A stretch of 54,501 nucleotides of DNA, from positions 1-54,501 of the forward strand of contig DASYVT010000205.1 in NCBI GenBank assembly GCA_035936835.1. The letters are read 5' to 3'. Below are positions 1 to 54,501 of this stretch, in pieces (position 1 is the stretch's first letter; each line of letters opens with the position of its first letter). Below the pieces are notes generated by a model. The model was given only the letters and a program-made list of their open reading frames with translations. It was not told where the DNA came from and made no database searches. The DNA comes from Candidatus Methylomirabilota bacterium. GTDB taxonomy: Bacteria > Methylomirabilota > Methylomirabilia > Rokubacteriales > CSP1-6. The position numbers and the translations under genes are program-made.

Positions 1-954
1 CAGTTCGCCACGCGCGTCGAGATCGAGTTCTCCCTGCGGGGCATCGCCTTCTTCAAGCGCTTCGAGGACGAGATGGGCGTGCCGTGCGACTTCCGCCAGG
101 AGGGCTACCTCTTCATCCTGTCGAATGACAAGGACGTCGCCCGCTTCCGCACGAACGTGGCGCTCCAGCAAAGCATGGGCGCCGACGTCAGGCTGATCGC
201 TTCCGATGACGCGAAGGCCATCGTGCCGGGGCTTCGCGTGGACGATACGGTCGCGGCCGTCTGGGGACCGACGGACGGCTACGCCTCACCCAACGACGTG
301 GTCCAGGCCTACGCAGCCCGCGCCCGGGCGGGCGGGGTCAGGTTCTTCGAGGACACGCCGGTGACCGGCATCGAGCTCGACGACGCCAGGAAAGTGAGCG
401 CCGTCGTGACGCCTGCGGGCCGGATCGAGACGCGTCTCGTGATCAACGCCGCCGGGCCCCAGGCGCCCCTGGTCGGGAAAATGGTGGGGCTGGAGCTGCC
501 CGTCGACCCTCGGCGGCGCCACATCTTCGTTACGGACAGCTTCAGCGAGATCAGGCATCCGATGCCGCTCGTGACCGACATCACGTCGGGCTTCTACTGC
601 CGGAGCGAGCAGGGCGCGATCCTGATGAGCCCGGGCGACATCGGAGCGCACACGGAGTACACGGCGAGCGTGGACTGGGGCGTGCTGGAGCAGACGGTGG
701 AGAAGGCGGTGCGCCGCATGCCGGCGCTCGAGCACGCCCAGATCCGCCACGCCTGGGCGGGACTGCGGCCGCTCACGCCCGACGGGCGCGGCATTCTCGA
801 CTGGGCGCCGGGCATCGAGGGGCTCTATCTCGCCATCGGCTTCTGTGGCCACGGCTTCCAGCATTCCCCGGCGGCCGGCGAGATGGTCGCGGAGCTCCTG
901 ACGACCGGCACGACCAGCCTGGACATCACCGACCTTCGCCTCAGCCGCTTCTAG
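1..954 (+). CDS. FAD-dependent oxidoreductase, glycine/sarcosine oxidase-like (5' truncated by window)
   Basis: The reading frame is open from base 1 and stops at 952-954, so the N-terminus with the FAD dinucleotide motif lies outside the window. The visible part resembles the DAO family (sarcosine oxidase beta subunit, glycine oxidase, DadA). It has a mid-domain strand ending in VINAAGPQAP (FAD contact) and a C-terminal block with GLRPLTPDGRG followed by GFCGHGFQHSPAAGE, the typical FAD-binding end of these enzymes. They oxidise N-methyl or primary amino acids to imines using FAD. An internal ATG at 73 is not a real start because homology continues upstream of it. The substrate cannot be told. 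The next gene starts 70 bp downstream in the same direction. Confidence 0.85.
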   Translation, partial: QFATRVEIEFSLRGIAFFKRFEDEMGVPCDFRQEGYLFILSNDKDVARFRTNVALQQSMGADVRLIASDDAKAIVPGLRVDDTVAAVWGPTDGYASPNDVVQAYAARARAGGVRFFEDTPVTGIELDDARKVSAVVTPAGRIETRLVINAAGPQAPLVGKMVGLELPVDPRRRHIFVTDSFSEIRHPMPLVTDITSGFYCRSEQGAILMSPGDIGAHTEYTASVDWGVLEQTVEKAVRRMPALEHAQIRHAWAGLRPLTPDGRGILDWAPGIEGLYLAIGFCGHGFQHSPAAGEMVAELLTTGTTSLDITDLRLSRF

Positions 955-1024
955 CCTCCTGACCAGATTGCCCGCCCACCCCGGGTGTGGCAGAGTAGCG
1001 CGCCATGAGGCTAACGCTGAGCTG

Positions 1025-4000
1025 ATGCTCTGTCCCCAGTGCTCTCACGAGAACCCCGCCGGCGCGCGATTCTGTAACGGGTGTGGCGGTCGGCTGGAGA
1101 CGGTCTGCGCCCGGTGCGGGCACGCAAATCCACCAGCAAGCGGCTTTTGTAACGGCTGCGGTCAGCCGCTTGGCGGTGCGGTGGTACCGGCGCGTGCGCC
1201 CGACAGCTACACGCCGAAGCACCTCGCCGAGAAGATCCTCACCTCAAAGAGCGCGCTTGAAGGAGAGCGCAAGCAAGTCACCGTACTGTTCGCCGATCTC
1301 AAGGGCTCGATGGAACTGCTCGCCGACCGCGATCCCGAGGAGGCGCGAAAGCTCCTCGACCCGGTGCTGGAGCACATGATGGAGGCCGTGCACCGGTACG
1401 AGGGCACGGTGAATCAGGTCATGGGCGATGGGATCATGGCGCTCTTCGGCGCGCCGTTGGCCCACGAGGACCACGCGGTGCGCGCCTGCTACGCGGCACT
1501 ACGGATGCAGGAGAGCGTGAAGCGGTACGCCGAGGGGATCTTCCGCACCTACGGCGTTCCCGTCCGCATTCGCGTTGGTCTCAACTCGGGCGAGGTCGTG
1601 GTCCGGTCGATCGGCTCGGACCTCCACATGGACTACACCGCCGTGGGTCAGACCACACACCTGGCCGCGCGGATGGAGCAGATGGCCGATCCGGGCGCGA
1701 TTCTGCTCACCTCCGACACGCTGCACCTGGCGGAGGGCTTCGTCCAGGTGCGCTCGCTCGGAACGGTCGCAGTCAAGGGGCTGGCGGCTCCCGCCGAGAT
1801 CTTCGAGCTGACCGGAGCGAGCCCCGTGCGCTCGCGCCTGCAAGCCGCCGCGGCCAGAGGCCTCACTACCTTCGTCGGCCGCGACGCCGAGATGGACACC
1901 TTGTTCACCGCACTCGAGCAGGCGAAAGCGGGCAAGGGCCAGGTCGTCGCTGTGGTCGGCGAGCCCGGCGTGGGGAAGTCGCGACTCTTCTGGGAGTTCA
2001 CGCACTCGCACCGGACGCAGGGATGCCTTGTGCTGGAGGCAGCCTCGGTGTCCTACGGCAAGGCGACGACCTTCCTGCCGGTGATCGACCTCCTCAAGGA
2101 CTACTTTCAGATCGAGCCCCGGGACGATACGCGAAAGATCAGCGAGAAGGTCACGGGGAAGCTGTTCTCGCTGGACCGAGCGCTCGAGAGCTGCATTGCC
2201 CCGGTGCTCTGGATGCTCGACGCGCCGGTGGAGGATGCGGACTGGAAACGCCTGGACCCCTCGCTGCAGCGGCAGCGACTGCTGGACGGCCTGCGCCGTC
2301 TGGTCTTGCGGGAGAGCCAGGTGCAGCCGCTGGTGCTGGTCTTCGAGGATTTGCACTGGATCGACGGGGAGACCCAAGCCTTCCTGGACTATCTCATGGA
2401 GAGCCTGCCAACGGCGCGGCTCCTCCTGCTCGTGAACTACCGCCCGGAATACCGTCACGACTGGGGCAGCAAGAGCTACTACCGCCAACTCCGCATCGAC
2501 CCGCTGTCGCCCGCCAGCGCCGACCAGCTCCTTGGTGCCTTGCTCGGCCACGATCCGTCCGTCATCGCTCTCAGGCCACTCTTGATCGTCCGGACCGAGG
2601 GCAATCCATTTTTCCTCGAAGAGAGCGTGCAGAGTCTCGTCGAGACCGGGGCGCTTGCCGGGGAACGCGGCGCCTACCGGCTGGTGAAGTCGCCGGAGGC
2701 GCTCAACATGCCGGCCACCGTCCAGACCATCCTGGCAGCGCGCATCGACCGCCTCGCGCCCGAAGACAAGCGGCTCGTTCAGACCGCCGCAGTCGTTGGC
2801 AAGGACGTGCCGTATTCGCTGCTGCAGGCTATCGCCGCGGAGGACGAGACGGCCTTGCGGGCCAGCCTCGCCCGTCTCCAGGCCGCGGAGTTTCTGTACG
2901 AGGTCCAGTTGTTCCCGGAGGCCGAGTACACCTTCAAGCATGCGCTGACCCACGAGGTGGCCTACGGCGGCATGCTTCAAGAGCGACGCCGCACCCTTCA
3001 CGCTCGGATCATCGAGGCCATCGAAACGCGTTATCCCGATCGGCTGGCCGAGCAGGTCAATGGACTCGCCGGCCACGCCATGCGCGGTGAGGTGTGGGAC
3101 AAGGCTCTGCACTACTATCAGCTGGTGGGGCACAAGGATTTCGACCGCCGAGCGTACCACGAGGCGGTGACGGCTTACGAGCAGGCCCTCGAGGCACTCA
3201 GGCACCTCCCTGAGAATCCCGACACCAGGCCGTTGGCAGTTGAGCTTCGCCGCTTGCTAGCGAACGTGCTAACGAATCGTGGACAGTATCAGAGAAGCTT
3301 CACCCTGTTGGACGAAGCCGAGGCACTGGCCCGACAACTCGACGATCGTGCTCCCATGGCCCGCGTGCTGGCCACCATGAGCTGGGCGCGCAGGGACATG
3401 GGGGACCTGGATGGCGCCATGGCGGCGGCGAGCCAGTCTCTGGAGATAGCGATCGTCCTCAACGATCCCTACGCGCAGGCCGTCGCGTCCTATCGCCTGG
3501 GGCAGGCGTTCGCTTCGGCGGGCGACTTCGGCCGGGCCGCCGAGTTGTTCCGGGGGAACGTCGAGAGGCTGGCACCTGGTGCGCCCGATCCAGCACGCCT
3601 TGCGCTCTGGATTAACTCACGGGCATGGCTGGCGAATGTTCTAGCCACGCTCGGGGAGTTCGACGAGGGTCGCCGCCATGGTGAAGAGGCCGTCCGCCTC
3701 GCCATGGTGAGGCAAGGGCCGTCACCGATCATTGCCCACGGGTGCCTCGGCCTGCTGTATCTCGCCCAAGGAAACTTGGAGGCGGCCGTCCGGGTGCTCG
3801 AGCAGGGCCTGGCCCTCGGTCGCGCCGCCGACGACAGGGCTTGGGCATTCAGTATCGCTGGCGCGCTGGGTGAGGCGTATGCACGCACGGGACGCCTCGC
3901 CGAAGGCCTGGCGCTCTTGGAGGAGACGCTCAGGGACACTTTGCAAAGGGGCGCCAACCTTCGCTTGATCGTTAGGCGGCTCAGCGCTGCCTATCGGCTC

Positions 4001-4363
4001 GCCGGACGTCTCGACGAGGCTCGGCCGCACGCACGCCAGGCGCTCGACTTGGCCCGTCAGCAGAAGGCGCGTGGGGAAGAGGCGGCCGCGCTGTTTGCTC
4101 TGGGCGCCATCCACGCGGATGCGGGTCCTCCCGATGTCCAGCAGGCCGAGACAAGCTATCGGGAGGCCTTGGCGCTCGCGGAGCCGCGCGGCATGCACCC
4201 CCTCGTCGCCCACTGCCACCTCGGCCTCGGCAAGCTGTACCGGCGAACCGGCAAGCGCGAGCAGGCCCAGGAGCACCTCACCACCGCGACGACGATGTAC
4301 CGCGATATGGACATGAGGTTCTGGCTGGAGCAGGCAGAGGCAGAGCTGAGATCGGTGAGCTAA
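1025..4363 (+). CDS. Zinc-ribbon / class III nucleotide cyclase / AAA ATPase / TPR signalling protein (copy 1)
   Basis: About 1112 aa. Two zinc ribbons open the protein (C3, C6, C17, C20; C28, C31, C42, C45). A class III adenylate/guanylate cyclase domain follows at about 80-270, with metal-binding aspartates D91 (FADLKGS) and D135 (MGDGIMALFG). An STAND/AAA-type NTPase has Walker A GEPGVGKS at 312-319 and Walker B ending at D442 (FEDLHWID). The C-terminal third is TPR-like helical repeats. I chose ATG 1025 because it starts directly with the zinc ribbon; an in-frame ATG at 968 only adds 19 low-complexity residues. Likely a cytoplasmic sensor-regulator making cAMP or cGMP; the ligand is unknown. 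It is a close paralogue of the gene at 5356. ATG 1025 overlaps the stop of a six-codon upstream frame (1005-1025). Confidence 0.93.
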   Translation: MLCPQCSHENPAGARFCNGCGGRLETVCARCGHANPPASGFCNGCGQPLGGAVVPARAPDSYTPKHLAEKILTSKSALEGERKQVTVLFADLKGSMELLADRDPEEARKLLDPVLEHMMEAVHRYEGTVNQVMGDGIMALFGAPLAHEDHAVRACYAALRMQESVKRYAEGIFRTYGVPVRIRVGLNSGEVVVRSIGSDLHMDYTAVGQTTHLAARMEQMADPGAILLTSDTLHLAEGFVQVRSLGTVAVKGLAAPAEIFELTGASPVRSRLQAAAARGLTTFVGRDAEMDTLFTALEQAKAGKGQVVAVVGEPGVGKSRLFWEFTHSHRTQGCLVLEAASVSYGKATTFLPVIDLLKDYFQIEPRDDTRKISEKVTGKLFSLDRALESCIAPVLWMLDAPVEDADWKRLDPSLQRQRLLDGLRRLVLRESQVQPLVLVFEDLHWIDGETQAFLDYLMESLPTARLLLLVNYRPEYRHDWGSKSYYRQLRIDPLSPASADQLLGALLGHDPSVIALRPLLIVRTEGNPFFLEESVQSLVETGALAGERGAYRLVKSPEALNMPATVQTILAARIDRLAPEDKRLVQTAAVVGKDVPYSLLQAIAAEDETALRASLARLQAAEFLYEVQLFPEAEYTFKHALTHEVAYGGMLQERRRTLHARIIEAIETRYPDRLAEQVNGLAGHAMRGEVWDKALHYYQLVGHKDFDRRAYHEAVTAYEQALEALRHLPENPDTRPLAVELRRLLANVLTNRGQYQRSFTLLDEAEALARQLDDRAPMARVLATMSWARRDMGDLDGAMAAASQSLEIAIVLNDPYAQAVASYRLGQAFASAGDFGRAAELFRGNVERLAPGAPDPARLALWINSRAWLANVLATLGEFDEGRRHGEEAVRLAMVRQGPSPIIAHGCLGLLYLAQGNLEAAVRVLEQGLALGRAADDRAWAFSIAGALGEAYARTGRLAEGLALLEETLRDTLQRGANLRLIVRRLSAAYRLAGRLDEARPHARQALDLARQQKARGEEAAALFALGAIHADAGPPDVQQAETSYREALALAEPRGMHPLVAHCHLGLGKLYRRTGKREQAQEHLTTATTMYRDMDMRFWLEQAEAELRSVS

Positions 4364-4392
4364 TGCGTGGCTCCTTGTGTGCAGTGCTGGGA

Positions 4393-4398
4393 TAAGAT
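4393..4398 (+). promoter_or_regulatory. Putative -10 element of the MNT/HEPN pair
   Basis: TAAGAT lies 6 nt before the ATG at 4405, a spacing that would start transcription at or next to the start codon. No convincing -35 hexamer is visible. Confidence 0.3.
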
Positions 4399-4404
4399 CG
4401 GGCG

Positions 4405-4905
4405 ATGACCTCTCCGCCGCTCTCGCCCGAGTGGAGCGCCCTGGCCGGCCGGGTCGTCGCCGAGTATCGCGCCGCCATCGGCGACGACCTGGTGGCCGTC
4501 GCACTGTTCGGATCGGTGGCACGTGGCCGGGCCCGGCCTGACAGCGACCTCGACCTCTACGTGGTGACGCGGAGGACGAGCCTCGGGGACTCCCGCCTGC
4601 ACGGGATGTGGGACCGCATCGACGCGAGCCCGGAGTACCAGGCGCTCGTCCGCGCGGGGTACCAGCCCACACCGTCACCTGTCCCGCACTCGGTGGACGA
4701 GCTGGTCCGACATCCGTGGATCCTGCTCGACATCGCTCACCACGGCGTGATCCTGTATGATCCCGCGTCCGTCCTCGAGCGGGAGCTGGACGCCGTGCGC
4801 CAACGCATGGCCGCGCTGGGCTCCACGCGCGTCGAGCTGCCGGACGGGAGCTGGTACTGGGACCTCAAGCCCGACTGGCGTCCCGGCGAGGTCGTCGACC
4901 TGTGA
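4405..4905 (+). CDS. Minimal nucleotidyltransferase (MNT) domain protein
   Basis: 166 aa. The Pol beta/MNT signature is present: G36-S37 in LFGSVARG, then the acidic pair D48 and D50 in DSDLDLY, which bind Mg and the NTP. The gene overlaps the HEPN gene by a GTGA junction, the usual layout of MNT-HEPN modules, in which the MNT protein acts as antitoxin and in studied cases AMPylates or otherwise modifies the HEPN RNase. At 166 aa it is longer than the smallest MNT proteins (about 100 aa) and carries an extra C-terminal half of unknown role. The antitoxin role is inferred from architecture only; a housekeeping nucleotidyltransferase is possible. Confidence 0.85.
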   Translation: MTSPPLSPEWSALAGRVVAEYRAAIGDDLVAVALFGSVARGRARPDSDLDLYVVTRRTSLGDSRLHGMWDRIDASPEYQALVRAGYQPTPSPVPHSVDELVRHPWILLDIAHHGVILYDPASVLERELDAVRQRMAALGSTRVELPDGSWYWDLKPDWRPGEVVDL

Positions 4906-5312
4906 CCAACGGCGAGCGGGCCGATCGTCTTATCGGTGAGGCCCGACAGATCGCCGGTGAGATGAAAAGAGCCCTCGACGACGAGGCATGGAACCTGGCC
5001 ACTCGTCGTGCTCAGGAAGTGTTGGAGATGGCGATCAAGGCGTTGCTCAACGAGATGAGCGTGGACTACCCGAAGACCCACGATCCCGCTCCAGTCTTCG
5101 CCCACGCGGTCCGGATCCGTGGCATCGATGTCGACGCCGGTGTTCTGGACTCCCTGACGGCCCTCTCGCAGGAGCTTGCCAAGGTCAGGAGCCCAGCCTT
5201 CTACCAGGAGACCCTCGTCACCGAGGCCCAGGCGCGGGACTGGGTCCAGCGCGTCGAGCGCGCCCTTCACTTCGGCGAGGACCTGCTCAGGCGATTGCGG
5301 AGGGCACTGTAG
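4902..5312 (+). CDS. HEPN domain protein (putative RNase toxin partner of MNT)
   Basis: 136 aa, all helical, starting with GTG at 4902 that overlaps the stop of the MNT gene (GTGA). The region around KTHDPAPVF (58-66) matches the conserved middle of HEPN (PF05168) proteins. A candidate R-X5-H catalytic motif (R117 to H123) lies near the C-terminus, within the RX4-6H spacing of HEPN ribonucleases. Pairing with an MNT gene suggests a toxin-antitoxin or stress-response module. The motif is not in the canonical sequence context, so nuclease activity is uncertain. The pair sits exactly between two paralogous cyclase genes. Confidence 0.8.
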   Translation: MTNGERADRLIGEARQIAGEMKRALDDEAWNLATRRAQEVLEMAIKALLNEMSVDYPKTHDPAPVFAHAVRIRGIDVDAGVLDSLTALSQELAKVRSPAFYQETLVTEAQARDWVQRVERALHFGEDLLRRLRRAL

Positions 5313-5355
5313 GGCATGCCGTGTCGTCGCGTTCGGAACTTGGGCTGAGCCGCGC

Positions 5356-8300
5356 ATGATCGCGTGTCCTCGGTGCCAGCACCAGAACCCCGCTGACGCA
5401 GCCTTTTGCCAGGAATGCGGGTCACGCCTTGAGACGCCCTGCCCGGCTTGCAGCGCCACGAACCAGCTGGGCGCCAAGTTTTGCAAGAAGTGTGGCCAGC
5501 GGCTAGCCGAGCCTGGTCCGGCAGCCGACCCTCGCCGGACGAGGTTCGACGTTCCAGAGATCTACACCCCCAGGCACCTCGCCGAGAAGATCCTGACCTC
5601 CAAGGCCGCGCTCGAAGGCGAGCGCAAGCAGGTGACCGTGCTCTTCGCCGACCTGAAGGGATCGATGGAGCTGCTCGCCGACCGTGATCCCGAAGAGGCG
5701 CGCAAGCTTCTAGACCCCGTCCTCGAGCACATGATGGAGGCGGTGCATCGGTATGAGGGCACGGTGAACCAAGTGATGGGCGACGGGATCATGGCCCTCT
5801 TCGGCGCGCCGTTGGCCCACGAGGACCACGCGGTGCGCGCCTGCTACGCGGCGCTCCGGATGCAGGAGAGCGTGAAGAAGTACGCGGACGAGGTGCGACG
5901 CTCGCACGCGGCGGTGGTCAAGATCCGGGTCGGGCTCAATTCGGGCGAGGTGGTCGTGCGCGCCATCGGGAGCGATCTCCACATGGACTACACGGCGGTC
6001 GGCCAGACCACCCATCTCGCCGCCAGGATGGAGCAGCTCGCTGAGCCGGGCAGCATTCTCCTCAGCCCGTCCACGCTGGAGCTGGCTGAAGGCTACGTCG
6101 AGGTGAAGGCCCTCGGCCCCCTGCCCGTGAAGGGCCTGCCCGCGCCGGTGGAGGTCTATGAGCTCGTCGGCGCCGGGGCCGTGCGCTCCCGGCTTCACGC
6201 CGCCGCCGCCCGGGGGCTGACCCGCTTTGTCGGCCGCGACAGCGAGCTGGATCAGCTCCGCCAGGCCCTTGAGCGGGCCCAGGCCGGGCACGGCCAGCTC
6301 GTCGCGGTGGTCGGCGAGCCGGGCGTCGGCAAGTCCCGCCTCTACTGGGAGTTCACCCACTCCCATCGCGCCCAAGGCTGGCTCATTCTGGAATCCGGCT
6401 CCGTCTCCTACGGCAAGGCCACGGTCTATCTCCCCGTCATCGATCTCCTCAAGGCGTACTTCCACATCGAGGGGCGAGACGATACGCGGAACATCCGCGA
6501 GAAGGTGACCGGCAAGGTCCTGTCCCTCGACCGTGGCCTCGAGCCCTCCCTGTCGGCGATGCTCTCGCTCCTGGAGGTCCAGGTGGAGGATGAGGCGTGG
6601 GGGCGGCTCGATCCCCCGCAGCGCCGGCAACGGACGCTGGACGCTGTGAAGCGTCTGCTGCTGCGGGAGAGCCAGGTCCAGCCGCTCATGCTGCTCGTCG
6701 AGGACTTGCACTGGATCGACGCCGAGACCCAGGCCCTACTGGATAGCCTCGTCGAGAGCCTGCCGACGGCCCGGCTGCTGCTGCTCGCCAACTACCGCCC
6801 TGAATACCAGCACCTGTGGGGCAGCAAGACCTACTACCGGCAGCTCCGCATCGACCCGTTGCCGGCGGAGAGCGCGGACGATCTCCTCACGAGCCTGCTC
6901 GGGACCGACCAGAACCTGGACTCGCTCAAGCGCACCCTCATTGAACGGACGGAGGGCAACCCGCTGTTCCTCGAGGAGAGCGTGCGGACCCTCGCGGAAA
7001 GCAAGGCGCTGGTCGGTGAACGGGGGGCCTACGGGCTGGCGCAAGACGCCACGACGATCCAGGTGCCGGCGACGGTCCAGGCGATCCTCGCGGCGCGAAT
7101 CGACCGCCTGGCACCCGAGGACAAGCGGCTGCTCCAGGCGGCCTCGGTCATCGGCAAGGACGTGCCGTTCGCGCTCCTGCTCGCCATTGCCGAGCTGGGC
7201 GAAGAAGACCTGCGGCGTGGGCTCGCTCATCTCCAGGCCGCCGAGCTCCTCTACGAGACAAGCCTCTTCCCGGATCTCGAGTACACCTTCAAGCACGCGC
7301 TCACGCATGAGGTCACGTACGGGGGCCTGCTGCAGGAGCGTCGCCGCGAGCTGAACGCGCGGACCGTCGATGCGATCGAGACGCTCCACCGGGATCGCCT
7401 CGGCGAGCACACCGAGCGGCTCGCCCATCACGCCCTCCGGGGCGAGTTACGGGAGAAGGCAGTCGACTATCTCCGCCAGGCCGGACTCAAGGCGTTCACG
7501 CGGTCGGCGCTCCAGGACGCCCGGGTCTGGTTCGAGCAGGCGCTGGGTGTCCTCGCGGCGCTGCCGGAGAGTCGGTCCACGCTGGAAGAGGCCTTCGAGA
7601 TCCGCCTCGAGCTGCGGCTGGTGCTGACCCAGCTCGGTGAGGTTCGGCGCTCGCTCGATCGCCTGCGCGAGGCCGAGGCCCTCGCCGAGCGGTTGAACGA
7701 CGACCGTCGGCGAGCCCGGGTCTGCGCTGTCATGACGAACACCCACTCGCTGCTCGGCGAGCTGGACGAGGCGCTCGTGACCGGCACCCGCGCGCTGGAG
7801 ATCGCCGGGCGCCTCGGGGACTTGAGACTCCGCATCGGCACCACGAGCTATCTCGAGCAGGCGCATTACTACCGGGGCGAGTACGAGCGCGTGGTCGAGC
7901 TGGCCACCGACAACCTCGCGGCGTTGCCCGCCGACTCGGTCTACGAGCGTTTCGGACTTGCCGCACCGGTATCGGTCTTCGATCGCTGCCGGCTGGTCCT
8001 GAGCCTCGCCCAACTCGGCAGATTCGCCGAGGCGGCCGAGTACGCGGCCGAGGCGATCCGGCTCGCCGAGCCGACGCATCATGCCCACACTGTCGGTCTG
8101 GCCCACTGGGCCGCGGGCACGCTTCACCTCCTCAAGGGCGACTGGGCGAAGGCGCGCTCACTGGTCGAGCACTGGATCTCGGTGGCGCGGACGGGGAACG
8201 TCGTTTTCATGCTTCCCCTCGCGGTCGCTTCCTCCGCCTGGGCGCTGGCGCAACTGGGCGAGCCGGGCGAGGCGCTGAACCGGCTCCGGGAAGGCGAGCA

Positions 8301-8739
8301 GCTCGTCGAGCGTCAGACCGCGAGGGGGCCGATCGGCCAACTCGGCTGGACCTACCACTCGCTGGGTCGCGCGTGTCTACTGCTCGGCCGCCTCGACGAG
8401 GCGCAGAACCTGGGCGACCGCGCGGTCGAATCCTCTCTGTCTCAGCCCGGGTTCGCGGCCCATGCGCTGCACCTGCTCGGCGACATCGCGACCCATCTCG
8501 ACCGGTTCGATGCCGAGAGGGGCGAGGCCCACTACCGCAAGGCGCTGGCACTCGCCGAACCGCGCGGAATGCGCCCGCTCGTCGCGCACTGCCACCTCGG
8601 CCTCGGCAAGCTCTACCGTCGTACGGGCAAGCGCCAGCAAGCGCAGGAGCACCTCACCCTCGCGACGACGATGTACCGCGAGATGGACTTGCGGTTCTGG
8701 CTGGCGCGGGCGGAGGCAGAGATGCGGGAGTTGGGATGA
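5356..8739 (+). CDS. Zinc-ribbon / class III nucleotide cyclase / AAA ATPase / TPR signalling protein (copy 2)
   Basis: About 1127 aa from ATG 5356, the codon that begins the zinc ribbon (C4, C7, C18, C21; C29, C32, C43, C46). Upstream in-frame ATG 5176 lies inside the HEPN gene and encodes unrelated residues. The cyclase domain carries D99 (FADLKGS) and D143 (MGDGIMALFG), with the same 44-residue spacing as copy 1. Walker A is at 320-327 (GEPGVGKS). TPR-like repeats fill the C-terminal third. The cyclase domain and the last 60 residues are nearly identical to copy 1, while the central TPR region has diverged, suggesting the two proteins share output and scaffold but sense different partners. 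Confidence 0.93.
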   Translation: MIACPRCQHQNPADAAFCQECGSRLETPCPACSATNQLGAKFCKKCGQRLAEPGPAADPRRTRFDVPEIYTPRHLAEKILTSKAALEGERKQVTVLFADLKGSMELLADRDPEEARKLLDPVLEHMMEAVHRYEGTVNQVMGDGIMALFGAPLAHEDHAVRACYAALRMQESVKKYADEVRRSHAAVVKIRVGLNSGEVVVRAIGSDLHMDYTAVGQTTHLAARMEQLAEPGSILLSPSTLELAEGYVEVKALGPLPVKGLPAPVEVYELVGAGAVRSRLHAAAARGLTRFVGRDSELDQLRQALERAQAGHGQLVAVVGEPGVGKSRLYWEFTHSHRAQGWLILESGSVSYGKATVYLPVIDLLKAYFHIEGRDDTRNIREKVTGKVLSLDRGLEPSLSAMLSLLEVQVEDEAWGRLDPPQRRQRTLDAVKRLLLRESQVQPLMLLVEDLHWIDAETQALLDSLVESLPTARLLLLANYRPEYQHLWGSKTYYRQLRIDPLPAESADDLLTSLLGTDQNLDSLKRTLIERTEGNPLFLEESVRTLAESKALVGERGAYGLAQDATTIQVPATVQAILAARIDRLAPEDKRLLQAASVIGKDVPFALLLAIAELGEEDLRRGLAHLQAAELLYETSLFPDLEYTFKHALTHEVTYGGLLQERRRELNARTVDAIETLHRDRLGEHTERLAHHALRGELREKAVDYLRQAGLKAFTRSALQDARVWFEQALGVLAALPESRSTLEEAFEIRLELRLVLTQLGEVRRSLDRLREAEALAERLNDDRRRARVCAVMTNTHSLLGELDEALVTGTRALEIAGRLGDLRLRIGTTSYLEQAHYYRGEYERVVELATDNLAALPADSVYERFGLAAPVSVFDRCRLVLSLAQLGRFAEAAEYAAEAIRLAEPTHHAHTVGLAHWAAGTLHLLKGDWAKARSLVEHWISVARTGNVVFMLPLAVASSAWALAQLGEPGEALNRLREGEQLVERQTARGPIGQLGWTYHSLGRACLLLGRLDEAQNLGDRAVESSLSQPGFAAHALHLLGDIATHLDRFDAERGEAHYRKALALAEPRGMRPLVAHCHLGLGKLYRRTGKRQQAQEHLTLATTMYREMDLRFWLARAEAEMRELG

Positions 8740-8751
8740 GATTCGCCCCTC

Positions 8752-8917
8752 TCAGCGCGGCTGCATGCGGATTGCTCCGTCGAGGCGGATTGTCTCGCCG
8801 TTGAGCATGGCGTTCTCGACGATGTGGGCTGCGAGTCCGCCGTACTCGGCGGGACGGCCGAGGCGCGGCGGGAAGGGCACCTGCTTGCCGAGCGACACCT
8901 GCGCCGGCTCCGGTAAC
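8752..8917 (-). pseudogene. Truncated 3' fragment of an SDR gene (paralogue of 9649-10416)
   Basis: Reading the minus strand from about 8917 down to a TGA at 8752-8754 gives 55 codons that match the last 55 of the SDR at 9649 with only five amino-acid differences. The nucleotide match is about 85% by hand count, with many synonymous changes. Upstream of 8917 the similarity ends abruptly in unrelated residues and an in-frame stop, at the edge of the vapBC upstream region. So this is the tail of a second, older SDR copy whose first 200 codons were lost. Confidence 0.75.
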
Positions 8918-8932
8918 CCCTCATAGGTGAAG

Positions 8933-8952
8933 ATGTGCTACAATGTGCTACA
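8933..8952 (+). promoter_or_regulatory. Tandem 10-bp repeat with embedded -10 box at the vapB start
   Basis: Two perfect tandem copies of ATGTGCTACA (8933-8942 and 8943-8952) end at the vapB ATG. They contain TACAAT (8939-8944) 7 nt before ATG 8952, so transcription could begin at the start codon. The repeat is a plausible operator for autorepression by the toxin-antitoxin complex, as is usual for type II systems. That role is inference. Confidence 0.4.
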
Positions 8953-9239
8953 TGCGATACCGCGCGGGAGAGATCGGTGTCCGCGAGCTGAGACAGAATC
9001 TGAGCGTCTACCTCCGGCGCGTCAAGGCCGGTGAGACCTTGGAGGTTAGGGAGCGCGGGCATCGGGTCGCAATGCTTGCGCCGGCCGGCACGAAGGCGTC
9101 GGCACTCGAGCGACTCGTCGCCGCGGGGCGGGCGACGCCGGCTGTCGGCGACGTCCTGAAGCTCGGAGCGCCCCTCGGTCGTCGGTCATCGCGACGGGCC
9201 AGCCGCGCCCTCGCCAAGCTCCGCGACGAGTCTCGGTGA
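8952..9239 (+). CDS. vapB: Phd/YefM-type antitoxin of a vapBC-like module
   Basis: 95 aa from ATG 8952; an alternative ATG at 8943 lies inside the tandem repeat and adds three residues. The N-terminal half (VRELRQNLSVYLRRVKAGE followed by VRERGHRVAMLAP) is the DNA-binding fold of Phd/YefM antitoxins. The basic C-terminal tail would wrap the toxin. The stop overlaps the toxin start (GTGA), the normal antitoxin-first arrangement. Confidence 0.85.
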   Translation: MRYRAGEIGVRELRQNLSVYLRRVKAGETLEVRERGHRVAMLAPAGTKASALERLVAAGRATPAVGDVLKLGAPLGRRSSRRASRALAKLRDESR

Positions 9240-9634
9240 CCGTCGTCTACCTGGACTCGTCGGCCCTGGTCAAGCTCGTCGTGACCGAACCGGAGTCCTC
9301 GGCGCTCATGGAGTTCCTGAGGAGCCAGTCCGACCGCGTGTCGAGCGCCGTGGTGCTCGCGGAAGTCCCGCGCGCGCTGCGCCGGGCCGGATTCGGCGTG
9401 AGCGAGCGCCGCCGAGCGCGCGAGGTGATGGCGCGGATCGCTCTCGTGGACGTGGATCGGCGGATCCTCGCAGCTGCCGCCGCTCTGGACCCGCCCGCGC
9501 TCCGGACGCTCGACGCTATCCACCTCGCCACGGCGCTGGCCGTCCGCGAGGACCTCGCGGCGCTCGTCACCTATGATAGGCGGCTCGCGGGCGCCGCCGA
9601 GCGCGTGCACCTTGAGGTCAGCGCGCCGAGTTGA
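9236..9634 (+). CDS. vapC: VapC-type PIN-domain ribonuclease toxin
   Basis: 132 aa, GTG start overlapping the antitoxin stop. The PIN acidic residues are D7 (VYLDSSALVKL), E43 (LAEV), D93 (LDAIHLATAL) and D114 (TYDRRL), which together bind Mg/Mn and cleave RNA, typically tRNA or rRNA in characterised VapC proteins. The set is complete, so the toxin should be active. The gene ends 14 bp before the convergent SDR gene. It lies between a truncated SDR copy and an intact one. Confidence 0.9.
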   Translation: MTVVYLDSSALVKLVVTEPESSALMEFLRSQSDRVSSAVVLAEVPRALRRAGFGVSERRRAREVMARIALVDVDRRILAAAAALDPPALRTLDAIHLATALAVREDLAALVTYDRRLAGAAERVHLEVSAPS

Positions 9635-9648
9635 CTGAAGAATCGGGG

Positions 9649-10416
9649 TTAGCGCGGCTGCATCCGGATCGCCCCGTCCAGCCGGATCGTCTCGCCGTTG
9701 AGCATGGTGTTCTCGACGATGTGGGCGGCGAGCGCGCCGTACTCGGCCGGGCGGCCGAGGCGGGGCGGGAAGGGTACCTGCTTGCCGAGCGCGATGCGCA
9801 CGGGCTCCGGCAGCCCCGCCAGGAGCGGGGTGTCGAAGAGCCCGGGCGCGATGGTGCAGACGCGGATGCCCAGCTCCGCGAGGTCGCGGGCGATGGGCAG
9901 CGTCATGCCGACGATGCCGCCCTTTGAGGCCGAGTAGGCCGCCTGGCCGATCTGGCCGTCGAAGGCGGCGACGGAGGCTGTGTTGACCACGACACCCCGC
10001 TCGCCGTCTTCGTTTGGCTGGTTCTTCGCCATGTGCGCGGCGGCCAGCCTGATGCAGTTGAAGGTGCCGATCAGGTTGACCTGGATGACCCGCGTGAAGA
10101 CGCCGAGATCGGCCGGGCCGCGCTTGCCGTAGGCCTTCTCTGCCGCGCCGATGCCGGCGCAGTTGACCAGCACGTGGACGGCGCCCAGCTTCACCACGGC
10201 GGCTTCGAGCGCCGCCGCCACCTCGTCGGCGCTGGTGACGTCGCAGGCCGAGAAGAAGGCGTTGCCGCCCATGCTCTTGGCCACCTCGACGCCGGCGGAC
10301 TTGGGCAGGTCGAGGAGCGCGACCTTGCCTCCGCCCGCGAGCAGCCGCTCGGCCGTCGCCCGGCCCAGCCCCGACGCGCCGCCCGTGATCACCGCAACGG
10401 ATCCCGCGATCTTCAT
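9649..10416 (-). CDS. SDR family oxidoreductase, 3-hydroxyacyl-CoA dehydrogenase (HSD17B10)-like
   Basis: 255 aa. It has the classical SDR layout: GGASGLGRA nucleotide-binding motif near residue 12, acidic LLDLP after the second strand (favouring NAD), NCAGIG, a catalytic Ser in NTASVAAF and Y-X3-K in YSASKGG. The closing [12 protein letters not shown] resembles type II 3-hydroxyacyl-CoA dehydrogenases used in fatty-acid or branched-chain degradation. Start ATG 10416 has a GAGGAGG ribosome site 9 nt upstream; a longer frame to 10470 is not needed. Divergent from rnd. Confidence 0.9.
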
Positions 10417-10458
10417 CGATCGAATCCTCCTCGGCAGGGGTCTCGACTGCCGCGGTAG

Positions 10459-10464
10459 TATAAC
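10459..10464 (+). promoter_or_regulatory. Putative -10 element of rnd
   Basis: TATAAC sits 8 nt before the rnd ATG at 10473. A start site at about 10471 would leave almost no leader. No clear -35 and no ribosome-binding site are visible. Confidence 0.35.
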
Positions 10465-10472
10465 CGACACCC

Positions 10473-11603
10473 ATGGCCGCCCCGCTCTGGATACGGACGC
10501 CCGAGGAGCTCGACGCGCTCGTTGTGTCCCTGCGACGGACCAAGACGCTCTGCATCGACACCGAGGCCGACGGCCTCCACCACCACCCGGTCAAGCTCTG
10601 CCTGGTGCAGGTGGCCGACGACCAGGGCCGGGGACACCTGGTGGATCCCCTCGCGCTGCCCACGCTCCAGCCGCTCGGGCCCTTCTTCGCGGACGCGGGC
10701 GTGGTCAAGGTGCTGCACGCAGCCGACAACGATCTCGGCTATCTCAAGCGGCTCTACGGATTCTCCGTCGCCAATATCTTCGACACGGCCATCGCCGCGC
10801 GCTTTCTCGGCGTGACGTCGCTGTCGCTCGACGGGCTCCTGCACGACTTCATCGGCGTGGACCCGGGTCCCTCGCGCCAGAAAGACGACTGGTCCAAGCG
10901 TCCGCTCAGCCCCGCCCAGGAGACCTACGCGCTCAACGACGTGCTCCACCTGATACCTTTGCGAGAGAAGCTGTTGGAGGCTTTGCGCGCCAAGGGGCGC
11001 GAGCTCTGGGTCGAGGAAGAGTGCGCGTTGATCGCCGCCATGCCCGCTCCCGAGAAGGCCGCCGACCCCGACACCTACATGAAGCTCAAGGGCGCCAAGG
11101 ACCTCGACGGCCGCGGGCTCGCCGTGCTGCGCGAGCTCCACCACGCGCGCGAGACCCTGGCGATCAAGCTCGACCGACCGCCCTTCATGATTCTGGGCAA
11201 CGAGGTGCTGGCGGCGCTGGCGGTGCTTAAGCCTCGCGACAGCAACTCGATCCTCACGATCAAGGGATGCACGATCAACGTCGTGCGGCGCGCGGGCGGA
11301 GCTATCCTGGCGGCGGTCGAGCGCGGCCTGACCTTGCCGGACGCCGAGCTGCCCGTACGGCGACCGAACCCGCGGCCCCGCGCCTCCGGCGCCGTCCAGC
11401 GGCGGAGCGAGGCGCTCCGCGCCTGGCGTGTCGAGGCCGCCAAGCTCGTGGAGCTCGACGCGGGTGTGATCTTCCCGCAGCGGTTGATCGACAGGCTGGC
11501 CCAGGATCCGCCGCGCGATCAGGACGCCCTCGCGCGAGTGGAAGGCATCGGGCGCTGGCGCGCCGAGCTCTTCGGCGCCGAACTCTTGAGGAGGCTCGGA
11601 TGA
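10473..11603 (+). CDS. rnd: Ribonuclease D
   Basis: 376 aa, the usual length for RNase D. The DEDDy exonuclease core is visible: D29 and E31 in CIDTEADG, a second acidic site in [12 protein letters not shown], and the YALND motif with catalytic Tyr and Asp. Two HRDC-like helical regions follow (around [12 protein letters not shown] and near the C-terminus). It trims 3' ends of tRNA precursors and other stable RNAs. Its stop overlaps the start of the next gene (ATGA). Confidence 0.93.
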
Positions 11604-12634
11604 CCGCACCCGTGAACCGGCAGATCGTCCTCGCGGCCCGCCCCGCGGGCATGGCGAAGGCCACCGACTTCAGGCTCGAGACGACGCCCGTGCCCGAGCC
11701 GGGGCCAGGCCAGATCCTCGTGCGCAACATCTGGATGTCGGTGGACCCGTACATGCGCGGGCGCATGAACGACCGCAAGTCGTACTCGCCGCCGTTCGAA
11801 GTCGGCAAGCCGCTCGACGGCCGCGCCGTGGGGCAGGTGCTGAAGTCGAATCATCCCAAGCTCAAGGAAGGCGCCGTCGTCAGCAACATGCAGGGGTGGC
11901 GCGAGTACTTCGTCTCGGCGGGCGAGGGCGTCTCCCAGGTCGATGCTTCGCTGCCGCTGCCGGCCTACCTTGGCGTCCTCGGTGTCCCCGGTTTCACGGG
12001 CTGGTACGGGCTCAAGGAGATCGGCAAGCCCAAGGCCGGCGAGACGCTCGTGGTCTCCGGCGCCGCCGGCGCGACGGGCTCGCTCGTCGTCCAGATGGGC
12101 AAGATCCTGGGCTGCCGCGTCGTGGGCACGGCCGGCACCGACGAGAAGTGCGCCTATCTCACGCGCGAGCTTGGGGCGGACGCCGCCATCAACTACAAGA
12201 CGGCCGGCGACTGCGTCGACGCGCTCCGCCAAGCCTGCCCCAAGGGCGTCGACATCTACTTCGAGAACGTGGGAGGGCCGATCCTCGACGCCGTGCTGCG
12301 CCTGCTCAACCCGTCCTCGCGCATCCCGCTCTGCGGCATGATCTCGCAGTACAACCTGGAGATCCCCGACCCCGGCCCGCGCTACCTCTTCTCGATGATC
12401 GCTAACCGCACCCTCATGCAGGGCTTCATCATCTCCGACCACTTCGACCGCTACGGAGAATTCGTCGGCGAGGTGGGCGGCTGGCTGAAGCAACGGAGCA
12501 TCAAATCCGAAGAAACCGTGGTCGAGGGCATCGAGAACGCGCCCAAAGCCTTCCTCGGCCTCTTCTCCGGCGACAACCTGGGCAAGATGGTCGTGCGCCT
12601 GGCCCCCGACCCCCCGGCCTCTGATCCGAAGTAG
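11600..12634 (+). CDS. NADP-dependent MDR-family reductase (CurA/leukotriene B4 12-hydroxydehydrogenase type)
   Basis: 344 aa from ATG 11600, which overlaps the rnd stop. The N-terminal QIVLAARPAG and the VDPYMRGRM block are diagnostic of the zinc-free medium-chain reductases that saturate alpha,beta-unsaturated ketones and aldehydes with NADPH. The nucleotide-binding motif is SGAAGATGSLVVQMGK. The substrate is unknown; detoxification of reactive enals or enones is usual for the family. Confidence 0.92.
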   Translation: MTAPVNRQIVLAARPAGMAKATDFRLETTPVPEPGPGQILVRNIWMSVDPYMRGRMNDRKSYSPPFEVGKPLDGRAVGQVLKSNHPKLKEGAVVSNMQGWREYFVSAGEGVSQVDASLPLPAYLGVLGVPGFTGWYGLKEIGKPKAGETLVVSGAAGATGSLVVQMGKILGCRVVGTAGTDEKCAYLTRELGADAAINYKTAGDCVDALRQACPKGVDIYFENVGGPILDAVLRLLNPSSRIPLCGMISQYNLEIPDPGPRYLFSMIANRTLMQGFIISDHFDRYGEFVGEVGGWLKQRSIKSEETVVEGIENAPKAFLGLFSGDNLGKMVVRLAPDPPASDPK

Positions 12635-12737
12635 CGCGCGGCCGCACACCCCGGTTGCCTTCCACCCCCGGCGGTGGTACACCCGGGGCCAAGGGTCAGC
12701 AGCCCCGCGGCCTGATCGATTGGAGAGGAGGCCTCCC

Positions 12738-13691
12738 ATGGATTCCCGATCCCCATATCTCCGCGAAGGCATCATCGCCGGTCTCATCGGGGCGGCCATC
12801 GTTGCCGCCTGGTTCCTCATCTACGATGCCGCGCGCGGCCAGCCGCTCCGCACACCGGCGCTGCTCGGCGCGGCGGCGCTGCAGGGCCTCCGCGATCCGT
12901 CGGCCGTCACGGTCTCGCCGGGGCTGGTCGTGCAGTACACCGTGCTCCACGGCGTGATCTTTGCGCTCTTCGGCGTCCTGATCGCCTACCTGATCGTCTC
13001 CGCGCAGAGCCAGCCGAGCCGCTTGCTCATGGTGTTCATCGCGCTCATGTCCTTCGAGGTCGCCTCCCTTGCCGTCCTGACGTGGTGGGCTCACCCGGTC
13101 GTCACCGAGTTGGGATGGTGGGCGATCCTGATCGCGAACGCGCTCGCGGCGGGAGGCATGCTCGTCTACTTCTTCGTGGGTTACCGCTCGCTCGGCCGGA
13201 TGCTGCTCGGCCCCTGGACTCGCATCGCCCGCGAAGGGCTCGTCTCGGGGTTGCTCGGAGCGGGGGTGGTCGCGGTGTGGTTTCTCCTCTACGACGTCGC
13301 GGCGGGCGTGCCGCTTCGCACGCCCGCGCTCCTGGGCGCCGCGCTCTTCCACGGCCTGCGCGACCCGTCGGCGCTCGCGATCAGCATGCCGCTCGTCGCC
13401 GAGTACACGGCCTTCCACGGCCTGGCCTTTGTCTTCTTCGGCTGGGCCGCGGCGTCACTGCTCGCGCTGGCCGACAGAGAGCCGACCCTGCTCTTCGCCT
13501 TCATCATGCTCTTCTGCTGTTTCGAGGTGTTCACCTTCGTCATGATCGAGGCGCTCGCCCAGTGGCTGCTCGAGGCCATCGCGTGGTGGACCATCCTCGC
13601 GGGCAATCTCCTGGCGTCCGGCGTGATGCTGGGCTACTTCCTGCGCGGGCACCGCGTGGCGTGGCGGGCGTTCCTGCACGCGCGGCAGTGA
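12738..13691 (+). CDS. Multi-pass membrane protein made of two homologous halves
   Basis: 317 aa, with GAGAGGAGG just upstream of ATG 12738. The hydrophobicity suggests about eight membrane helices. Residues 8-150 and 164-302 are clearly repeats of each other: both start R-E-G, both contain W-F-L-x-YD, PLRTPALLGAA, GLRDPSA and a Y-T-x-x-HG motif at equivalent positions, and both end in a Gly-rich helix before an R-x-x-x-R loop. I do not recognise a named family. The conserved His and Asp/Arg residues in loops hint at a ligand site repeated in each half. No neighbour reveals the role. Confidence 0.8.
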   Translation: MDSRSPYLREGIIAGLIGAAIVAAWFLIYDAARGQPLRTPALLGAAALQGLRDPSAVTVSPGLVVQYTVLHGVIFALFGVLIAYLIVSAQSQPSRLLMVFIALMSFEVASLAVLTWWAHPVVTELGWWAILIANALAAGGMLVYFFVGYRSLGRMLLGPWTRIAREGLVSGLLGAGVVAVWFLLYDVAAGVPLRTPALLGAALFHGLRDPSALAISMPLVAEYTAFHGLAFVFFGWAAASLLALADREPTLLFAFIMLFCCFEVFTFVMIEALAQWLLEAIAWWTILAGNLLASGVMLGYFLRGHRVAWRAFLHARQ

Positions 13692-13752
13692 GCGGGCGCT
13701 GTGGTACGCTCGCCGCGGGTAGGGTAGCGACACCAAGCGCGAGGAGACGAGC

Positions 13753-14541
13753 GTGACCACTGAGACGTACGACTGGGACGCGATCATCGGCGGGCTCAAT
13801 GAGTATCTGCGGCTGCGCAGCATCCCGATCGGCATGAAGCTCTTCGAGAGCGCGGCCGAGATGGAGGCGATCCCCAAGATCAGGCGGCCGAAGGTCAAGC
13901 ATACGACGGACCAGATCGTCGCGCAGGCGCGCCAGCTCGGCTGGACCGTGGGCATCACCATGGACGACCTGGTCGGCGCGCAGTGCGGCGCGGTCATCGG
14001 GCTGCATCCTCAGAACGAGGAATGGCTCTCGGGGCATCGCATGGCCGGCGTGTGGTTCAAGACGCAGGAGGACGCGAGCCTGCACCAGCACGCGATGGAC
14101 TGCGTGCCGTTCGGCCGCTACAGCGCGATGGCGGTGGCGCCGCTTGCTTCGGGCAGGCTCGACCCGCCCGACATCTGCCTGCTCTACGGCACGCCGGGGC
14201 AGATGATCTTCATGATCAATGGGCTTCAGTGGTCGGGCTACAAGAAGATGTCCTTCACGTCGGTGGGTGAGTCGGCCTGCGCCGACTCGTGGGGCAAGGC
14301 GCTCAAGACCGGCGAGCCCGCGCTGACGATTCCCTGCTACGCGGAGCGTCGCTACGGCGGCGTGGCCGACGACGAGCTCCTGATGGCGCTGCCGCCGCGC
14401 TACCTGCCGAAGATGGTCGACGGCTTGGCAGCGCTTTCAAAGAACGGCCTCCGCTATCCAGTCCCGCCCTACGGCATCCAGGGCGACGCCGGGGCGGGCC
14501 TCGCCGTGTCGTACTCGGACAAGGACAAGAAGAAGATCTAA
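13753..14541 (+). CDS. DUF169 family protein
   Basis: 262 aa, GTG start with GAGGAG 8 nt upstream. The sequence matches DUF169: N-terminal LRLRSIPIGMKLF, a central Cys in VGAQCGAV, a second in AMDCVPFG, and CYAERRYGG toward the C-terminus. DUF169 proteins are common in methanogens and anaerobes and have no established reaction. Conserved cysteines suggest a metal or cofactor, but that is inference. Convergent with the next gene. Confidence 0.85.
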   Translation: MTTETYDWDAIIGGLNEYLRLRSIPIGMKLFESAAEMEAIPKIRRPKVKHTTDQIVAQARQLGWTVGITMDDLVGAQCGAVIGLHPQNEEWLSGHRMAGVWFKTQEDASLHQHAMDCVPFGRYSAMAVAPLASGRLDPPDICLLYGTPGQMIFMINGLQWSGYKKMSFTSVGESACADSWGKALKTGEPALTIPCYAERRYGGVADDELLMALPPRYLPKMVDGLAALSKNGLRYPVPPYGIQGDAGAGLAVSYSDKDKKKI

Positions 14542-14554
14542 CGGACCGTCGACG

Positions 14555-14587
14555 GGCGGGGCCTGGGGTGCCCTCCCCGGACCCGCC
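14555..14587. terminator. Possible bidirectional hairpin between convergent genes
   Basis: Symmetric GC-rich inverted repeat: GGCGGG at 14555-14560 pairs with CCCGCC at 14582-14587, CC 62-63 with GG 79-80, and GGGG with the CCCT run inside, with two single mismatches. It lies in the 67-bp gap between the converging genes ending at 14541 and 14609. No T tract, so intrinsic termination is uncertain. Confidence 0.4.
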
Positions 14588-14608
14588 GGCGCGTGCGCCC
14601 GCCTCGGA

Positions 14609-15442
14609 CTAGAACTGGAGTTTGTCTCCTGGGCTGATCGGGAAGACCTGCGTTGTGGTTTGGCCGAGCGCCGCCTGGTACTCCTGCGGCGTGCCCTTGA
14701 GCACGGGGAACGTGCCGTAGTGGAACGGGATCGAGTACTTCGGCTTGAGCATCTGATTGGTCGCGTACGCCGCGTCCTTCGGGTCCATCACGAAGTGCCC
14801 GCCGATCGGGATCATGATGAGGTCGGGCTTATAGTATTCGCCGATGAGTCGCATGTCGCCGAAGAGACCCGTGTCGCCCATGTGGTAGAGCTTGAAGCCG
14901 TTCTCCATCTCCACGATGAAGCCCGCGGGCTGGCCGCCGGGGTAGGTCGTGCTCTTCTTCGTCGCCGGGTCGGTCACGGTGACTTCCGAGGAGTGCTCGG
15001 CGTGCGTCTGGGTGATGGTGATCTGCGGCCCTGCGGGCTGGACCTTGCCGCCCTTGCCGAAGCGGACGGCCTTGTCGGCCGGCACCCAGCCCAGGTCCAT
15101 GAGGGTCTGCATGAGCCCACCGTCCCCCAGCACCGTCGCCCCGGTGCGCTTGGCCAGCTCCGACACGTCGCCCGTGTGGTCACTGTGGCCGTGCGTCACG
15201 AGAATCACGTCCACCTTGCCGATGGCGTCGAGGTTCTTGTATCCCACCGGTGTCTTGGGGTTGTTGACCATGAACGGATCGATCACGATCACCTTGCCTG
15301 TGAGCGTGGTGATCTTCGTCGTCGCCTGCCCGAGCCACTGGACCTCGATCTTGTTGGTCTGCGCCCACGCCGCTTCGGCGGCAAGGCTGAAGGTGAGGGC
15401 TCCCGCGCCGAGCTTGAGGAAGTCGCGCCGTTCCATCTCCAT
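14609..15442 (-). CDS. Tat-exported metal-dependent hydrolase, beta-lactamase fold (UPF0173-like)
   Basis: 277 aa from ATG 15442, preceded by GGGAGGGG. The N-terminus has a twin-arginine signal (E-RRDFLKLG, then a hydrophobic stretch ending AEAAWA), so the enzyme should be folded before export. The metallo-beta-lactamase metal motif is THGHSDHTGD, with further ligands in TQTHAEHSS, HMGDTG and the C-terminal PFHYGTFP. UPF0173 hydrolases normally lack a signal; an exported version points to an extracytoplasmic substrate. The upstream frame to 15487 is not needed. Confidence 0.88.
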   Translation of the reverse strand: MEMERRDFLKLGAGALTFSLAAEAAWAQTNKIEVQWLGQATTKITTLTGKVIVIDPFMVNNPKTPVGYKNLDAIGKVDVILVTHGHSDHTGDVSELAKRTGATVLGDGGLMQTLMDLGWVPADKAVRFGKGGKVQPAGPQITITQTHAEHSSEVTVTDPATKKSTTYPGGQPAGFIVEMENGFKLYHMGDTGLFGDMRLIGEYYKPDLIMIPIGGHFVMDPKDAAYATNQMLKPKYSIPFHYGTFPVLKGTPQEYQAALGQTTTQVFPISPGDKLQF

Positions 15443-15458
15443 GATCCCCTCCCAGTGG

Positions 15459-15932
15459 TTAGGACAGCGTGATGGTGTCGCCGACACGGATGAGACCGTC
15501 GTTGAGGATCTGGGCGCGCAGGCCCCCGCGGTGGATCAGGGCCGCCATGGCTCCCGCTTGCGTCAGACCGTCGAGGTGCTTGCAGGGCTCGCACAGTCGG
15601 GTGCCGCGAAGCCGGACCGCGCCGACCCGGAACTCGCGGCCGACCAGGTGGTTGAGGGGAACGCCCACGGTCGCGACGTTGCGGCGGCTCTCGGCCGCCG
15701 AGAGCTTGACGCCGAGGGCGGGAAGCGCCTCGAGGGTCTCGGTCTCGATCAGCGTCAGTTCGCGTCCGCCCTCACTGGGCTTGTCCGAGTAATAGCCGGT
15801 GCCGGCGAAGTAGCGGTCGCCCTCGAGCCCGCGGCCGGGGACGGCGCGGGCCTCCGGCACGGCTTCCATCGGCTGTCCCGCCGCGGACGTGATGTGGATC
15901 GAGACCACTGAGCCTTGCCACATGGCCGCCAT
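15459..15932 (-). CDS. MOSC domain-containing protein
   Basis: 157 aa from ATG 15932; a second in-frame ATG three codons later (15923) is equally possible, and the frame stays open further upstream without family resemblance. The MOSC core is clear: AVPGRGLEGDRYF, then RRNVATVGVPLNHLVGREF, then the conserved cysteine segment LCEPCKHLDGL. MOSC domains handle sulfur carried on molybdenum-cofactor or thiol carriers (YiiM and MoCo sulfurase relatives). Stand-alone members of this size often act in reductive detoxification. It ends 16 bp before the Tat hydrolase and may share its transcript. Confidence 0.88.
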   Translation of the reverse strand: MAAMWQGSVVSIHITSAAGQPMEAVPEARAVPGRGLEGDRYFAGTGYYSDKPSEGGRELTLIETETLEALPALGVKLSAAESRRNVATVGVPLNHLVGREFRVGAVRLRGTRLCEPCKHLDGLTQAGAMAALIHRGGLRAQILNDGLIRVGDTITLS

Positions 15933-15981
15933 GCTAAGCGAGGCGGCCCCCTGAATCAAGCGGGCGACCCGGCGGGAGCGC

Positions 15982-16010
15982 TTCACAGGAGCCCCCCGAC
16001 CGGGTACACT
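15982..16010 (+). promoter_or_regulatory. Sigma-70-like promoter of the SDR at 16058
   Basis: TTCACA (15982-15987) and TACACT (16005-16010) are separated by exactly 17 bp, each one or two bases from consensus. The predicted start near 16017 gives a leader of about 40 nt carrying an AAGGGGG ribosome site before GTG 16058. It lies in the 125-bp divergent gap with the MOSC gene. Confidence 0.5.
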
Positions 16011-16057
16011 GCCCCTCACCTTTAGCACATCCGTCGACTCCAAGGGGGAACCCGACC

Positions 16058-16822
16058 GTGGGCGCTTTCGATCTGAAGGGTCGCGTGGCGGTGGTCACGG
16101 GCGGTAACGGCGGCATCGGGCTCGGCATGGGGCGCGGGCTCGCGGAGGCGGGCGCGGCTGTCGTGGTGGCGGCGCGCAATCGCGAGAAGAGCGCGCGGGC
16201 TGTCGCTGAGCTGCGCGGGCTCGGTGGCGAGGCGGAGGCCATCGAGGTGGACGTCGCCGATGAGGCGTCGGTCGAGGCGCTCGTCAAGGCGACCGTCGCG
16301 CGCTTCGGCAGGCTTGACATCCTCGTCAATAACGCCGGCATGAACATCCGCAAGCCCGTCGAGAGCCTGGCGCTCGGGGAGTGGCGCCAGGTCATCGACA
16401 TCAACCTGACCAGCGCCTTCCTCGCGAGCCGCGCCTGCCACCCCGTGATGAAGAAGCAGGGCGGCGGCAAGGTCATCAACATCGGCTCCATGATGTCCAT
16501 CTTCGGCGCCTCGTTCGCGCCGGCCTACGCGGCCTCCAAGGGCGGCATGGTCCAGCTGACCAAGGCCATGGCCGCGGGGTGGGCGGCGGACAACATCCAG
16601 GTCAACGCGGTGCTGCCCGGCTGGATCGACACGGAGCTGACGCAGCGTGCGCGCCAGCAGATCGAGGGGCTGCACGAGAGCGTGCTCATGCGCACGCCGG
16701 CGAAGCGCTGGGGTGTGGAGCAGGACATGGCCGGCGTGGCCGTCTTTCTCGCCAGTCCCGCTTCCGATTTCGTCACGGGCGCGGCCATCCCGGTTGATGG
16801 GGGCTATTCCATTCAGGGCTGA
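16058..16822 (+). CDS. SDR family oxidoreductase (FabG / 2-deoxy-gluconate dehydrogenase-like)
   Basis: 254 aa, GTG start with AAGGGGG upstream. Classical SDR motifs: GGNGGIGLGMG near residue 16, NNAGMN, catalytic Ser in NIGSMMS and YAASKGG. The closing VTGAAIPVDGGYSIQG is standard. It could serve general metabolism, or be the ketoreductase that the ketosynthase block immediately downstream otherwise lacks. Position supports that only weakly, since a -10-like hexamer separates them. Confidence 0.9.
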   Translation: MGAFDLKGRVAVVTGGNGGIGLGMGRGLAEAGAAVVVAARNREKSARAVAELRGLGGEAEAIEVDVADEASVEALVKATVARFGRLDILVNNAGMNIRKPVESLALGEWRQVIDINLTSAFLASRACHPVMKKQGGGKVINIGSMMSIFGASFAPAYAASKGGMVQLTKAMAAGWAADNIQVNAVLPGWIDTELTQRARQQIEGLHESVLMRTPAKRWGVEQDMAGVAVFLASPASDFVTGAAIPVDGGYSIQG

Positions 16823-16842
16823 CGGGGTAGACTCGTCTAACG

Positions 16843-17619
16843 ATGATGCGCCGTGTTGCGCGATTGCTCTGCCTTATGCTGGTTTTCGACGGATGCGCGA
16901 CCGCGCCCCCGATCGAACGGAGCGCGCCGCGGCCCACGTCGGGCGCCGCCCTCCGGTTCGGCGTGGATACGTTCGCCTTCCGCAACGACATCCGCTGGAA
17001 GAATCCGGGCAAGACCGACATGTACGCCAACTACTGTTTTGTCATGGCGCGCGCCGTGACACAGTTCCATCGCTTCGCGCGCTTCGCCCCGGAGCTGCCG
17101 CGTGTCGAGCTTCCCGTCTACACCCGCCTCGTAAGCGAGGTCGTGGCGCGGGCGCCGTGGGAGGATCCGCTCCCTCCCGCGGAACGGGTCGTGATTCCCG
17201 GTTATGCGTCTCTCCACGAGCTCTCCGCGGCGCACGAGGCGGCCGTGAAAGCCGGGCTTGGCGGGTTCGTCTGGACCTTCATCCACTGGACCAACTGGCG
17301 CGTGGTCTTCCCCGTAACGGGCGGGCAGCAGGAGCGCGTGGCGCGGGAAACCCTGGCCGAGCTCGACGCGGGGCGCATGGTACAGCTTCTCGTGACCAAC
17401 CTGCCCAAGGTCGAGCTGAACCACACCGTCATCGCCTACGACTACCGGATCTACGAGGGCCGGTTCATCGAGTTCATCGTCTACGACCCAAACGAGCCCG
17501 AAGAGCCGGGCCGGGTCGCCTTCGATCGGGCCGAGCGCAGCTTCTTCGCCTCCGGCGTCTACGACACCGAGCCCGGCGCGATACGTGCCTTCCGCATGTA
17601 CTACTCCCCCTTCCTTTAA
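16843..17619 (+). CDS. Exported protein with papain/C39-like Cys-His-Asp/Asn layout
   Basis: 258 aa. It has a short signal sequence ending in FDGC (Cys18), an imperfect lipobox, so it is exported and perhaps lipidated. C65 sits in NYCFVMARAV at the start of a predicted helix, H194 in LNHTVIAYDYR and D215/N217 in VYDPNEP. This order matches the Cys, His and Asp/Asn of papain-like cysteine peptidases and transglutaminase-fold proteins. I infer a peptidase-like or acyl-transfer fold, not a proven enzyme. It stops one base before the first ketosynthase gene, so it probably belongs to that operon. TAGACT at 16828-16833, 9 nt before the ATG, may be its -10. Confidence 0.65.
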   Translation: MMRRVARLLCLMLVFDGCATAPPIERSAPRPTSGAALRFGVDTFAFRNDIRWKNPGKTDMYANYCFVMARAVTQFHRFARFAPELPRVELPVYTRLVSEVVARAPWEDPLPPAERVVIPGYASLHELSAAHEAAVKAGLGGFVWTFIHWTNWRVVFPVTGGQQERVARETLAELDAGRMVQLLVTNLPKVELNHTVIAYDYRIYEGRFIEFIVYDPNEPEEPGRVAFDRAERSFFASGVYDTEPGAIRAFRMYYSPFL

Positions 17620-17620
17620 T

Positions 17621-18796
17621 ATGCCAGCCGAGCGCATTGCCATCGTGGCCGCCGGTGTGGTCACGCCCATCGGACAGGACCTCGACACCTTCTGGTCGGG
17701 GCTGCTCACGGGCGCCGACGGTACCTCGGCCGTGGAGCGTTTTCCGGTGGGGGATCTGCGCGTGGGGCGCGGCGGCGAGATCAAGAAGCTCACGCGCGCG
17801 GTGGACTGGCGGCGCGTCCCCGACTGCCGCGCGACACGGCTGCTCGTCTCGGCCGCCGACGACCTCTGCGTCCAAGCCGGCGAGCGGCCGCTGGACGTCG
17901 AACCCGAGCGCCTCGCGGTCGTCGTGGGCACGGCGCTCGGCGGGGTGGAAGAGGGCGAGCGCGCCCTGTGCGGCGGTGGGGCGAGGCGTCTCCGCGCCGC
18001 GCTCTATGACGCGCCGGCCCACCGGCTCGCGCGCTGGTTGGGCGCCCGTGGTCCCGCTGTCACGGTCTCGACGGCCTGCGCCTCGGGCGCCACCGCGCTC
18101 GGAGTCGGGGCCGACATGCTCCGCCGCGGCGAGGCCGACGCCGTCGTCGCCGGCGGCTACGACATCCTCTGCCGCTTCGTCATGCGCGGTTTCGACGGCC
18201 TCCGCTCGCTCACGCGCGAGCGCGTGCGGCCCTTCGACCGGCGCCGGAGCGGGCTCCTCCTGGGCGAGGCCGCGGGGCTGCTCCTGCTTCGGCGGGAGCG
18301 GGAGGCCGGCGCCCGGCGGCTCGGCACGCTCCTCGGCTACGGCAGCGCCAGCGACGCCGCCCACATCGCGGCGCCCGACCCGGAGGGCCGCGGCATCGAG
18401 CGCGCCATGCGTAGGGCGCTGGCGGACGCCGGGGTCGGCCCTGACGCTATCGACTTCGTCAGCGCCCACGGCACGGCGACGCCGCTGAACGACCCCATCG
18501 AGGCGGCCGCGCTCCGGCGCGTGCTCGGCCCTCGCGGAGGTACTGTGCCCGTCAATTCGATCAAGGGCGCGCTCGGCCACACCATGGGCGCCGCGGCCGC
18601 GCTCGAAGCCATCGTCTGCCTCCTCGCCGGGCGCTACGGCCAGGTGCCGGCCACGCTCGGCCTCGAGGAACGCGACCCGGCCTGCGACCTCGACTGCGTC
18701 CAGGGCTCGCCGCGCGCCGTACGGCCGCGCGTGAGCTTGTCCACGTCGCTCGGCTTCGGCGGCTGCAACGCGGCCCTCGTGATCGAGAGCGCCTGA
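17621..18796 (+). CDS. Beta-ketoacyl-ACP synthase, FabF/KAS II type (complete catalytic triad)
   Basis: 391 aa from ATG 17621. The decarboxylating condensing-enzyme triad is complete: C153 (STACASGAT), H283 (SAHGTATPLND) and H320 (KGALGHTMGAA). The C-terminal SLGFGGCNAALV loop is conserved. It should condense an acyl thioester with malonyl-ACP. It is the first of four thiolase-fold genes with the ACP in the same run, joined by 1-4 bp overlaps, which argues for one transcript and a type II PKS/FAS-like pathway rather than housekeeping fatty-acid synthesis. Confidence 0.92.
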   Translation: MPAERIAIVAAGVVTPIGQDLDTFWSGLLTGADGTSAVERFPVGDLRVGRGGEIKKLTRAVDWRRVPDCRATRLLVSAADDLCVQAGERPLDVEPERLAVVVGTALGGVEEGERALCGGGARRLRAALYDAPAHRLARWLGARGPAVTVSTACASGATALGVGADMLRRGEADAVVAGGYDILCRFVMRGFDGLRSLTRERVRPFDRRRSGLLLGEAAGLLLLRREREAGARRLGTLLGYGSASDAAHIAAPDPEGRGIERAMRRALADAGVGPDAIDFVSAHGTATPLNDPIEAAALRRVLGPRGGTVPVNSIKGALGHTMGAAAALEAIVCLLAGRYGQVPATLGLEERDPACDLDCVQGSPRAVRPRVSLSTSLGFGGCNAALVIESA

Positions 18797-19632
18797 TGCG
18801 CGCTCCGGCGATCCGGGCCGTGGGGCTCCTGTCGGGCTGGGGACCTGGCGCGGCGGCCGTGCCAGCGGATGCCGCAGCGGCCGCCGCGGGACGCGCCGTC
18901 CTGAAGCTCGAGCCGCCCGCCTTCACCCACGAGCGCTTCCGCCGCTCGCGGCGCGAATGTCTGCTGGGGGTTGCGGCCGTGGGCGCCATGCTGGAAGATG
19001 CCGGGGTAGGGGCCGAGGCCATCGCGGGAGAGCGGACCGCGTTTCTCTTCGCCACCGCTGCCGCGTACGCGGCCTCCAACCGCCAGTTCATCGAGGCGCG
19101 GATCGGCGGCATGTACTTCCCCTACACGGCGGCCGCCGCGGTGCCGGCCGAGGTCGCCATTGAGTTCGGGCTCACCGGCCCGTACGAGATCCTGATCGGC
19201 GGGCCCACGGCGACGATGCGGGCCGTCGCGCGCGGGGCGGCGCTCCTGGAATCGGGAGCCTGCGACCGCGCGCTTGTCCTGGCTGTCGAGATCTTCGAGG
19301 AGTGTGCGGATCTCTTCGCGCGAGCGCGGGGGCGCCTCGCGCGTCCGCTGGTGGAGGCGGCCGGCTGCCTCTGGCTCGAGCCGGGCGAGGGAACGCTCAG
19401 CTTTGAGCAGAAGCGTGGCGGGCGGCGGGAGACGGGAGGCGCGCGGCAGCGCCTCGGAGAGATGCTGGCCTGCGAGCCCGTGGCGGCCCTGGCCCTCGCG
19501 CGCGACGGCGGCGCCACGGGACCGCTGCGCGTACAGGGCGCATGGAGAGGCGAGACGGTGCGGCTCGCGTGGAGCCAGAGTCCATACCGGATGCGCGGGG
19601 CGGAGCGGCCCCGGCGGAGGCGGATCGCATGA
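18796..19632 (+). CDS. Truncated ketosynthase-fold protein lacking the active-site cysteine
   Basis: 278 aa, start overlapping the previous stop (TGATG). It looks like the N-terminal thiolase half of a ketosynthase: FLFATAAAYAASNRQFIEAR, a core helix region with GLTGPYEILIGGPTATM, and GACDRALVLAVEIFEE. An ungapped comparison with the neighbouring ketosynthases puts P137 where the nucleophilic Cys should be, and the C-terminal domain with both histidines is absent. It is likely non-catalytic, perhaps a structural partner or priming-specificity subunit. It might also be a decaying gene, but the intact frame and overlaps argue for function. Confidence 0.7.
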   Translation: MRAPAIRAVGLLSGWGPGAAAVPADAAAAAAGRAVLKLEPPAFTHERFRRSRRECLLGVAAVGAMLEDAGVGAEAIAGERTAFLFATAAAYAASNRQFIEARIGGMYFPYTAAAAVPAEVAIEFGLTGPYEILIGGPTATMRAVARGAALLESGACDRALVLAVEIFEECADLFARARGRLARPLVEAAGCLWLEPGEGTLSFEQKRGGRRETGGARQRLGEMLACEPVAALALARDGGATGPLRVQGAWRGETVRLAWSQSPYRMRGAERPRRRRIA

Positions 19633-19898
19633 TGCAGAAGGAGATCCTGGACGAGCTCAAAACGCTGATCGTCGAGCGTCTGAAGTTCGATCCGCGCCGC
19701 GCGGCCGAGATGACGCTCGAGACCACACTGCCCAAGGGCGTCGAGGGCTCGCTCGGCCTCGACTCGCTGGACTTCATCGAGCTCTCCGTCGCCATGGAAG
19801 AGCGCTTCGGCATCGTCATCGACGAGGCCGAAAATCTGGCCGACGATTTTCTCTCCCTCGAGACCCTCTCCCGCTTCATCCTCTCGAAGGTGAAATGA
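19629..19898 (+). CDS. Acyl carrier protein
   Basis: 89 aa. ATG 19629 overlaps the previous stop, and a second ATG follows at 19632. The phosphopantetheine site is S46 in GLDSLDF, followed by an acidic helix (IELSVAMEERFGIVI) typical of ACPs. It would carry the growing acyl chain for the surrounding ketosynthases. Its stop overlaps the next ketosynthase start. A dedicated ACP inside the cluster supports a specialised pathway. Confidence 0.93.
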   Translation: MMQKEILDELKTLIVERLKFDPRRAAEMTLETTLPKGVEGSLGLDSLDFIELSVAMEERFGIVIDEAENLADDFLSLETLSRFILSKVK

Positions 19899-21082
19899 CG
19901 CGTGTCGTCGTCAGCGGCCTGGGCGTCGTCAGCCCCTACGGCGCCGGCGTCAAGACGTTCTGGGCCGGCCTGGCCTCGGGCGAGTGCGCCATCCGGCCGC
20001 TGACCGTCATCGACACGGCGGGCTTCCGGTCGCGCATCGCGGCGGAGGTGCCCGCCGAGGTCGTCGGTGCCCTCGGCGCTTCTCGTCGACGCTCCCGCGC
20101 AGACCGCCTGGCCCTCGCCGCGGCCCGCGAGGCGCTGGCCGACGCCGACCTCGCGACGCGCGACCGGACGGACATGGCGCTTTTCGTCGGGGCCGTGGGC
20201 GGCGGGATGCTCGAGGGCGAGGGTTGGTACTGTGAAGAGGCGCTTCGCCTGCGGCCCTCGCCAAGGATCAGGGCGCTCCGCTCCATCCTGCCGGCGAGCC
20301 ACGCGGAGATGCTCGGCTGGCGGCTGGGGCTCGGCGGGCCCAGGGAGACCGTGATCATGGCCTGCGCCTCCGGCGCGGCCTCCATAGCCTTCGGCGCCGA
20401 CCTCATCCGCTCCGGCGCGACCCCGCTGGCGCTCGCGGGGGGCGTGGATGCCATCACGCGCATCTGCTTCATGGGCTTCAATGCGCTCAAGCTGCTCGAC
20501 CCCGAGCCGTGCCGGCCCTTCGACCGCGGGCGGCGCGGCATGTCCATCGGCGAAGCGGCCGCGTTTGTCGTGCTCGAAGACTCCGAGCACTGCCGCCGGC
20601 GCGGCGGGCGCACGTTCGGCGAGCTGCTGGGCGCCGGCGTCACGACGGACGCCCACCACGTCACGGCGCCGCACCCGGAGGGCGAGGGGATGATCCGAGC
20701 CATGCGTGAGGCCCTCGCCGCGGCAGGGCGCGAGCCGGGCGACATCGGCTACGTCAACGCGCACGGCACGGGGACGCCGCAGAACGACCGTGTCGAGGCC
20801 CTGGCCATGACGCGCGTCTTCGGGGAGGGCCGCGTGCTGGTGAGCTCGACCAAGTCGCTCGTCGGCCACACCATGGCGGCGGCGGGCAGCGTGGAGGCGG
20901 TGGCGACCCTCCTCGCGCTGCAGCACGGGCTGATTCCGCCGACCGCCAACCTGATCGATCCGGACCCGGACGTGCCCTTCGACTGCGTCGCTCAGACGGC
21001 GCGCCCCGCCGAGGTGCGCGCCGCGCTGTCCAACTCCTTCGGCTTCGGCGGCCACAACGTGAGCCTGATCTTCGGCCGATGA
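19895..21082 (+). CDS. Beta-ketoacyl-ACP synthase (second complete ketosynthase)
   Basis: 395 aa from ATG 19895, overlapping the ACP stop. The triad is C157 (IMACASGAAS), H290 (NAHGTGTPQND) and H325 (KSLVGHTMAAA). The C-terminal NSFGFGGHNVSLIFG is standard for FabF-type enzymes. Its stop overlaps the start of the non-catalytic ketosynthase, the KS-alpha/KS-beta arrangement of type II polyketide synthases, so these two may form the elongating heterodimer. Confidence 0.93.
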   Translation: MTRVVVSGLGVVSPYGAGVKTFWAGLASGECAIRPLTVIDTAGFRSRIAAEVPAEVVGALGASRRRSRADRLALAAAREALADADLATRDRTDMALFVGAVGGGMLEGEGWYCEEALRLRPSPRIRALRSILPASHAEMLGWRLGLGGPRETVIMACASGAASIAFGADLIRSGATPLALAGGVDAITRICFMGFNALKLLDPEPCRPFDRGRRGMSIGEAAAFVVLEDSEHCRRRGGRTFGELLGAGVTTDAHHVTAPHPEGEGMIRAMREALAAAGREPGDIGYVNAHGTGTPQNDRVEALAMTRVFGEGRVLVSSTKSLVGHTMAAAGSVEAVATLLALQHGLIPPTANLIDPDPDVPFDCVAQTARPAEVRAALSNSFGFGGHNVSLIFGR

Positions 21083-22209
21083 TGTCCGGGCGCCGGGTCG
21101 TGATCACGGGGATGGGCTCGGTCAGCGCGGCCGGAGCCGGCGGCACGGCGGTTGTGGCCGAGGCGCTCGAGCGGCGGCCGTGCACCATCGCGCCGCTCCA
21201 AGCCTTCGACGTCGACGGGTGCACCAGCCGCCTGGCGGCGGAGGTCGACGAGGCGCGCTTCATGGCGCTGCTCGATCCCGACAGCGTCCGCAGGCTCTCG
21301 CGGATCTGCCGCATGACCCTGGCCGCCTGCCGCCTGGCGGTCGACGAGGCCGGGCTCGAAGGCGGCGCGAGGCTCGGGCTCGTCGTCGGCAGCGAATTCG
21401 GCGACTTCCGCTCAGGCGCGGAGTTCTTCGACGGCTTCCTCCGCCGCGGGCCGGCGGGGCTCTCGCCGATGGTGTTCCCGAGCACGGTGATGAACAGCAT
21501 GGCCGCCGTGGTGGCCATCGCCATCGACGCCAAGGCGTCCTCCGTGACGCTCAACCAGGCGACGGTGGCCGGCGACCTGGCCGTGGCGCGGGCGGCCGCG
21601 CTCATCGCCGCCGGGCGGGCGGAGGCCGTGGTCGCCGGCGGCGTGGACGAGCTTTTCAGCAACGTCTACCTGAGCCTGGCCCGACTGGGCGCGCTCTCCC
21701 CGATGGGCGGCGACGCTCCCGAAGGCTGCCGCCCCTACGCGCCCGATCACAACGGGCCCGTGCTGGGCGAGGGCGCCACCTTCCTGGTCCTCGAGGAGAG
21801 GGAGGCGGCGCGGGCCCGCGGCGCCGCCATCCATGCCGAGGTCCTCGGTGCCGCCTGGGGCGCCATCCCGGTGGCTCCGCACACGGCCCCTGCCGGCCGG
21901 CGCGACAAGCGCGCCATCGCGCGTCGGGCGCTCGGCCAGGCGGGCGTCGAGGCCGGGTCTCTGGCGCGCTGCTACGGCTCGGGCAACGGCGACCCGGCGC
22001 TCGATGATTGGGAGCAGCGGCTGCTCGCGGCCGACGGCGTGCGGGATCCGGAGTCGCTGGCGCCGCTCTTCGGTCAGCATGGGGGTCTCGGCGTCCTCCG
22101 TGTCGCCGCTGCAGCGCTCGACGCGCGGGCGGGTCGCGCGCCCGCGCTGGTGCACGGGATCGCCCGCGGCGGCTGCCGCACGGCCCTCGTCATCGGGCAA
22201 GCGGCATGA
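21079..22209 (+). CDS. Ketosynthase-like protein without catalytic residues (chain-length-factor-like)
   Basis: 376 aa. ATG 21079 overlaps the stop of the active ketosynthase. The fold is that of FabF (VVITGMGSVSAAG start, VVAGGVDELFSN), but the segment VTLNQATVAGD has Thr162 at the cysteine position in an ungapped alignment, with a Gln two residues earlier. The first catalytic His motif is replaced by YGSGNGDP, and the second region reads FGQHGGLGV. This is the pattern expected of a KS-beta/chain-length factor, which pairs with an active KS and sets chain length. It is not a canonical KS-beta, which has Gln exactly at the Cys position. Confidence 0.8.
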   Translation: MMSGRRVVITGMGSVSAAGAGGTAVVAEALERRPCTIAPLQAFDVDGCTSRLAAEVDEARFMALLDPDSVRRLSRICRMTLAACRLAVDEAGLEGGARLGLVVGSEFGDFRSGAEFFDGFLRRGPAGLSPMVFPSTVMNSMAAVVAIAIDAKASSVTLNQATVAGDLAVARAAALIAAGRAEAVVAGGVDELFSNVYLSLARLGALSPMGGDAPEGCRPYAPDHNGPVLGEGATFLVLEEREAARARGAAIHAEVLGAAWGAIPVAPHTAPAGRRDKRAIARRALGQAGVEAGSLARCYGSGNGDPALDDWEQRLLAADGVRDPESLAPLFGQHGGLGVLRVAAAALDARAGRAPALVHGIARGGCRTALVIGQAA

Positions 22210-24536
22210 GCGACCACGTCGCCGTCATCCCGGTCTTCAACGAGGCCCCGACGATCGGCGCTCTCGTGGCGCGCGCGGCGCGTCATGGCCCCGTTCTTGT
22301 GGTGGACGACGGCTCGTCGGACGGCAGCGCCGATGCCGCCGCGGCCGCCGGCGCCGCCGTGCTCCGCCTCGCCAGCCGCCGCGGCAAAGGCGGGGCGCTG
22401 CGCGCGGGCTTCGCCGAGGCGCTCTCCCGCGGCGCCGAGCGCGTGCTGACACTCGACGGAGACGGGCAGCACGATCCCGATGACATTCCGCAGCTGCTCG
22501 CGGCGTCCGCCGCCCTGCCGGGAACGCTCGTCATCGGCAGCCGGCTCGCCGATGGCGGCGCCTCCATGGAGCCCGCCCGCCTGAACGCGCAGCGCATCAG
22601 CGGTTTCTTCATCAACTGGCTGACCGGGCAGGCCGTCGCCGACACGCAGTCAGGGTTCCGCGTGTACCAGCGGAAGCTGCTCGAGGCGGTGACGCCGCGG
22701 CGCGGCGGCTTTGTGCTCGAGAGCGAGATGCTCTTGCGGGCCGCCGCGGCGGGCTTCGCCATCCGCGAGGTCCCGGTGACGCCGGGGCTCGGGGCGGGAC
22801 GGCCGAGCCACTTCCGGCCGCTCCGCGACGGCACCGCCGTGGCGACGTATCTCATAGCCTGCGGCATCCGACGCTGGGTGCGGGATGCGGGGCTCGTCGC
22901 GGCGGTGCTCCTGAGGCCGTTCACCCCCGCGCGCTTCAAGCAGCGTCACCTCGAGATGCACCGCTTCGCGACGCCGTACCGCTACAACTACGGGGCCTAT
23001 GCGATGGCGATGGGTGCTTTCATCCTCGACCGCATCGCCCAAAGCTGGCGGGGTTGGTGGTGGGACCCGCGGGCTCGCGTCATGCGCCGCGCGGCCCTGG
23101 CAACCGCGGCGCTGCCCGTGCTGGCGGCGGCAGCGGCGACGCAGGGGGCGCTCAGGCTCAGACGGCGCTCGGGCCTTGACCTCGTTTCGCCCCTCGTGCG
23201 GCGGATATTCTCACAGGAACGGCTGGCCGCATTCCTGCCGAGCGCCGCATGGCCTGAGTCACCGCCGGCGGACTATGATGTCCTCGTCGTGGGCGGCGGG
23301 CCGGCCGGTTCGACAGCCGCGACCTTCCTCGCCCGCGGGGGCCTGCGCGTGGCGATCGCGGAGCGCGAGGCCTTCCCGCGCTTTCACGTCGGCGAATCGC
23401 TCCTGCCGGCCATGATGCCGCTGCTCGACCGGCTCGGCGTCCGCGAGCGGATCGAGCGCCACGGCTTCCTCGTCAAGTACGGGGCGGCCTTCCACGACCA
23501 GGAGTCCGATCTCGAGTACCGCTTTTACTTCCGCGAGGGCCAGCCGTGGCCGAACTACAGCTACGAGGTCCCTCGGGCGGAGTTCGACCAGATCCTCTTC
23601 GAGCACGCCGCCAAGGAGCCGGGCGCGAGCGTGCTCCAGCCGGCTACGGTGGAGCGGGTCGAATTCGACGCGGACGGCGCGACCGTCGGGATCCGCGAGG
23701 GCGGCGAGTCGCGGACGCTTCGCGCGCGCTTCGTCGTGGACGCCAGCGGCCGGGACGGCTTCCTCGCCTCGCGCCGCGTGGGTCGGCGCGCTCCCATCCC
23801 GGGCCTCGGCAAGGTCGCCCTCTTCGCCCACTACGAGGGCGCGCCGCGCTGGCACGGGCGCGACGAGGGGTTGATCCGCCTCTACATCTTCGAGGACGGC
23901 TGGTTCTGGTGGATCCCGTTCGCGGGAGGCCTGACGAGCATCGGCTGCGTCCTCCACGCGAAGACGGCGCGGGGGCGGGAGGGCTCGCTCGAAGCGCTGT
24001 ACGAGGAGATGATCTTTCGCTGCCGCCGGGTCGCGGAGGGTCTCCGCGAGGCCCGCCGCGTCACACCCGTGCGGAGTGCGGCGAACTTCTCCTACCGGAC
24101 GCACCCGGTGGCAGGCGACCGCTTCCTCTGCGTCGGGGACACGCTGGCCTTCGTGGATCCCATTTTCTCCTCGGGCGTCTACATCGCCATGCAGACGGGC
24201 GAGATGGCGGCCGCAGAGATCCTCGCCGCCTTCGCCGAGGACCGCTTCGAGGCGCGGCGCTTCAACTCGTACCTGCGGCGCGTCCATCGCGGCCTGAGCC
24301 CGTTCGTCCGCTTCATCCGTCGCTACTACGAGCCCGCCTTCCTCGAGGTCTTTCTCCAGCCGCGAGACCGGCTGGGGATCCTCGACAGCGTCCTGGGCGT
24401 CCTGGCGGGCGGTGCCTTTCTGCGCATGCGGCTTCGCATGCGGGGCTCGCTCACCGTCTTCTTCGCGATCGTGCGCGTCAACCGCTGGCTGCGTCGCTGG
24501 CGCGGCCGGCCCGTGGAGTCGAGGCTCGGCTGGTGA
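22206..24536 (+). CDS. Fusion: family 2 glycosyltransferase + flavin-dependent halogenase-like oxidoreductase
   Basis: 776 aa, ATG overlapping the previous stop. Residues 1-230 are a DPM1-like GT2 domain: PVFNEAPTIG, VVDDGSSDGS (32-41), and the metal/sugar-nucleotide site DGDGQHD (84-90). About 231-350 is a basic, partly hydrophobic linker. Residues 355-776 are a flavoprotein: GGGPAGS (363-369), FPRFHVGESLLPA, a candidate catalytic lysine K424 in FLVKYGAAF, the halogenase signature WxWxIP as WFWWIP (566-571), and GDTLAFVDPIFSSG (644-657). These favour a flavin-dependent halogenase over a geranylgeranyl-reductase-like enzyme, though only biochemistry can settle halogenation. The absence of a stop or frameshift between the domains argues for a true fusion. 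Confidence 0.85.
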   Translation: MSDHVAVIPVFNEAPTIGALVARAARHGPVLVVDDGSSDGSADAAAAAGAAVLRLASRRGKGGALRAGFAEALSRGAERVLTLDGDGQHDPDDIPQLLAASAALPGTLVIGSRLADGGASMEPARLNAQRISGFFINWLTGQAVADTQSGFRVYQRKLLEAVTPRRGGFVLESEMLLRAAAAGFAIREVPVTPGLGAGRPSHFRPLRDGTAVATYLIACGIRRWVRDAGLVAAVLLRPFTPARFKQRHLEMHRFATPYRYNYGAYAMAMGAFILDRIAQSWRGWWWDPRARVMRRAALATAALPVLAAAAATQGALRLRRRSGLDLVSPLVRRIFSQERLAAFLPSAAWPESPPADYDVLVVGGGPAGSTAATFLARGGLRVAIAEREAFPRFHVGESLLPAMMPLLDRLGVRERIERHGFLVKYGAAFHDQESDLEYRFYFREGQPWPNYSYEVPRAEFDQILFEHAAKEPGASVLQPATVERVEFDADGATVGIREGGESRTLRARFVVDASGRDGFLASRRVGRRAPIPGLGKVALFAHYEGAPRWHGRDEGLIRLYIFEDGWFWWIPFAGGLTSIGCVLHAKTARGREGSLEALYEEMIFRCRRVAEGLREARRVTPVRSAANFSYRTHPVAGDRFLCVGDTLAFVDPIFSSGVYIAMQTGEMAAAEILAAFAEDRFEARRFNSYLRRVHRGLSPFVRFIRRYYEPAFLEVFLQPRDRLGILDSVLGVLAGGAFLRMRLRMRGSLTVFFAIVRVNRWLRRWRGRPVESRLGW

Positions 24537-25717
24537 GGCTTCCGGAGCTTTTGCCCCGGGGCTACTCCTTTACGGTCGTCGGCATCGCCGTTGGGGTGGC
24601 GGGGCTGGTGTCGCTGGGCGCCATGGCCGAGCGCATCACGCGCTTCATCGAGGGCGGCGACCGCTTCGTGCTGGGCCAGATCTCCGTCGCGGGCGAGGGG
24701 ATGGGCATGGGTACGGGCTTCACCGCCGGCGGGCTCCTCACCGCGGCCAAGATCCGCGAGATCGCCGCCGTGCCCGGAGTCTCCGGCGTCCAGGCGCAGG
24801 TGATGCTGCCGCTCAATACCAGCACGTCGCACTTTCTCACGCTGACCCAGGAGCTGATCATGGGCATGGACGTGAGCGTGCCCATCCCCAACCGCCACTA
24901 CCGCGAGCTGCCGGTCGCCGCGGGGCGGCCGCTCCGCCCGGCCGATCGGCGGGCCACGGTGCTGGGCGCGGACTTCGCCGCCTCGCGGCACCTCAGCGCC
25001 GGCGCCTCCGTGACGCTCGGCGGCCAGGACTTCGCCGTCGTCGGCATCCTCGAGAAGACCTTCACGGCCCCCGACCGCTTCGCGCTCGTCCCCATCGAGG
25101 ACGCTCGCGAGCTGTGGCTCCGGCGGGACCCGCTCCTCGTCCAGGTCTTCGGCGGAGGCTCCCTGCGCCGCGGAGACCTCAACACCGGTGCGGCCGTCGG
25201 CTGGAGCGACGGCCTAGACCCGGACGCTCTGGCCCGCCGCATCCAGGCGACGGTGGCCGGCCTCAACGTCACGATTCCCGGCGAGTTGAGCCGCCTCCTG
25301 CGACAGTCGACCGCTTTCTTCTCCGCGCTCCTGCTCGGGATCGGTGCCCTTGGGCTTCTCATCGGAGGCCTGTCGCTCGCCAACACGGTGACGGCGGCCG
25401 TCTTCGAGCGCATTCGAGACTTCGGCATCAAGCGCGCGCTGGGCGCCACGGATCTCGATCTTCTCGGCGAGGTGCTGGGCGAGGGAATCCGCGTGAGCCT
25501 CTGGGGCGGGGCGGCCGGCGTGCTGCTGGCGTGGAGCATCGGCACCGCGGTGGACGCGCGCGTGCTCCGCGACGGGCAGCAGCTCTTCCTCTTCTCGCCT
25601 CGGCTGCTCGCGTTCGCCATCGGCTTCTCGCTCGCGCTGGGGGCGCTGGCGGCCGGCTACGCGACGCTCCGGATCGCGCGGCTCTCACCCGCCGAAGCGA
25701 TCCGGCGCGGCAGTTGA
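24533..25717 (+). CDS. ABC transporter permease, FtsX/MacB family
   Basis: 394 aa from GTG 24533, which overlaps the fusion-protein stop (GTGA). Layout is that of MacB/LolC permeases: one N-terminal helix (FTVVGIAVGVAGLVSLG), a large extracytoplasmic domain, and three C-terminal helices (around 265-290, 325-345 and 365-385) containing the FERIRDFGIKRALGA coupling segment and ending LSPAEAIRRG. Such permeases work as mechanotransmitters for lipoprotein, peptide or lipid-like substrates. Genetic coupling to the ketosynthase block suggests it handles the block's product. Confidence 0.9.
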   Translation: MRLPELLPRGYSFTVVGIAVGVAGLVSLGAMAERITRFIEGGDRFVLGQISVAGEGMGMGTGFTAGGLLTAAKIREIAAVPGVSGVQAQVMLPLNTSTSHFLTLTQELIMGMDVSVPIPNRHYRELPVAAGRPLRPADRRATVLGADFAASRHLSAGASVTLGGQDFAVVGILEKTFTAPDRFALVPIEDARELWLRRDPLLVQVFGGGSLRRGDLNTGAAVGWSDGLDPDALARRIQATVAGLNVTIPGELSRLLRQSTAFFSALLLGIGALGLLIGGLSLANTVTAAVFERIRDFGIKRALGATDLDLLGEVLGEGIRVSLWGGAAGVLLAWSIGTAVDARVLRDGQQLFLFSPRLLAFAIGFSLALGALAAGYATLRIARLSPAEAIRRGS

Positions 25718-25796
25718 TGTTCGAGCCGAGACATGGCCGAGCTGCCGCAGGCACGAGCATGGCGAGGCGAGGGCTGAGTAGAATGCGAGGGCTGAA

Positions 25797-26495
25797 TTGA
25801 TCCCCTTGCTCAGGGCGACGGGGCTCTCCAAGACCTACGCCGGCCCGGGCGGCGCTCCCGTGCCGGTGCTCCACGACATCGATTTCGAGGTCAGGAGGGC
25901 CGAGTTCGTGGCGGTGACAGGTTCGTCGGGGTCGGGCAAATCCACCCTGCTGAATCTCCTGGGGCTGCTCGAGCCGGCGTCCGCGGGCGAGGTCTGGCTT
26001 GGCGAGGAGCGCGTGAGCCACCTCGGCCGCCGCGCGCAAGCGCGGGTGCGCGGCGCCTCCATCGGCTATGTGTTCCAGTCCTTCATGCTGCTCTCCGGGC
26101 TGACCGCGCTCGACAACGTGATGCTCGCCGCGCGCTACGTCGGCCGGGACCGCGCCGTGGCGCGGCGCGAGGCGCTGGACCTTCTCGAGCGGATGGGCGT
26201 CGCGCACCGCAAGGACCACTACCCGGCCCAGCTCTCGGGCGGGGAGCAGCAGCGCGTCGCCTACTGCCGCGCGATCCTCAATCGTCCGCCGCTGGTGCTG
26301 GCCGACGAGCCGACCGGCAATCTCGACGACGAGCACGCGCGGGTGATCCTGGCCGAGCTTCGCGCCTCAACGGCGGAGCGCGGCACGGCCGTGGTACTCG
26401 TCACCCACCGTCCCGAGACGCAGGCCGGTGCCGATCGCGTGCTGCGGCTCCGCGACGGCCGCCTCGCGCCGGGGCCCGCCGCGCCCGCAGCGTGA
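25797..26495 (+). CDS. ABC transporter ATPase, LolD/MacB family
   Basis: 232 aa with a TTG start at 25797; an in-frame TAG at 25779 limits the start and GAGGG lies 6-7 nt upstream. Walker A is GSSGSGKST (42-50), Q-loop in YVFQSFMLL, signature LSGGEQQR (146-153), Walker B LVLADE (166-171), with EPTGNLD and a VTHR switch histidine. It pairs with the FtsX-type permease just upstream. TAGAAT at 25779-25784 and a repeated 11-mer (GCGAGGGCTGA at 25767 and 25785) in the 79-bp gap could give it a separate promoter. Confidence 0.92.
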   Translation: MIPLLRATGLSKTYAGPGGAPVPVLHDIDFEVRRAEFVAVTGSSGSGKSTLLNLLGLLEPASAGEVWLGEERVSHLGRRAQARVRGASIGYVFQSFMLLSGLTALDNVMLAARYVGRDRAVARREALDLLERMGVAHRKDHYPAQLSGGEQQRVAYCRAILNRPPLVLADEPTGNLDDEHARVILAELRASTAERGTAVVLVTHRPETQAGADRVLRLRDGRLAPGPAAPAA

Positions 26496-28255
26496 CGCGC
26501 CCGGCGGCGTCATGGGCCGTTGCGGCCCTTGCGGCGCTCCTGGCGCTCTCCCTTCTGCTGCCCGGCCTCGGGCGAGCGCCCTTCGACGATCCGGGCGAGG
26601 GACAGCATGCCGAGATCGCGCGCGAGGCCTGGGCCTCCGGCGATCTGCTCGACTTGAGACTTAACGGTGTCCGCTACTTCGACAAGCCGCCGCTCCTGTA
26701 CTGGCTGATCGCGCTCGACTTCCGCGTTTGGGACCCGTCCGAGTGGGCCGCACGGCTGCCCTCTGTCGCGGGAGCCGCCGCCGCCGCCGCGGCGACGGCG
26801 TTCCTCGGCGCGCGTCTCCTCGGCCCGGGCGCCGGGCTCCTCGCCGCCGCAGCGCTCTTGTCCTGCGCGCTCTTTGCGGTCTTCGGCCGCTACGTTCGTC
26901 CCGAGACGCTCTTCGCGGCCGCCATCCAGATCGGACTGACGGGGCTCCTGCTGGGCGTGACGGGCGACGGGCGGCGCGCCAGGCGCTGGGCCGTCGCGGG
27001 CTGCGCCGCGCTCGGCGCTGCGTCGCTCGCCAAGGACCCGCTCGGGCTCATCGCGCCACTGGCCGCGGTCGCCGCCGCGCTCGCGGCCTGTGGGCGCCTG
27101 CGGCCTGTCCGTCGGTGGCTGCCGTGGGCGGGAGTGGCGCTCATGCTGCTGGTGGGTCTCGGCTGGTATGCCTGGAGCGCGCTCCGGCATCCGGGCTTTC
27201 TCTGGTACGCCGTCGTGGACAACCATCTCCTCAACGCGGTCGGGCTCCGCCATTTTCCGGATGAAGATGTCCCGCTTGCCACCGGGGAGTTCCTTGCCGT
27301 GGCCGCGCTCGGCGCTTTTCCGTGGATCATTCCCGCCGGGCTCGTGATGGTGTCGCTCTACCGCAGGCGGGCCTGGCGAGATCCCGAGGAGACGCCCTGG
27401 GTTGCCCTCGCCGTGTGGATCATCGGGCTCTGGGGCCTCTTCACGCTCTCGGCCTTCAAGCTGCCCCACTACGGTCTACCGGCGTACCCGGCCATCGCGC
27501 TGCTGGCCGCGCGCTGGTGGACCGAGCGCGGGGAGCGCGGCCGCGCGCCGGCCCTCGTCCACGCGGGGCTCTTCGCGCTCATCGCCGTGGGGCTCGGCCT
27601 GGTGGCCGTCGGCGACGGCAAGGGCTTCCTGGACACAGTCTTCTCCGCTGTCGACGTCAACACCCGCAAAGGCGCCACCGCCGCCCAGGCTTCTCCGCTG
27701 CCGCCCTGGTCCGCGCTCCAGCCGCTGGTGGCCCGGACTGCGCTGGTTATTGGGGCGGGAGCGGTCACCCTTGGCGTGATCGCATGGCGCCGCGCCGGGC
27801 GGTGGACTGGGGCCGTCGTGGCCACGACCATGCTGGCCGTGATGCCGGCTGCGACCCGCGCCCTCGACCTCGTCGCCGGCGCCCGCGCCGTGACCGGCAT
27901 GGCGGCCGAGGTGCGGCGCCTCGCGGCGCTGGGCGCGCTGCTGGCCCACGAGGGCGCAATCGAGAACTCGGGCGCGCTCGAGTTCTACTCGGGTCGCCGC
28001 CCGGTGCTCGTGGACGCTCGGCGCAGCGTGCTGGGCATCGGCGCGACCTTTCCGGATGCCGCGGGTACGTTCTGGACGGCCGACGAGCTCGCCGCGGCGT
28101 GGTTGTCGGGCCGCCCCATCCTGTTAGTGACGTCGCGCGAGCCTCGGCGGAGTGGGGTCTCAACGCTGCCCTCCGACCGCGTGAGGCTGCTTCGCGCCGA
28201 GAACGGCCGCTGGCTCTATGCCCCGGTTCCGCCTACCGCCGCGGCGACGCGCTAG
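26492..28255 (+). CDS. ArnT/PMT-family membrane glycosyltransferase
   Basis: 587 aa, GTG start overlapping the ATPase stop. The N-terminus has one helix and then the GT-C acidic loop FDDPGEGQHAEIAREAW with Y-F-D-K-P-P-L-LYW, the signature of ArnT/PMT-like enzymes that take sugars from polyprenyl phosphates. Around ten to twelve hydrophobic segments follow, then a soluble C-terminal domain (about 480-587). It could transfer a sugar to the exported product or to a lipid. The GT2 half of the upstream fusion, which resembles polyprenyl-phosphate sugar synthases, could supply its donor; that link is inference. Confidence 0.88.
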   Translation: MTRPAASWAVAALAALLALSLLLPGLGRAPFDDPGEGQHAEIAREAWASGDLLDLRLNGVRYFDKPPLLYWLIALDFRVWDPSEWAARLPSVAGAAAAAAATAFLGARLLGPGAGLLAAAALLSCALFAVFGRYVRPETLFAAAIQIGLTGLLLGVTGDGRRARRWAVAGCAALGAASLAKDPLGLIAPLAAVAAALAACGRLRPVRRWLPWAGVALMLLVGLGWYAWSALRHPGFLWYAVVDNHLLNAVGLRHFPDEDVPLATGEFLAVAALGAFPWIIPAGLVMVSLYRRRAWRDPEETPWVALAVWIIGLWGLFTLSAFKLPHYGLPAYPAIALLAARWWTERGERGRAPALVHAGLFALIAVGLGLVAVGDGKGFLDTVFSAVDVNTRKGATAAQASPLPPWSALQPLVARTALVIGAGAVTLGVIAWRRAGRWTGAVVATTMLAVMPAATRALDLVAGARAVTGMAAEVRRLAALGALLAHEGAIENSGALEFYSGRRPVLVDARRSVLGIGATFPDAAGTFWTADELAAAWLSGRPILLVTSREPRRSGVSTLPSDRVRLLRAENGRWLYAPVPPTAAATR

Positions 28256-28275
28256 CCGCCCGAACGTGGAGGTAG

Positions 28276-28309
28276 CCCGCAGGTAGAGATGGCCCGCAGG
28301 TAGAGATGG
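28276..28309 (+). repeat. Perfect 17-bp tandem duplication upstream of hpnJ
   Basis: The 17-mer CCCGCAGGTAGAGATGG occurs twice without a gap (28276-28292 and 28293-28309) in the 89-bp space between the glycosyltransferase and hpnJ. A partial third copy (GGTAGCCCGC) precedes it. It may be an operator or a recent slippage duplication. Confidence 0.8.
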
Positions 28310-28327
28310 TCCGTCCGGCCGCGTTTT

Positions 28328-28335
28328 GCTATGGT
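28328..28335 (+). promoter_or_regulatory. Putative extended -10 of hpnJ
   Basis: TGCTATGGT-like extended -10 with hexamer TATGGT at 28330-28335, 9 nt before ATG 28345. It lies just after the tandem 17-mer repeat, which would then sit at about -17 to -50, a position where a regulator could act. Confidence 0.3.
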
Positions 28336-28344
28336 GGGCCGGAC

Positions 28345-29784
28345 ATGGCGGCCGACTATCTCCGCACCCTGTTCCTCCACCCCCCCTCGCGGGAGGGTTT
28401 CGACGGTGGCGCCGGCTCGCGCTACCAGGCGAAACGGGAGATCCGCTCCTTCTGGTATCCAACCTGGCTCGCCCAGCCCGCGGCGCTGGTCCCGGGCTCG
28501 AGACTGGTCGACGCCCCTCCGGACGGTCTCACGCTGGACGATATCCGGCCGCTGGCGCGCCAGTACGACCTCTGCGTCATGCACACGAGCACGCCGTCCT
28601 TCCCCGGCGACATCGCGGTCGCCGAGGCGCTCAAGGCCGAGAACCCGCGCCTGATGATCGGCATGGTCGGCGCGGCGGTGGCCGTGGCGCCGGAGGCCTG
28701 CCTCGCGGCGGGTGGGGCGCTCGATTTCGTGGCGGGCAGCGAGTTCGACTTCACCATCCAGGAGGTGGCCCATGGGCGCCCGCTCCGGGATGTGAAGGGC
28801 CTCTCGTACCGCGTCAACGGGCGAGTCGCGCACACGCCCGCCCGGCCCATCCTCGAGAACATGGATCTCCTGCCGTTCGTCACGCCTGTCTACAAGCGTG
28901 ACCTCACGGTCGAGCACTACGCCATCGGCTATCTCAAGCACCCGTATGTCTCCCTCTACACGGGACGCGGGTGCCGCTCCAAGTGCACCTTCTGCCTCTG
29001 GCCCCAGACGGTCGGCGGCCAGCGCTACCGGACGCGGAGCGTGGAGCACGTCGCCGAGGAGATGGCGATGGCGCAGCGACTGTTCCCGCAGGTCAAGGAG
29101 TTCTTCTTCGACGATGACACGTTCACCGACGACCTGCCGAGGGCCGAGGCCATCGCCGCGCGCCTGGGCAGGCTCGGCATCACCTGGTCGGTCAACGCCA
29201 AGGCCAATGTCCCGTACGCGACGCTCAAGGTGTTGAAGGACAACGGGCTCCGGCTCCTGCTCGTCGGTTACGAATCCGGCAACCAGCAGATCCTGAACAA
29301 TATCAAGAAGGGTGTCCGCCTCGACGTCGCGCGGCGTTTTACCCGCGACTGCAAGGCGCTCGGCATCGCCATCCACGGCACCTTCATCCTGGGCCTGCCG
29401 GGCGAGACCCGCGACACCATCCAGGAGACCATCCGGTTCGCGTGCGAGATCGACCCGACCACCATCCAGGTCTCGCTGGCCGCGCCCTATCCGGGGACGT
29501 CGCTGTATGCCGAGGCGCGGCGCAACGGCTGGATCGAAGCCGAGGAGCTGGTGGACGACACGGGAGTGCAGCTGAGCACCATCGGCTACCCGCATCTCCC
29601 GCGAGCCGAGATCTACCGCTCGGTGGATGAGGTGTACCGGCGCTTCTACTTCCGCCCGCGCAAGATGATCTCGCTCGGCGCCGAGATGCTGCGCAATCGC
29701 GAGGTCATGCGGCGCCGCCTCTCCGAGGGGCGCGAGTTCCTGCGCTTTCTCCGCAAGCACCGGGAGACGGCGCCTGCCGGTTAG
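28345..29784 (+). CDS. hpnJ: Hopanoid biosynthesis radical SAM protein HpnJ
   Basis: 479 aa from ATG 28345. The N-terminus (LFLHPPSREGFDGGAGSRY, then WYPTWLAQPAALVPGS) is characteristic of HpnJ and contains a degenerate B12-binding-like domain. The radical SAM cluster is C210, C214, C217 in GRGCRSKCTFC. HpnJ acts with the hopanoid glycosyltransferase HpnI and deacetylase HpnK; it performs the ring contraction that makes the cyclitol ether headgroup of bacteriohopanetetrol. No other hpn gene is in the window, so it is an isolated copy. A 13-codon longer start at 28306 is possible but less well placed. Confidence 0.92.
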   Translation: MAADYLRTLFLHPPSREGFDGGAGSRYQAKREIRSFWYPTWLAQPAALVPGSRLVDAPPDGLTLDDIRPLARQYDLCVMHTSTPSFPGDIAVAEALKAENPRLMIGMVGAAVAVAPEACLAAGGALDFVAGSEFDFTIQEVAHGRPLRDVKGLSYRVNGRVAHTPARPILENMDLLPFVTPVYKRDLTVEHYAIGYLKHPYVSLYTGRGCRSKCTFCLWPQTVGGQRYRTRSVEHVAEEMAMAQRLFPQVKEFFFDDDTFTDDLPRAEAIAARLGRLGITWSVNAKANVPYATLKVLKDNGLRLLLVGYESGNQQILNNIKKGVRLDVARRFTRDCKALGIAIHGTFILGLPGETRDTIQETIRFACEIDPTTIQVSLAAPYPGTSLYAEARRNGWIEAEELVDDTGVQLSTIGYPHLPRAEIYRSVDEVYRRFYFRPRKMISLGAEMLRNREVMRRRLSEGREFLRFLRKHRETAPAG

Positions 29785-29838
29785 TCACCCCGCCCCGCGC
29801 GCCGCCCGCCCTCCGGCGGTCGGGCGGAACCCGTGTGT

Positions 29839-29844
29839 TAGCAT
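29839..29844 (+). promoter_or_regulatory. Putative -10 of serA
   Basis: TAGCAT, preceded by TGT as an extended -10, lies 6 nt before the serA ATG. A start at or just before the ATG would make the mRNA leaderless; no ribosome-binding site is visible. Confidence 0.3.
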
Positions 29845-29850
29845 ATCGGT

Positions 29851-31446
29851 ATGAAAGTCCTCGTCATCGACGCGATCGCGCAGGAGGGGATCGCCTTTCT
29901 CGCGGAGCGCGGGTTCGAGGTCGAACAGGTCTCGTCCAAGATTCCGCGGGCGGAGCTCTTCGAGAAGATCGCGGGCTACGAGGCCATCATCACCCGCTCG
30001 TCCACCACGGTGAATGCCGAGTTCCTCGGCCACGCGCGGCGCCTGCGCTTCCTCGGGCGGGCGGGCGTGGGCGTGGACAATATCGACGTCGAGGCCTGCT
30101 CCCGCCAGGGCGTGGTGGTCGCCAATGCCCCCTATGGCAACGTGGTGTCGGCCGCCGAGCACACGGTCGGCATGCTCCTGGCCCTCGTGCGGAAGATCCC
30201 GTCCGCCCACGAGGCGCTCAAGCGGCTCGAGTGGGATCGCGGCATCTACGGCTCCGAGCTGTTCCGGAAGACCGCCGGCGTGATCGGCCTCGGCAAGGTC
30301 GGCTCGCGGGTCGCCGCGCGACTGCGCGCCTTCGACATGGACGTTCTGGTCTACGACCCGTACATCCCCGAGGGCCGCGCGCGGGATCTGGGCGTGCGGC
30401 TGACCGATCTCCAGACGCTGCTGACCCAGGCCGACATCGTCACGGTGCACGTGCCGCTCTCGGACGAGACGGAGAACATGCTGGCGGCGCGCGAGATCGC
30501 GCTGATGAAGCCGGGCGTCCGCATCGTCAACTGCGCGCGCGGCGGCATCGTCAGCGAGCCCGACCTCCTGGCCGCGCTCGAGTCGAGGCACGTCGCCGGG
30601 GCGGCGGTGGATGTCTGGACGGAAGAGCCGCCGGTCTCGCCGCTCGTCAAGCGCCTGGTCCAGCACCCGCGCGTGATCGTGACGCCGCACCTGGGGGCCA
30701 ATACGCAGGAGGCGCAGGTCAACGTCGCCGTGGACGTGGCGCGGCAGCTGGCGGCGTTCCGCGACGGCGAGCTGCTCGAGCACGCGGTCAACGTGCCGGT
30801 GGGCGACCGCGAGAGCATGGCCGAGATCCGGCCGTTCGTGACGCTGGCGGAGATCCTCGGCCGCTTCTGCCTCCAGCTCGAGAAGGACAATGTCGAGCGC
30901 GTCGAGGTGGACGTCGCGGGGCTGGTCGCCAGGCGGGACCCGGAGCTGATCGGCCGCGCCGTGCTGAAGGGCCTCCTCGACGGCGTCACCGCCCAGACGG
31001 TCAACCTCGTGAACGCGCGGCTCGTGGCGCGGGAGCGCGGGCTCGAGGTCGTGATCCGGACCGACGAGGCGGCGCCGTCGGGTTACACGAACCTCGTCAC
31101 CGTCACCACCCAAGCCGGAATCGGGCGGAAGATCATCGCGGGCACTGTCTTCGACGGGGCGCCGAGGATCGTGCGGCTCCGGGACCTTCACATCGAGTTC
31201 ATTCCCGAAGGGCATGTCCTCGTGCTCTCGTACGAGGACCGGCCCGGTATGGTCGGTAAAATCGGCTCCATCCTCGGCCGTCACAACGTGAACATCGCCT
31301 CGATGCACGTCGGGCGCCGCACGAAGCGAGGGCGCGCCATCGTCGTGCTGCTCCTCGACGAGGACGTCGCGCCCGAGGTCATGGAGGAAGTCTCGAAGGC
31401 CGTCGAGGCCGATTTCGCCCGCGTCATCCGGCTGGGGGCGCGATGA
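29851..31446 (+). CDS. serA: D-3-phosphoglycerate dehydrogenase
   Basis: 531 aa, the long form. It has the split substrate domain (1-100 and 285-320), the Rossmann NAD domain with VIGLGKVGSRVA, and the catalytic trio Arg in NCARGGIV, Glu in WTEEPP and His in TPHLGANT. An intervening allosteric substrate-binding domain and a C-terminal ACT domain (LVLSYEDRPGMVGKIGSIL) end the protein and normally bind serine for feedback inhibition. It catalyses the first step of serine synthesis. Its stop overlaps the next gene. Confidence 0.96.
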   Translation: MKVLVIDAIAQEGIAFLAERGFEVEQVSSKIPRAELFEKIAGYEAIITRSSTTVNAEFLGHARRLRFLGRAGVGVDNIDVEACSRQGVVVANAPYGNVVSAAEHTVGMLLALVRKIPSAHEALKRLEWDRGIYGSELFRKTAGVIGLGKVGSRVAARLRAFDMDVLVYDPYIPEGRARDLGVRLTDLQTLLTQADIVTVHVPLSDETENMLAAREIALMKPGVRIVNCARGGIVSEPDLLAALESRHVAGAAVDVWTEEPPVSPLVKRLVQHPRVIVTPHLGANTQEAQVNVAVDVARQLAAFRDGELLEHAVNVPVGDRESMAEIRPFVTLAEILGRFCLQLEKDNVERVEVDVAGLVARRDPELIGRAVLKGLLDGVTAQTVNLVNARLVARERGLEVVIRTDEAAPSGYTNLVTVTTQAGIGRKIIAGTVFDGAPRIVRLRDLHIEFIPEGHVLVLSYEDRPGMVGKIGSILGRHNVNIASMHVGRRTKRGRAIVVLLLDEDVAPEVMEEVSKAVEADFARVIRLGAR

Positions 31447-31871
31447 TGGCCGCTGCGTCGAAGCGCGCGGCCGCCGCCCCATTGCGCACGCGGCGCGCCG
31501 CGCGCGGCTTCGAGCGGCGCCCCTGGGGAGGGTTCGAGACCCTCCAGGTGGGCGCGGGCTACAAGGTCAAGCGCCTGGTGGTCCAGCCGGGCCACCGCAT
31601 CAGCCTCCAGCGCCACCGATTCCGCGCGGAGCACTGGGTGGTCGTGGCCGGCGCCCCGCGCGTCGTCATCGAGGGCAGGGCGCGGCGGCTCAAGCCCCCC
31701 GCCACCGTCGATGTGCCCCGCGGCGCCTGGCACCGGATCGAGAACCCCGGCCGGCGCCCGGTGGTCATCATCGAGGTCCAGCACGGATCGCATCTCGATG
31801 AACGCGACATCGTCCGCCGCCACGACGACTATGGCCGCGCGGACGGTGTCACCCGGCCCCGTTCGCGCTAG
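31443..31871 (+). CDS. Stand-alone cupin, mannose-6-phosphate isomerase type II domain
   Basis: 142 aa, ATG overlapping the serA stop. It corresponds to the C-terminal PMI cupin (PF01050) of bifunctional GMP/PMI proteins: RPWGGFETLQVG, KRLVVQPGHRISLQRH with metal His, EHWVVVAG, and VPRGAWHRIENPG. The pyrophosphorylase half is absent, so it probably isomerises fructose-6-P to mannose-6-P alone or with a separate GMP. A basic 20-residue N-terminal tail is unusual. Confidence 0.88.
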   Translation: MMAAASKRAAAAPLRTRRAARGFERRPWGGFETLQVGAGYKVKRLVVQPGHRISLQRHRFRAEHWVVVAGAPRVVIEGRARRLKPPATVDVPRGAWHRIENPGRRPVVIIEVQHGSHLDERDIVRRHDDYGRADGVTRPRSR

Positions 31872-31884
31872 CGTCGGATCCCGC

Positions 31885-32538
31885 CTAGTTCAGGTACTTC
31901 GACACTCCGAGATAGATCGCCGCCAGGCTAAGGTACTCGTGCAGGACGGCTTCGGCCTGGCGGCGCTTCCGCCACCAGCCGTCTCTGGGGAAGTCATCTT
32001 CCATCACGAGCGCGATCAGGCCCTCGATGTTTCCGGAGGCTTCTCGCGTCCACACGAGCTTCACTCGCCGCGAGTGCTGGGGCGACGTGACCAGGATGAC
32101 CCGCCGCCAGCGACGAGCCCGCGCCGTCTCAGCCACGACCCTGAGCTCTGCCTCCGTGGTCTTGACCGGGATGGAGAGGAGGACGATGGCGTCGGGCGGC
32201 ACGCCATGCTTTTCGAGGACGAGGCGGGATTCACCCTGGTAGTCGAGGCGGCGCACGCCGAGCGCGATGAGCTCGCGGACCCGGTCGGGCGTGAAGTCGT
32301 TGGAGAGGACGATCCGCGGCGCCCAACCCTTGCGGTAGAGTCCGGCGGCGGTGGCCTCACGGATTGGGATGCCGCCCGCCATGATGACGACGGCGTCGGC
32401 GGGCGCCAGCGCGTCCTCCACGACGAGGGCCCGGCCGACGAGGCGGAGCGCCGGCCGGTGAGCGGCCGCGGCCAGAACCACCAGCGCCGCCGCTAGTAGG
32501 GCGGCGACGGCGAGCCAGCGGCGCGCGCGCGGCGTCAC
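31885..32538 (-). CDS. YdcF/SanA-like DUF218 membrane-anchored protein
   Basis: 217 aa from GTG 32538, which overlaps the stop of the M48 peptidase gene (GTGA). One N-terminal membrane helix (about 7-25) is followed by the DUF218 fold: ADAVVIMAGGIPIREATAAGLY, RLVLEKHGVPPDAI and VILVTSPQHSRRV. Members are implicated in envelope polysaccharide or vancomycin resistance in other bacteria, but their reaction is not settled. A much longer open frame to 33816 is only an antiparallel artefact over the M48 gene. Confidence 0.85.
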   Translation of the reverse strand: MTPRARRWLAVAALLAAALVVLAAAAHRPALRLVGRALVVEDALAPADAVVIMAGGIPIREATAAGLYRKGWAPRIVLSNDFTPDRVRELIALGVRRLDYQGESRLVLEKHGVPPDAIVLLSIPVKTTEAELRVVAETARARRWRRVILVTSPQHSRRVKLVWTREASGNIEGLIALVMEDDFPRDGWWRKRRQAEAVLHEYLSLAAIYLGVSKYLN

Positions 32539-33851
32539 CGCTCCAGCTCGACCAGGTACTCCTTGATCCTGCGGGCGTCCGGCGCGTCCGGCTTGAGGGC
32601 GAGGTACTTCCGGAACGCTTCCTTGGACTTCTCCGTCTGCTTGCTCTGGTAGTAGAGGAAGCCCATCTGTCGGAACGGGTCGGGGTAGGTCGGGTCGAGG
32701 GCGGCCGCGCGGTCGTAGGCCTGGAGCGCCTGGGCGACGAGCGCCGGCTTGTCGGCGGGGTTCTTGGCGCGCTGGGCCTGGAGGCGGTAGAGGTCGCCGT
32801 AGTAGAGATGGGTCGTCGGGTCCTTGGGCGCTAGCGGCAGCACGCGGTCGAGCTGGGCCTTGGCCAGCCCGAAGCGGCCGGCGCGGATGTCGAGCGCGGC
32901 GTTCTCGCGCACGATGGTGCGGGTGCGCATCGCGAACTCGTCCGTGTTCCGGACGCCCCCGGCCGTCTCCGTCGCCGCGTACTTCGTCTTCAGCAGATCC
33001 AGGGTGTTGGCGATCCGCTCGTCGAGCCGCGGGTGGTTGCCGAAGAAGAAGTTTTCGAGCTTGCTCCCGTCGCCGTGGTCGTCCTTGAGGAGCTCGAACA
33101 CGCGCGGCGCCTCGGCCGGGTCGTAGCCGGCCTTGACCATGCGCTCCATCCCCTCGCGGTCCGCCTCGCGCTCGAGGTCGCGCCCGAAGCCGTTGACGGA
33201 CGCGATGAAGGCGAGCTGGAGGCCGAGCCCGAGGAAGATGTTCGACGTCGTCCGCAGCACCTCGGCGGAGACGTAGTTGCCTTTCCCAGCCTGGGTGCCG
33301 GCCGCGACCGCGACCCCGAGCGAGGCGGCGATGGCCAGCGCGGTGAACCAGATCTGCTTGTTCTGCGCGTCGCGGTTGAACATGAGCGCGTGGCGGTTCG
33401 TCACGTGCGTCAGCTCGTGGCCGAGGATCATGGACAGCTGCGCTTCGTTCTCGACACGGCTGAGGAGCCCGGTGTGGATGTACACCTTGCCGTTCGGCAT
33501 GGCGAAGGCATTGAGCGTCGGGTCGCGGAAGACGGCAATGCGGGGGGCGGGCGCGCCCGCCTTCTGCGCCTCGTCGGGCACGAGCGTGGCCGCAACGCCG
33601 GACAGGTAGTCTTCCAGGAGGGGATCGTCGTGGGTCTTGCCGAGCTTGCCGAGCTTCTCCTCCTCCTTCTCGGCGTCGCTCCAGAGCTGCCGCTCGTCGG
33701 GCTCCGGGCTGAAGGGCTTGCCCTGGTAGCCCATGGGGGGGACGCTGGTCGAGGCGCACCCGGCCAAGAGGACCGTGACCAGGGTCCAGGCCCAAAACTT
33801 GGTAGACCACCCCCACCGGTTGTACGATGACCGCCAGGAGGTGCTAGCCAT
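32535..33851 (-). CDS. M48-family zinc metallopeptidase lipoprotein with TPR tail
   Basis: 438 aa from ATG 33851 with AAGGAT about 8 nt upstream. The signal peptide ends in lipobox LLAGC (Cys32). The zinc site is H145-E-L-T-H149 (ILGHELTHV) with the third ligand Glu in READREGMERM. About 270-438 is a TPR-like helical region (YGDLYRLQAQRAKN, FRQMGFLYYQSK). The layout matches BepA/YfgC-like envelope quality-control peptidases that act at the outer membrane. It is operonic with the YdcF-like gene and overlaps head-to-head with the lipoprotein gene at 33850. Confidence 0.9.
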   Translation of the reverse strand: MASTSWRSSYNRWGWSTKFWAWTLVTVLLAGCASTSVPPMGYQGKPFSPEPDERQLWSDAEKEEEKLGKLGKTHDDPLLEDYLSGVAATLVPDEAQKAGAPAPRIAVFRDPTLNAFAMPNGKVYIHTGLLSRVENEAQLSMILGHELTHVTNRHALMFNRDAQNKQIWFTALAIAASLGVAVAAGTQAGKGNYVSAEVLRTTSNIFLGLGLQLAFIASVNGFGRDLEREADREGMERMVKAGYDPAEAPRVFELLKDDHGDGSKLENFFFGNHPRLDERIANTLDLLKTKYAATETAGGVRNTDEFAMRTRTIVRENAALDIRAGRFGLAKAQLDRVLPLAPKDPTTHLYYGDLYRLQAQRAKNPADKPALVAQALQAYDRAAALDPTYPDPFRQMGFLYYQSKQTEKSKEAFRKYLALKPDAPDARRIKEYLVELER

Positions 33852-34254
33852 GCGTCGTATCCTTGCTCTGTCACTCTGCCTGCTGGCCGCGACGGCTTGC
33901 GCGTCCAACCCGCCGCGCGTCCAGCGCAGCGAGTTCGAAGACATTCCCGTTCCCAAGGGTCTCACCGTCGACCTCAACAAGTCCACGATCATCGAGTCTC
34001 CGACGGTCAAGGCCGCCCGCCTGTTCTACAAGGGGCGGGTCGAGATCGAAAGCCTGGCCCTGGCTTTCCGGACGACTCTCGAGGCCAATGGCTGGCGGAA
34101 CATCTCGGCCACGACTGCCTCCGACAAGGGTATCACCCAGATCTACGAGAAGACCGGCAGCTCGCTGCAGGTGCTGATCTACGAGGGCTGGTACGACACC
34201 TGGGTCGAGATGTCTGCCACCCGGGCGATCACTTCGAACGGTCAGCCGAAGTAG
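33850..34254 (+). CDS. Small lipoprotein of unknown function
   Basis: 134 aa, ATG 33850 with a strong AGGAGGT 6-8 nt upstream. The signal ends ATAC (Cys17), a lipoprotein cleavage site. The mature domain (about 35-125) has an alternating strand pattern (FYKGRVEIESLALAFRTTL, YEGWYDTWVEM). I do not recognise a named family; it may be a DUF4810- or BamE-like envelope lipoprotein, without good evidence for either. Its ATG shares the sequence CATG with the M48 gene's start on the other strand. Confidence 0.75.
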   Translation: MRRILALSLCLLAATACASNPPRVQRSEFEDIPVPKGLTVDLNKSTIIESPTVKAARLFYKGRVEIESLALAFRTTLEANGWRNISATTASDKGITQIYEKTGSSLQVLIYEGWYDTWVEMSATRAITSNGQPK

Positions 34255-34316
34255 GCTGGGCTCAGTGCGCCGTCCGGGCCCCGGGTGCGGGCGGTCGATC
34301 GCGGGCGCGCCGCGGG

Positions 34317-36701
34317 TCACCTCTTCTTGATCGCCTTCTGCAGCACCTGGACCAGCTGCTCGACCCCCTGCGTCTGCTTCCCCGTCATGTGCACGCGCAC
34401 CACCCGGCGTCCCGCGTCCCGCAGGGCCTGGAGGTCGCCCAGGGCCTGGGCGGCTTTGAGCGTCGAGAAGCCGTAGCCCGCGCCCGGGATGGCCATGTCC
34501 TCCTTGTCCTCGCCCGTGAGCTGAATGAACACGCCGTTGGGGCGTCCGCCCTTGTGCAGCTGCCCCGTCGAGTGCAGGTAGCGCGGGCCGAAGGCCACCG
34601 TGGTCGCGAGCTTGAGGTGATCACGCAGGAGCGTTCGGAGCTCCTGCAGTCGGCTCCACGTGTCCGCCGTGGGCGCCAAGTACGCCTGGATGGCGATGTA
34701 GTCGCCCGCCTCAGCCTGCCCCAGAAATTCCTGGAGCCCCTGCGACACTCCGGCCGGCTTCTTGCCTGAGTTCGTCATGAGCACGAGGCCGTTCTCCTCG
34801 GCGTCGGCCGGCCATTCCGGCAGCTTCTTGCTCTTCTTCCACGCCCCGAGCAGCGACGCCGTGTTCTCCTTGGCGCGCGTGACGTCGGGCTCGTCGAAGG
34901 GGTTGACGCCCATCGCGACGCCGGCGGCGGCCGTCGCCAGCTCCCAGCGGACGAACTCGGCCCCGACCTCCAGCGGCTCCCGGAGCGCGATGCGGATCAC
35001 GGGATGCCCCGCGTCCTCGAGCGCGTTGAGCGCGGCGTCGTGGCTAAGGTCGCCCTCGAGCGTGACGGCCACGAAGACGCGGTCCTCGCCGTAGACCGCG
35101 GGCGGGCCGAGCGGCTCGTCGTCCACGGGCACGAGGCCCTTGCCGTCCTTGCCGAGCGACTCCGCCAGGAGCTGCTCGATCCAGGGGCCGAGACCGCGGA
35201 GCTTGCGCGAGAGCACGAGCGTCACCTTGTCGCGGCCGGCCTTGGCCAGCCCCGCGAGCGCGGCGCCGAGCCGGACCGCGGCATTGTCGCGGGCGCCGAC
35301 CGCGTTCCCGCACGCCTCGACCATAGCGTGGGCGCGGTCGAGCAGCGCCTTGATGTCGATGCCGATCAGCGCCGCGGGCACGAGGCCGAAGAAGGACAGG
35401 GCCGAGTAGCGTCCGCCGATCGAGCCCGGGTTGAGGAAGGTGCGGCGGAAGCCCGACTCGGTTGCGAGCTTGTCGAGCGGCCCGCCGGGGTCGGTGATGG
35501 CGACGAAGTGGATACCCGCGCGCGGCACCGAGGAGGCCGCGAGCTGTCCGCGGAAGTACTGGTACAGGGACAGGGTCTCGGTCGTGGTGCCGGACTTCGT
35601 GGCGACGATGAAGAGTGTGCGCGTCAGGTTGAGCCGGTCGAGCGTGTGCTTGATCGCCGCGGGATCGGTCGAGTCGAGCATCAGGAGGTCTGGGTAGCCC
35701 ATCTTGGAGCCGAAGATGAGGTTGAAGACGTCGCCGCAGAGCGACGAGCCCCCCATGCCCAGCAGCACGACCTGCGTGAACTGAAGCCTCCGGATCTCGT
35801 CCGCGAAACCTTTGATCTCGTCCGCGTGGCCGCGCATGATGGTCGGCGAGGTCAGCCAGCCGAGACGGTTGCGGATCGCCGCGGTCTCGCCCTTCCACAG
35901 GGACGCGTCCTTGACCCAGAGACGGTCCATGAAGTCCTGGCTCTCGAGGGCGTCCATGGTCTCCTGAACGGCCGGCAGCTTGAAGGCCTCGTCTGCGGGG
36001 CGCGCCTGCGCCTTCGCCTGCGCGGCCACCGGCGTCTCCATCTCGATCGTGCCCGCCGTGACCGGCTCCCCGGGGGCATCGGCCGGTGCCTCCTGGAGCG
36101 CCCGGCCTATGGCCTCGACCGGCACCTCTTCCCAGGTGTCGCGCTTGTCGGGCGCCGCCGCGCGGGCAGCGGCCGGCTTGCCCTTGTCTGCGGCCGCCGG
36201 CGGGCGCTCCTGCTGCGACGGAGCCGGCTGGCGCGTCGTGCCTTTCTCCGTGGGCGCCAGGCCGCCCTCGAGGAGCGCGACCTTGGAGACCTTGCGCACA
36301 AAGCGCTCCTCGCCGGAGAAGGAGGCGGCAAGCCATGCCGACGCGATCTCGACCGCCCTCGCGACGTCCACCTCGCGGGCGCCCAGGCACAGGACGTTGG
36401 CGTCGTCCTCCTCGCGGGAGAGACGCGCCGCCGACGGGTCGTGACAGAGCGAGGCCCGGACGCCGCGGATCTTGTTTGCAGCGATGGAGGCGCCGGCGCC
36501 GCTGCCGCAGATCAGCACGCCCGCGTTCACGAAGCCGCGGAGCACGGCCTGCCCGACCGCGCGCGCGTAGTCCGGATGGTCCACCGGGTCCGTGGAGAAG
36601 GTGCCGAGGTCAAGGAGGTCGTGGCCGCTCGCTTCGAGCGCCGCCGCCACCTGCTCCTTCAGCGGAAAACCAGTGTCGTCACAGCCGATCGCGATTCGCA
36701 T
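34317..36701 (-). CDS. Fusion: ribose-5-phosphate isomerase B + glucose-6-phosphate isomerase
   Basis: 794 aa. Residues 1-145 are RpiB/LacAB-like: IAIGCDDTGFPLK, DHPDYA, catalytic-loop Cys65 in LICGSGAGASIAANK and H87 in CHDPSAARLS. About 146-240 is an Ala/Pro/Lys-rich linker. About 245-794 is a Pgi domain of the type found in transaldolase-Pgi fusions: LLGMGGSSLCGD, ATKSGTTTETLS, GGRYSALSFFG, and VNPFDEPDV. It should interconvert ribose-5-P/ribulose-5-P and glucose-6-P/fructose-6-P, joining the pentose phosphate and glycolytic branches in one polypeptide. ATG 36701 has GGAGAC upstream. A broken sugar kinase gene lies just upstream in the same direction. Confidence 0.92.
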   Translation of the reverse strand: MRIAIGCDDTGFPLKEQVAAALEASGHDLLDLGTFSTDPVDHPDYARAVGQAVLRGFVNAGVLICGSGAGASIAANKIRGVRASLCHDPSAARLSREEDDANVLCLGAREVDVARAVEIASAWLAASFSGEERFVRKVSKVALLEGGLAPTEKGTTRQPAPSQQERPPAAADKGKPAAARAAAPDKRDTWEEVPVEAIGRALQEAPADAPGEPVTAGTIEMETPVAAQAKAQARPADEAFKLPAVQETMDALESQDFMDRLWVKDASLWKGETAAIRNRLGWLTSPTIMRGHADEIKGFADEIRRLQFTQVVLLGMGGSSLCGDVFNLIFGSKMGYPDLLMLDSTDPAAIKHTLDRLNLTRTLFIVATKSGTTTETLSLYQYFRGQLAASSVPRAGIHFVAITDPGGPLDKLATESGFRRTFLNPGSIGGRYSALSFFGLVPAALIGIDIKALLDRAHAMVEACGNAVGARDNAAVRLGAALAGLAKAGRDKVTLVLSRKLRGLGPWIEQLLAESLGKDGKGLVPVDDEPLGPPAVYGEDRVFVAVTLEGDLSHDAALNALEDAGHPVIRIALREPLEVGAEFVRWELATAAAGVAMGVNPFDEPDVTRAKENTASLLGAWKKSKKLPEWPADAEENGLVLMTNSGKKPAGVSQGLQEFLGQAEAGDYIAIQAYLAPTADTWSRLQELRTLLRDHLKLATTVAFGPRYLHSTGQLHKGGRPNGVFIQLTGEDKEDMAIPGAGYGFSTLKAAQALGDLQALRDAGRRVVRVHMTGKQTQGVEQLVQVLQKAIKKR

Positions 36702-36726
36702 GGGTCGGGGGTCTCCTGACGGCTCC

Positions 36727-37682
36727 CTATTCTCTCAAGATACGCGGGGCCCCACAACGCTCTCGTACAGGCGACCCTGGCGAGCTCGCGCGGCGGCGTG
36801 GGTGTCGCGACGGCGGGGGTCGGGGCGCACCTGAGACCCCGACGGCTCGGGCGAGGGCGCTCGGGCGGCCGAGCGCACCCAGGGCCAGGAGCGCCGCGCC
36901 GCGGCTCGAAGCCTCTGTGCCCTCGCGCACCTCAAGGGGCACCCCCAGCGCGTCGGCCAGGACCTGTGCGAAGACGCGGGAGTGCCCGAACGCGCCGCCC
37001 GAGGCGATGACCGCGTGGTCCGGCGACGCCACCGGCGCGAGCCGGTCGTAGACCGCCGCGAGGCGATATGCGACGGCTTCGACCAGGGCGCGGAGGATCT
37101 GCGGCGCGGTTGTGGCGAGCGAGATGCCAGCCACCGCCGCCTGCGCGTCGCCGCGCCAGCCAGGGCTCCGCTCGCGCGCAGGCGGCCGGTGAGGCGCAGC
37201 AGCAGGTATTCGGCGAAGCCGCACCACGTGGCCGCGCGGGCGAAGACGTCGGGCTTGGCCTCGCGCAGCCAGGTGAGCTTGGCCGGGAAGAAGGTCGAGT
37301 GCAGCGGCGCGCCGGTGCGGGCGTGCACTGCCGGTCCGTCCAGGCGGGCCCGGAGCGCCTTGGCCGCCCCAGCGCTCCGCGTGTCCGTCCAAGTCATGAC
37401 GCCGGTGAGCGGGCGGCCCTCGGCGTTGAGCGCCAACAGGCTGTGGCAGAAGACCGAGGCGCCCACGGCCGCCGGTGGGCCGGCCGGGGAGGCAACGCAG
37501 CGGTCGATGGCCGAGGCCGTCGCGGCCACGAGCTCCTCCGGATCCAGATGGGAGCCCCCGTCGGGAGTGGCGGTGGGCTCGCAGCTGACTCGCGCGTCGG
37601 CGCCGGGCAGGGGCCGTCCCAGGGCATCGTAGCCGATGGCCCGGATCGAGCTCGTGCCGACATCCAGCGCGAGGATCCACAT
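36727..37682 (-). pseudogene. FGGY-family sugar kinase, disrupted by internal deletion and frameshift
   Basis: From ATG 37682 the first 170 codons are an intact FGGY N-terminus: LALDVGTSSIRAIGYD, FCHSLLALN, TWTDTRS, STFFPAKLTWLR, YLLLRLTGRL. Directly after, near 37165, the frame no longer makes sense, but another minus-strand frame contains the C-terminal kinase half: ERSPGWRGDAQAAVAGI, ALVEAVAYRLAAVYDRL, ASGGAFGHSRVFAQVLADAL and EGTEASSRGAALLALGAL, ending at 36727. In intact kinases about 200 residues separate these two parts, so roughly 600 bp is missing at the junction and the frame is lost. The substrate was probably gluconate or a pentulose. Confidence 0.8.
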
Positions 37683-37690
37683 GGGTGCGG

Positions 37691-37696
37691 TATATT
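37691..37696 (+). promoter_or_regulatory. Putative -10 of the 37760 gene / selenoprotein operon
   Basis: TATATT lies in the gap after the divergent kinase remnant. A start near 37703 would leave a leader of about 57 nt that includes the GAGAGGAG ribosome site of the gene at 37760. No matching -35 is evident. Confidence 0.3.
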
Positions 37697-37759
37697 CTCC
37701 TCGACGCCCCGGCTTCCGTGGGGCATGTTTTCGACCGGCCGGGCGACCGAGAGGAGCGT

Positions 37760-37972
37760 ATGGCTGAACCCGAGTGGGAGCTGCTCACGGTGCGCGGGCT
37801 CGGCATGACGGACGAGCGCGCGGCCGAATTCGTCGGAACGTTCGTCATCCACCGGGCCGGCAGCGCCGAGCCCGTCGAGCAGGTGCAGGTCCGCGTCAAG
37901 CGGAGCGTGCTCGAGGAGATGTCGGGCACCCTCAAGCGCTTGCTCGCCCGGTCCACGCGGTACACCCGCTAG
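37760..37972 (+). CDS. Small conserved-looking protein, 70 aa
   Basis: 70 aa from ATG 37760, preceded by GAGAGGAG 5 nt upstream; an in-frame GTG at 37685 lacks such a site. The sequence is one compact mixed alpha/beta unit (WELLTVRGLGMTDERAAEF, then VQVRVKRSVLEEM) ending in a basic helix. I do not recognise it. It ends 19 bp before the selenoprotein gene and is likely cotranscribed with it. Confidence 0.6.
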   Translation: MAEPEWELLTVRGLGMTDERAAEFVGTFVIHRAGSAEPVEQVQVRVKRSVLEEMSGTLKRLLARSTRYTR

Positions 37973-37991
37973 CCTTGAACAAGGAGCCCCG

Positions 37992-38522
37992 ATGGCCACG
38001 ATCACCGTCTTGACTCCGGTCGGCGAGCAGCGCCAGGCGACCCTGGCTGTGCCGCCGCTGCCGGCCGACCTTCGCGGCCTCACCGTGGGGTTCGTGGACA
38101 ACACGAAGCACAACTTCGACCTGCTGGTGCAGGAGATGGGCGCGCTCCTCAAGGAGCGTTTCGGCGTCAAGGCGGTGGTGCACCGGAGGAAGGCCAACGC
38201 CTCGACCGCCGCCTCCGACGAGATCATCGAGGGACTCGCGAAGGACTGCGACCTCGTCTTCGCCGGCTCAGGCGACTGAGGCTCCTGCACGTCGTGGAGT
38301 CTCCACGACTCGCTGGAGGTGGCCAAGCGCGGGACGCCGTCCGGGCTGATCGGGACCACCGTGTTCCAAAACCTCGCCGTGAGCGAGATGGCGGCGCTCG
38401 GAGCCACGGGGCTGCCGCTCATCGTGATCCAGCACCCGCTGGGCGGTGAGAAGCCCGAGGCCGTGAGTAGGCGCGCGCTGCAGGCGGTGGAGCAGCTGGC
38501 GAGCCTGCTCGGCCGCGCGTGA
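37992..38522 (+). CDS. UGSC-motif selenoprotein with in-frame UGA (Sec96)
   Basis: 176 aa if TGA 38277-38279 is read as selenocysteine. Before it the frame encodes VGFVDNTKHNFDLLVQEM and DLVFAGSGD; after it the same frame continues Gly-Ser-Cys, then SWSLHDSLEVAKRGTPSG and VIQHPLGGEKPEAVSRRAL to a TAG. The resulting U-G-S-C motif (96-99) is the hallmark of the UGSC selenoprotein family, presumed redox proteins of unknown reaction. A perfect hairpin follows the UGA (see 38291-38309). A plain stop would leave a 95-residue protein and an orphan 81-codon tail without a ribosome site. AAGGAGCC precedes the ATG. Confidence 0.88.
38291..38309 (+). promoter_or_regulatory. SECIS-like stem-loop for selenocysteine insertion
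   Basis: An 8-bp perfect stem, GTCGTGGA (38291-38298) with TCCACGAC (38302-38309), closes a GUC loop. It begins 11 nt after the UGA and has G as the first loop base, matching the position and loop preference of bacterial SECIS elements inside the coding sequence. SelB binding is inferred. Confidence 0.7.
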
Positions 38523-38569
38523 GCGGTACACTGTCCCGGTAGGCCGTCATCTCACGCCAGGAGGACACC

Positions 38570-39631
38570 TTGCCCGACGCCAGTTCCGCTTTCCGTGAGC
38601 TCCAGTTGCCCGAGGAGGATGTCTACGCGGAATTCGTCAAGCGCGACTGGTGCGACGGGCTGCCCATCGTGCCCCCCACGCCGGAGCGGGTGCGGGCGAT
38701 GGTCGCGGCCGGCGGGGAGGATCCGGCTCGGGTGCTCGGCCTCATGCCGCCGCTCTGGCGCGAGGCAAGCGTCGAAAAGCTCGCCGTCAACGCCGTCATG
38801 GCCGGCTGCGAGCCCGCCTGCTTCCCGGTCGTTCTCGCGGCTGTCGCGGCCATACTCGAGCCCGCCTTCAACCTCTATGGCGTCCAGGCGACCACGCACC
38901 CTGTCGCCCCGCTCGTCATCGTCAGCGGCCCCGTCGCGCTTGCCGTCGGCATGCACGCGGGCGCCGGCCTCTTCGGTCCTGGCTTCCGCGCCAACGCGAC
39001 CATCGGCCGCGCTATCCGGCTCATCCTGATGAACGTGGGCGGAGGCTGGCCCGGGCGCCACGACATGGCGACCCAGGGCAGTCCGGCCAAGTTCTCCTAC
39101 GCCATCGCCGAGCGGGAGGACGTCTCGCCGTGGCCTCCGCTCCACGCGCGGTTCGGGTTCGCGGCCGAGCAAAGCGTGGTGACGGTCTTCGGCGGCGAGG
39201 CACCCCACAACGTCAACGACCACGTCTCGACCGCGGCGGCGGGCATCCTCAACAACGTCTCGGACGTCGCGGCCACGCTCGGCTCCAATGTCGGCTGGTA
39301 CATGGCCCAGAGCCAGCTCCTCGTGGTGCTGGGGCCCGAGCACGCGGCAACCGTTGCCGCCGACGGGTTCTCGTGTTCGGATGTCCAGCGCTTCGTCTTC
39401 GAGCACGCCCGCATCCCACTAGGCAGGCTCAAGCTCGGCGGCATGTGGGGCATGCACGACTGGCCGCTCTGGATGCAGAAGGTCACCGACGAGCAGGCGC
39501 TCCTGCCCATGGTGCCGACCCCAGAGGACGTCTACGTCATGGTCGCCGGCGGCCCGGGCAAGCACTCGTGCGTCGTGCCCAACTGCACCTTCAGCCGCGC
39601 GGTGAGCAAGGCCGTCGAGCTGCGGCCTTAG
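38570..39631 (+). CDS. Conserved protein of unknown function, companion of the UGSC selenoprotein
   Basis: 353 aa from TTG 38570 with AGGAGG 5 nt upstream. Notable conserved-looking segments are DWCDGLPIVPPTPERVRAM, AGCEPACFPVVLAAV, GNxGWYMAQ-like and WGMHDWPLWMQKV, plus a late KHSCVVPNCTF. Glycine- and histidine-rich loops suggest a binding or catalytic site. I do not know the fold, and no signal peptide is visible. Two Cys pairs could be redox partners for the upstream Sec protein, which is conjecture. Confidence 0.75.
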   Translation: MPDASSAFRELQLPEEDVYAEFVKRDWCDGLPIVPPTPERVRAMVAAGGEDPARVLGLMPPLWREASVEKLAVNAVMAGCEPACFPVVLAAVAAILEPAFNLYGVQATTHPVAPLVIVSGPVALAVGMHAGAGLFGPGFRANATIGRAIRLILMNVGGGWPGRHDMATQGSPAKFSYAIAEREDVSPWPPLHARFGFAAEQSVVTVFGGEAPHNVNDHVSTAAAGILNNVSDVAATLGSNVGWYMAQSQLLVVLGPEHAATVAADGFSCSDVQRFVFEHARIPLGRLKLGGMWGMHDWPLWMQKVTDEQALLPMVPTPEDVYVMVAGGPGKHSCVVPNCTFSRAVSKAVELRP

Positions 39632-39648
39632 GGGACGAGGGGACTCCG

Positions 39649-42087
39649 CTGCGCGAGAAGCGGCTCTGGTGGGCGGTGCTGGCGCTGGCCCTCTGGGTCG
39701 GCGCCTGGGCGACGCTCGACGCTTGGCGCTGCGTCGATCAGCCCTACGCGGGTTTCTCGGTGATGGACAACCTCCTGGTGGGGCTCGGGGTCGAGCGCGG
39801 CGGGCTCGAGCCGTTCGACTTCGTGCGCGCCATGGACGGCCGCCTCCTCGCCTCCGGCAGCCAGATCCACGACGAGGTCCGCCGCCACCCGCCGGGCACG
39901 AAGTTCCACTACCTCGTCAACCGTCGCGGTAGCCTGGTCGAGGCGGACATCACGAGCAAGGTCGAGCCCGTCCGCGACTTCGTGCGGTTCGTGCTCGAGG
40001 GGCTGCTGCCGGGGCTGCTCTTCCTGGGGCTGGGCGCCGCCGTCCTCGTCCTCAAGCCCGGCGCCCCGGACGCGCGGGTCTTCCTGCTCTTCTGTCTCAT
40101 CTGGTTCGTGACGGCCGTCCTCTACCGCGACGCCGTCAGCACGTACCGCTTCGACGCCATCTTCCTCACCGCCTGGGCGTTCTCGCCCGCGCTCTACCTG
40201 CACCTGGCGCAGAGCTTTCCCGAGCGGCGCCCGTGGTCACTGCGCCACCCGCGCGTCATCTGGTTCGCCTACGGCGTCTCGGCGCTCCTGGCCGTTCTCC
40301 TCCAGATCCGCCACGCCGGCGTCCCGCCGAGCGAGTTCGTGCTGATCCCGACCGCGGCCGCAGTGTACTGGGTCTCGTCCCTCGTCCTCCTGATCGCGGC
40401 GCTCGCGACGACGGCGCTGCGTGGCTCGACCCCGCTTGGCCGCCAGCGCGCCCGGGTGTTGCTCGCGGGGTTCGCCGTGGGCCAGCTCGCTCCCGTGATG
40501 GGCACGGCCCTCGAGGCCGTGACGGGCATGGCGGTGCCGCACCTCAACCTGCTCTGGAAGCTCAACGTCCTCTTCCCGGTGGCCGTGGCATACGCCATGG
40601 TGCGCTACGACCTCTTCGACGTGCGAGCCGTCGTCCGCCTCGGCACCATCTACGGGCTCGTCACCGGTGTCGTGATCGCGGCCTACGCCTTGGCCATCAC
40701 GCTGCTCAACGTGGTCTTCACCCGGCTCGGGATGGGCGCGAGCCCGCTCGCCACGGCCGTGGTGCTGGCGCTCGCCGTCGTGCTGTTCCTCAACCCCGTC
40801 TACGTCCGCGCCCAGCGTGTGGTGGACCGGGTCTTCTTCCGCCAGCGCCTCGACGTCCAGCGCTCCATCGAGCGGCTCGCCGGCACCATGACGACGGTCC
40901 TCGACCTCGACCGCATCGCGGGCCTCATCAGCCGGACGGTGGACGAGGCCTTCCATCCGACGCGGCTGACGCTCGCGCTGCTCGACGAGGGGCAGGGGCG
41001 CTACCGTGTCGTCGTCGGCAGCGCCGGGCCCATGGGCGCGGGCGGTCTCATCGCCGCCGAGTCGTCGCTGGCTCTGCACCTGGGCAAGGAGCGCCAACCG
41101 CTCACACGGGTTCAGCACGAAGCCGACCCGGACATGGCCTCTTGCCGGAACACCTGCCTCGCTCAGATGCGTGCCCTCGGCGCCGAGCTGGTAATGCCGG
41201 TGCTCTTCGGCGATCGCGTCACTGGTCTTCTCGCCCTCGGCGAGAAACGCTCGGGCGCCTCCTATACGACGGACGACCTGCGCCTGCTGCGCGTCCTCGT
41301 CAACCAGAGCGCCGTCGCGCTCGAGAACGCCCGGGCTTACACGGCGCTCGAGGCCGCCAACCGGCGGCTCGCCGACACACTCCGCCGCGTCGAAATCCTC
41401 GAGTCCATCCGGGCGAGTCTGTCCAAGTTCGTGCCGCGCCGGGTCCAGGAGTTGATCGAGCAGGCGCCGGAGGCGCCGGAGCTCGCCAAGCGCGAGATGG
41501 ACGTGTCGGTCCTGTTCGTGGACATCGCCGGCTACACGCGGCTGTCGGAGCGCCACGACCCCGATCGCCTCAACTTCGTCGTCGAGCGCTACTTCGGCGC
41601 CTTCCTCGACGAGGTCCTGCGCAACGGCGGCGACGTGAACGAGACCGCGGGTGACGGGCTCATGGTGATCTTCCAGGACGAAGACCCGGAGCGCCACGCG
41701 CGCAACGCCGCCCATGCGGCGCTCGGTATCTTGCGCCGGACGGACGAGATCAACGGCGAGGCGGGCGCCGTCGACGAGCCGATCCGCCTCCACGTGGGCG
41801 TGAACTCCGGCGCGGCCGCCGTGGGCGCCACCAAGATCGAGGGCACAGCCGGCACCCGCTGGACCTACACGGCCTCGGGCGCCGTGACCAACGTCGCCGC
41901 CCGGCTTGCGGCGCTCGGGGCGGGCGACTCCGTTTTCATCGGGCCGGAGACCGCCCGGCGGCTCTCCGGCTGGCTCGACCTCGAGGACCTGGGCGAGCGG
42001 TTGCTCAAGAACGTCGAAGAGCCGGTGCGCGTCTTCCGTCTCTCGGCGGGGCTGCCGACTTTGGCGGTCTCAGCTGGGGCGGTCTGA
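39649..42087 (+). CDS. Membrane-bound GAF / class III nucleotide cyclase
   Basis: About 812 aa. No ATG/GTG/TTG is well placed. I chose CTG 39649, with GAGGGGA 5 nt upstream, because it keeps the full first membrane helix; GTG 39676 is the alternative. Layout: helix 1, a PDZ-like extracytoplasmic segment (GLEPFDFVRAMDGRLLASG), about seven further helices to residue 390, a GAF domain (about 410-560), a short coiled coil, and the cyclase domain with D625 (FVDIAGYT) and D669 (AGDGLMVIF), the same 44-residue spacing as in the zinc-ribbon cyclases. The nucleotide-specificity loop reads TYTASGAVTNVAARL rather than the usual Gly-Asp form. The last 18 bp overlap the convergent EamA gene. Confidence 0.87.
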   Translation: MREKRLWWAVLALALWVGAWATLDAWRCVDQPYAGFSVMDNLLVGLGVERGGLEPFDFVRAMDGRLLASGSQIHDEVRRHPPGTKFHYLVNRRGSLVEADITSKVEPVRDFVRFVLEGLLPGLLFLGLGAAVLVLKPGAPDARVFLLFCLIWFVTAVLYRDAVSTYRFDAIFLTAWAFSPALYLHLAQSFPERRPWSLRHPRVIWFAYGVSALLAVLLQIRHAGVPPSEFVLIPTAAAVYWVSSLVLLIAALATTALRGSTPLGRQRARVLLAGFAVGQLAPVMGTALEAVTGMAVPHLNLLWKLNVLFPVAVAYAMVRYDLFDVRAVVRLGTIYGLVTGVVIAAYALAITLLNVVFTRLGMGASPLATAVVLALAVVLFLNPVYVRAQRVVDRVFFRQRLDVQRSIERLAGTMTTVLDLDRIAGLISRTVDEAFHPTRLTLALLDEGQGRYRVVVGSAGPMGAGGLIAAESSLALHLGKERQPLTRVQHEADPDMASCRNTCLAQMRALGAELVMPVLFGDRVTGLLALGEKRSGASYTTDDLRLLRVLVNQSAVALENARAYTALEAANRRLADTLRRVEILESIRASLSKFVPRRVQELIEQAPEAPELAKREMDVSVLFVDIAGYTRLSERHDPDRLNFVVERYFGAFLDEVLRNGGDVNETAGDGLMVIFQDEDPERHARNAAHAALGILRRTDEINGEAGAVDEPIRLHVGVNSGAAAVGATKIEGTAGTRWTYTASGAVTNVAARLAALGAGDSVFIGPETARRLSGWLDLEDLGERLLKNVEEPVRVFRLSAGLPTLAVSAGAV

Positions 42088-42104
42088 GCTGGGGCTGTCT
42101 GAGC
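42066..42104. repeat. 15-bp tandem repeat at overlapping 3' ends
   Basis: Two 15-bp units (42066-42080 and 42081-42095) differ at one base, followed by 9 bp of a third. They span the last codons of both convergent genes, so slippage here would lengthen or shorten both C-termini. Confidence 0.7.
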
Positions 42105-43011
42105 CCGCCCACGCGAGGAGCCCGAGCGCCCCGAGCAGCAGCGCGGCGCCGGCCCACCCGACGGCGCCCAGGCGCTCGCCGAAGAGCAGGACACCGAGCG
42201 CCGCCGCGGTCAACGGCTCCAGCAGGGTTGCGATGCCCGCGGTCGTGACCGTCACGCGGCGGAGCCCCGCGCCGAAGACCACGTAGGCCGCGGCCGTCGG
42301 GACGACGCCCAGGTACAGGAGCAGCGGCCAGCCCGCGGCAAGCTGCGCCGGCGCGCCGCGCTCCAGCACGAGCACGGGAGTCAGCAGGAGGGCGGCCAGC
42401 GTGAATGTCAGCGCGGCGAGCGGCAGTGGCGCGATGCGGGCGAGAAGCCCCTTGGCGATCACCGCGTACACGGCGTAAGATAACCCGGCGCCGAGCGCGG
42501 CGAACGCACCCGCAGCGAAGGTGCCCGCGGTGAACCCGCCCGCGGTGAACCCGGAAGCCGCGGCGCCGTCCGCGCGCGGGCCGGCCAGGACCATGGCGGT
42601 GCCCGCGATGGACAGCAGCAGCGCCGCGAGCGTGGCCGGGCTCGGGCGCTCCTTCAGGGTGAGCGCCGCGCCGGCCGCGATCATGAGCGGTGCTGAGCAG
42701 ATGGCGAGCAGCGCCGTCAGCGCCACGCCCGTGCGCGGCACGGCCCAGAAGTAGCACACTTGATACGCGGCCATGGCGGCGCCGAGGAGCGCGGCCTTCG
42801 CCCAATCGCGCGGCTGCCATTCGCCGCGCGCGGTAGTCCCGGGCGGTACGAGCGCGATTGCGAGGAGAAGGCAGGGCGCGGCGCCGGCCATGCGGGCCCA
42901 GCCGACCAGGAGCGGGCTCGGTGTCCCCTCCCTTGCCAGCAGGGCCATCACGGAGCCCGTGGTGCCCCACGACACCGCGGCCAGGCAGACGAGGACGAAA
43001 CCGAGCAGCAT
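42070..43011 (-). CDS. EamA/DMT-family transporter
   Basis: 313 aa from ATG 43011, ten hydrophobic segments in two EamA halves (start VCLAAVSWGTTGSVMALLAR; second half GLSYAVYAVIAKGLLARI). Such 10-TMS proteins export or import amino acids, nucleotide sugars or metabolites. Between the halves is a short tandem FTAG/FAAG repeat (near residues 155-170), an expanded loop. TATACT on the minus strand (43021-43026) sits 9 nt before the ATG. The gene is divergent from the dehydrogenase at 43073. Confidence 0.9.
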   Translation of the reverse strand: MLLGFVLVCLAAVSWGTTGSVMALLAREGTPSPLLVGWARMAGAAPCLLLAIALVPPGTTARGEWQPRDWAKAALLGAAMAAYQVCYFWAVPRTGVALTALLAICSAPLMIAAGAALTLKERPSPATLAALLLSIAGTAMVLAGPRADGAAASGFTAGGFTAGTFAAGAFAALGAGLSYAVYAVIAKGLLARIAPLPLAALTFTLAALLLTPVLVLERGAPAQLAAGWPLLLYLGVVPTAAAYVVFGAGLRRVTVTTAGIATLLEPLTAAALGVLLFGERLGAVGWAGAALLLGALGLLAWAGSDSPSSDRPS

Positions 43012-43020
43012 TGCGCCGGT

Positions 43021-43026
43021 AGTATA
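43021..43026 (-). promoter_or_regulatory. Putative -10 of the EamA gene
   Basis: TATACT on the minus strand, 9 nt before ATG 43011, in the 61-bp divergent gap. A leader of about 2 nt would result. Confidence 0.35.
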
Positions 43027-43072
43027 CGGGAGCGGCAGGCATCGAACTGCGGTCCACACCAGGAGATCTCAC

Positions 43073-43978
43073 ATGACCCGCATCGGCTTCATCGGCGTCG
43101 GCACCATGGGACTGCCCATGGCCACGAACCTCGTCAAGAAGGGCTTCGCGGTCACGGCCTACGACCTCAACCCCGAGGCCGTCAAGGCGGCGGCCTCCGC
43201 GGGCATGACGGCCGCCGCCTCGGCGGCGGAGGCCGTCGCCGGCGCCGACCTCGTGATCACGATGCTGCCCTCCTCGCCCCACGTCGAGGCCGCCTACGGG
43301 GACGACGGCGGCGTCATCAACGCGGCGCGCAAGGGCACGCTCTGCGTGGACATGTCCACGATCGACCCGGCTGCCTCGCGCCGCGTCGCCGCTGCGGCGG
43401 GCGAGCGCGGCATCCGCTTCATCGACGCGCCGGTCTCCGGCGGCACGCCGCGCGCCACGGACGGCACGCTTGCCATCATGGTGGGCGGCTCGCCGGAGGA
43501 TTTCAAGGCGGCGCTGCCGGCGCTGCAGGCCATGGGCGCCAACGTGATCCACGTCGGCCCCGTCGGCAGCGGCGAGGTCGCCAAGCTCTGCAACAACCTT
43601 ATCGCCGGCGTGGCTGCCGTGGCGGTGAGCGAGGCCTTTCGCATCGCCGAGGGCTTCGGCGTGGACTTGAAGGTTGTGACCGAGGTCATCTCGAAGTCAT
43701 CGGGCAACACGTGGCTGATGGAGCAGATGCATCCGGTGCCGGGCATCGTGGCGCGCGCCGCTTCGACCAACGGCTACGCGCCCGGCTTCATGACCGACCT
43801 CATGTGCAAGGACGTCGGGCTCGCGGTGGACGCGGCGCGCAACCTGCGCATCCCGCTCTTCGTGGCTCCCGCGGCCCAGCAGGTCTACCGCCTGGCATCC
43901 TCTCACGGCCTCGGCCGCAAGGATTTCACCAGCGTCTTCACCTTCCTCAAGCCGTCGTCCGACCAGGCGCCGGTGTAG
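43073..43978 (+). CDS. Beta-hydroxyacid dehydrogenase, 3-hydroxyisobutyrate dehydrogenase-like
   Basis: 301 aa, AGGAGAT upstream of ATG 43073. It has the NAD-binding GFIGVGTMGLPMATNL, substrate loop DAPVSGGTPRA and catalytic Lys in GSGEVAKLCNN, followed by the helical C-terminal domain. It oxidises 3-hydroxyisobutyrate or similar acids in valine-type degradation; tartronate semialdehyde reductase is the alternative. A second relative is at 51725. Confidence 0.92.
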   Translation: MTRIGFIGVGTMGLPMATNLVKKGFAVTAYDLNPEAVKAAASAGMTAAASAAEAVAGADLVITMLPSSPHVEAAYGDDGGVINAARKGTLCVDMSTIDPAASRRVAAAAGERGIRFIDAPVSGGTPRATDGTLAIMVGGSPEDFKAALPALQAMGANVIHVGPVGSGEVAKLCNNLIAGVAAVAVSEAFRIAEGFGVDLKVVTEVISKSSGNTWLMEQMHPVPGIVARAASTNGYAPGFMTDLMCKDVGLAVDAARNLRIPLFVAPAAQQVYRLASSHGLGRKDFTSVFTFLKPSSDQAPV

Positions 43979-43987
43979 GGGCGGCCC

Positions 43988-46963
43988 ATGAGCCGGCGCC
44001 GCACGATCTGGCTGGTCGTCGCCGCGGTCCTGCTGGTGCTGGGCGGCGCCTTCCTCTGGGCGCTGCCCGAGCTGATCCGCCGCCAGGCTGTGACGCAGAT
44101 CCCCAAGATTACGGGCCGCGCCGCGAGCATCGGGGACATCGACCTCAACCTCTTCACCGGCCGGCTCGTCGTCAAGAACTTCCGGCTGGCCGAGCGGGAC
44201 CCGCAGAAGGCCTTCGTCGAGTTCGAGCGTCTCGAGGCGCGATGGTCCTGGCCGTCGCTCCTGGCGGCGCACATACGCCTCAAAGATGTCACACTGGTCT
44301 CGCCCACGGTGCAGCTCGCCCGCACGGGTCCGCGCGAGTTCAACTTCTCCGACCTTCTCGGCCTGATCCCGCCTGCCGATCCCAAGGCCAAGCCGTCGCG
44401 GTGGAAGTTCACCATGGAGCGGCTCGGCCTCGTCTTGGGGAGCATCGTCATCCGCGACGAGGCCGTCTCGCCGCCCGCGACGTGGCGCATTCAGGGGCTG
44501 ACCATCGAGGCGGGCGATCTGACCACGCGCGCTGGGCAGCCGGCAGGCCGTCTGGCCATAAAATCCAAGGTCGGCGACTCGCCATTCGAGCTGAGCTCGA
44601 ACGAGATCCGCCTGGCTCCGGGCGCGGTGTCGCTGGGGCTCGGGATCAAGAATTTCGACCTGACCCAGGTCCTGCCCTATGTGCCGCCTACTGCTCCGGC
44701 CGGCCCCTACGGCGGCCGCCTCGGCTTCAATATCAAAATCGGCATCGAGCGCGGGGCGGAAGGTGTCACGCGGGCGGTGGTGTCGGGGGACATGAGCCTC
44801 GATGACCTGCAGCTGATCCGCCCCGGGGGCAAGGCGCCGTTCATGACGGTGCCGCACCTGGGCCTGCGCCTCAAGGAGGCCGATCTCATCTCCCGCCTCA
44901 TCGTCGTGTCCGACGTGGAGATCGTGGGACTGAAGGGGCAGGCGCTGCGCGACAAGAGCGGCGTCATCGATCTGCTCCAGGCCGCCGCGACCCCGCCGGC
45001 TGCCGCGGGCGCTCAGCCGCCCGCGGCGGCCCGGCCCGCGCCACCGGCCCCCCCGGCGCCGCAGGCTCCCCCGGCGCCGCAGGCTCCGCCAGCGCCGCAG
45101 GCTCCGGATGACAGGACCGGGCCGGCCTTCAAATTCCTGCTCGAGAAGCTGGCGCTCAGCAAGGGGACGCTCACCTTCGTCGACGAGATGGTGTCGCCGC
45201 CCGCGACGTTGGCGCTCAGCGACCTCACGCTCTCGCTTGAGAGTGTGGCCTGGCCCGTGGTCGGCCCCGCCAAGCTCTCGGTTGGCGCCGGGCTGCCCGG
45301 CAGCGGGCGGGTGGAGATGAGGGGCTCGCTGATTCCGCAACCGCTGGACATGACCTGGACCATGTCCGTGCGTGATGCGCCGATCGAGCCCTATCAATCC
45401 TACATGCCGGTACCGGCCCGCTTTTCGGGCCGCTACAACGGCGACAGCAAGAACCGCGTCGCGCTCAAGGGCGGGAAGATGATCCTGACGTCGACCGGCA
45501 CCAGCTGGGCGGATAAGTTCGAGGCGCGATTCCCGGGCGCCGAGCGCCCCTCGCTCACGATCGAGCGGATGGAGCTTGTCAGCATCGACCTCGACTGGCC
45601 GAATCGCGCGAAGGTTGCCAAGGCGGGCTTCCGGCAGCTGCAGGCCGAGATCGAGCGCGGCAAGGACGGCCGCCTCGACATCGTGAAGCTGTTCGGTGGC
45701 CCGCCGGCGCCGGCCGGGGGAGCCGCTCCCGCCCAGACGGCGCCCGCGCCGTCCGCGGCTGACCCAGCACCGACGCTTGGCCCAGCGCCGGCTCCCAAGC
45801 CCAAGGGACTGCTCGACACGATGGAATTCCAATTCGGCGAGATTCGTCTCGAAGAGGGCGGCGTGCGCTTCCTCGACCGGTCGACAGAGCCTGCCTTCTC
45901 CGAGGACCTCTCGAACATGGATCTCCAGGTGACGGGGTTGGGGAACAAGCCCGACCAGCGCGCGAAGCTCGTTTTCACGAGCCTGATCGGCGCTGATGGG
46001 AAGCTGGACATCCGGGGCGATCTGGGCGCCATCGGGGCTCCGCTCTATCTGGACCTGGTCGGAGAGATCCGCGACCTCAAGCTCCCGATCGTCAACCCGT
46101 ACTCCGACCAGACTATGGCATGGCTGATCCAGCAGGGGAACCTCAAGTACAAGTTCAACCTCAAAATCGAGAACGACCAGATCACCGCCATGAACGAGGT
46201 TCTCGTGGAGAAGCTCCGCGTGGCCAAGTCGAGCCGGCCCGACGACAACGTCAAGGCGCGGCTCGGGCTGCCGCTCGGTCTCATCGTCGCGCTCATCAAG
46301 GACGGCAACGGCAACATCGCGGTGAAGGTCCCGGTCTCCGGCTCGCTCAAGGATCCCAAGTTCGACCTGTCCGAGACCATCTGGTCCGCCATCAAGAACG
46401 TCCTCGTCAACGTGCTGGCCTCGCCATTTCGGCTGATCGGGCGGCTCTTTTCGAGCGAGGACAAGATCGAGGAGCCGAAGGTCAACCCCGTCACCTTCCC
46501 GGCGGGCAGCGCCGTGCTCGCGCCGTCGATGGAGCAGCACCTCCTGCGAGTGGCCGATTTCATGCGACAGACGCCCTATATCGCGCTGACCCTGCACCCG
46601 GTGGTGGTGCCGGGCGACCTCGACGCGATCAAGGCCGAAGCCGTGGCGGCCAAGGTCCAGCAGTTCGCGAAGGAGCGCGGCATCGCCGAGCAGGTGATGG
46701 CCATCCGCGGCTACTTCGCCGTCCGGCTGCCGAGCGAGAAGCTGCCGACGACGCCCGATGCCCAGCTGGCGCTCCTGCGGGACCGCGAGCCCGTACCGGA
46801 GGCCAAGGTCAAGGAGCTCGAGGATAAACGGCTCGCCGTGACGAAAGAGCGCCTGGTCAAGAAGGAGGGCATCCAGGAGAAGCGGCTGCCGGGGGGCGCG
46901 GCCAAGAGGTCCGCCACCGGTGAGGGCGGCGTCGAGTTCGCCATCGGCGAGGGCGAGGAGTAA
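43988..46963 (+). CDS. AsmA-like DUF748 envelope protein
   Basis: 991 aa. One N-terminal helix (7-30) anchors a very long beta-rich chain with DUF748 signatures (LPELIRRQAVTQIPKITGR start; repeated IVIRDEAVSPPAT and LTFVDEMVSPPAT). DUF748 belongs to the AsmA/TamB group of bridge-like envelope proteins linked to lipid transport and outer-membrane assembly. A Pro/Ala linker at about residues 340-375 contains three PAPQAP units. Near the C-terminus, FPAGSAVLAPSMEQHLLRVA resembles an OmpA-like peptidoglycan-binding segment. It starts 9 bp after the dehydrogenase gene. Confidence 0.88.
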   Translation: MSRRRTIWLVVAAVLLVLGGAFLWALPELIRRQAVTQIPKITGRAASIGDIDLNLFTGRLVVKNFRLAERDPQKAFVEFERLEARWSWPSLLAAHIRLKDVTLVSPTVQLARTGPREFNFSDLLGLIPPADPKAKPSRWKFTMERLGLVLGSIVIRDEAVSPPATWRIQGLTIEAGDLTTRAGQPAGRLAIKSKVGDSPFELSSNEIRLAPGAVSLGLGIKNFDLTQVLPYVPPTAPAGPYGGRLGFNIKIGIERGAEGVTRAVVSGDMSLDDLQLIRPGGKAPFMTVPHLGLRLKEADLISRLIVVSDVEIVGLKGQALRDKSGVIDLLQAAATPPAAAGAQPPAAARPAPPAPPAPQAPPAPQAPPAPQAPDDRTGPAFKFLLEKLALSKGTLTFVDEMVSPPATLALSDLTLSLESVAWPVVGPAKLSVGAGLPGSGRVEMRGSLIPQPLDMTWTMSVRDAPIEPYQSYMPVPARFSGRYNGDSKNRVALKGGKMILTSTGTSWADKFEARFPGAERPSLTIERMELVSIDLDWPNRAKVAKAGFRQLQAEIERGKDGRLDIVKLFGGPPAPAGGAAPAQTAPAPSAADPAPTLGPAPAPKPKGLLDTMEFQFGEIRLEEGGVRFLDRSTEPAFSEDLSNMDLQVTGLGNKPDQRAKLVFTSLIGADGKLDIRGDLGAIGAPLYLDLVGEIRDLKLPIVNPYSDQTMAWLIQQGNLKYKFNLKIENDQITAMNEVLVEKLRVAKSSRPDDNVKARLGLPLGLIVALIKDGNGNIAVKVPVSGSLKDPKFDLSETIWSAIKNVLVNVLASPFRLIGRLFSSEDKIEEPKVNPVTFPAGSAVLAPSMEQHLLRVADFMRQTPYIALTLHPVVVPGDLDAIKAEAVAAKVQQFAKERGIAEQVMAIRGYFAVRLPSEKLPTTPDAQLALLRDREPVPEAKVKELEDKRLAVTKERLVKKEGIQEKRLPGGAAKRSATGEGGVEFAIGEGEE
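45053..45106 (+). repeat. Three 18-bp tandem repeats encoding PAPQAP
   Basis: Units at 45053-45070, 45071-45088 and 45089-45106 differ by single bases and stay in frame within the DUF748 gene, giving a flexible proline-rich linker. Confidence 0.9.
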
Positions 46964-46969
46964 ATTCTC

Positions 46970-46978
46970 TGCTATAAT
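46970..46978 (+). promoter_or_regulatory. Extended -10 promoter of the aldehyde oxidoreductase operon
   Basis: TGCTATAAT is a perfect extended -10 (TGnTATAAT) in the 23-bp gap between the DUF748 stop and ATG 46987. The hexamer ends 8 nt before the ATG, so the transcript should start within 1-3 nt of it. No -35 match, as is common for extended -10 promoters. Confidence 0.6.
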
Positions 46979-46986
46979 CCCGCGCC

Positions 46987-47460
46987 ATGAGAGTCCTCGC
47001 GCTTCACCCCGACAGGTGCACCGGCTGTCTCCGGTGCGAGCTGGCCTGCTCCTACATGCAGACGGGCACCTACCAGCCGTCCAAGTCCGTGATCCGCGTC
47101 TCGCCCTTCGAGGGTTACACGTCCTACGCTCCCTACACGTGCACGCAGTGCGCGGAGGGTTGGTGCATGACGGCCTGCCCGGTGGGGGCGATCCGGATCA
47201 ACGCCGCGGGCGCCAAGGACGTCGTGGACGACAAGTGTGTCGGCTGCAAGCTGTGCACGATCGCGTGTCCCTACGGGACGATGTTCTACGACCCGGACAC
47301 CACCAAGGCCTACAAGTGCAACCTCTGCGAGGGGCACCCGGCCTGCGCCGAGGCGTGCCCGACGGAGGCGATCACCTTCGTCGAGGGTGAGACGGCGGAC
47401 TGGATCGGCGACTTCGCCGCCGAGCGGACCACCCGCGTCCTGGCCCGCGAGGCCGTGTGA
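46987..47460 (+). CDS. Four-cluster 4Fe-4S ferredoxin subunit of aldehyde oxidoreductase (AorA-like)
   Basis: 157 aa with sixteen cysteines in four groups: C11/14/17/21, C52/55/60/64, C84/87/90/94 and C111/114/120/124, each suited to a [4Fe-4S] cluster. It is the electron-transfer subunit type seen in multisubunit tungsten aldehyde oxidoreductases (AorA) and in HycB/DMSO-reductase-like complexes. Here it would carry electrons between the W-pterin subunit (48800) and the FAD subunit (47460). No visible ribosome site, consistent with a leaderless start. Confidence 0.92.
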   Translation: MRVLALHPDRCTGCLRCELACSYMQTGTYQPSKSVIRVSPFEGYTSYAPYTCTQCAEGWCMTACPVGAIRINAAGAKDVVDDKCVGCKLCTIACPYGTMFYDPDTTKAYKCNLCEGHPACAEACPTEAITFVEGETADWIGDFAAERTTRVLAREAV

Positions 47461-48803
47461 TGGCCCCCCGCCATCTGATCATCGGCGGCGGCACAGCGGG
47501 CCTCAACGCGATCCGGACCATCCGGGAAGAGGACGGCGGCGCCTCCGAGATCACCCTCGTGTCGGCCGAACGCCCCTATTCCCGCATGGTCCTGCCGTAC
47601 TACCTCGGCGCCACCATCGCCGAGTCCCATGTCTACACCGCCACGCCCGCCTCGCTCGCCGCGTGGAAGGTCAAGGCCACGCTCGGCCGCCGCGCCAAGT
47701 CGCTCGATACCGCGGCCCGGAAGCTGACGCTCGACGACGGATCGGCGGTCGAGTACGACGACTGCCTGATCGCGACCGGCTCGCGCGCGGCGCGGCCGCC
47801 CATCCCGGGCGCCGAGGGGCCCGGTGTCCACTCCTTCTGGACGCTCGACGAGGCGCGGGCCGTCATCGCGGGCGTCCAGCCCGGCACGAAGGTCGTCATG
47901 GTCGGCGCAGGCTTCATCTCGTTCACGATCCTGAACGCCATCCTGGCCCGCGGCGCCTCGCTCACCATCGTCGAGGTCGCGCCGCGGATCCTGCCGCGCA
48001 TGGTGGACCCGGCCTGCGCCCGAATCGTCGCCGGCTGGCTCGAGCGCCACGGCGTGACGCTGCGAGTCGGCGCGACGATGACGAAGATCGAGGAATGGAA
48101 GGGCAAGCGGAAGCTCTCCTTTAAGAAGGGCGAGCCGATCTTCGCCGACGTCGTCATCATGGCGACCGGCATCAGGACCAACCTCGAGTGGCTCGAGGGC
48201 TCGGGCATCGAGGTCTCGGCCGAGCCCGGCGGCGGCATCCTCGTGGATGACCATCTGCGCTCGAGCGTCAAGAGCGTGTACGCGGCTGGGGACGTCGCGC
48301 GCGGACCGAACCTGCTCACGGGCACCCTCGAGGTCCACGCGATCGAGCCGACCGCCCAGGAGCATGGACGCGTGGTCGGCGCCAACATGGCAGGCCGCGA
48401 CCTCGCGTACCGCGGCAGCCTCATCATGAACATCGTCGAGGTGTGCCACCTCGACGTCGCCTCCTTCGGCCAGTGGGACGATCCGAAGGCCGACGTCTTC
48501 ACGGCGACGCAGGCCGACCGCTCGCAGTACCGCAAGCTCCTCTTCCGCGGCGGCAAGCTCAACGGCGCCATGATCTGCGGCCCTGCGGCCGAAATCTGGG
48601 CCACGAACGACGTCGGGATGCTCAAGGGCCTCGTCTACTCGGGCGCGGACCTCTCCCGCTGGAAAGTGCACCTGAAGAAAAACCCCTTCGACATCAAGCC
48701 CGCCTACCTCGCGACCCACACGGCCGGGAAGCTTCTGCCGCAGACGGTCCTCGGGCGGGCCTCCCAATCACCCCAGCTTCCCCACTCGGTGATGGTCCAA
48801 TGA
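47460..48803 (+). CDS. FAD/NAD(P)-dependent oxidoreductase subunit (AorC-like)
   Basis: 447 aa from ATG 47460, overlapping the ferredoxin stop; GTG 47457 is an alternative start one codon upstream. Two dinucleotide folds: FAD-binding LIIGGGTAGLNAIRTIRE at the N-terminus and NAD-binding VVMVGAGFISFTILNAI near 145. The second FAD contact is VYAAGDVARG. It belongs to the pyridine-nucleotide-disulfide oxidoreductase class I family without the CxxxxC disulfide. In AorABC-type complexes this subunit passes electrons to NAD(P) or, in reverse, drives acid reduction. Confidence 0.9.
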   Translation: MAPRHLIIGGGTAGLNAIRTIREEDGGASEITLVSAERPYSRMVLPYYLGATIAESHVYTATPASLAAWKVKATLGRRAKSLDTAARKLTLDDGSAVEYDDCLIATGSRAARPPIPGAEGPGVHSFWTLDEARAVIAGVQPGTKVVMVGAGFISFTILNAILARGASLTIVEVAPRILPRMVDPACARIVAGWLERHGVTLRVGATMTKIEEWKGKRKLSFKKGEPIFADVVIMATGIRTNLEWLEGSGIEVSAEPGGGILVDDHLRSSVKSVYAAGDVARGPNLLTGTLEVHAIEPTAQEHGRVVGANMAGRDLAYRGSLIMNIVEVCHLDVASFGQWDDPKADVFTATQADRSQYRKLLFRGGKLNGAMICGPAAEIWATNDVGMLKGLVYSGADLSRWKVHLKKNPFDIKPAYLATHTAGKLLPQTVLGRASQSPQLPHSVMVQ

Positions 48804-50710
48804 GCCCGACAGCGACGGCAAGTCGTCCAGCCAAGAAACCCGCGGCTGTTCCCGCCTCGGTGCCCGGGTATGCGGGCAAGCTCCTGCGGGTCAACCTCTC
48901 GACGGGCAAGATCTGGACAGAGCCCTGGGCTTCGGTTATGCGCGAGTATCTCGGCGGCGTTGGTCTCGGGGCGAAGATCCTCTACGAGGAAGTCGGCCCC
49001 AAGGTCCACTGGGACCATCCGGACAACCGGCTCGTCCTGGCCACGGGACCGCTGGCGGGACTGCCGGTCTGGGGCACGGGCGGGCTGACCGTGGTCACGC
49101 GAGGCGCGCAGACCGACGGCGCGACCTCGACCCAGGCTAACGGCTTCTTCGGCGCCGCGCTCAAGTATTCGGGCTATGACGCGATCGTGGCCCAAGGCCA
49201 GGCCAAGAAGCTCTCCTACCTCTACATCAACGACGACGTCGTGGAGATCCGCGACGCAGCGCACCTCAAGGGCAAGGACACCTGGGAGACCCAGGAAGCG
49301 CTCGAGGCCGAGCACGCGCTCTCGGGGCACCGGCTTTCCGTCTACTCGATCGGCCCCGCCGGCGAGAACCTCGTCCGCTTCGCGGCGATCCAGGGTGACT
49401 ACGGTCACGTCGCCTCCAAGAACGGCTGCGGCGCCGTCATGGGCAAGAAGAAGCTCAAGGCCGTGTGCATCGTGCGCGGCACCAAGGCGCTCACGCCCCA
49501 TGACCCGCGCGGGCTCGTCCAGGCGGCGGACGATATCGCGCATGACCTGAAGACGGATCCGGCGACCTCGACGCTCTACCGATGGGGAACGCTTCCCGGC
49601 GTCTCCAACCTGTACAAGCTGGGCATCCTGCCGATCAAGAATTACACGACGAACCTGACGACGGTGGACATGACGACGTGGGAGCCCGCCAAGCTCCGCG
49701 CGGGCTTCGACCACCGGGGACACCAGTGCAATGCCTGCGGCATGCACCACTGTCACATCCAGGTGATCGGCAAGGGGCCGAAGGCCGGCGAGTTGGTCGA
49801 CGAACCGGAATACGAAGGCTGGTCCGGCGCCGGCTGGCAGATCGGCCTGACCGACAAGGAAGCCATCACCTGGCTCAATACGCGCCTCGACCGCGCCTGC
49901 GTGGACGTCAACGAGTTCGGCTGGGTCTGCGGCTGGGTGATGGAGTGCATGGAGAAGGGCCATCTCACCGAGAAGCAGGTCGGCTTCAAGCTCGCGTGGG
50001 GCGACGTGGACGGCGCGTACCGCCTACTCCAGATGATCAGCCACCGCGAGGGGTTCGGCGACCTGCTGGCGGAGGGCGTCAAGCGCGCGTCCGAAAAGAT
50101 CGGCGGCGAGGCCGCCAAGTGCGCCGTCTACACCAAGAAAGGCGCCTCGCCGCGCGGCCACGACCACCGGGCCCGGTGGGAGGAGATGCTGGACACCTGT
50201 ACCTCCTCTAACGGCACCATGGAGAGCGCGAATGCGACGCACCAGACCGAGATCGGCCTGCCCGGGCGCATCAACCCCTTCAACGGCGAGGAAGTGGCGC
50301 GGATGGTCGGCGGCATCCTAGGGCGGAAGCACTTCGAGGACTCCCTCGGCGGCTGCATCTTCACCTTCCGCACGCGGATCGAGAACCTGGCGCGCGCGCT
50401 CTCGGCCGCGACGGGTTGGACCTACACGCTGGCCGACGCGATGCGGATGGGCCGGCGGACGGCCGCGATCCTGCGGGCCTTCAACCTGCGCTGCGGCATC
50501 GGCACGGATGTCGAGTACCCCTCGGCGCGCTACGGCTCCAGGCCCGTGGACGGCCCGGCGAAAGAGCACAACGTCATGGACCAGTGGGAGCGCATGCGCG
50601 AGGTCTGGTACGAGACGGTCGGCTACGACATCAAGACCGGCAAGCCCACGCGCGAGACGCTCAAGACGCTCGGTCTTGACTCCCTCGCGAAGGATCTGTG
50701 GCGCAAGTAG
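48800..50710 (+). CDS. aor: Aldehyde:ferredoxin oxidoreductase, tungsten-pterin catalytic subunit
   Basis: 636 aa, ATG overlapping the FAD subunit stop. After a 20-residue Ala/Pro tail the AOR family start YAGKLLRVNLSTG appears, then LGGVGLGAKILYEEVGP, GPLAGLPVWGTGGLTVVTRG (pterin-binding domain 1) and the cluster ligands C310, C313, C318 (QCNACGMHHC) and C565 (NLRCGIG). The third spacing is X4 rather than the X3 of archaeal AOR. It oxidises aldehydes to acids or reduces acids at very low potential; BamB-like aromatic substrates are also possible. Together with the two preceding genes it matches the AorABC organisation. Confidence 0.93.
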   Translation: MSPTATASRPAKKPAAVPASVPGYAGKLLRVNLSTGKIWTEPWASVMREYLGGVGLGAKILYEEVGPKVHWDHPDNRLVLATGPLAGLPVWGTGGLTVVTRGAQTDGATSTQANGFFGAALKYSGYDAIVAQGQAKKLSYLYINDDVVEIRDAAHLKGKDTWETQEALEAEHALSGHRLSVYSIGPAGENLVRFAAIQGDYGHVASKNGCGAVMGKKKLKAVCIVRGTKALTPHDPRGLVQAADDIAHDLKTDPATSTLYRWGTLPGVSNLYKLGILPIKNYTTNLTTVDMTTWEPAKLRAGFDHRGHQCNACGMHHCHIQVIGKGPKAGELVDEPEYEGWSGAGWQIGLTDKEAITWLNTRLDRACVDVNEFGWVCGWVMECMEKGHLTEKQVGFKLAWGDVDGAYRLLQMISHREGFGDLLAEGVKRASEKIGGEAAKCAVYTKKGASPRGHDHRARWEEMLDTCTSSNGTMESANATHQTEIGLPGRINPFNGEEVARMVGGILGRKHFEDSLGGCIFTFRTRIENLARALSAATGWTYTLADAMRMGRRTAAILRAFNLRCGIGTDVEYPSARYGSRPVDGPAKEHNVMDQWERMREVWYETVGYDIKTGKPTRETLKTLGLDSLAKDLWRK

Positions 50711-51024
50711 GCTCGACGCCTGCGCTCAGCGTTACCGTGGAGGTCACCACGTGGGTGACGAAGCACGTGGGCGGTGACGGCTCCGGCAGCAAGGTCTTCA
50801 CCGAGACCTTCGCGCCGGGGGAGACAGTGCGGGACGTCCTGCGGCGCTGTTCTGCGCGCTTCCCCGAGCTCGACGCGGCGCTCTGGAGCCCGGACCGCAC
50901 CGAGTTGGGCGAGCATCTCGAGGTCGTGGTCAACGATGCCGTGCTGGGCGTCACGCACGGGCTTGACTCCCCGCTGAAGAACGGCGACCGCATCACGCTG
51001 CTCGGCCAGTTCATGGGCGGCTAG
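50698..51024 (+). CDS. MoaD/ThiS-family sulfur carrier (AorD-like)
   Basis: 108 aa from GTG 50698, overlapping the AOR gene by 13 bp. A beta-grasp protein ending in Gly-Gly (GQFMGG), where a thiocarboxylate forms to supply the dithiolene sulfurs of molybdopterin/tungstopterin. Location directly after the catalytic subunit suggests a dedicated carrier for W-cofactor maturation. The final GG is intact. Confidence 0.88.
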   Translation: MAQVGSTPALSVTVEVTTWVTKHVGGDGSGSKVFTETFAPGETVRDVLRRCSARFPELDAALWSPDRTELGEHLEVVVNDAVLGVTHGLDSPLKNGDRITLLGQFMGG

Positions 51025-51593
51025 TGTCGAGCAGAGCCCTTTGCGGCCTGCTGGCCGCGGCCACGCTCGTTCTCGCCTTGCTCCTCGTCTGGTACTACCT
51101 GATGGGCGCCCCGCAGTACTCGCTCTACCGCTTCGCACTCGCGATCGACGCTCACGACGCGGCGGCGGCGGAGCGCTTCGTCGACGTCGACCGCGTCGCC
51201 CTTGCCGCCAGCGACGTGATCGTCGCGGAGTACCTCCGGTCGAATGCCAAGGCCGCGAACGCCATCGAGGGCCTCGGGCAGGGCGCGGCGCGCTCCGTGG
51301 CGGGGCAGGCGATGAAGCCCCTGGTGGCCGCCCGCGTGCGCAGCGAGATCCGGAAGATGGCCGAGACCGGCGGGCTGGGCCCCGGTGTTCTGGTGCTGCC
51401 TGCCGGCATGGTTGTGGCCTTCCGCGAGTTCGCCGTCGAGCGGAACGCGGCGGATGCCTGGCTGACCTACACGGACCCGCGCCGTGGACAGACCAGGTTC
51501 AGGATGAGCCAGCAGCCGGACCGCTCGTGGAGGATTACGGAGTTTGACCCTGCGTGGGTCCGGCACCACCTGAAGGACGGTTCAGCGGGATAG
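51024..51593 (+). CDS. DUF2939 membrane-anchored protein
   Basis: 189 aa, GTG overlapping the MoaD-like stop. One N-terminal helix (about 5-25) and then the DUF2939 start GAPQYSLYRFALAIDAHD with FVDVDRVA. The rest is a soluble extracytoplasmic domain of unknown role (DPRRGQTRFRMSQQPDRSWR near the end). Coupled to the aldehyde oxidoreductase operon by overlap, but no functional link is known. Confidence 0.85.
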   Translation: MSSRALCGLLAAATLVLALLLVWYYLMGAPQYSLYRFALAIDAHDAAAAERFVDVDRVALAASDVIVAEYLRSNAKAANAIEGLGQGAARSVAGQAMKPLVAARVRSEIRKMAETGGLGPGVLVLPAGMVVAFREFAVERNAADAWLTYTDPRRGQTRFRMSQQPDRSWRITEFDPAWVRHHLKDGSAG

Positions 51594-51724
51594 TCCCCGC
51601 GCTCAAACCCGCGTTTTCAGGCGTTTTTGGCAGATCTGGCTTGACTCACTGCGACGACCCGTGTTATTTGACGCGTTGCGGGCTCGACGCAATTCCCCAT
51701 TCTCTTCCCCGCGCGAGGGTGACC

Positions 51725-52615
51725 ATGGCGCAAACCGTTGGAATGATTGGGCTTGGAATCATGGGCCGCCCCATGGCCAAGAACCTCCTCAAGGCCGGCT
51801 ACCCACTGGTTGTCCACAGCCGGAGCCAGGGACCCGTGCAGGAGCTGGTCGACGCCGGGGCCAAGGCGGCCGCTTCTCCCAAGGACGTAGCGGGGCAGGT
51901 GGATGTGCTCATCACCATGCTGCCCAACTCTCCCGACGTGGAGCTGGTGGCGCTGGGCCGGGACGGAATAGTCGAGGGCGCCAGGAAGGGCCTGCTCTAC
52001 CTCGACATGTCCACGATCTCTCCCCTCGTGTCGCAGAAGGTCGGGCATACCCTCGGCGCCAAGGGGGTGAGGATGCTCGACGCGCCGGTGTCGGGCGGCG
52101 AGAAGGGCGCCATCGACGCCGCGCTCAGCATCATGGTGGGAGGCGAGAAGGACGACTTCGACGCGGCGCTGCCCGTCTTCCAGGCGCTCGGCAAGACGAT
52201 CACGCTCCTGGGGCCGCTGGGCGCGGGCGGCTTCACCAAGCTCGCCAACCAGATCATCGTCGCGGTCAACCTGACGGCGCTCGGCGAGGCCCTGACGCTC
52301 GCAAAGAAGGCCGGCCTCGATCGCGCGCTCACGCTCAAGGCGCTCGGCGGCGGGCTCGCTGGCTCCAAGTGCCTCGACCAGAAGAGCCCGAACTACGTTT
52401 CTGGCACCTACAACCCCGGTTTCAAGATCGACCTGCACTTCAAGGACCTGGGCCTCATCATGGAATCGTCGCGGGCGCTCGGCGTCCCGCTGCCGTGCAC
52501 GGCGGTCGTCCAGGAGCTGTTCAACGCGATGAGAGTCAAGGGCAAGGGCGGCCTCGATCACTCGGGCGTGATCACACTTCTCGAGGAGCTGGCAGGGCTC
52601 CCGACCCGGTCATGA
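51725..52615 (+). CDS. Beta-hydroxyacid dehydrogenase, GarR (tartronate semialdehyde reductase)-like
   Basis: 296 aa, GAGGGTGA upstream of ATG 51725. NAD-binding MIGLGIMGRPMAKNLLKAG, substrate loop DAPVSGGEKGA and catalytic Lys in GAGGFTKLANQ. The Gly-rich GGGLAGSKCL loop is the GarR type. It reduces tartronate semialdehyde to glycerate or acts on a related hydroxyacid. The 131-bp gap before it shows no clear promoter. Its stop overlaps the next start. Confidence 0.92.
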   Translation: MAQTVGMIGLGIMGRPMAKNLLKAGYPLVVHSRSQGPVQELVDAGAKAAASPKDVAGQVDVLITMLPNSPDVELVALGRDGIVEGARKGLLYLDMSTISPLVSQKVGHTLGAKGVRMLDAPVSGGEKGAIDAALSIMVGGEKDDFDAALPVFQALGKTITLLGPLGAGGFTKLANQIIVAVNLTALGEALTLAKKAGLDRALTLKALGGGLAGSKCLDQKSPNYVSGTYNPGFKIDLHFKDLGLIMESSRALGVPLPCTAVVQELFNAMRVKGKGGLDHSGVITLLEELAGLPTRS

Positions 52616-53640
52616 GGGCGACCGTGGATCGGCCCGGGCTCGACAACCAGGGACGCACGCCGCTCATCAAGATCCGCCGCGTGCGCAAGGGCGATCTCGC
52701 AAAGGTCCGCGACGTCATCGAGCAGGCCTTCGGCGACTTCTTCGAGCGGCAGATGGGCACGCGGCCGCGCCAGGTCTTCGGCGGCGCCCAGTACGTCCAT
52801 CACCGCTGGCTCATGGAGCCGTGGGGCTGCTTCGTCGCCGAGGAGGGTGACGGCAAGATCGTCGGCGCGGCGCTGGCGGTGATGTGGGGCACGGTCGGGC
52901 TCGTCGGTCCTCTCGCCGTGCTGACCAACTACCAGAACCAGGACATCGGCCAGCAGCTGCTGACGGCCTGCCAGGGCTTCTTCAGCGAGAACAAGGCGAC
53001 ACTCGAAGGCGTATCGACCTACCCGTACAGCCCGAAGCACATCACCCTGTACCAAAAGTTCGGCTACAAGCCCAAGGGGCTCGTGGTGATCGCCGCGAAG
53101 CCCATGGACCGGCGCGAGATCGTCCAGGCGACGCGGCCCCCCAGGCCCGGCCTCGCCGTGCGTCGCTACTCCTCGCTCGAGGAGGCCAGGAAGAAGGCCG
53201 CCATGCTCCGCGTGCGGCGCATCACCAACGGCATCTGGCGCGGCATGGACCTGGGCAAAGAGGTCGAGATCGTCGACGGCCTGGCGCTCGGCGACACCCT
53301 GTTGTTGGAGAAGGGGCGCGACGTCATCGGCTTTGCCATCGTCCACATGCCCGGTGTCAGCGAGGCGCCGCACGGCAGCGTCTACGTCAAGTTCCTCGCG
53401 GTCGACTCCCGGCAGCGCAAGCCCGAGAACCTGCACGCTCTGCTCGCGGCCGTCGAAGAGATGGCGCATGCGGCCCAGCTTCAGCGCGTGGTGGCGCCGG
53501 TCTATACGTACTACTGGACCGCGTACCAGACGCTCCTCGAGCGCGGCTACCATCCGGACTTCACCATGGTCCGGATGAAGCGGGGCAAGCAGGAAGACTA
53601 CGAGCACCCGGACGGCCTGGTGCTCGACGACTGGCGCTAG
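52612..53640 (+). CDS. GNAT-family protein with two acetyltransferase-like domains
   Basis: 342 aa from ATG 52612. The first GNAT half (KIRRVRKGDLAKVRDVI start) contains LVGPLAVLTNYQNQDIGQQL, the acetyl-CoA pyrophosphate loop, and ends LYQKFGYKP. The second (LAVRRYSSLEEARKKAAML start) has a weaker loop and may be non-catalytic. Substrate unknown. Coupled to the GarR-like gene by ATGA. Confidence 0.85.
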   Translation: MRATVDRPGLDNQGRTPLIKIRRVRKGDLAKVRDVIEQAFGDFFERQMGTRPRQVFGGAQYVHHRWLMEPWGCFVAEEGDGKIVGAALAVMWGTVGLVGPLAVLTNYQNQDIGQQLLTACQGFFSENKATLEGVSTYPYSPKHITLYQKFGYKPKGLVVIAAKPMDRREIVQATRPPRPGLAVRRYSSLEEARKKAAMLRVRRITNGIWRGMDLGKEVEIVDGLALGDTLLLEKGRDVIGFAIVHMPGVSEAPHGSVYVKFLAVDSRQRKPENLHALLAAVEEMAHAAQLQRVVAPVYTYYWTAYQTLLERGYHPDFTMVRMKRGKQEDYEHPDGLVLDDWR

Positions 53641-53644
53641 CGCA

Positions 53645-54040
53645 TTGAGGCGGGTGATCTGCGGACGCGACGCGACCCTGCGCGCCTGGGCGCTCTGCGC
53701 CGCGTTGCTCGCGCAGAATCCCGGGGCCGCGGGGGCGCATGCCATCATCCTCGAGTCCGATCCCGCGGCAGGCGCGAAGGTCGCGGACCCGCCCACGCGC
53801 ATCTACCTCCGCTTCAACAGCAAGATCGAGAAGCGCCTCAGCCACGTCACGCTCACCGCCGCAGACGGCCGGCCGGTGCCCGTGGCCGTCAAGGCCGACG
53901 GCAGCGAGAAGCCGGACCGGATCGTGCTGCCGCTCGGGTCGCTCCGCCCCGGCGCCTACGTGGTCCGCTACAAGGTTCTCGCAGCCGACGGTCACATCAC
54001 GGAGGGCGCCCTGCGCTTCACCGTGCTCGAGCCGAAGTAG
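53645..54040 (+). CDS. CopC-domain copper-binding protein
   Basis: 131 aa with a TTG at 53645 or GTG at 53654. A signal peptide (about 1-31) would leave His32 as the mature N-terminus (HAIILESDPAAGA), the usual copper ligand of CopC. A second His is in ADGHITEGALRF. The CopC beta-sandwich binds copper in the periplasm. No CopD-like domain is fused or adjacent inside the window. Confidence 0.85.
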   Translation: MRRVICGRDATLRAWALCAALLAQNPGAAGAHAIILESDPAAGAKVADPPTRIYLRFNSKIEKRLSHVTLTAADGRPVPVAVKADGSEKPDRIVLPLGSLRPGAYVVRYKVLAADGHITEGALRFTVLEPK

Positions 54041-54056
54041 CGACGGAGAGTTCCCG

Positions 54057-54501
54057 ATGCTCAAGGGCAGGGCGACGTCCGAGGGCACCGCGGCCTATCG
54101 CGCGGCCCAGGGCGCCGGGGCGGCAGACGACCACTTCCGCGAGTGGCGCGGACTGTCGCTCTCCTCGGTCGGTATCGGGACCTACCTGGGCCCTGACGAC
54201 GACGCCACGGACGCGCTGTACGAGGCCGCCGTCGACCAGGCCGTCGCGTCGGGGATCAATGTCGTCGACTCCGCGGTCAACTATCGGCGCCAGCGGAGCG
54301 AGCGCGCTGTCGGCCGGGCGCTCGGCCGCCTCGTGCGCGCCGGCAGCGCGGCGCGCGAGGGCGTCGTGGTCGCGACAAAGGGCGGCTTCTTGCCCTTCGA
54401 CGGGCCCGCGCCGCCGGGGTTGCTGAGGCCCGGCGATCTCGTCGCCGGCTGCCACTGCATGACGCCGCGCTATCTGGAGGACCAGATCGAGCGCAGCCGG
54501 G
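54057..54501 (+). CDS. Aldo/keto reductase (3' truncated by window)
   Basis: At least 148 aa from ATG 54057, GGAGAG upstream. The frame runs off the window. Early segments LSLSSVGIGTYLGPDDDAT, the Asp/Tyr of the active site in VVDSAVNYR, and VVVATKGGFLP (active-site Lys) are those of aldo/keto reductases. The cofactor and substrate cannot be told from the visible part. Confidence 0.85.
   Translation, partial: MLKGRATSEGTAAYRAAQGAGAADDHFREWRGLSLSSVGIGTYLGPDDDATDALYEAAVDQAVASGINVVDSAVNYRRQRSERAVGRALGRLVRAGSAAREGVVVATKGGFLPFDGPAPPGLLRPGDLVAGCHCMTPRYLEDQIERSR

Follow-up and report, generated by a model that had tools for sequence, protein, structure and literature searches.

The stretch of DNA analysed here (54,501 nucleotides, hereafter the window) comes from a Candidatus Methylomirabilota bacterium, which we take to be a soil bacterium. 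On its forward strand, a reading frame that starts at ATG 37992 is interrupted solely by TGA 38277-38279 and ends at TGA 38520-38522. The 176-aa read-through product carries the motif D95-U96-G97-S98-C99 (locally DUGSCTSW, within ...FAGSGD-U-GSCTSWSLHDSLEVA...), which contains the [U/C]-G-S-C motif of the UGSC family, and matches PF24696 (UGSC) with E=7.1e-47 and 160 bits (cut-off 25) over positions 1-171 of the 172-position profile. As the profile is matched along its full length, the gene belongs to an already known family, an assignment that we regard as virtually certain. With this family (PF24696, NF041046; known from the GOS and symbiont selenoproteomes of PMC2398784 and PMC13188914) it shares the full-length profile, the U/C-G-S-C motif, the existence of selenocysteine (Sec) and Cys forms and the fusion to a second domain; it differs in nothing essential, although it scores 122 bits against NF041046, 'UGSC family (seleno)protein', 3 under the curated cut-off of 125. 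The initial annotation had recognised the in-frame UGA and the following Gly-Ser-Cys as a UGSC motif, in agreement with both the frame and the profile match; its coordinates for the frame, the TGA and the hairpin are all correct, and its expectation that an automatic caller would split the gene was borne out by mechanical calling, which produces ORFs of 95 and 67 aa. The partner gene, the relationship to GrdB/PrdB and the seven paralogues described below go beyond that annotation. The features of the locus are as follows:

37760-37972, + strand: small ORF of 70 aa just 5' of UGSC, present at this site with 62-100% identity in each of the 12 orthologous Rokubacteria loci
37981-37986, + strand: Shine-Dalgarno-like AAGGAG, 5' of ATG 37992, recognised from the sequence
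37992-38522, + strand: predicted UGSC selenoprotein gene, 176 aa, Sec at residue 96, stop codon TGA 38520-38522, PF24696 match
38277-38279, + strand: in-frame TGA, predicted Sec codon (residue 96), Cys codon or TGA in 59 of 59 aligned homologous loci
38291-38309, + strand: putative bacterial SECIS, 8-bp stem with GUC loop (38299-38301), recognised by conservation, pair counts and similar hairpins in selD and GRDB genes
38570-39631, + strand: partner gene, 353 aa, TTG start preceded by AGGAGG (38559-38564), beside or fused with UGSC in 59 of 60 loci

The 70-aa ORF, which matched no Pfam family, is probably carried by the same transcript as UGSC. Divergent to the UGSC operon, an FGGY carbohydrate kinase gene (36735-37697, - strand) is broken: its three pieces do not all share one frame and together lack about 180 aa; the kinase is intact at the same place in other Rokubacteria (496 aa in locus L030). 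On the same strand, a single 794-aa ORF (34317-36701) encodes RpiB (PF02502) and a glucose-6-phosphate isomerase domain (PF00342) in one chain. Directly 3' of the partner gene, positions 39631-42087 (+ strand) encode a protein with GAF and adenylate/guanylate cyclase domains.

Selenocysteine at residue 96 and the SECIS hairpin

Among homologous loci, codon 96 is TGA in 11 of 11 Rokubacteria and TGC or TGT in all 42 others, the latter coming from haloarchaea, Sphingomonadales, Actinomycetota, Myxococcota and others. Related loci in named genomes assign the window to Candidatus Rokubacteria, and its closest orthologue shares 88% identity. The columns invariant among 48 sequences are U/C96, G97, C99 and F125. 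The window genome (4.1 Mb, 99.94% complete) holds seven UGSC genes, each with exactly one internal TGA, and across 95 genomes of the phylum one TGA is found in every UGSC match among the matches listed, which include up to 12 copies per Rokubacteria genome. The same genome encodes a tRNA-Sec (selC; 71.3 bits, anticodon TCA) together with selA and selB, side by side on one contig (C235), and selD on another (C183), the selD gene itself containing an in-frame TGA with a hairpin of its own behind it. Three checks suggested by the initial annotation were thereby answered: the alignment has Sec or Cys at position 96 and a stop in none of the 59 loci, all four sel genes are present, and a TGC to TGA assembly error is excluded in practice because the TGA recurs in seven of seven genome copies, in 11 orthologues from independent assemblies and in the phylum matches listed. 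Comparative evidence of this kind makes it almost certain that residue 96 is Sec. In a tree of the family, Sec and Cys forms are interleaved with seven changes, at least two of which are forced by supported branches, the deep branches being weak and long. As Cys forms occur in aerobes and haloarchaea, the chemistry does not depend on Sec. One of the window-genome paralogues (L007, contig C70) is divergent: it has His-Sec-Ser-Thr-Cys in place of Asp-Sec-Gly-Ser-Cys, its hairpin is less clear, and it lies directly 3' of the apparent end of a TauD/TfdA-like dioxygenase.

The arms of the putative SECIS, GUCGUGGA (38291-38298) and UCCACGAC (38302-38309), pair over 8 bp, with the stem starting 11 nt and the loop 19 nt from the TGA. 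The 3-nt GUC loop, the 8 bp and the 19-nt distance satisfy the bSECIS rules given in Fig. 2 of PMC13188914 (loop of 3-9 nt, stem of 4-16 bp, G in the first two loop positions, 16-37 nt from the UGA), so that the stem, loop and SECIS-like placement initially annotated stand as described. The accompanying folding check was upheld for the structure but not for its stability: the folding energy is unremarkable (z = -1.15; 25 of 200 shuffles equally or more stable) and ordinary for GC-rich sequence. Folding energy is therefore weak evidence, and the case for a SECIS rests on conservation instead. Of the 1139 TGA triplets in the window, 9 have a stem of 8 bp or longer behind them at the spacing expected of a SECIS; such a hairpin is thus rare but not unique, and chance can also give one.

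A GUN loop is present in 17 of 17 Sec forms and, at the same position, in none of the 42 Cys forms. All eight stem pairs are kept in 16 of the 17 Sec forms, whereas the Cys forms average 5.6 pairs at the SECIS position despite the conserved protein sequence there. In the Sec-form alignment 97.5% of cells are paired, against at most 54% in slid controls. Two stem pairs covary: in paralogues L001 and L006, U-A is replaced by G-U and G-C by C-G, with both sides of the stem altered, and these changes forced Trp to Gly and His to Leu substitutions in the protein. The serine codon at the loop site is AGT in every Sec form. Most GRDB genes of the phylum likewise have a stem of 6-9 bp with a G-first triloop, 18 nt past the Sec UGA. 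We consider this conservation, as a comparative argument, decisive for the predicted SECIS. The reading of the TGA as a true stop or a miscalled Cys codon in a truncated gene or pseudogene, with which the two short ORFs obtained under table 11 and the degraded kinase directly upstream would agree, is refuted in practice and keeps next to no probability in view of the recurrence of the TGA, the conservation of the protein over its full length and past the TGA, the covarying SECIS and the complete Sec machinery of the genome.

The partner gene

A relative of the 353-aa partner adjoins UGSC, or is fused with it, within about a kilobase in those 59 of 60 loci; L040 is the sole locus devoid of one, because its contig ends inside UGSC. 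In the nearest orthologous locus (L030) the partner lies farther from UGSC with another gene between them, the UGSC-partner gap holding an inserted 914-aa spermidine-synthase-like protein with TPR repeats (L030:2492-5233). In-frame fusions of UGSC and partner were found in the window genome itself (L003), in Variovorax, where the fusion is a Cys form, and on an IncP plasmid of Acidovorax sp. T1, where it is a predicted Sec form with the same stem. Further fusions are suggested by the length of the open frame, about 500-600 aa, at many of the UGSC matches in the phylum. Already in 2008, UGSC was described as fused to a conserved domain named 'Unknown_1' (PMC2398784), and the partner is probably this domain of Zhang and Gladyshev. 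Judged from gene order and fusion, UGSC and its partner very probably form a functional module.

The partner matched no family in Pfam or NCBIfam. Its strictly conserved residues are D29, P36, T37, N74, R147, E181 and W188. The predicted model (pLDDT 89.9) gave no credible Foldseek match among PDB and viral models, the best weak hits being fumarate hydratase subunits with a TM of about 0.3. The window genome has ten partner genes versus seven UGSC genes. In three cases (L088, L090 and L091, on contigs C148, C206 and C180) a partner gene was present and the surrounding DNA examined contained no UGSC motif; one of them lies near a contig end.

Probable relationship to GrdB/PrdB and proposed mechanism

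The UGSC domain and the Sec domain of GrdB/PrdB are very likely distant homologues, as judged by profile comparison. The UGSC alignment (A1) aligned with the GRDB Sec domains (A3) in hhalign with a probability of 94.9 and E=4.4e-8 (E-values referring to one single comparison) over 131 columns, Sec falling on Sec and Cys on Cys. With full-length GRDB the probability was 93.6 and the alignment was limited to the C-terminal Sec domain; with a PrdB-like set that included two window-genome genes it was 43. The UGSC-GRDB score of 55.3 compares with at most 19.3 for 200 column-permuted decoys and at most 35.7 for 200 decoys in which the motif was kept; when the motif was masked, the score was 29.5 and the register unchanged. 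Unrelated-profile controls gave 0.3% (A1-A2) and 2.8% (A1-A7). Read through their TGA, the GRDB genes of the phylum encode V-[ST]-T-U-G-[TS]-C-x-R-C-G...ELER.GIPT...HP.G, and the succession of a strand, U-G-[ST]-C-[TNH], a helix, G-[IVT]-P-[TS], a strand and (H)P.G is common to UGSC. The UGSC paralogue L002 and the Arthrobacter form further have UxxCxxC/CxxCxxC. The window UGSC gave no direct match to PF07355 (GrdB/PrdB) at E<=1; this model stops just before the Sec and could therefore hardly match the part common with UGSC.

The two systems resemble each other also in that a partner subunit is encoded next door and that some UGSC operons, too, include trx genes. They differ in that (i) the large N-terminal domain of GrdB/PrdB (about 430 aa in total) is absent from the 176-aa UGSC, (ii) the third Cys of the motif is usually absent in UGSC, and (iii) the UGSC partner is unrelated to GrdE/PrdA (PF09338), a family of which no member was found in the window genome. 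The partner was also compared with the GrdE profile (hhalign probability 0.05%) and, as a candidate for the N-terminal half of GrdB, was ruled out by profile comparison. FarB/FarE, GrdB/GrdE-like proteins proposed for the cleavage of the C-F bond of fluoroacetate, provide a precedent for GrdB-like selenoproteins with non-amino-acid substrates (PMC10838667); they are however of the classical GrdB/GrdE types and occur in anaerobes, whereas UGSC is shorter and has another partner.

In Arthrobacter sp. ERGS1:01 the gene order is phosphosulfolactate synthase, trxB, trxA, partner and UGSC (trxB and trxA checked with Pfam), and relatives of TrxB and/or TrxA were found in five more loci (L060, L061, L062, L064 and L070). 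The trxB-trxA-partner-UGSC order is as in glycine reductase operons, which in clostridia have dedicated trxA/trxB genes (PMC10880999). In glycine and D-proline reductases, the nucleophile that attacks carbon is the selenolate, which is left as a selenenyl sulfide or an equivalent species (PMC10298544). Other neighbours of UGSC encode acyl-CoA dehydrogenases, CoA transferases or ligases, ABC, TRAP and tripartite transporters, amidohydrolases, DUF6282 proteins and GntR and IclR regulators; the tallies of neighbour families gave a mixed catabolic picture with no single substrate indicated.

The Sec insertion signals, the family, the module and the Sec-domain homology are supported by the sequence itself. 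From the kinship with GrdB/PrdB, the near-constant partner and the trxB-trxA operon we infer a thioredoxin-driven two-protein reductase acting in small-molecule catabolism, which is the best-supported function; complex formation, thioredoxin as the reductant, attack on carbon, the type of bond and the substrate are all part of this inferred scheme. SelB is predicted to recognise the hairpin at 38291-38309 and bring Sec-tRNA to UGA 38277. UGSC is one half of a conserved module with the product of 38570-39631, the two being a single chain in some genomes. The partner would bind or activate a small organic substrate, and the Sec96 selenolate would attack a carbon beside an activating group, cleaving a carbon-heteroatom bond (C-N, C-S, C-O or C-halogen). 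Cys99 would then displace the product with formation of an Se-S bond, which thioredoxin would re-reduce. Divergent paralogues in one genome may serve different substrates of organic-acid catabolism. Since the partner is unrelated to GrdE and no relative of its fold could be recognised, pyruvoyl-type activation is unsupported. We moderately favour, overall, a UGSC selenoprotein in a two-protein module working in the manner of glycine/D-proline reductase; for the reductive cleavage mechanism proper, which is drawn by analogy, we put the chances at about even. What speaks against a reductase is that trx genes were found in the vicinity of only about six loci, that UGSC has neither the N-terminal half nor, as a rule, the third motif Cys of GrdB, and that Cys forms do without Sec.

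The many loci devoid of trx genes would suit a two-subunit enzyme in which Sec/Cys is a ligand of a metal or cofactor, a sulfur or selenium carrier, or part of a lyase, hydratase or isomerase, and the strictly conserved residues of the partner itself and its fumarate hydratase fold hits point the same way. However, these hits are not credible at their TM, Sec and the resolving Cys are invariant together and the trxB-trxA operon speaks for reduction, so that we consider such an enzyme unlikely. Less probable still is a thioredoxin-fold thiol/selenol oxidoreductase (a peroxidase or disulfide reductase) with the partner as its substrate or regulator. The UxxC spacing is indeed like CxxC, and a thioredoxin fold was thought likely for UGSC in 2008 (PMC2398784). 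However, the AlphaFold2 model of UGSC is a (beta-alpha)5 structure (pLDDT 92.8), the Sec residue opening the helix that follows strand 3, so that UGSC is predicted to lack the beta-alpha-beta-alpha-beta-beta-alpha order of thioredoxin. No thioredoxin was among the PDB hits listed by Foldseek, which returned generic Rossmann/flavodoxin-like folds with a TM of at most 0.55 among PDB and viral models; the homology to GrdB/PrdB and the catabolic gene context also argue against this fold. PDB profile searches with the UGSC, partner and GRDB alignments gave nothing credible.

Returning to the thioredoxin-driven reductase, UGSC and its partner might, tentatively and at somewhat less than even chances, be thioredoxin-dependent two-component reductases of a class not described before, in which a GrdB-type Sec/Cys domain is combined with a new substrate subunit. 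This class would have reached aerobic soil bacteria and haloarchaea in part by way of plasmids, and would have diversified in Rokubacteria until one genome can carry up to a dozen paralogues, each with its own substrate. UGSC proteins rank among the most common selenoproteins in aquatic metagenomes, above all nonmarine ones (PMC2398784), and the papers on them that we searched call their function unknown or assume a Trx fold. In these open-access papers we found no link between UGSC and GrdB, no naming of a near-obligatory partner and no proposal of such a mechanism; nor do they describe the module or the up to 12 copies per Rokubacteria genome. Kinship with GrdB/PrdB and a near-constant partner would be the first suggestion of a role for UGSC and, with the trx operon, give what was a 'redox protein of unknown function' an enzyme hypothesis that can be tested, for which Cys-form UGSC-partner pairs are ready for expression.

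Rokubacteria appear, from their gene content, to be rich in glycine-reductase-like selenoproteins. The window genome encodes two PrdB-like selenoproteins with U-P-[IV]-C-H-Q (L100 and L101, on contigs C148 and C129), and many GRDB selenoproteins adjoin GrdE in related genomes. The locus also illustrates how selenoproteins are lost by gene callers: the Acidovorax sp. T1 fusion (L145:8640-9300, on the conjugative plasmid p2-T1), whose SECIS stem is identical to that of the window, is recorded as a short hypothetical protein truncated at the TGA.
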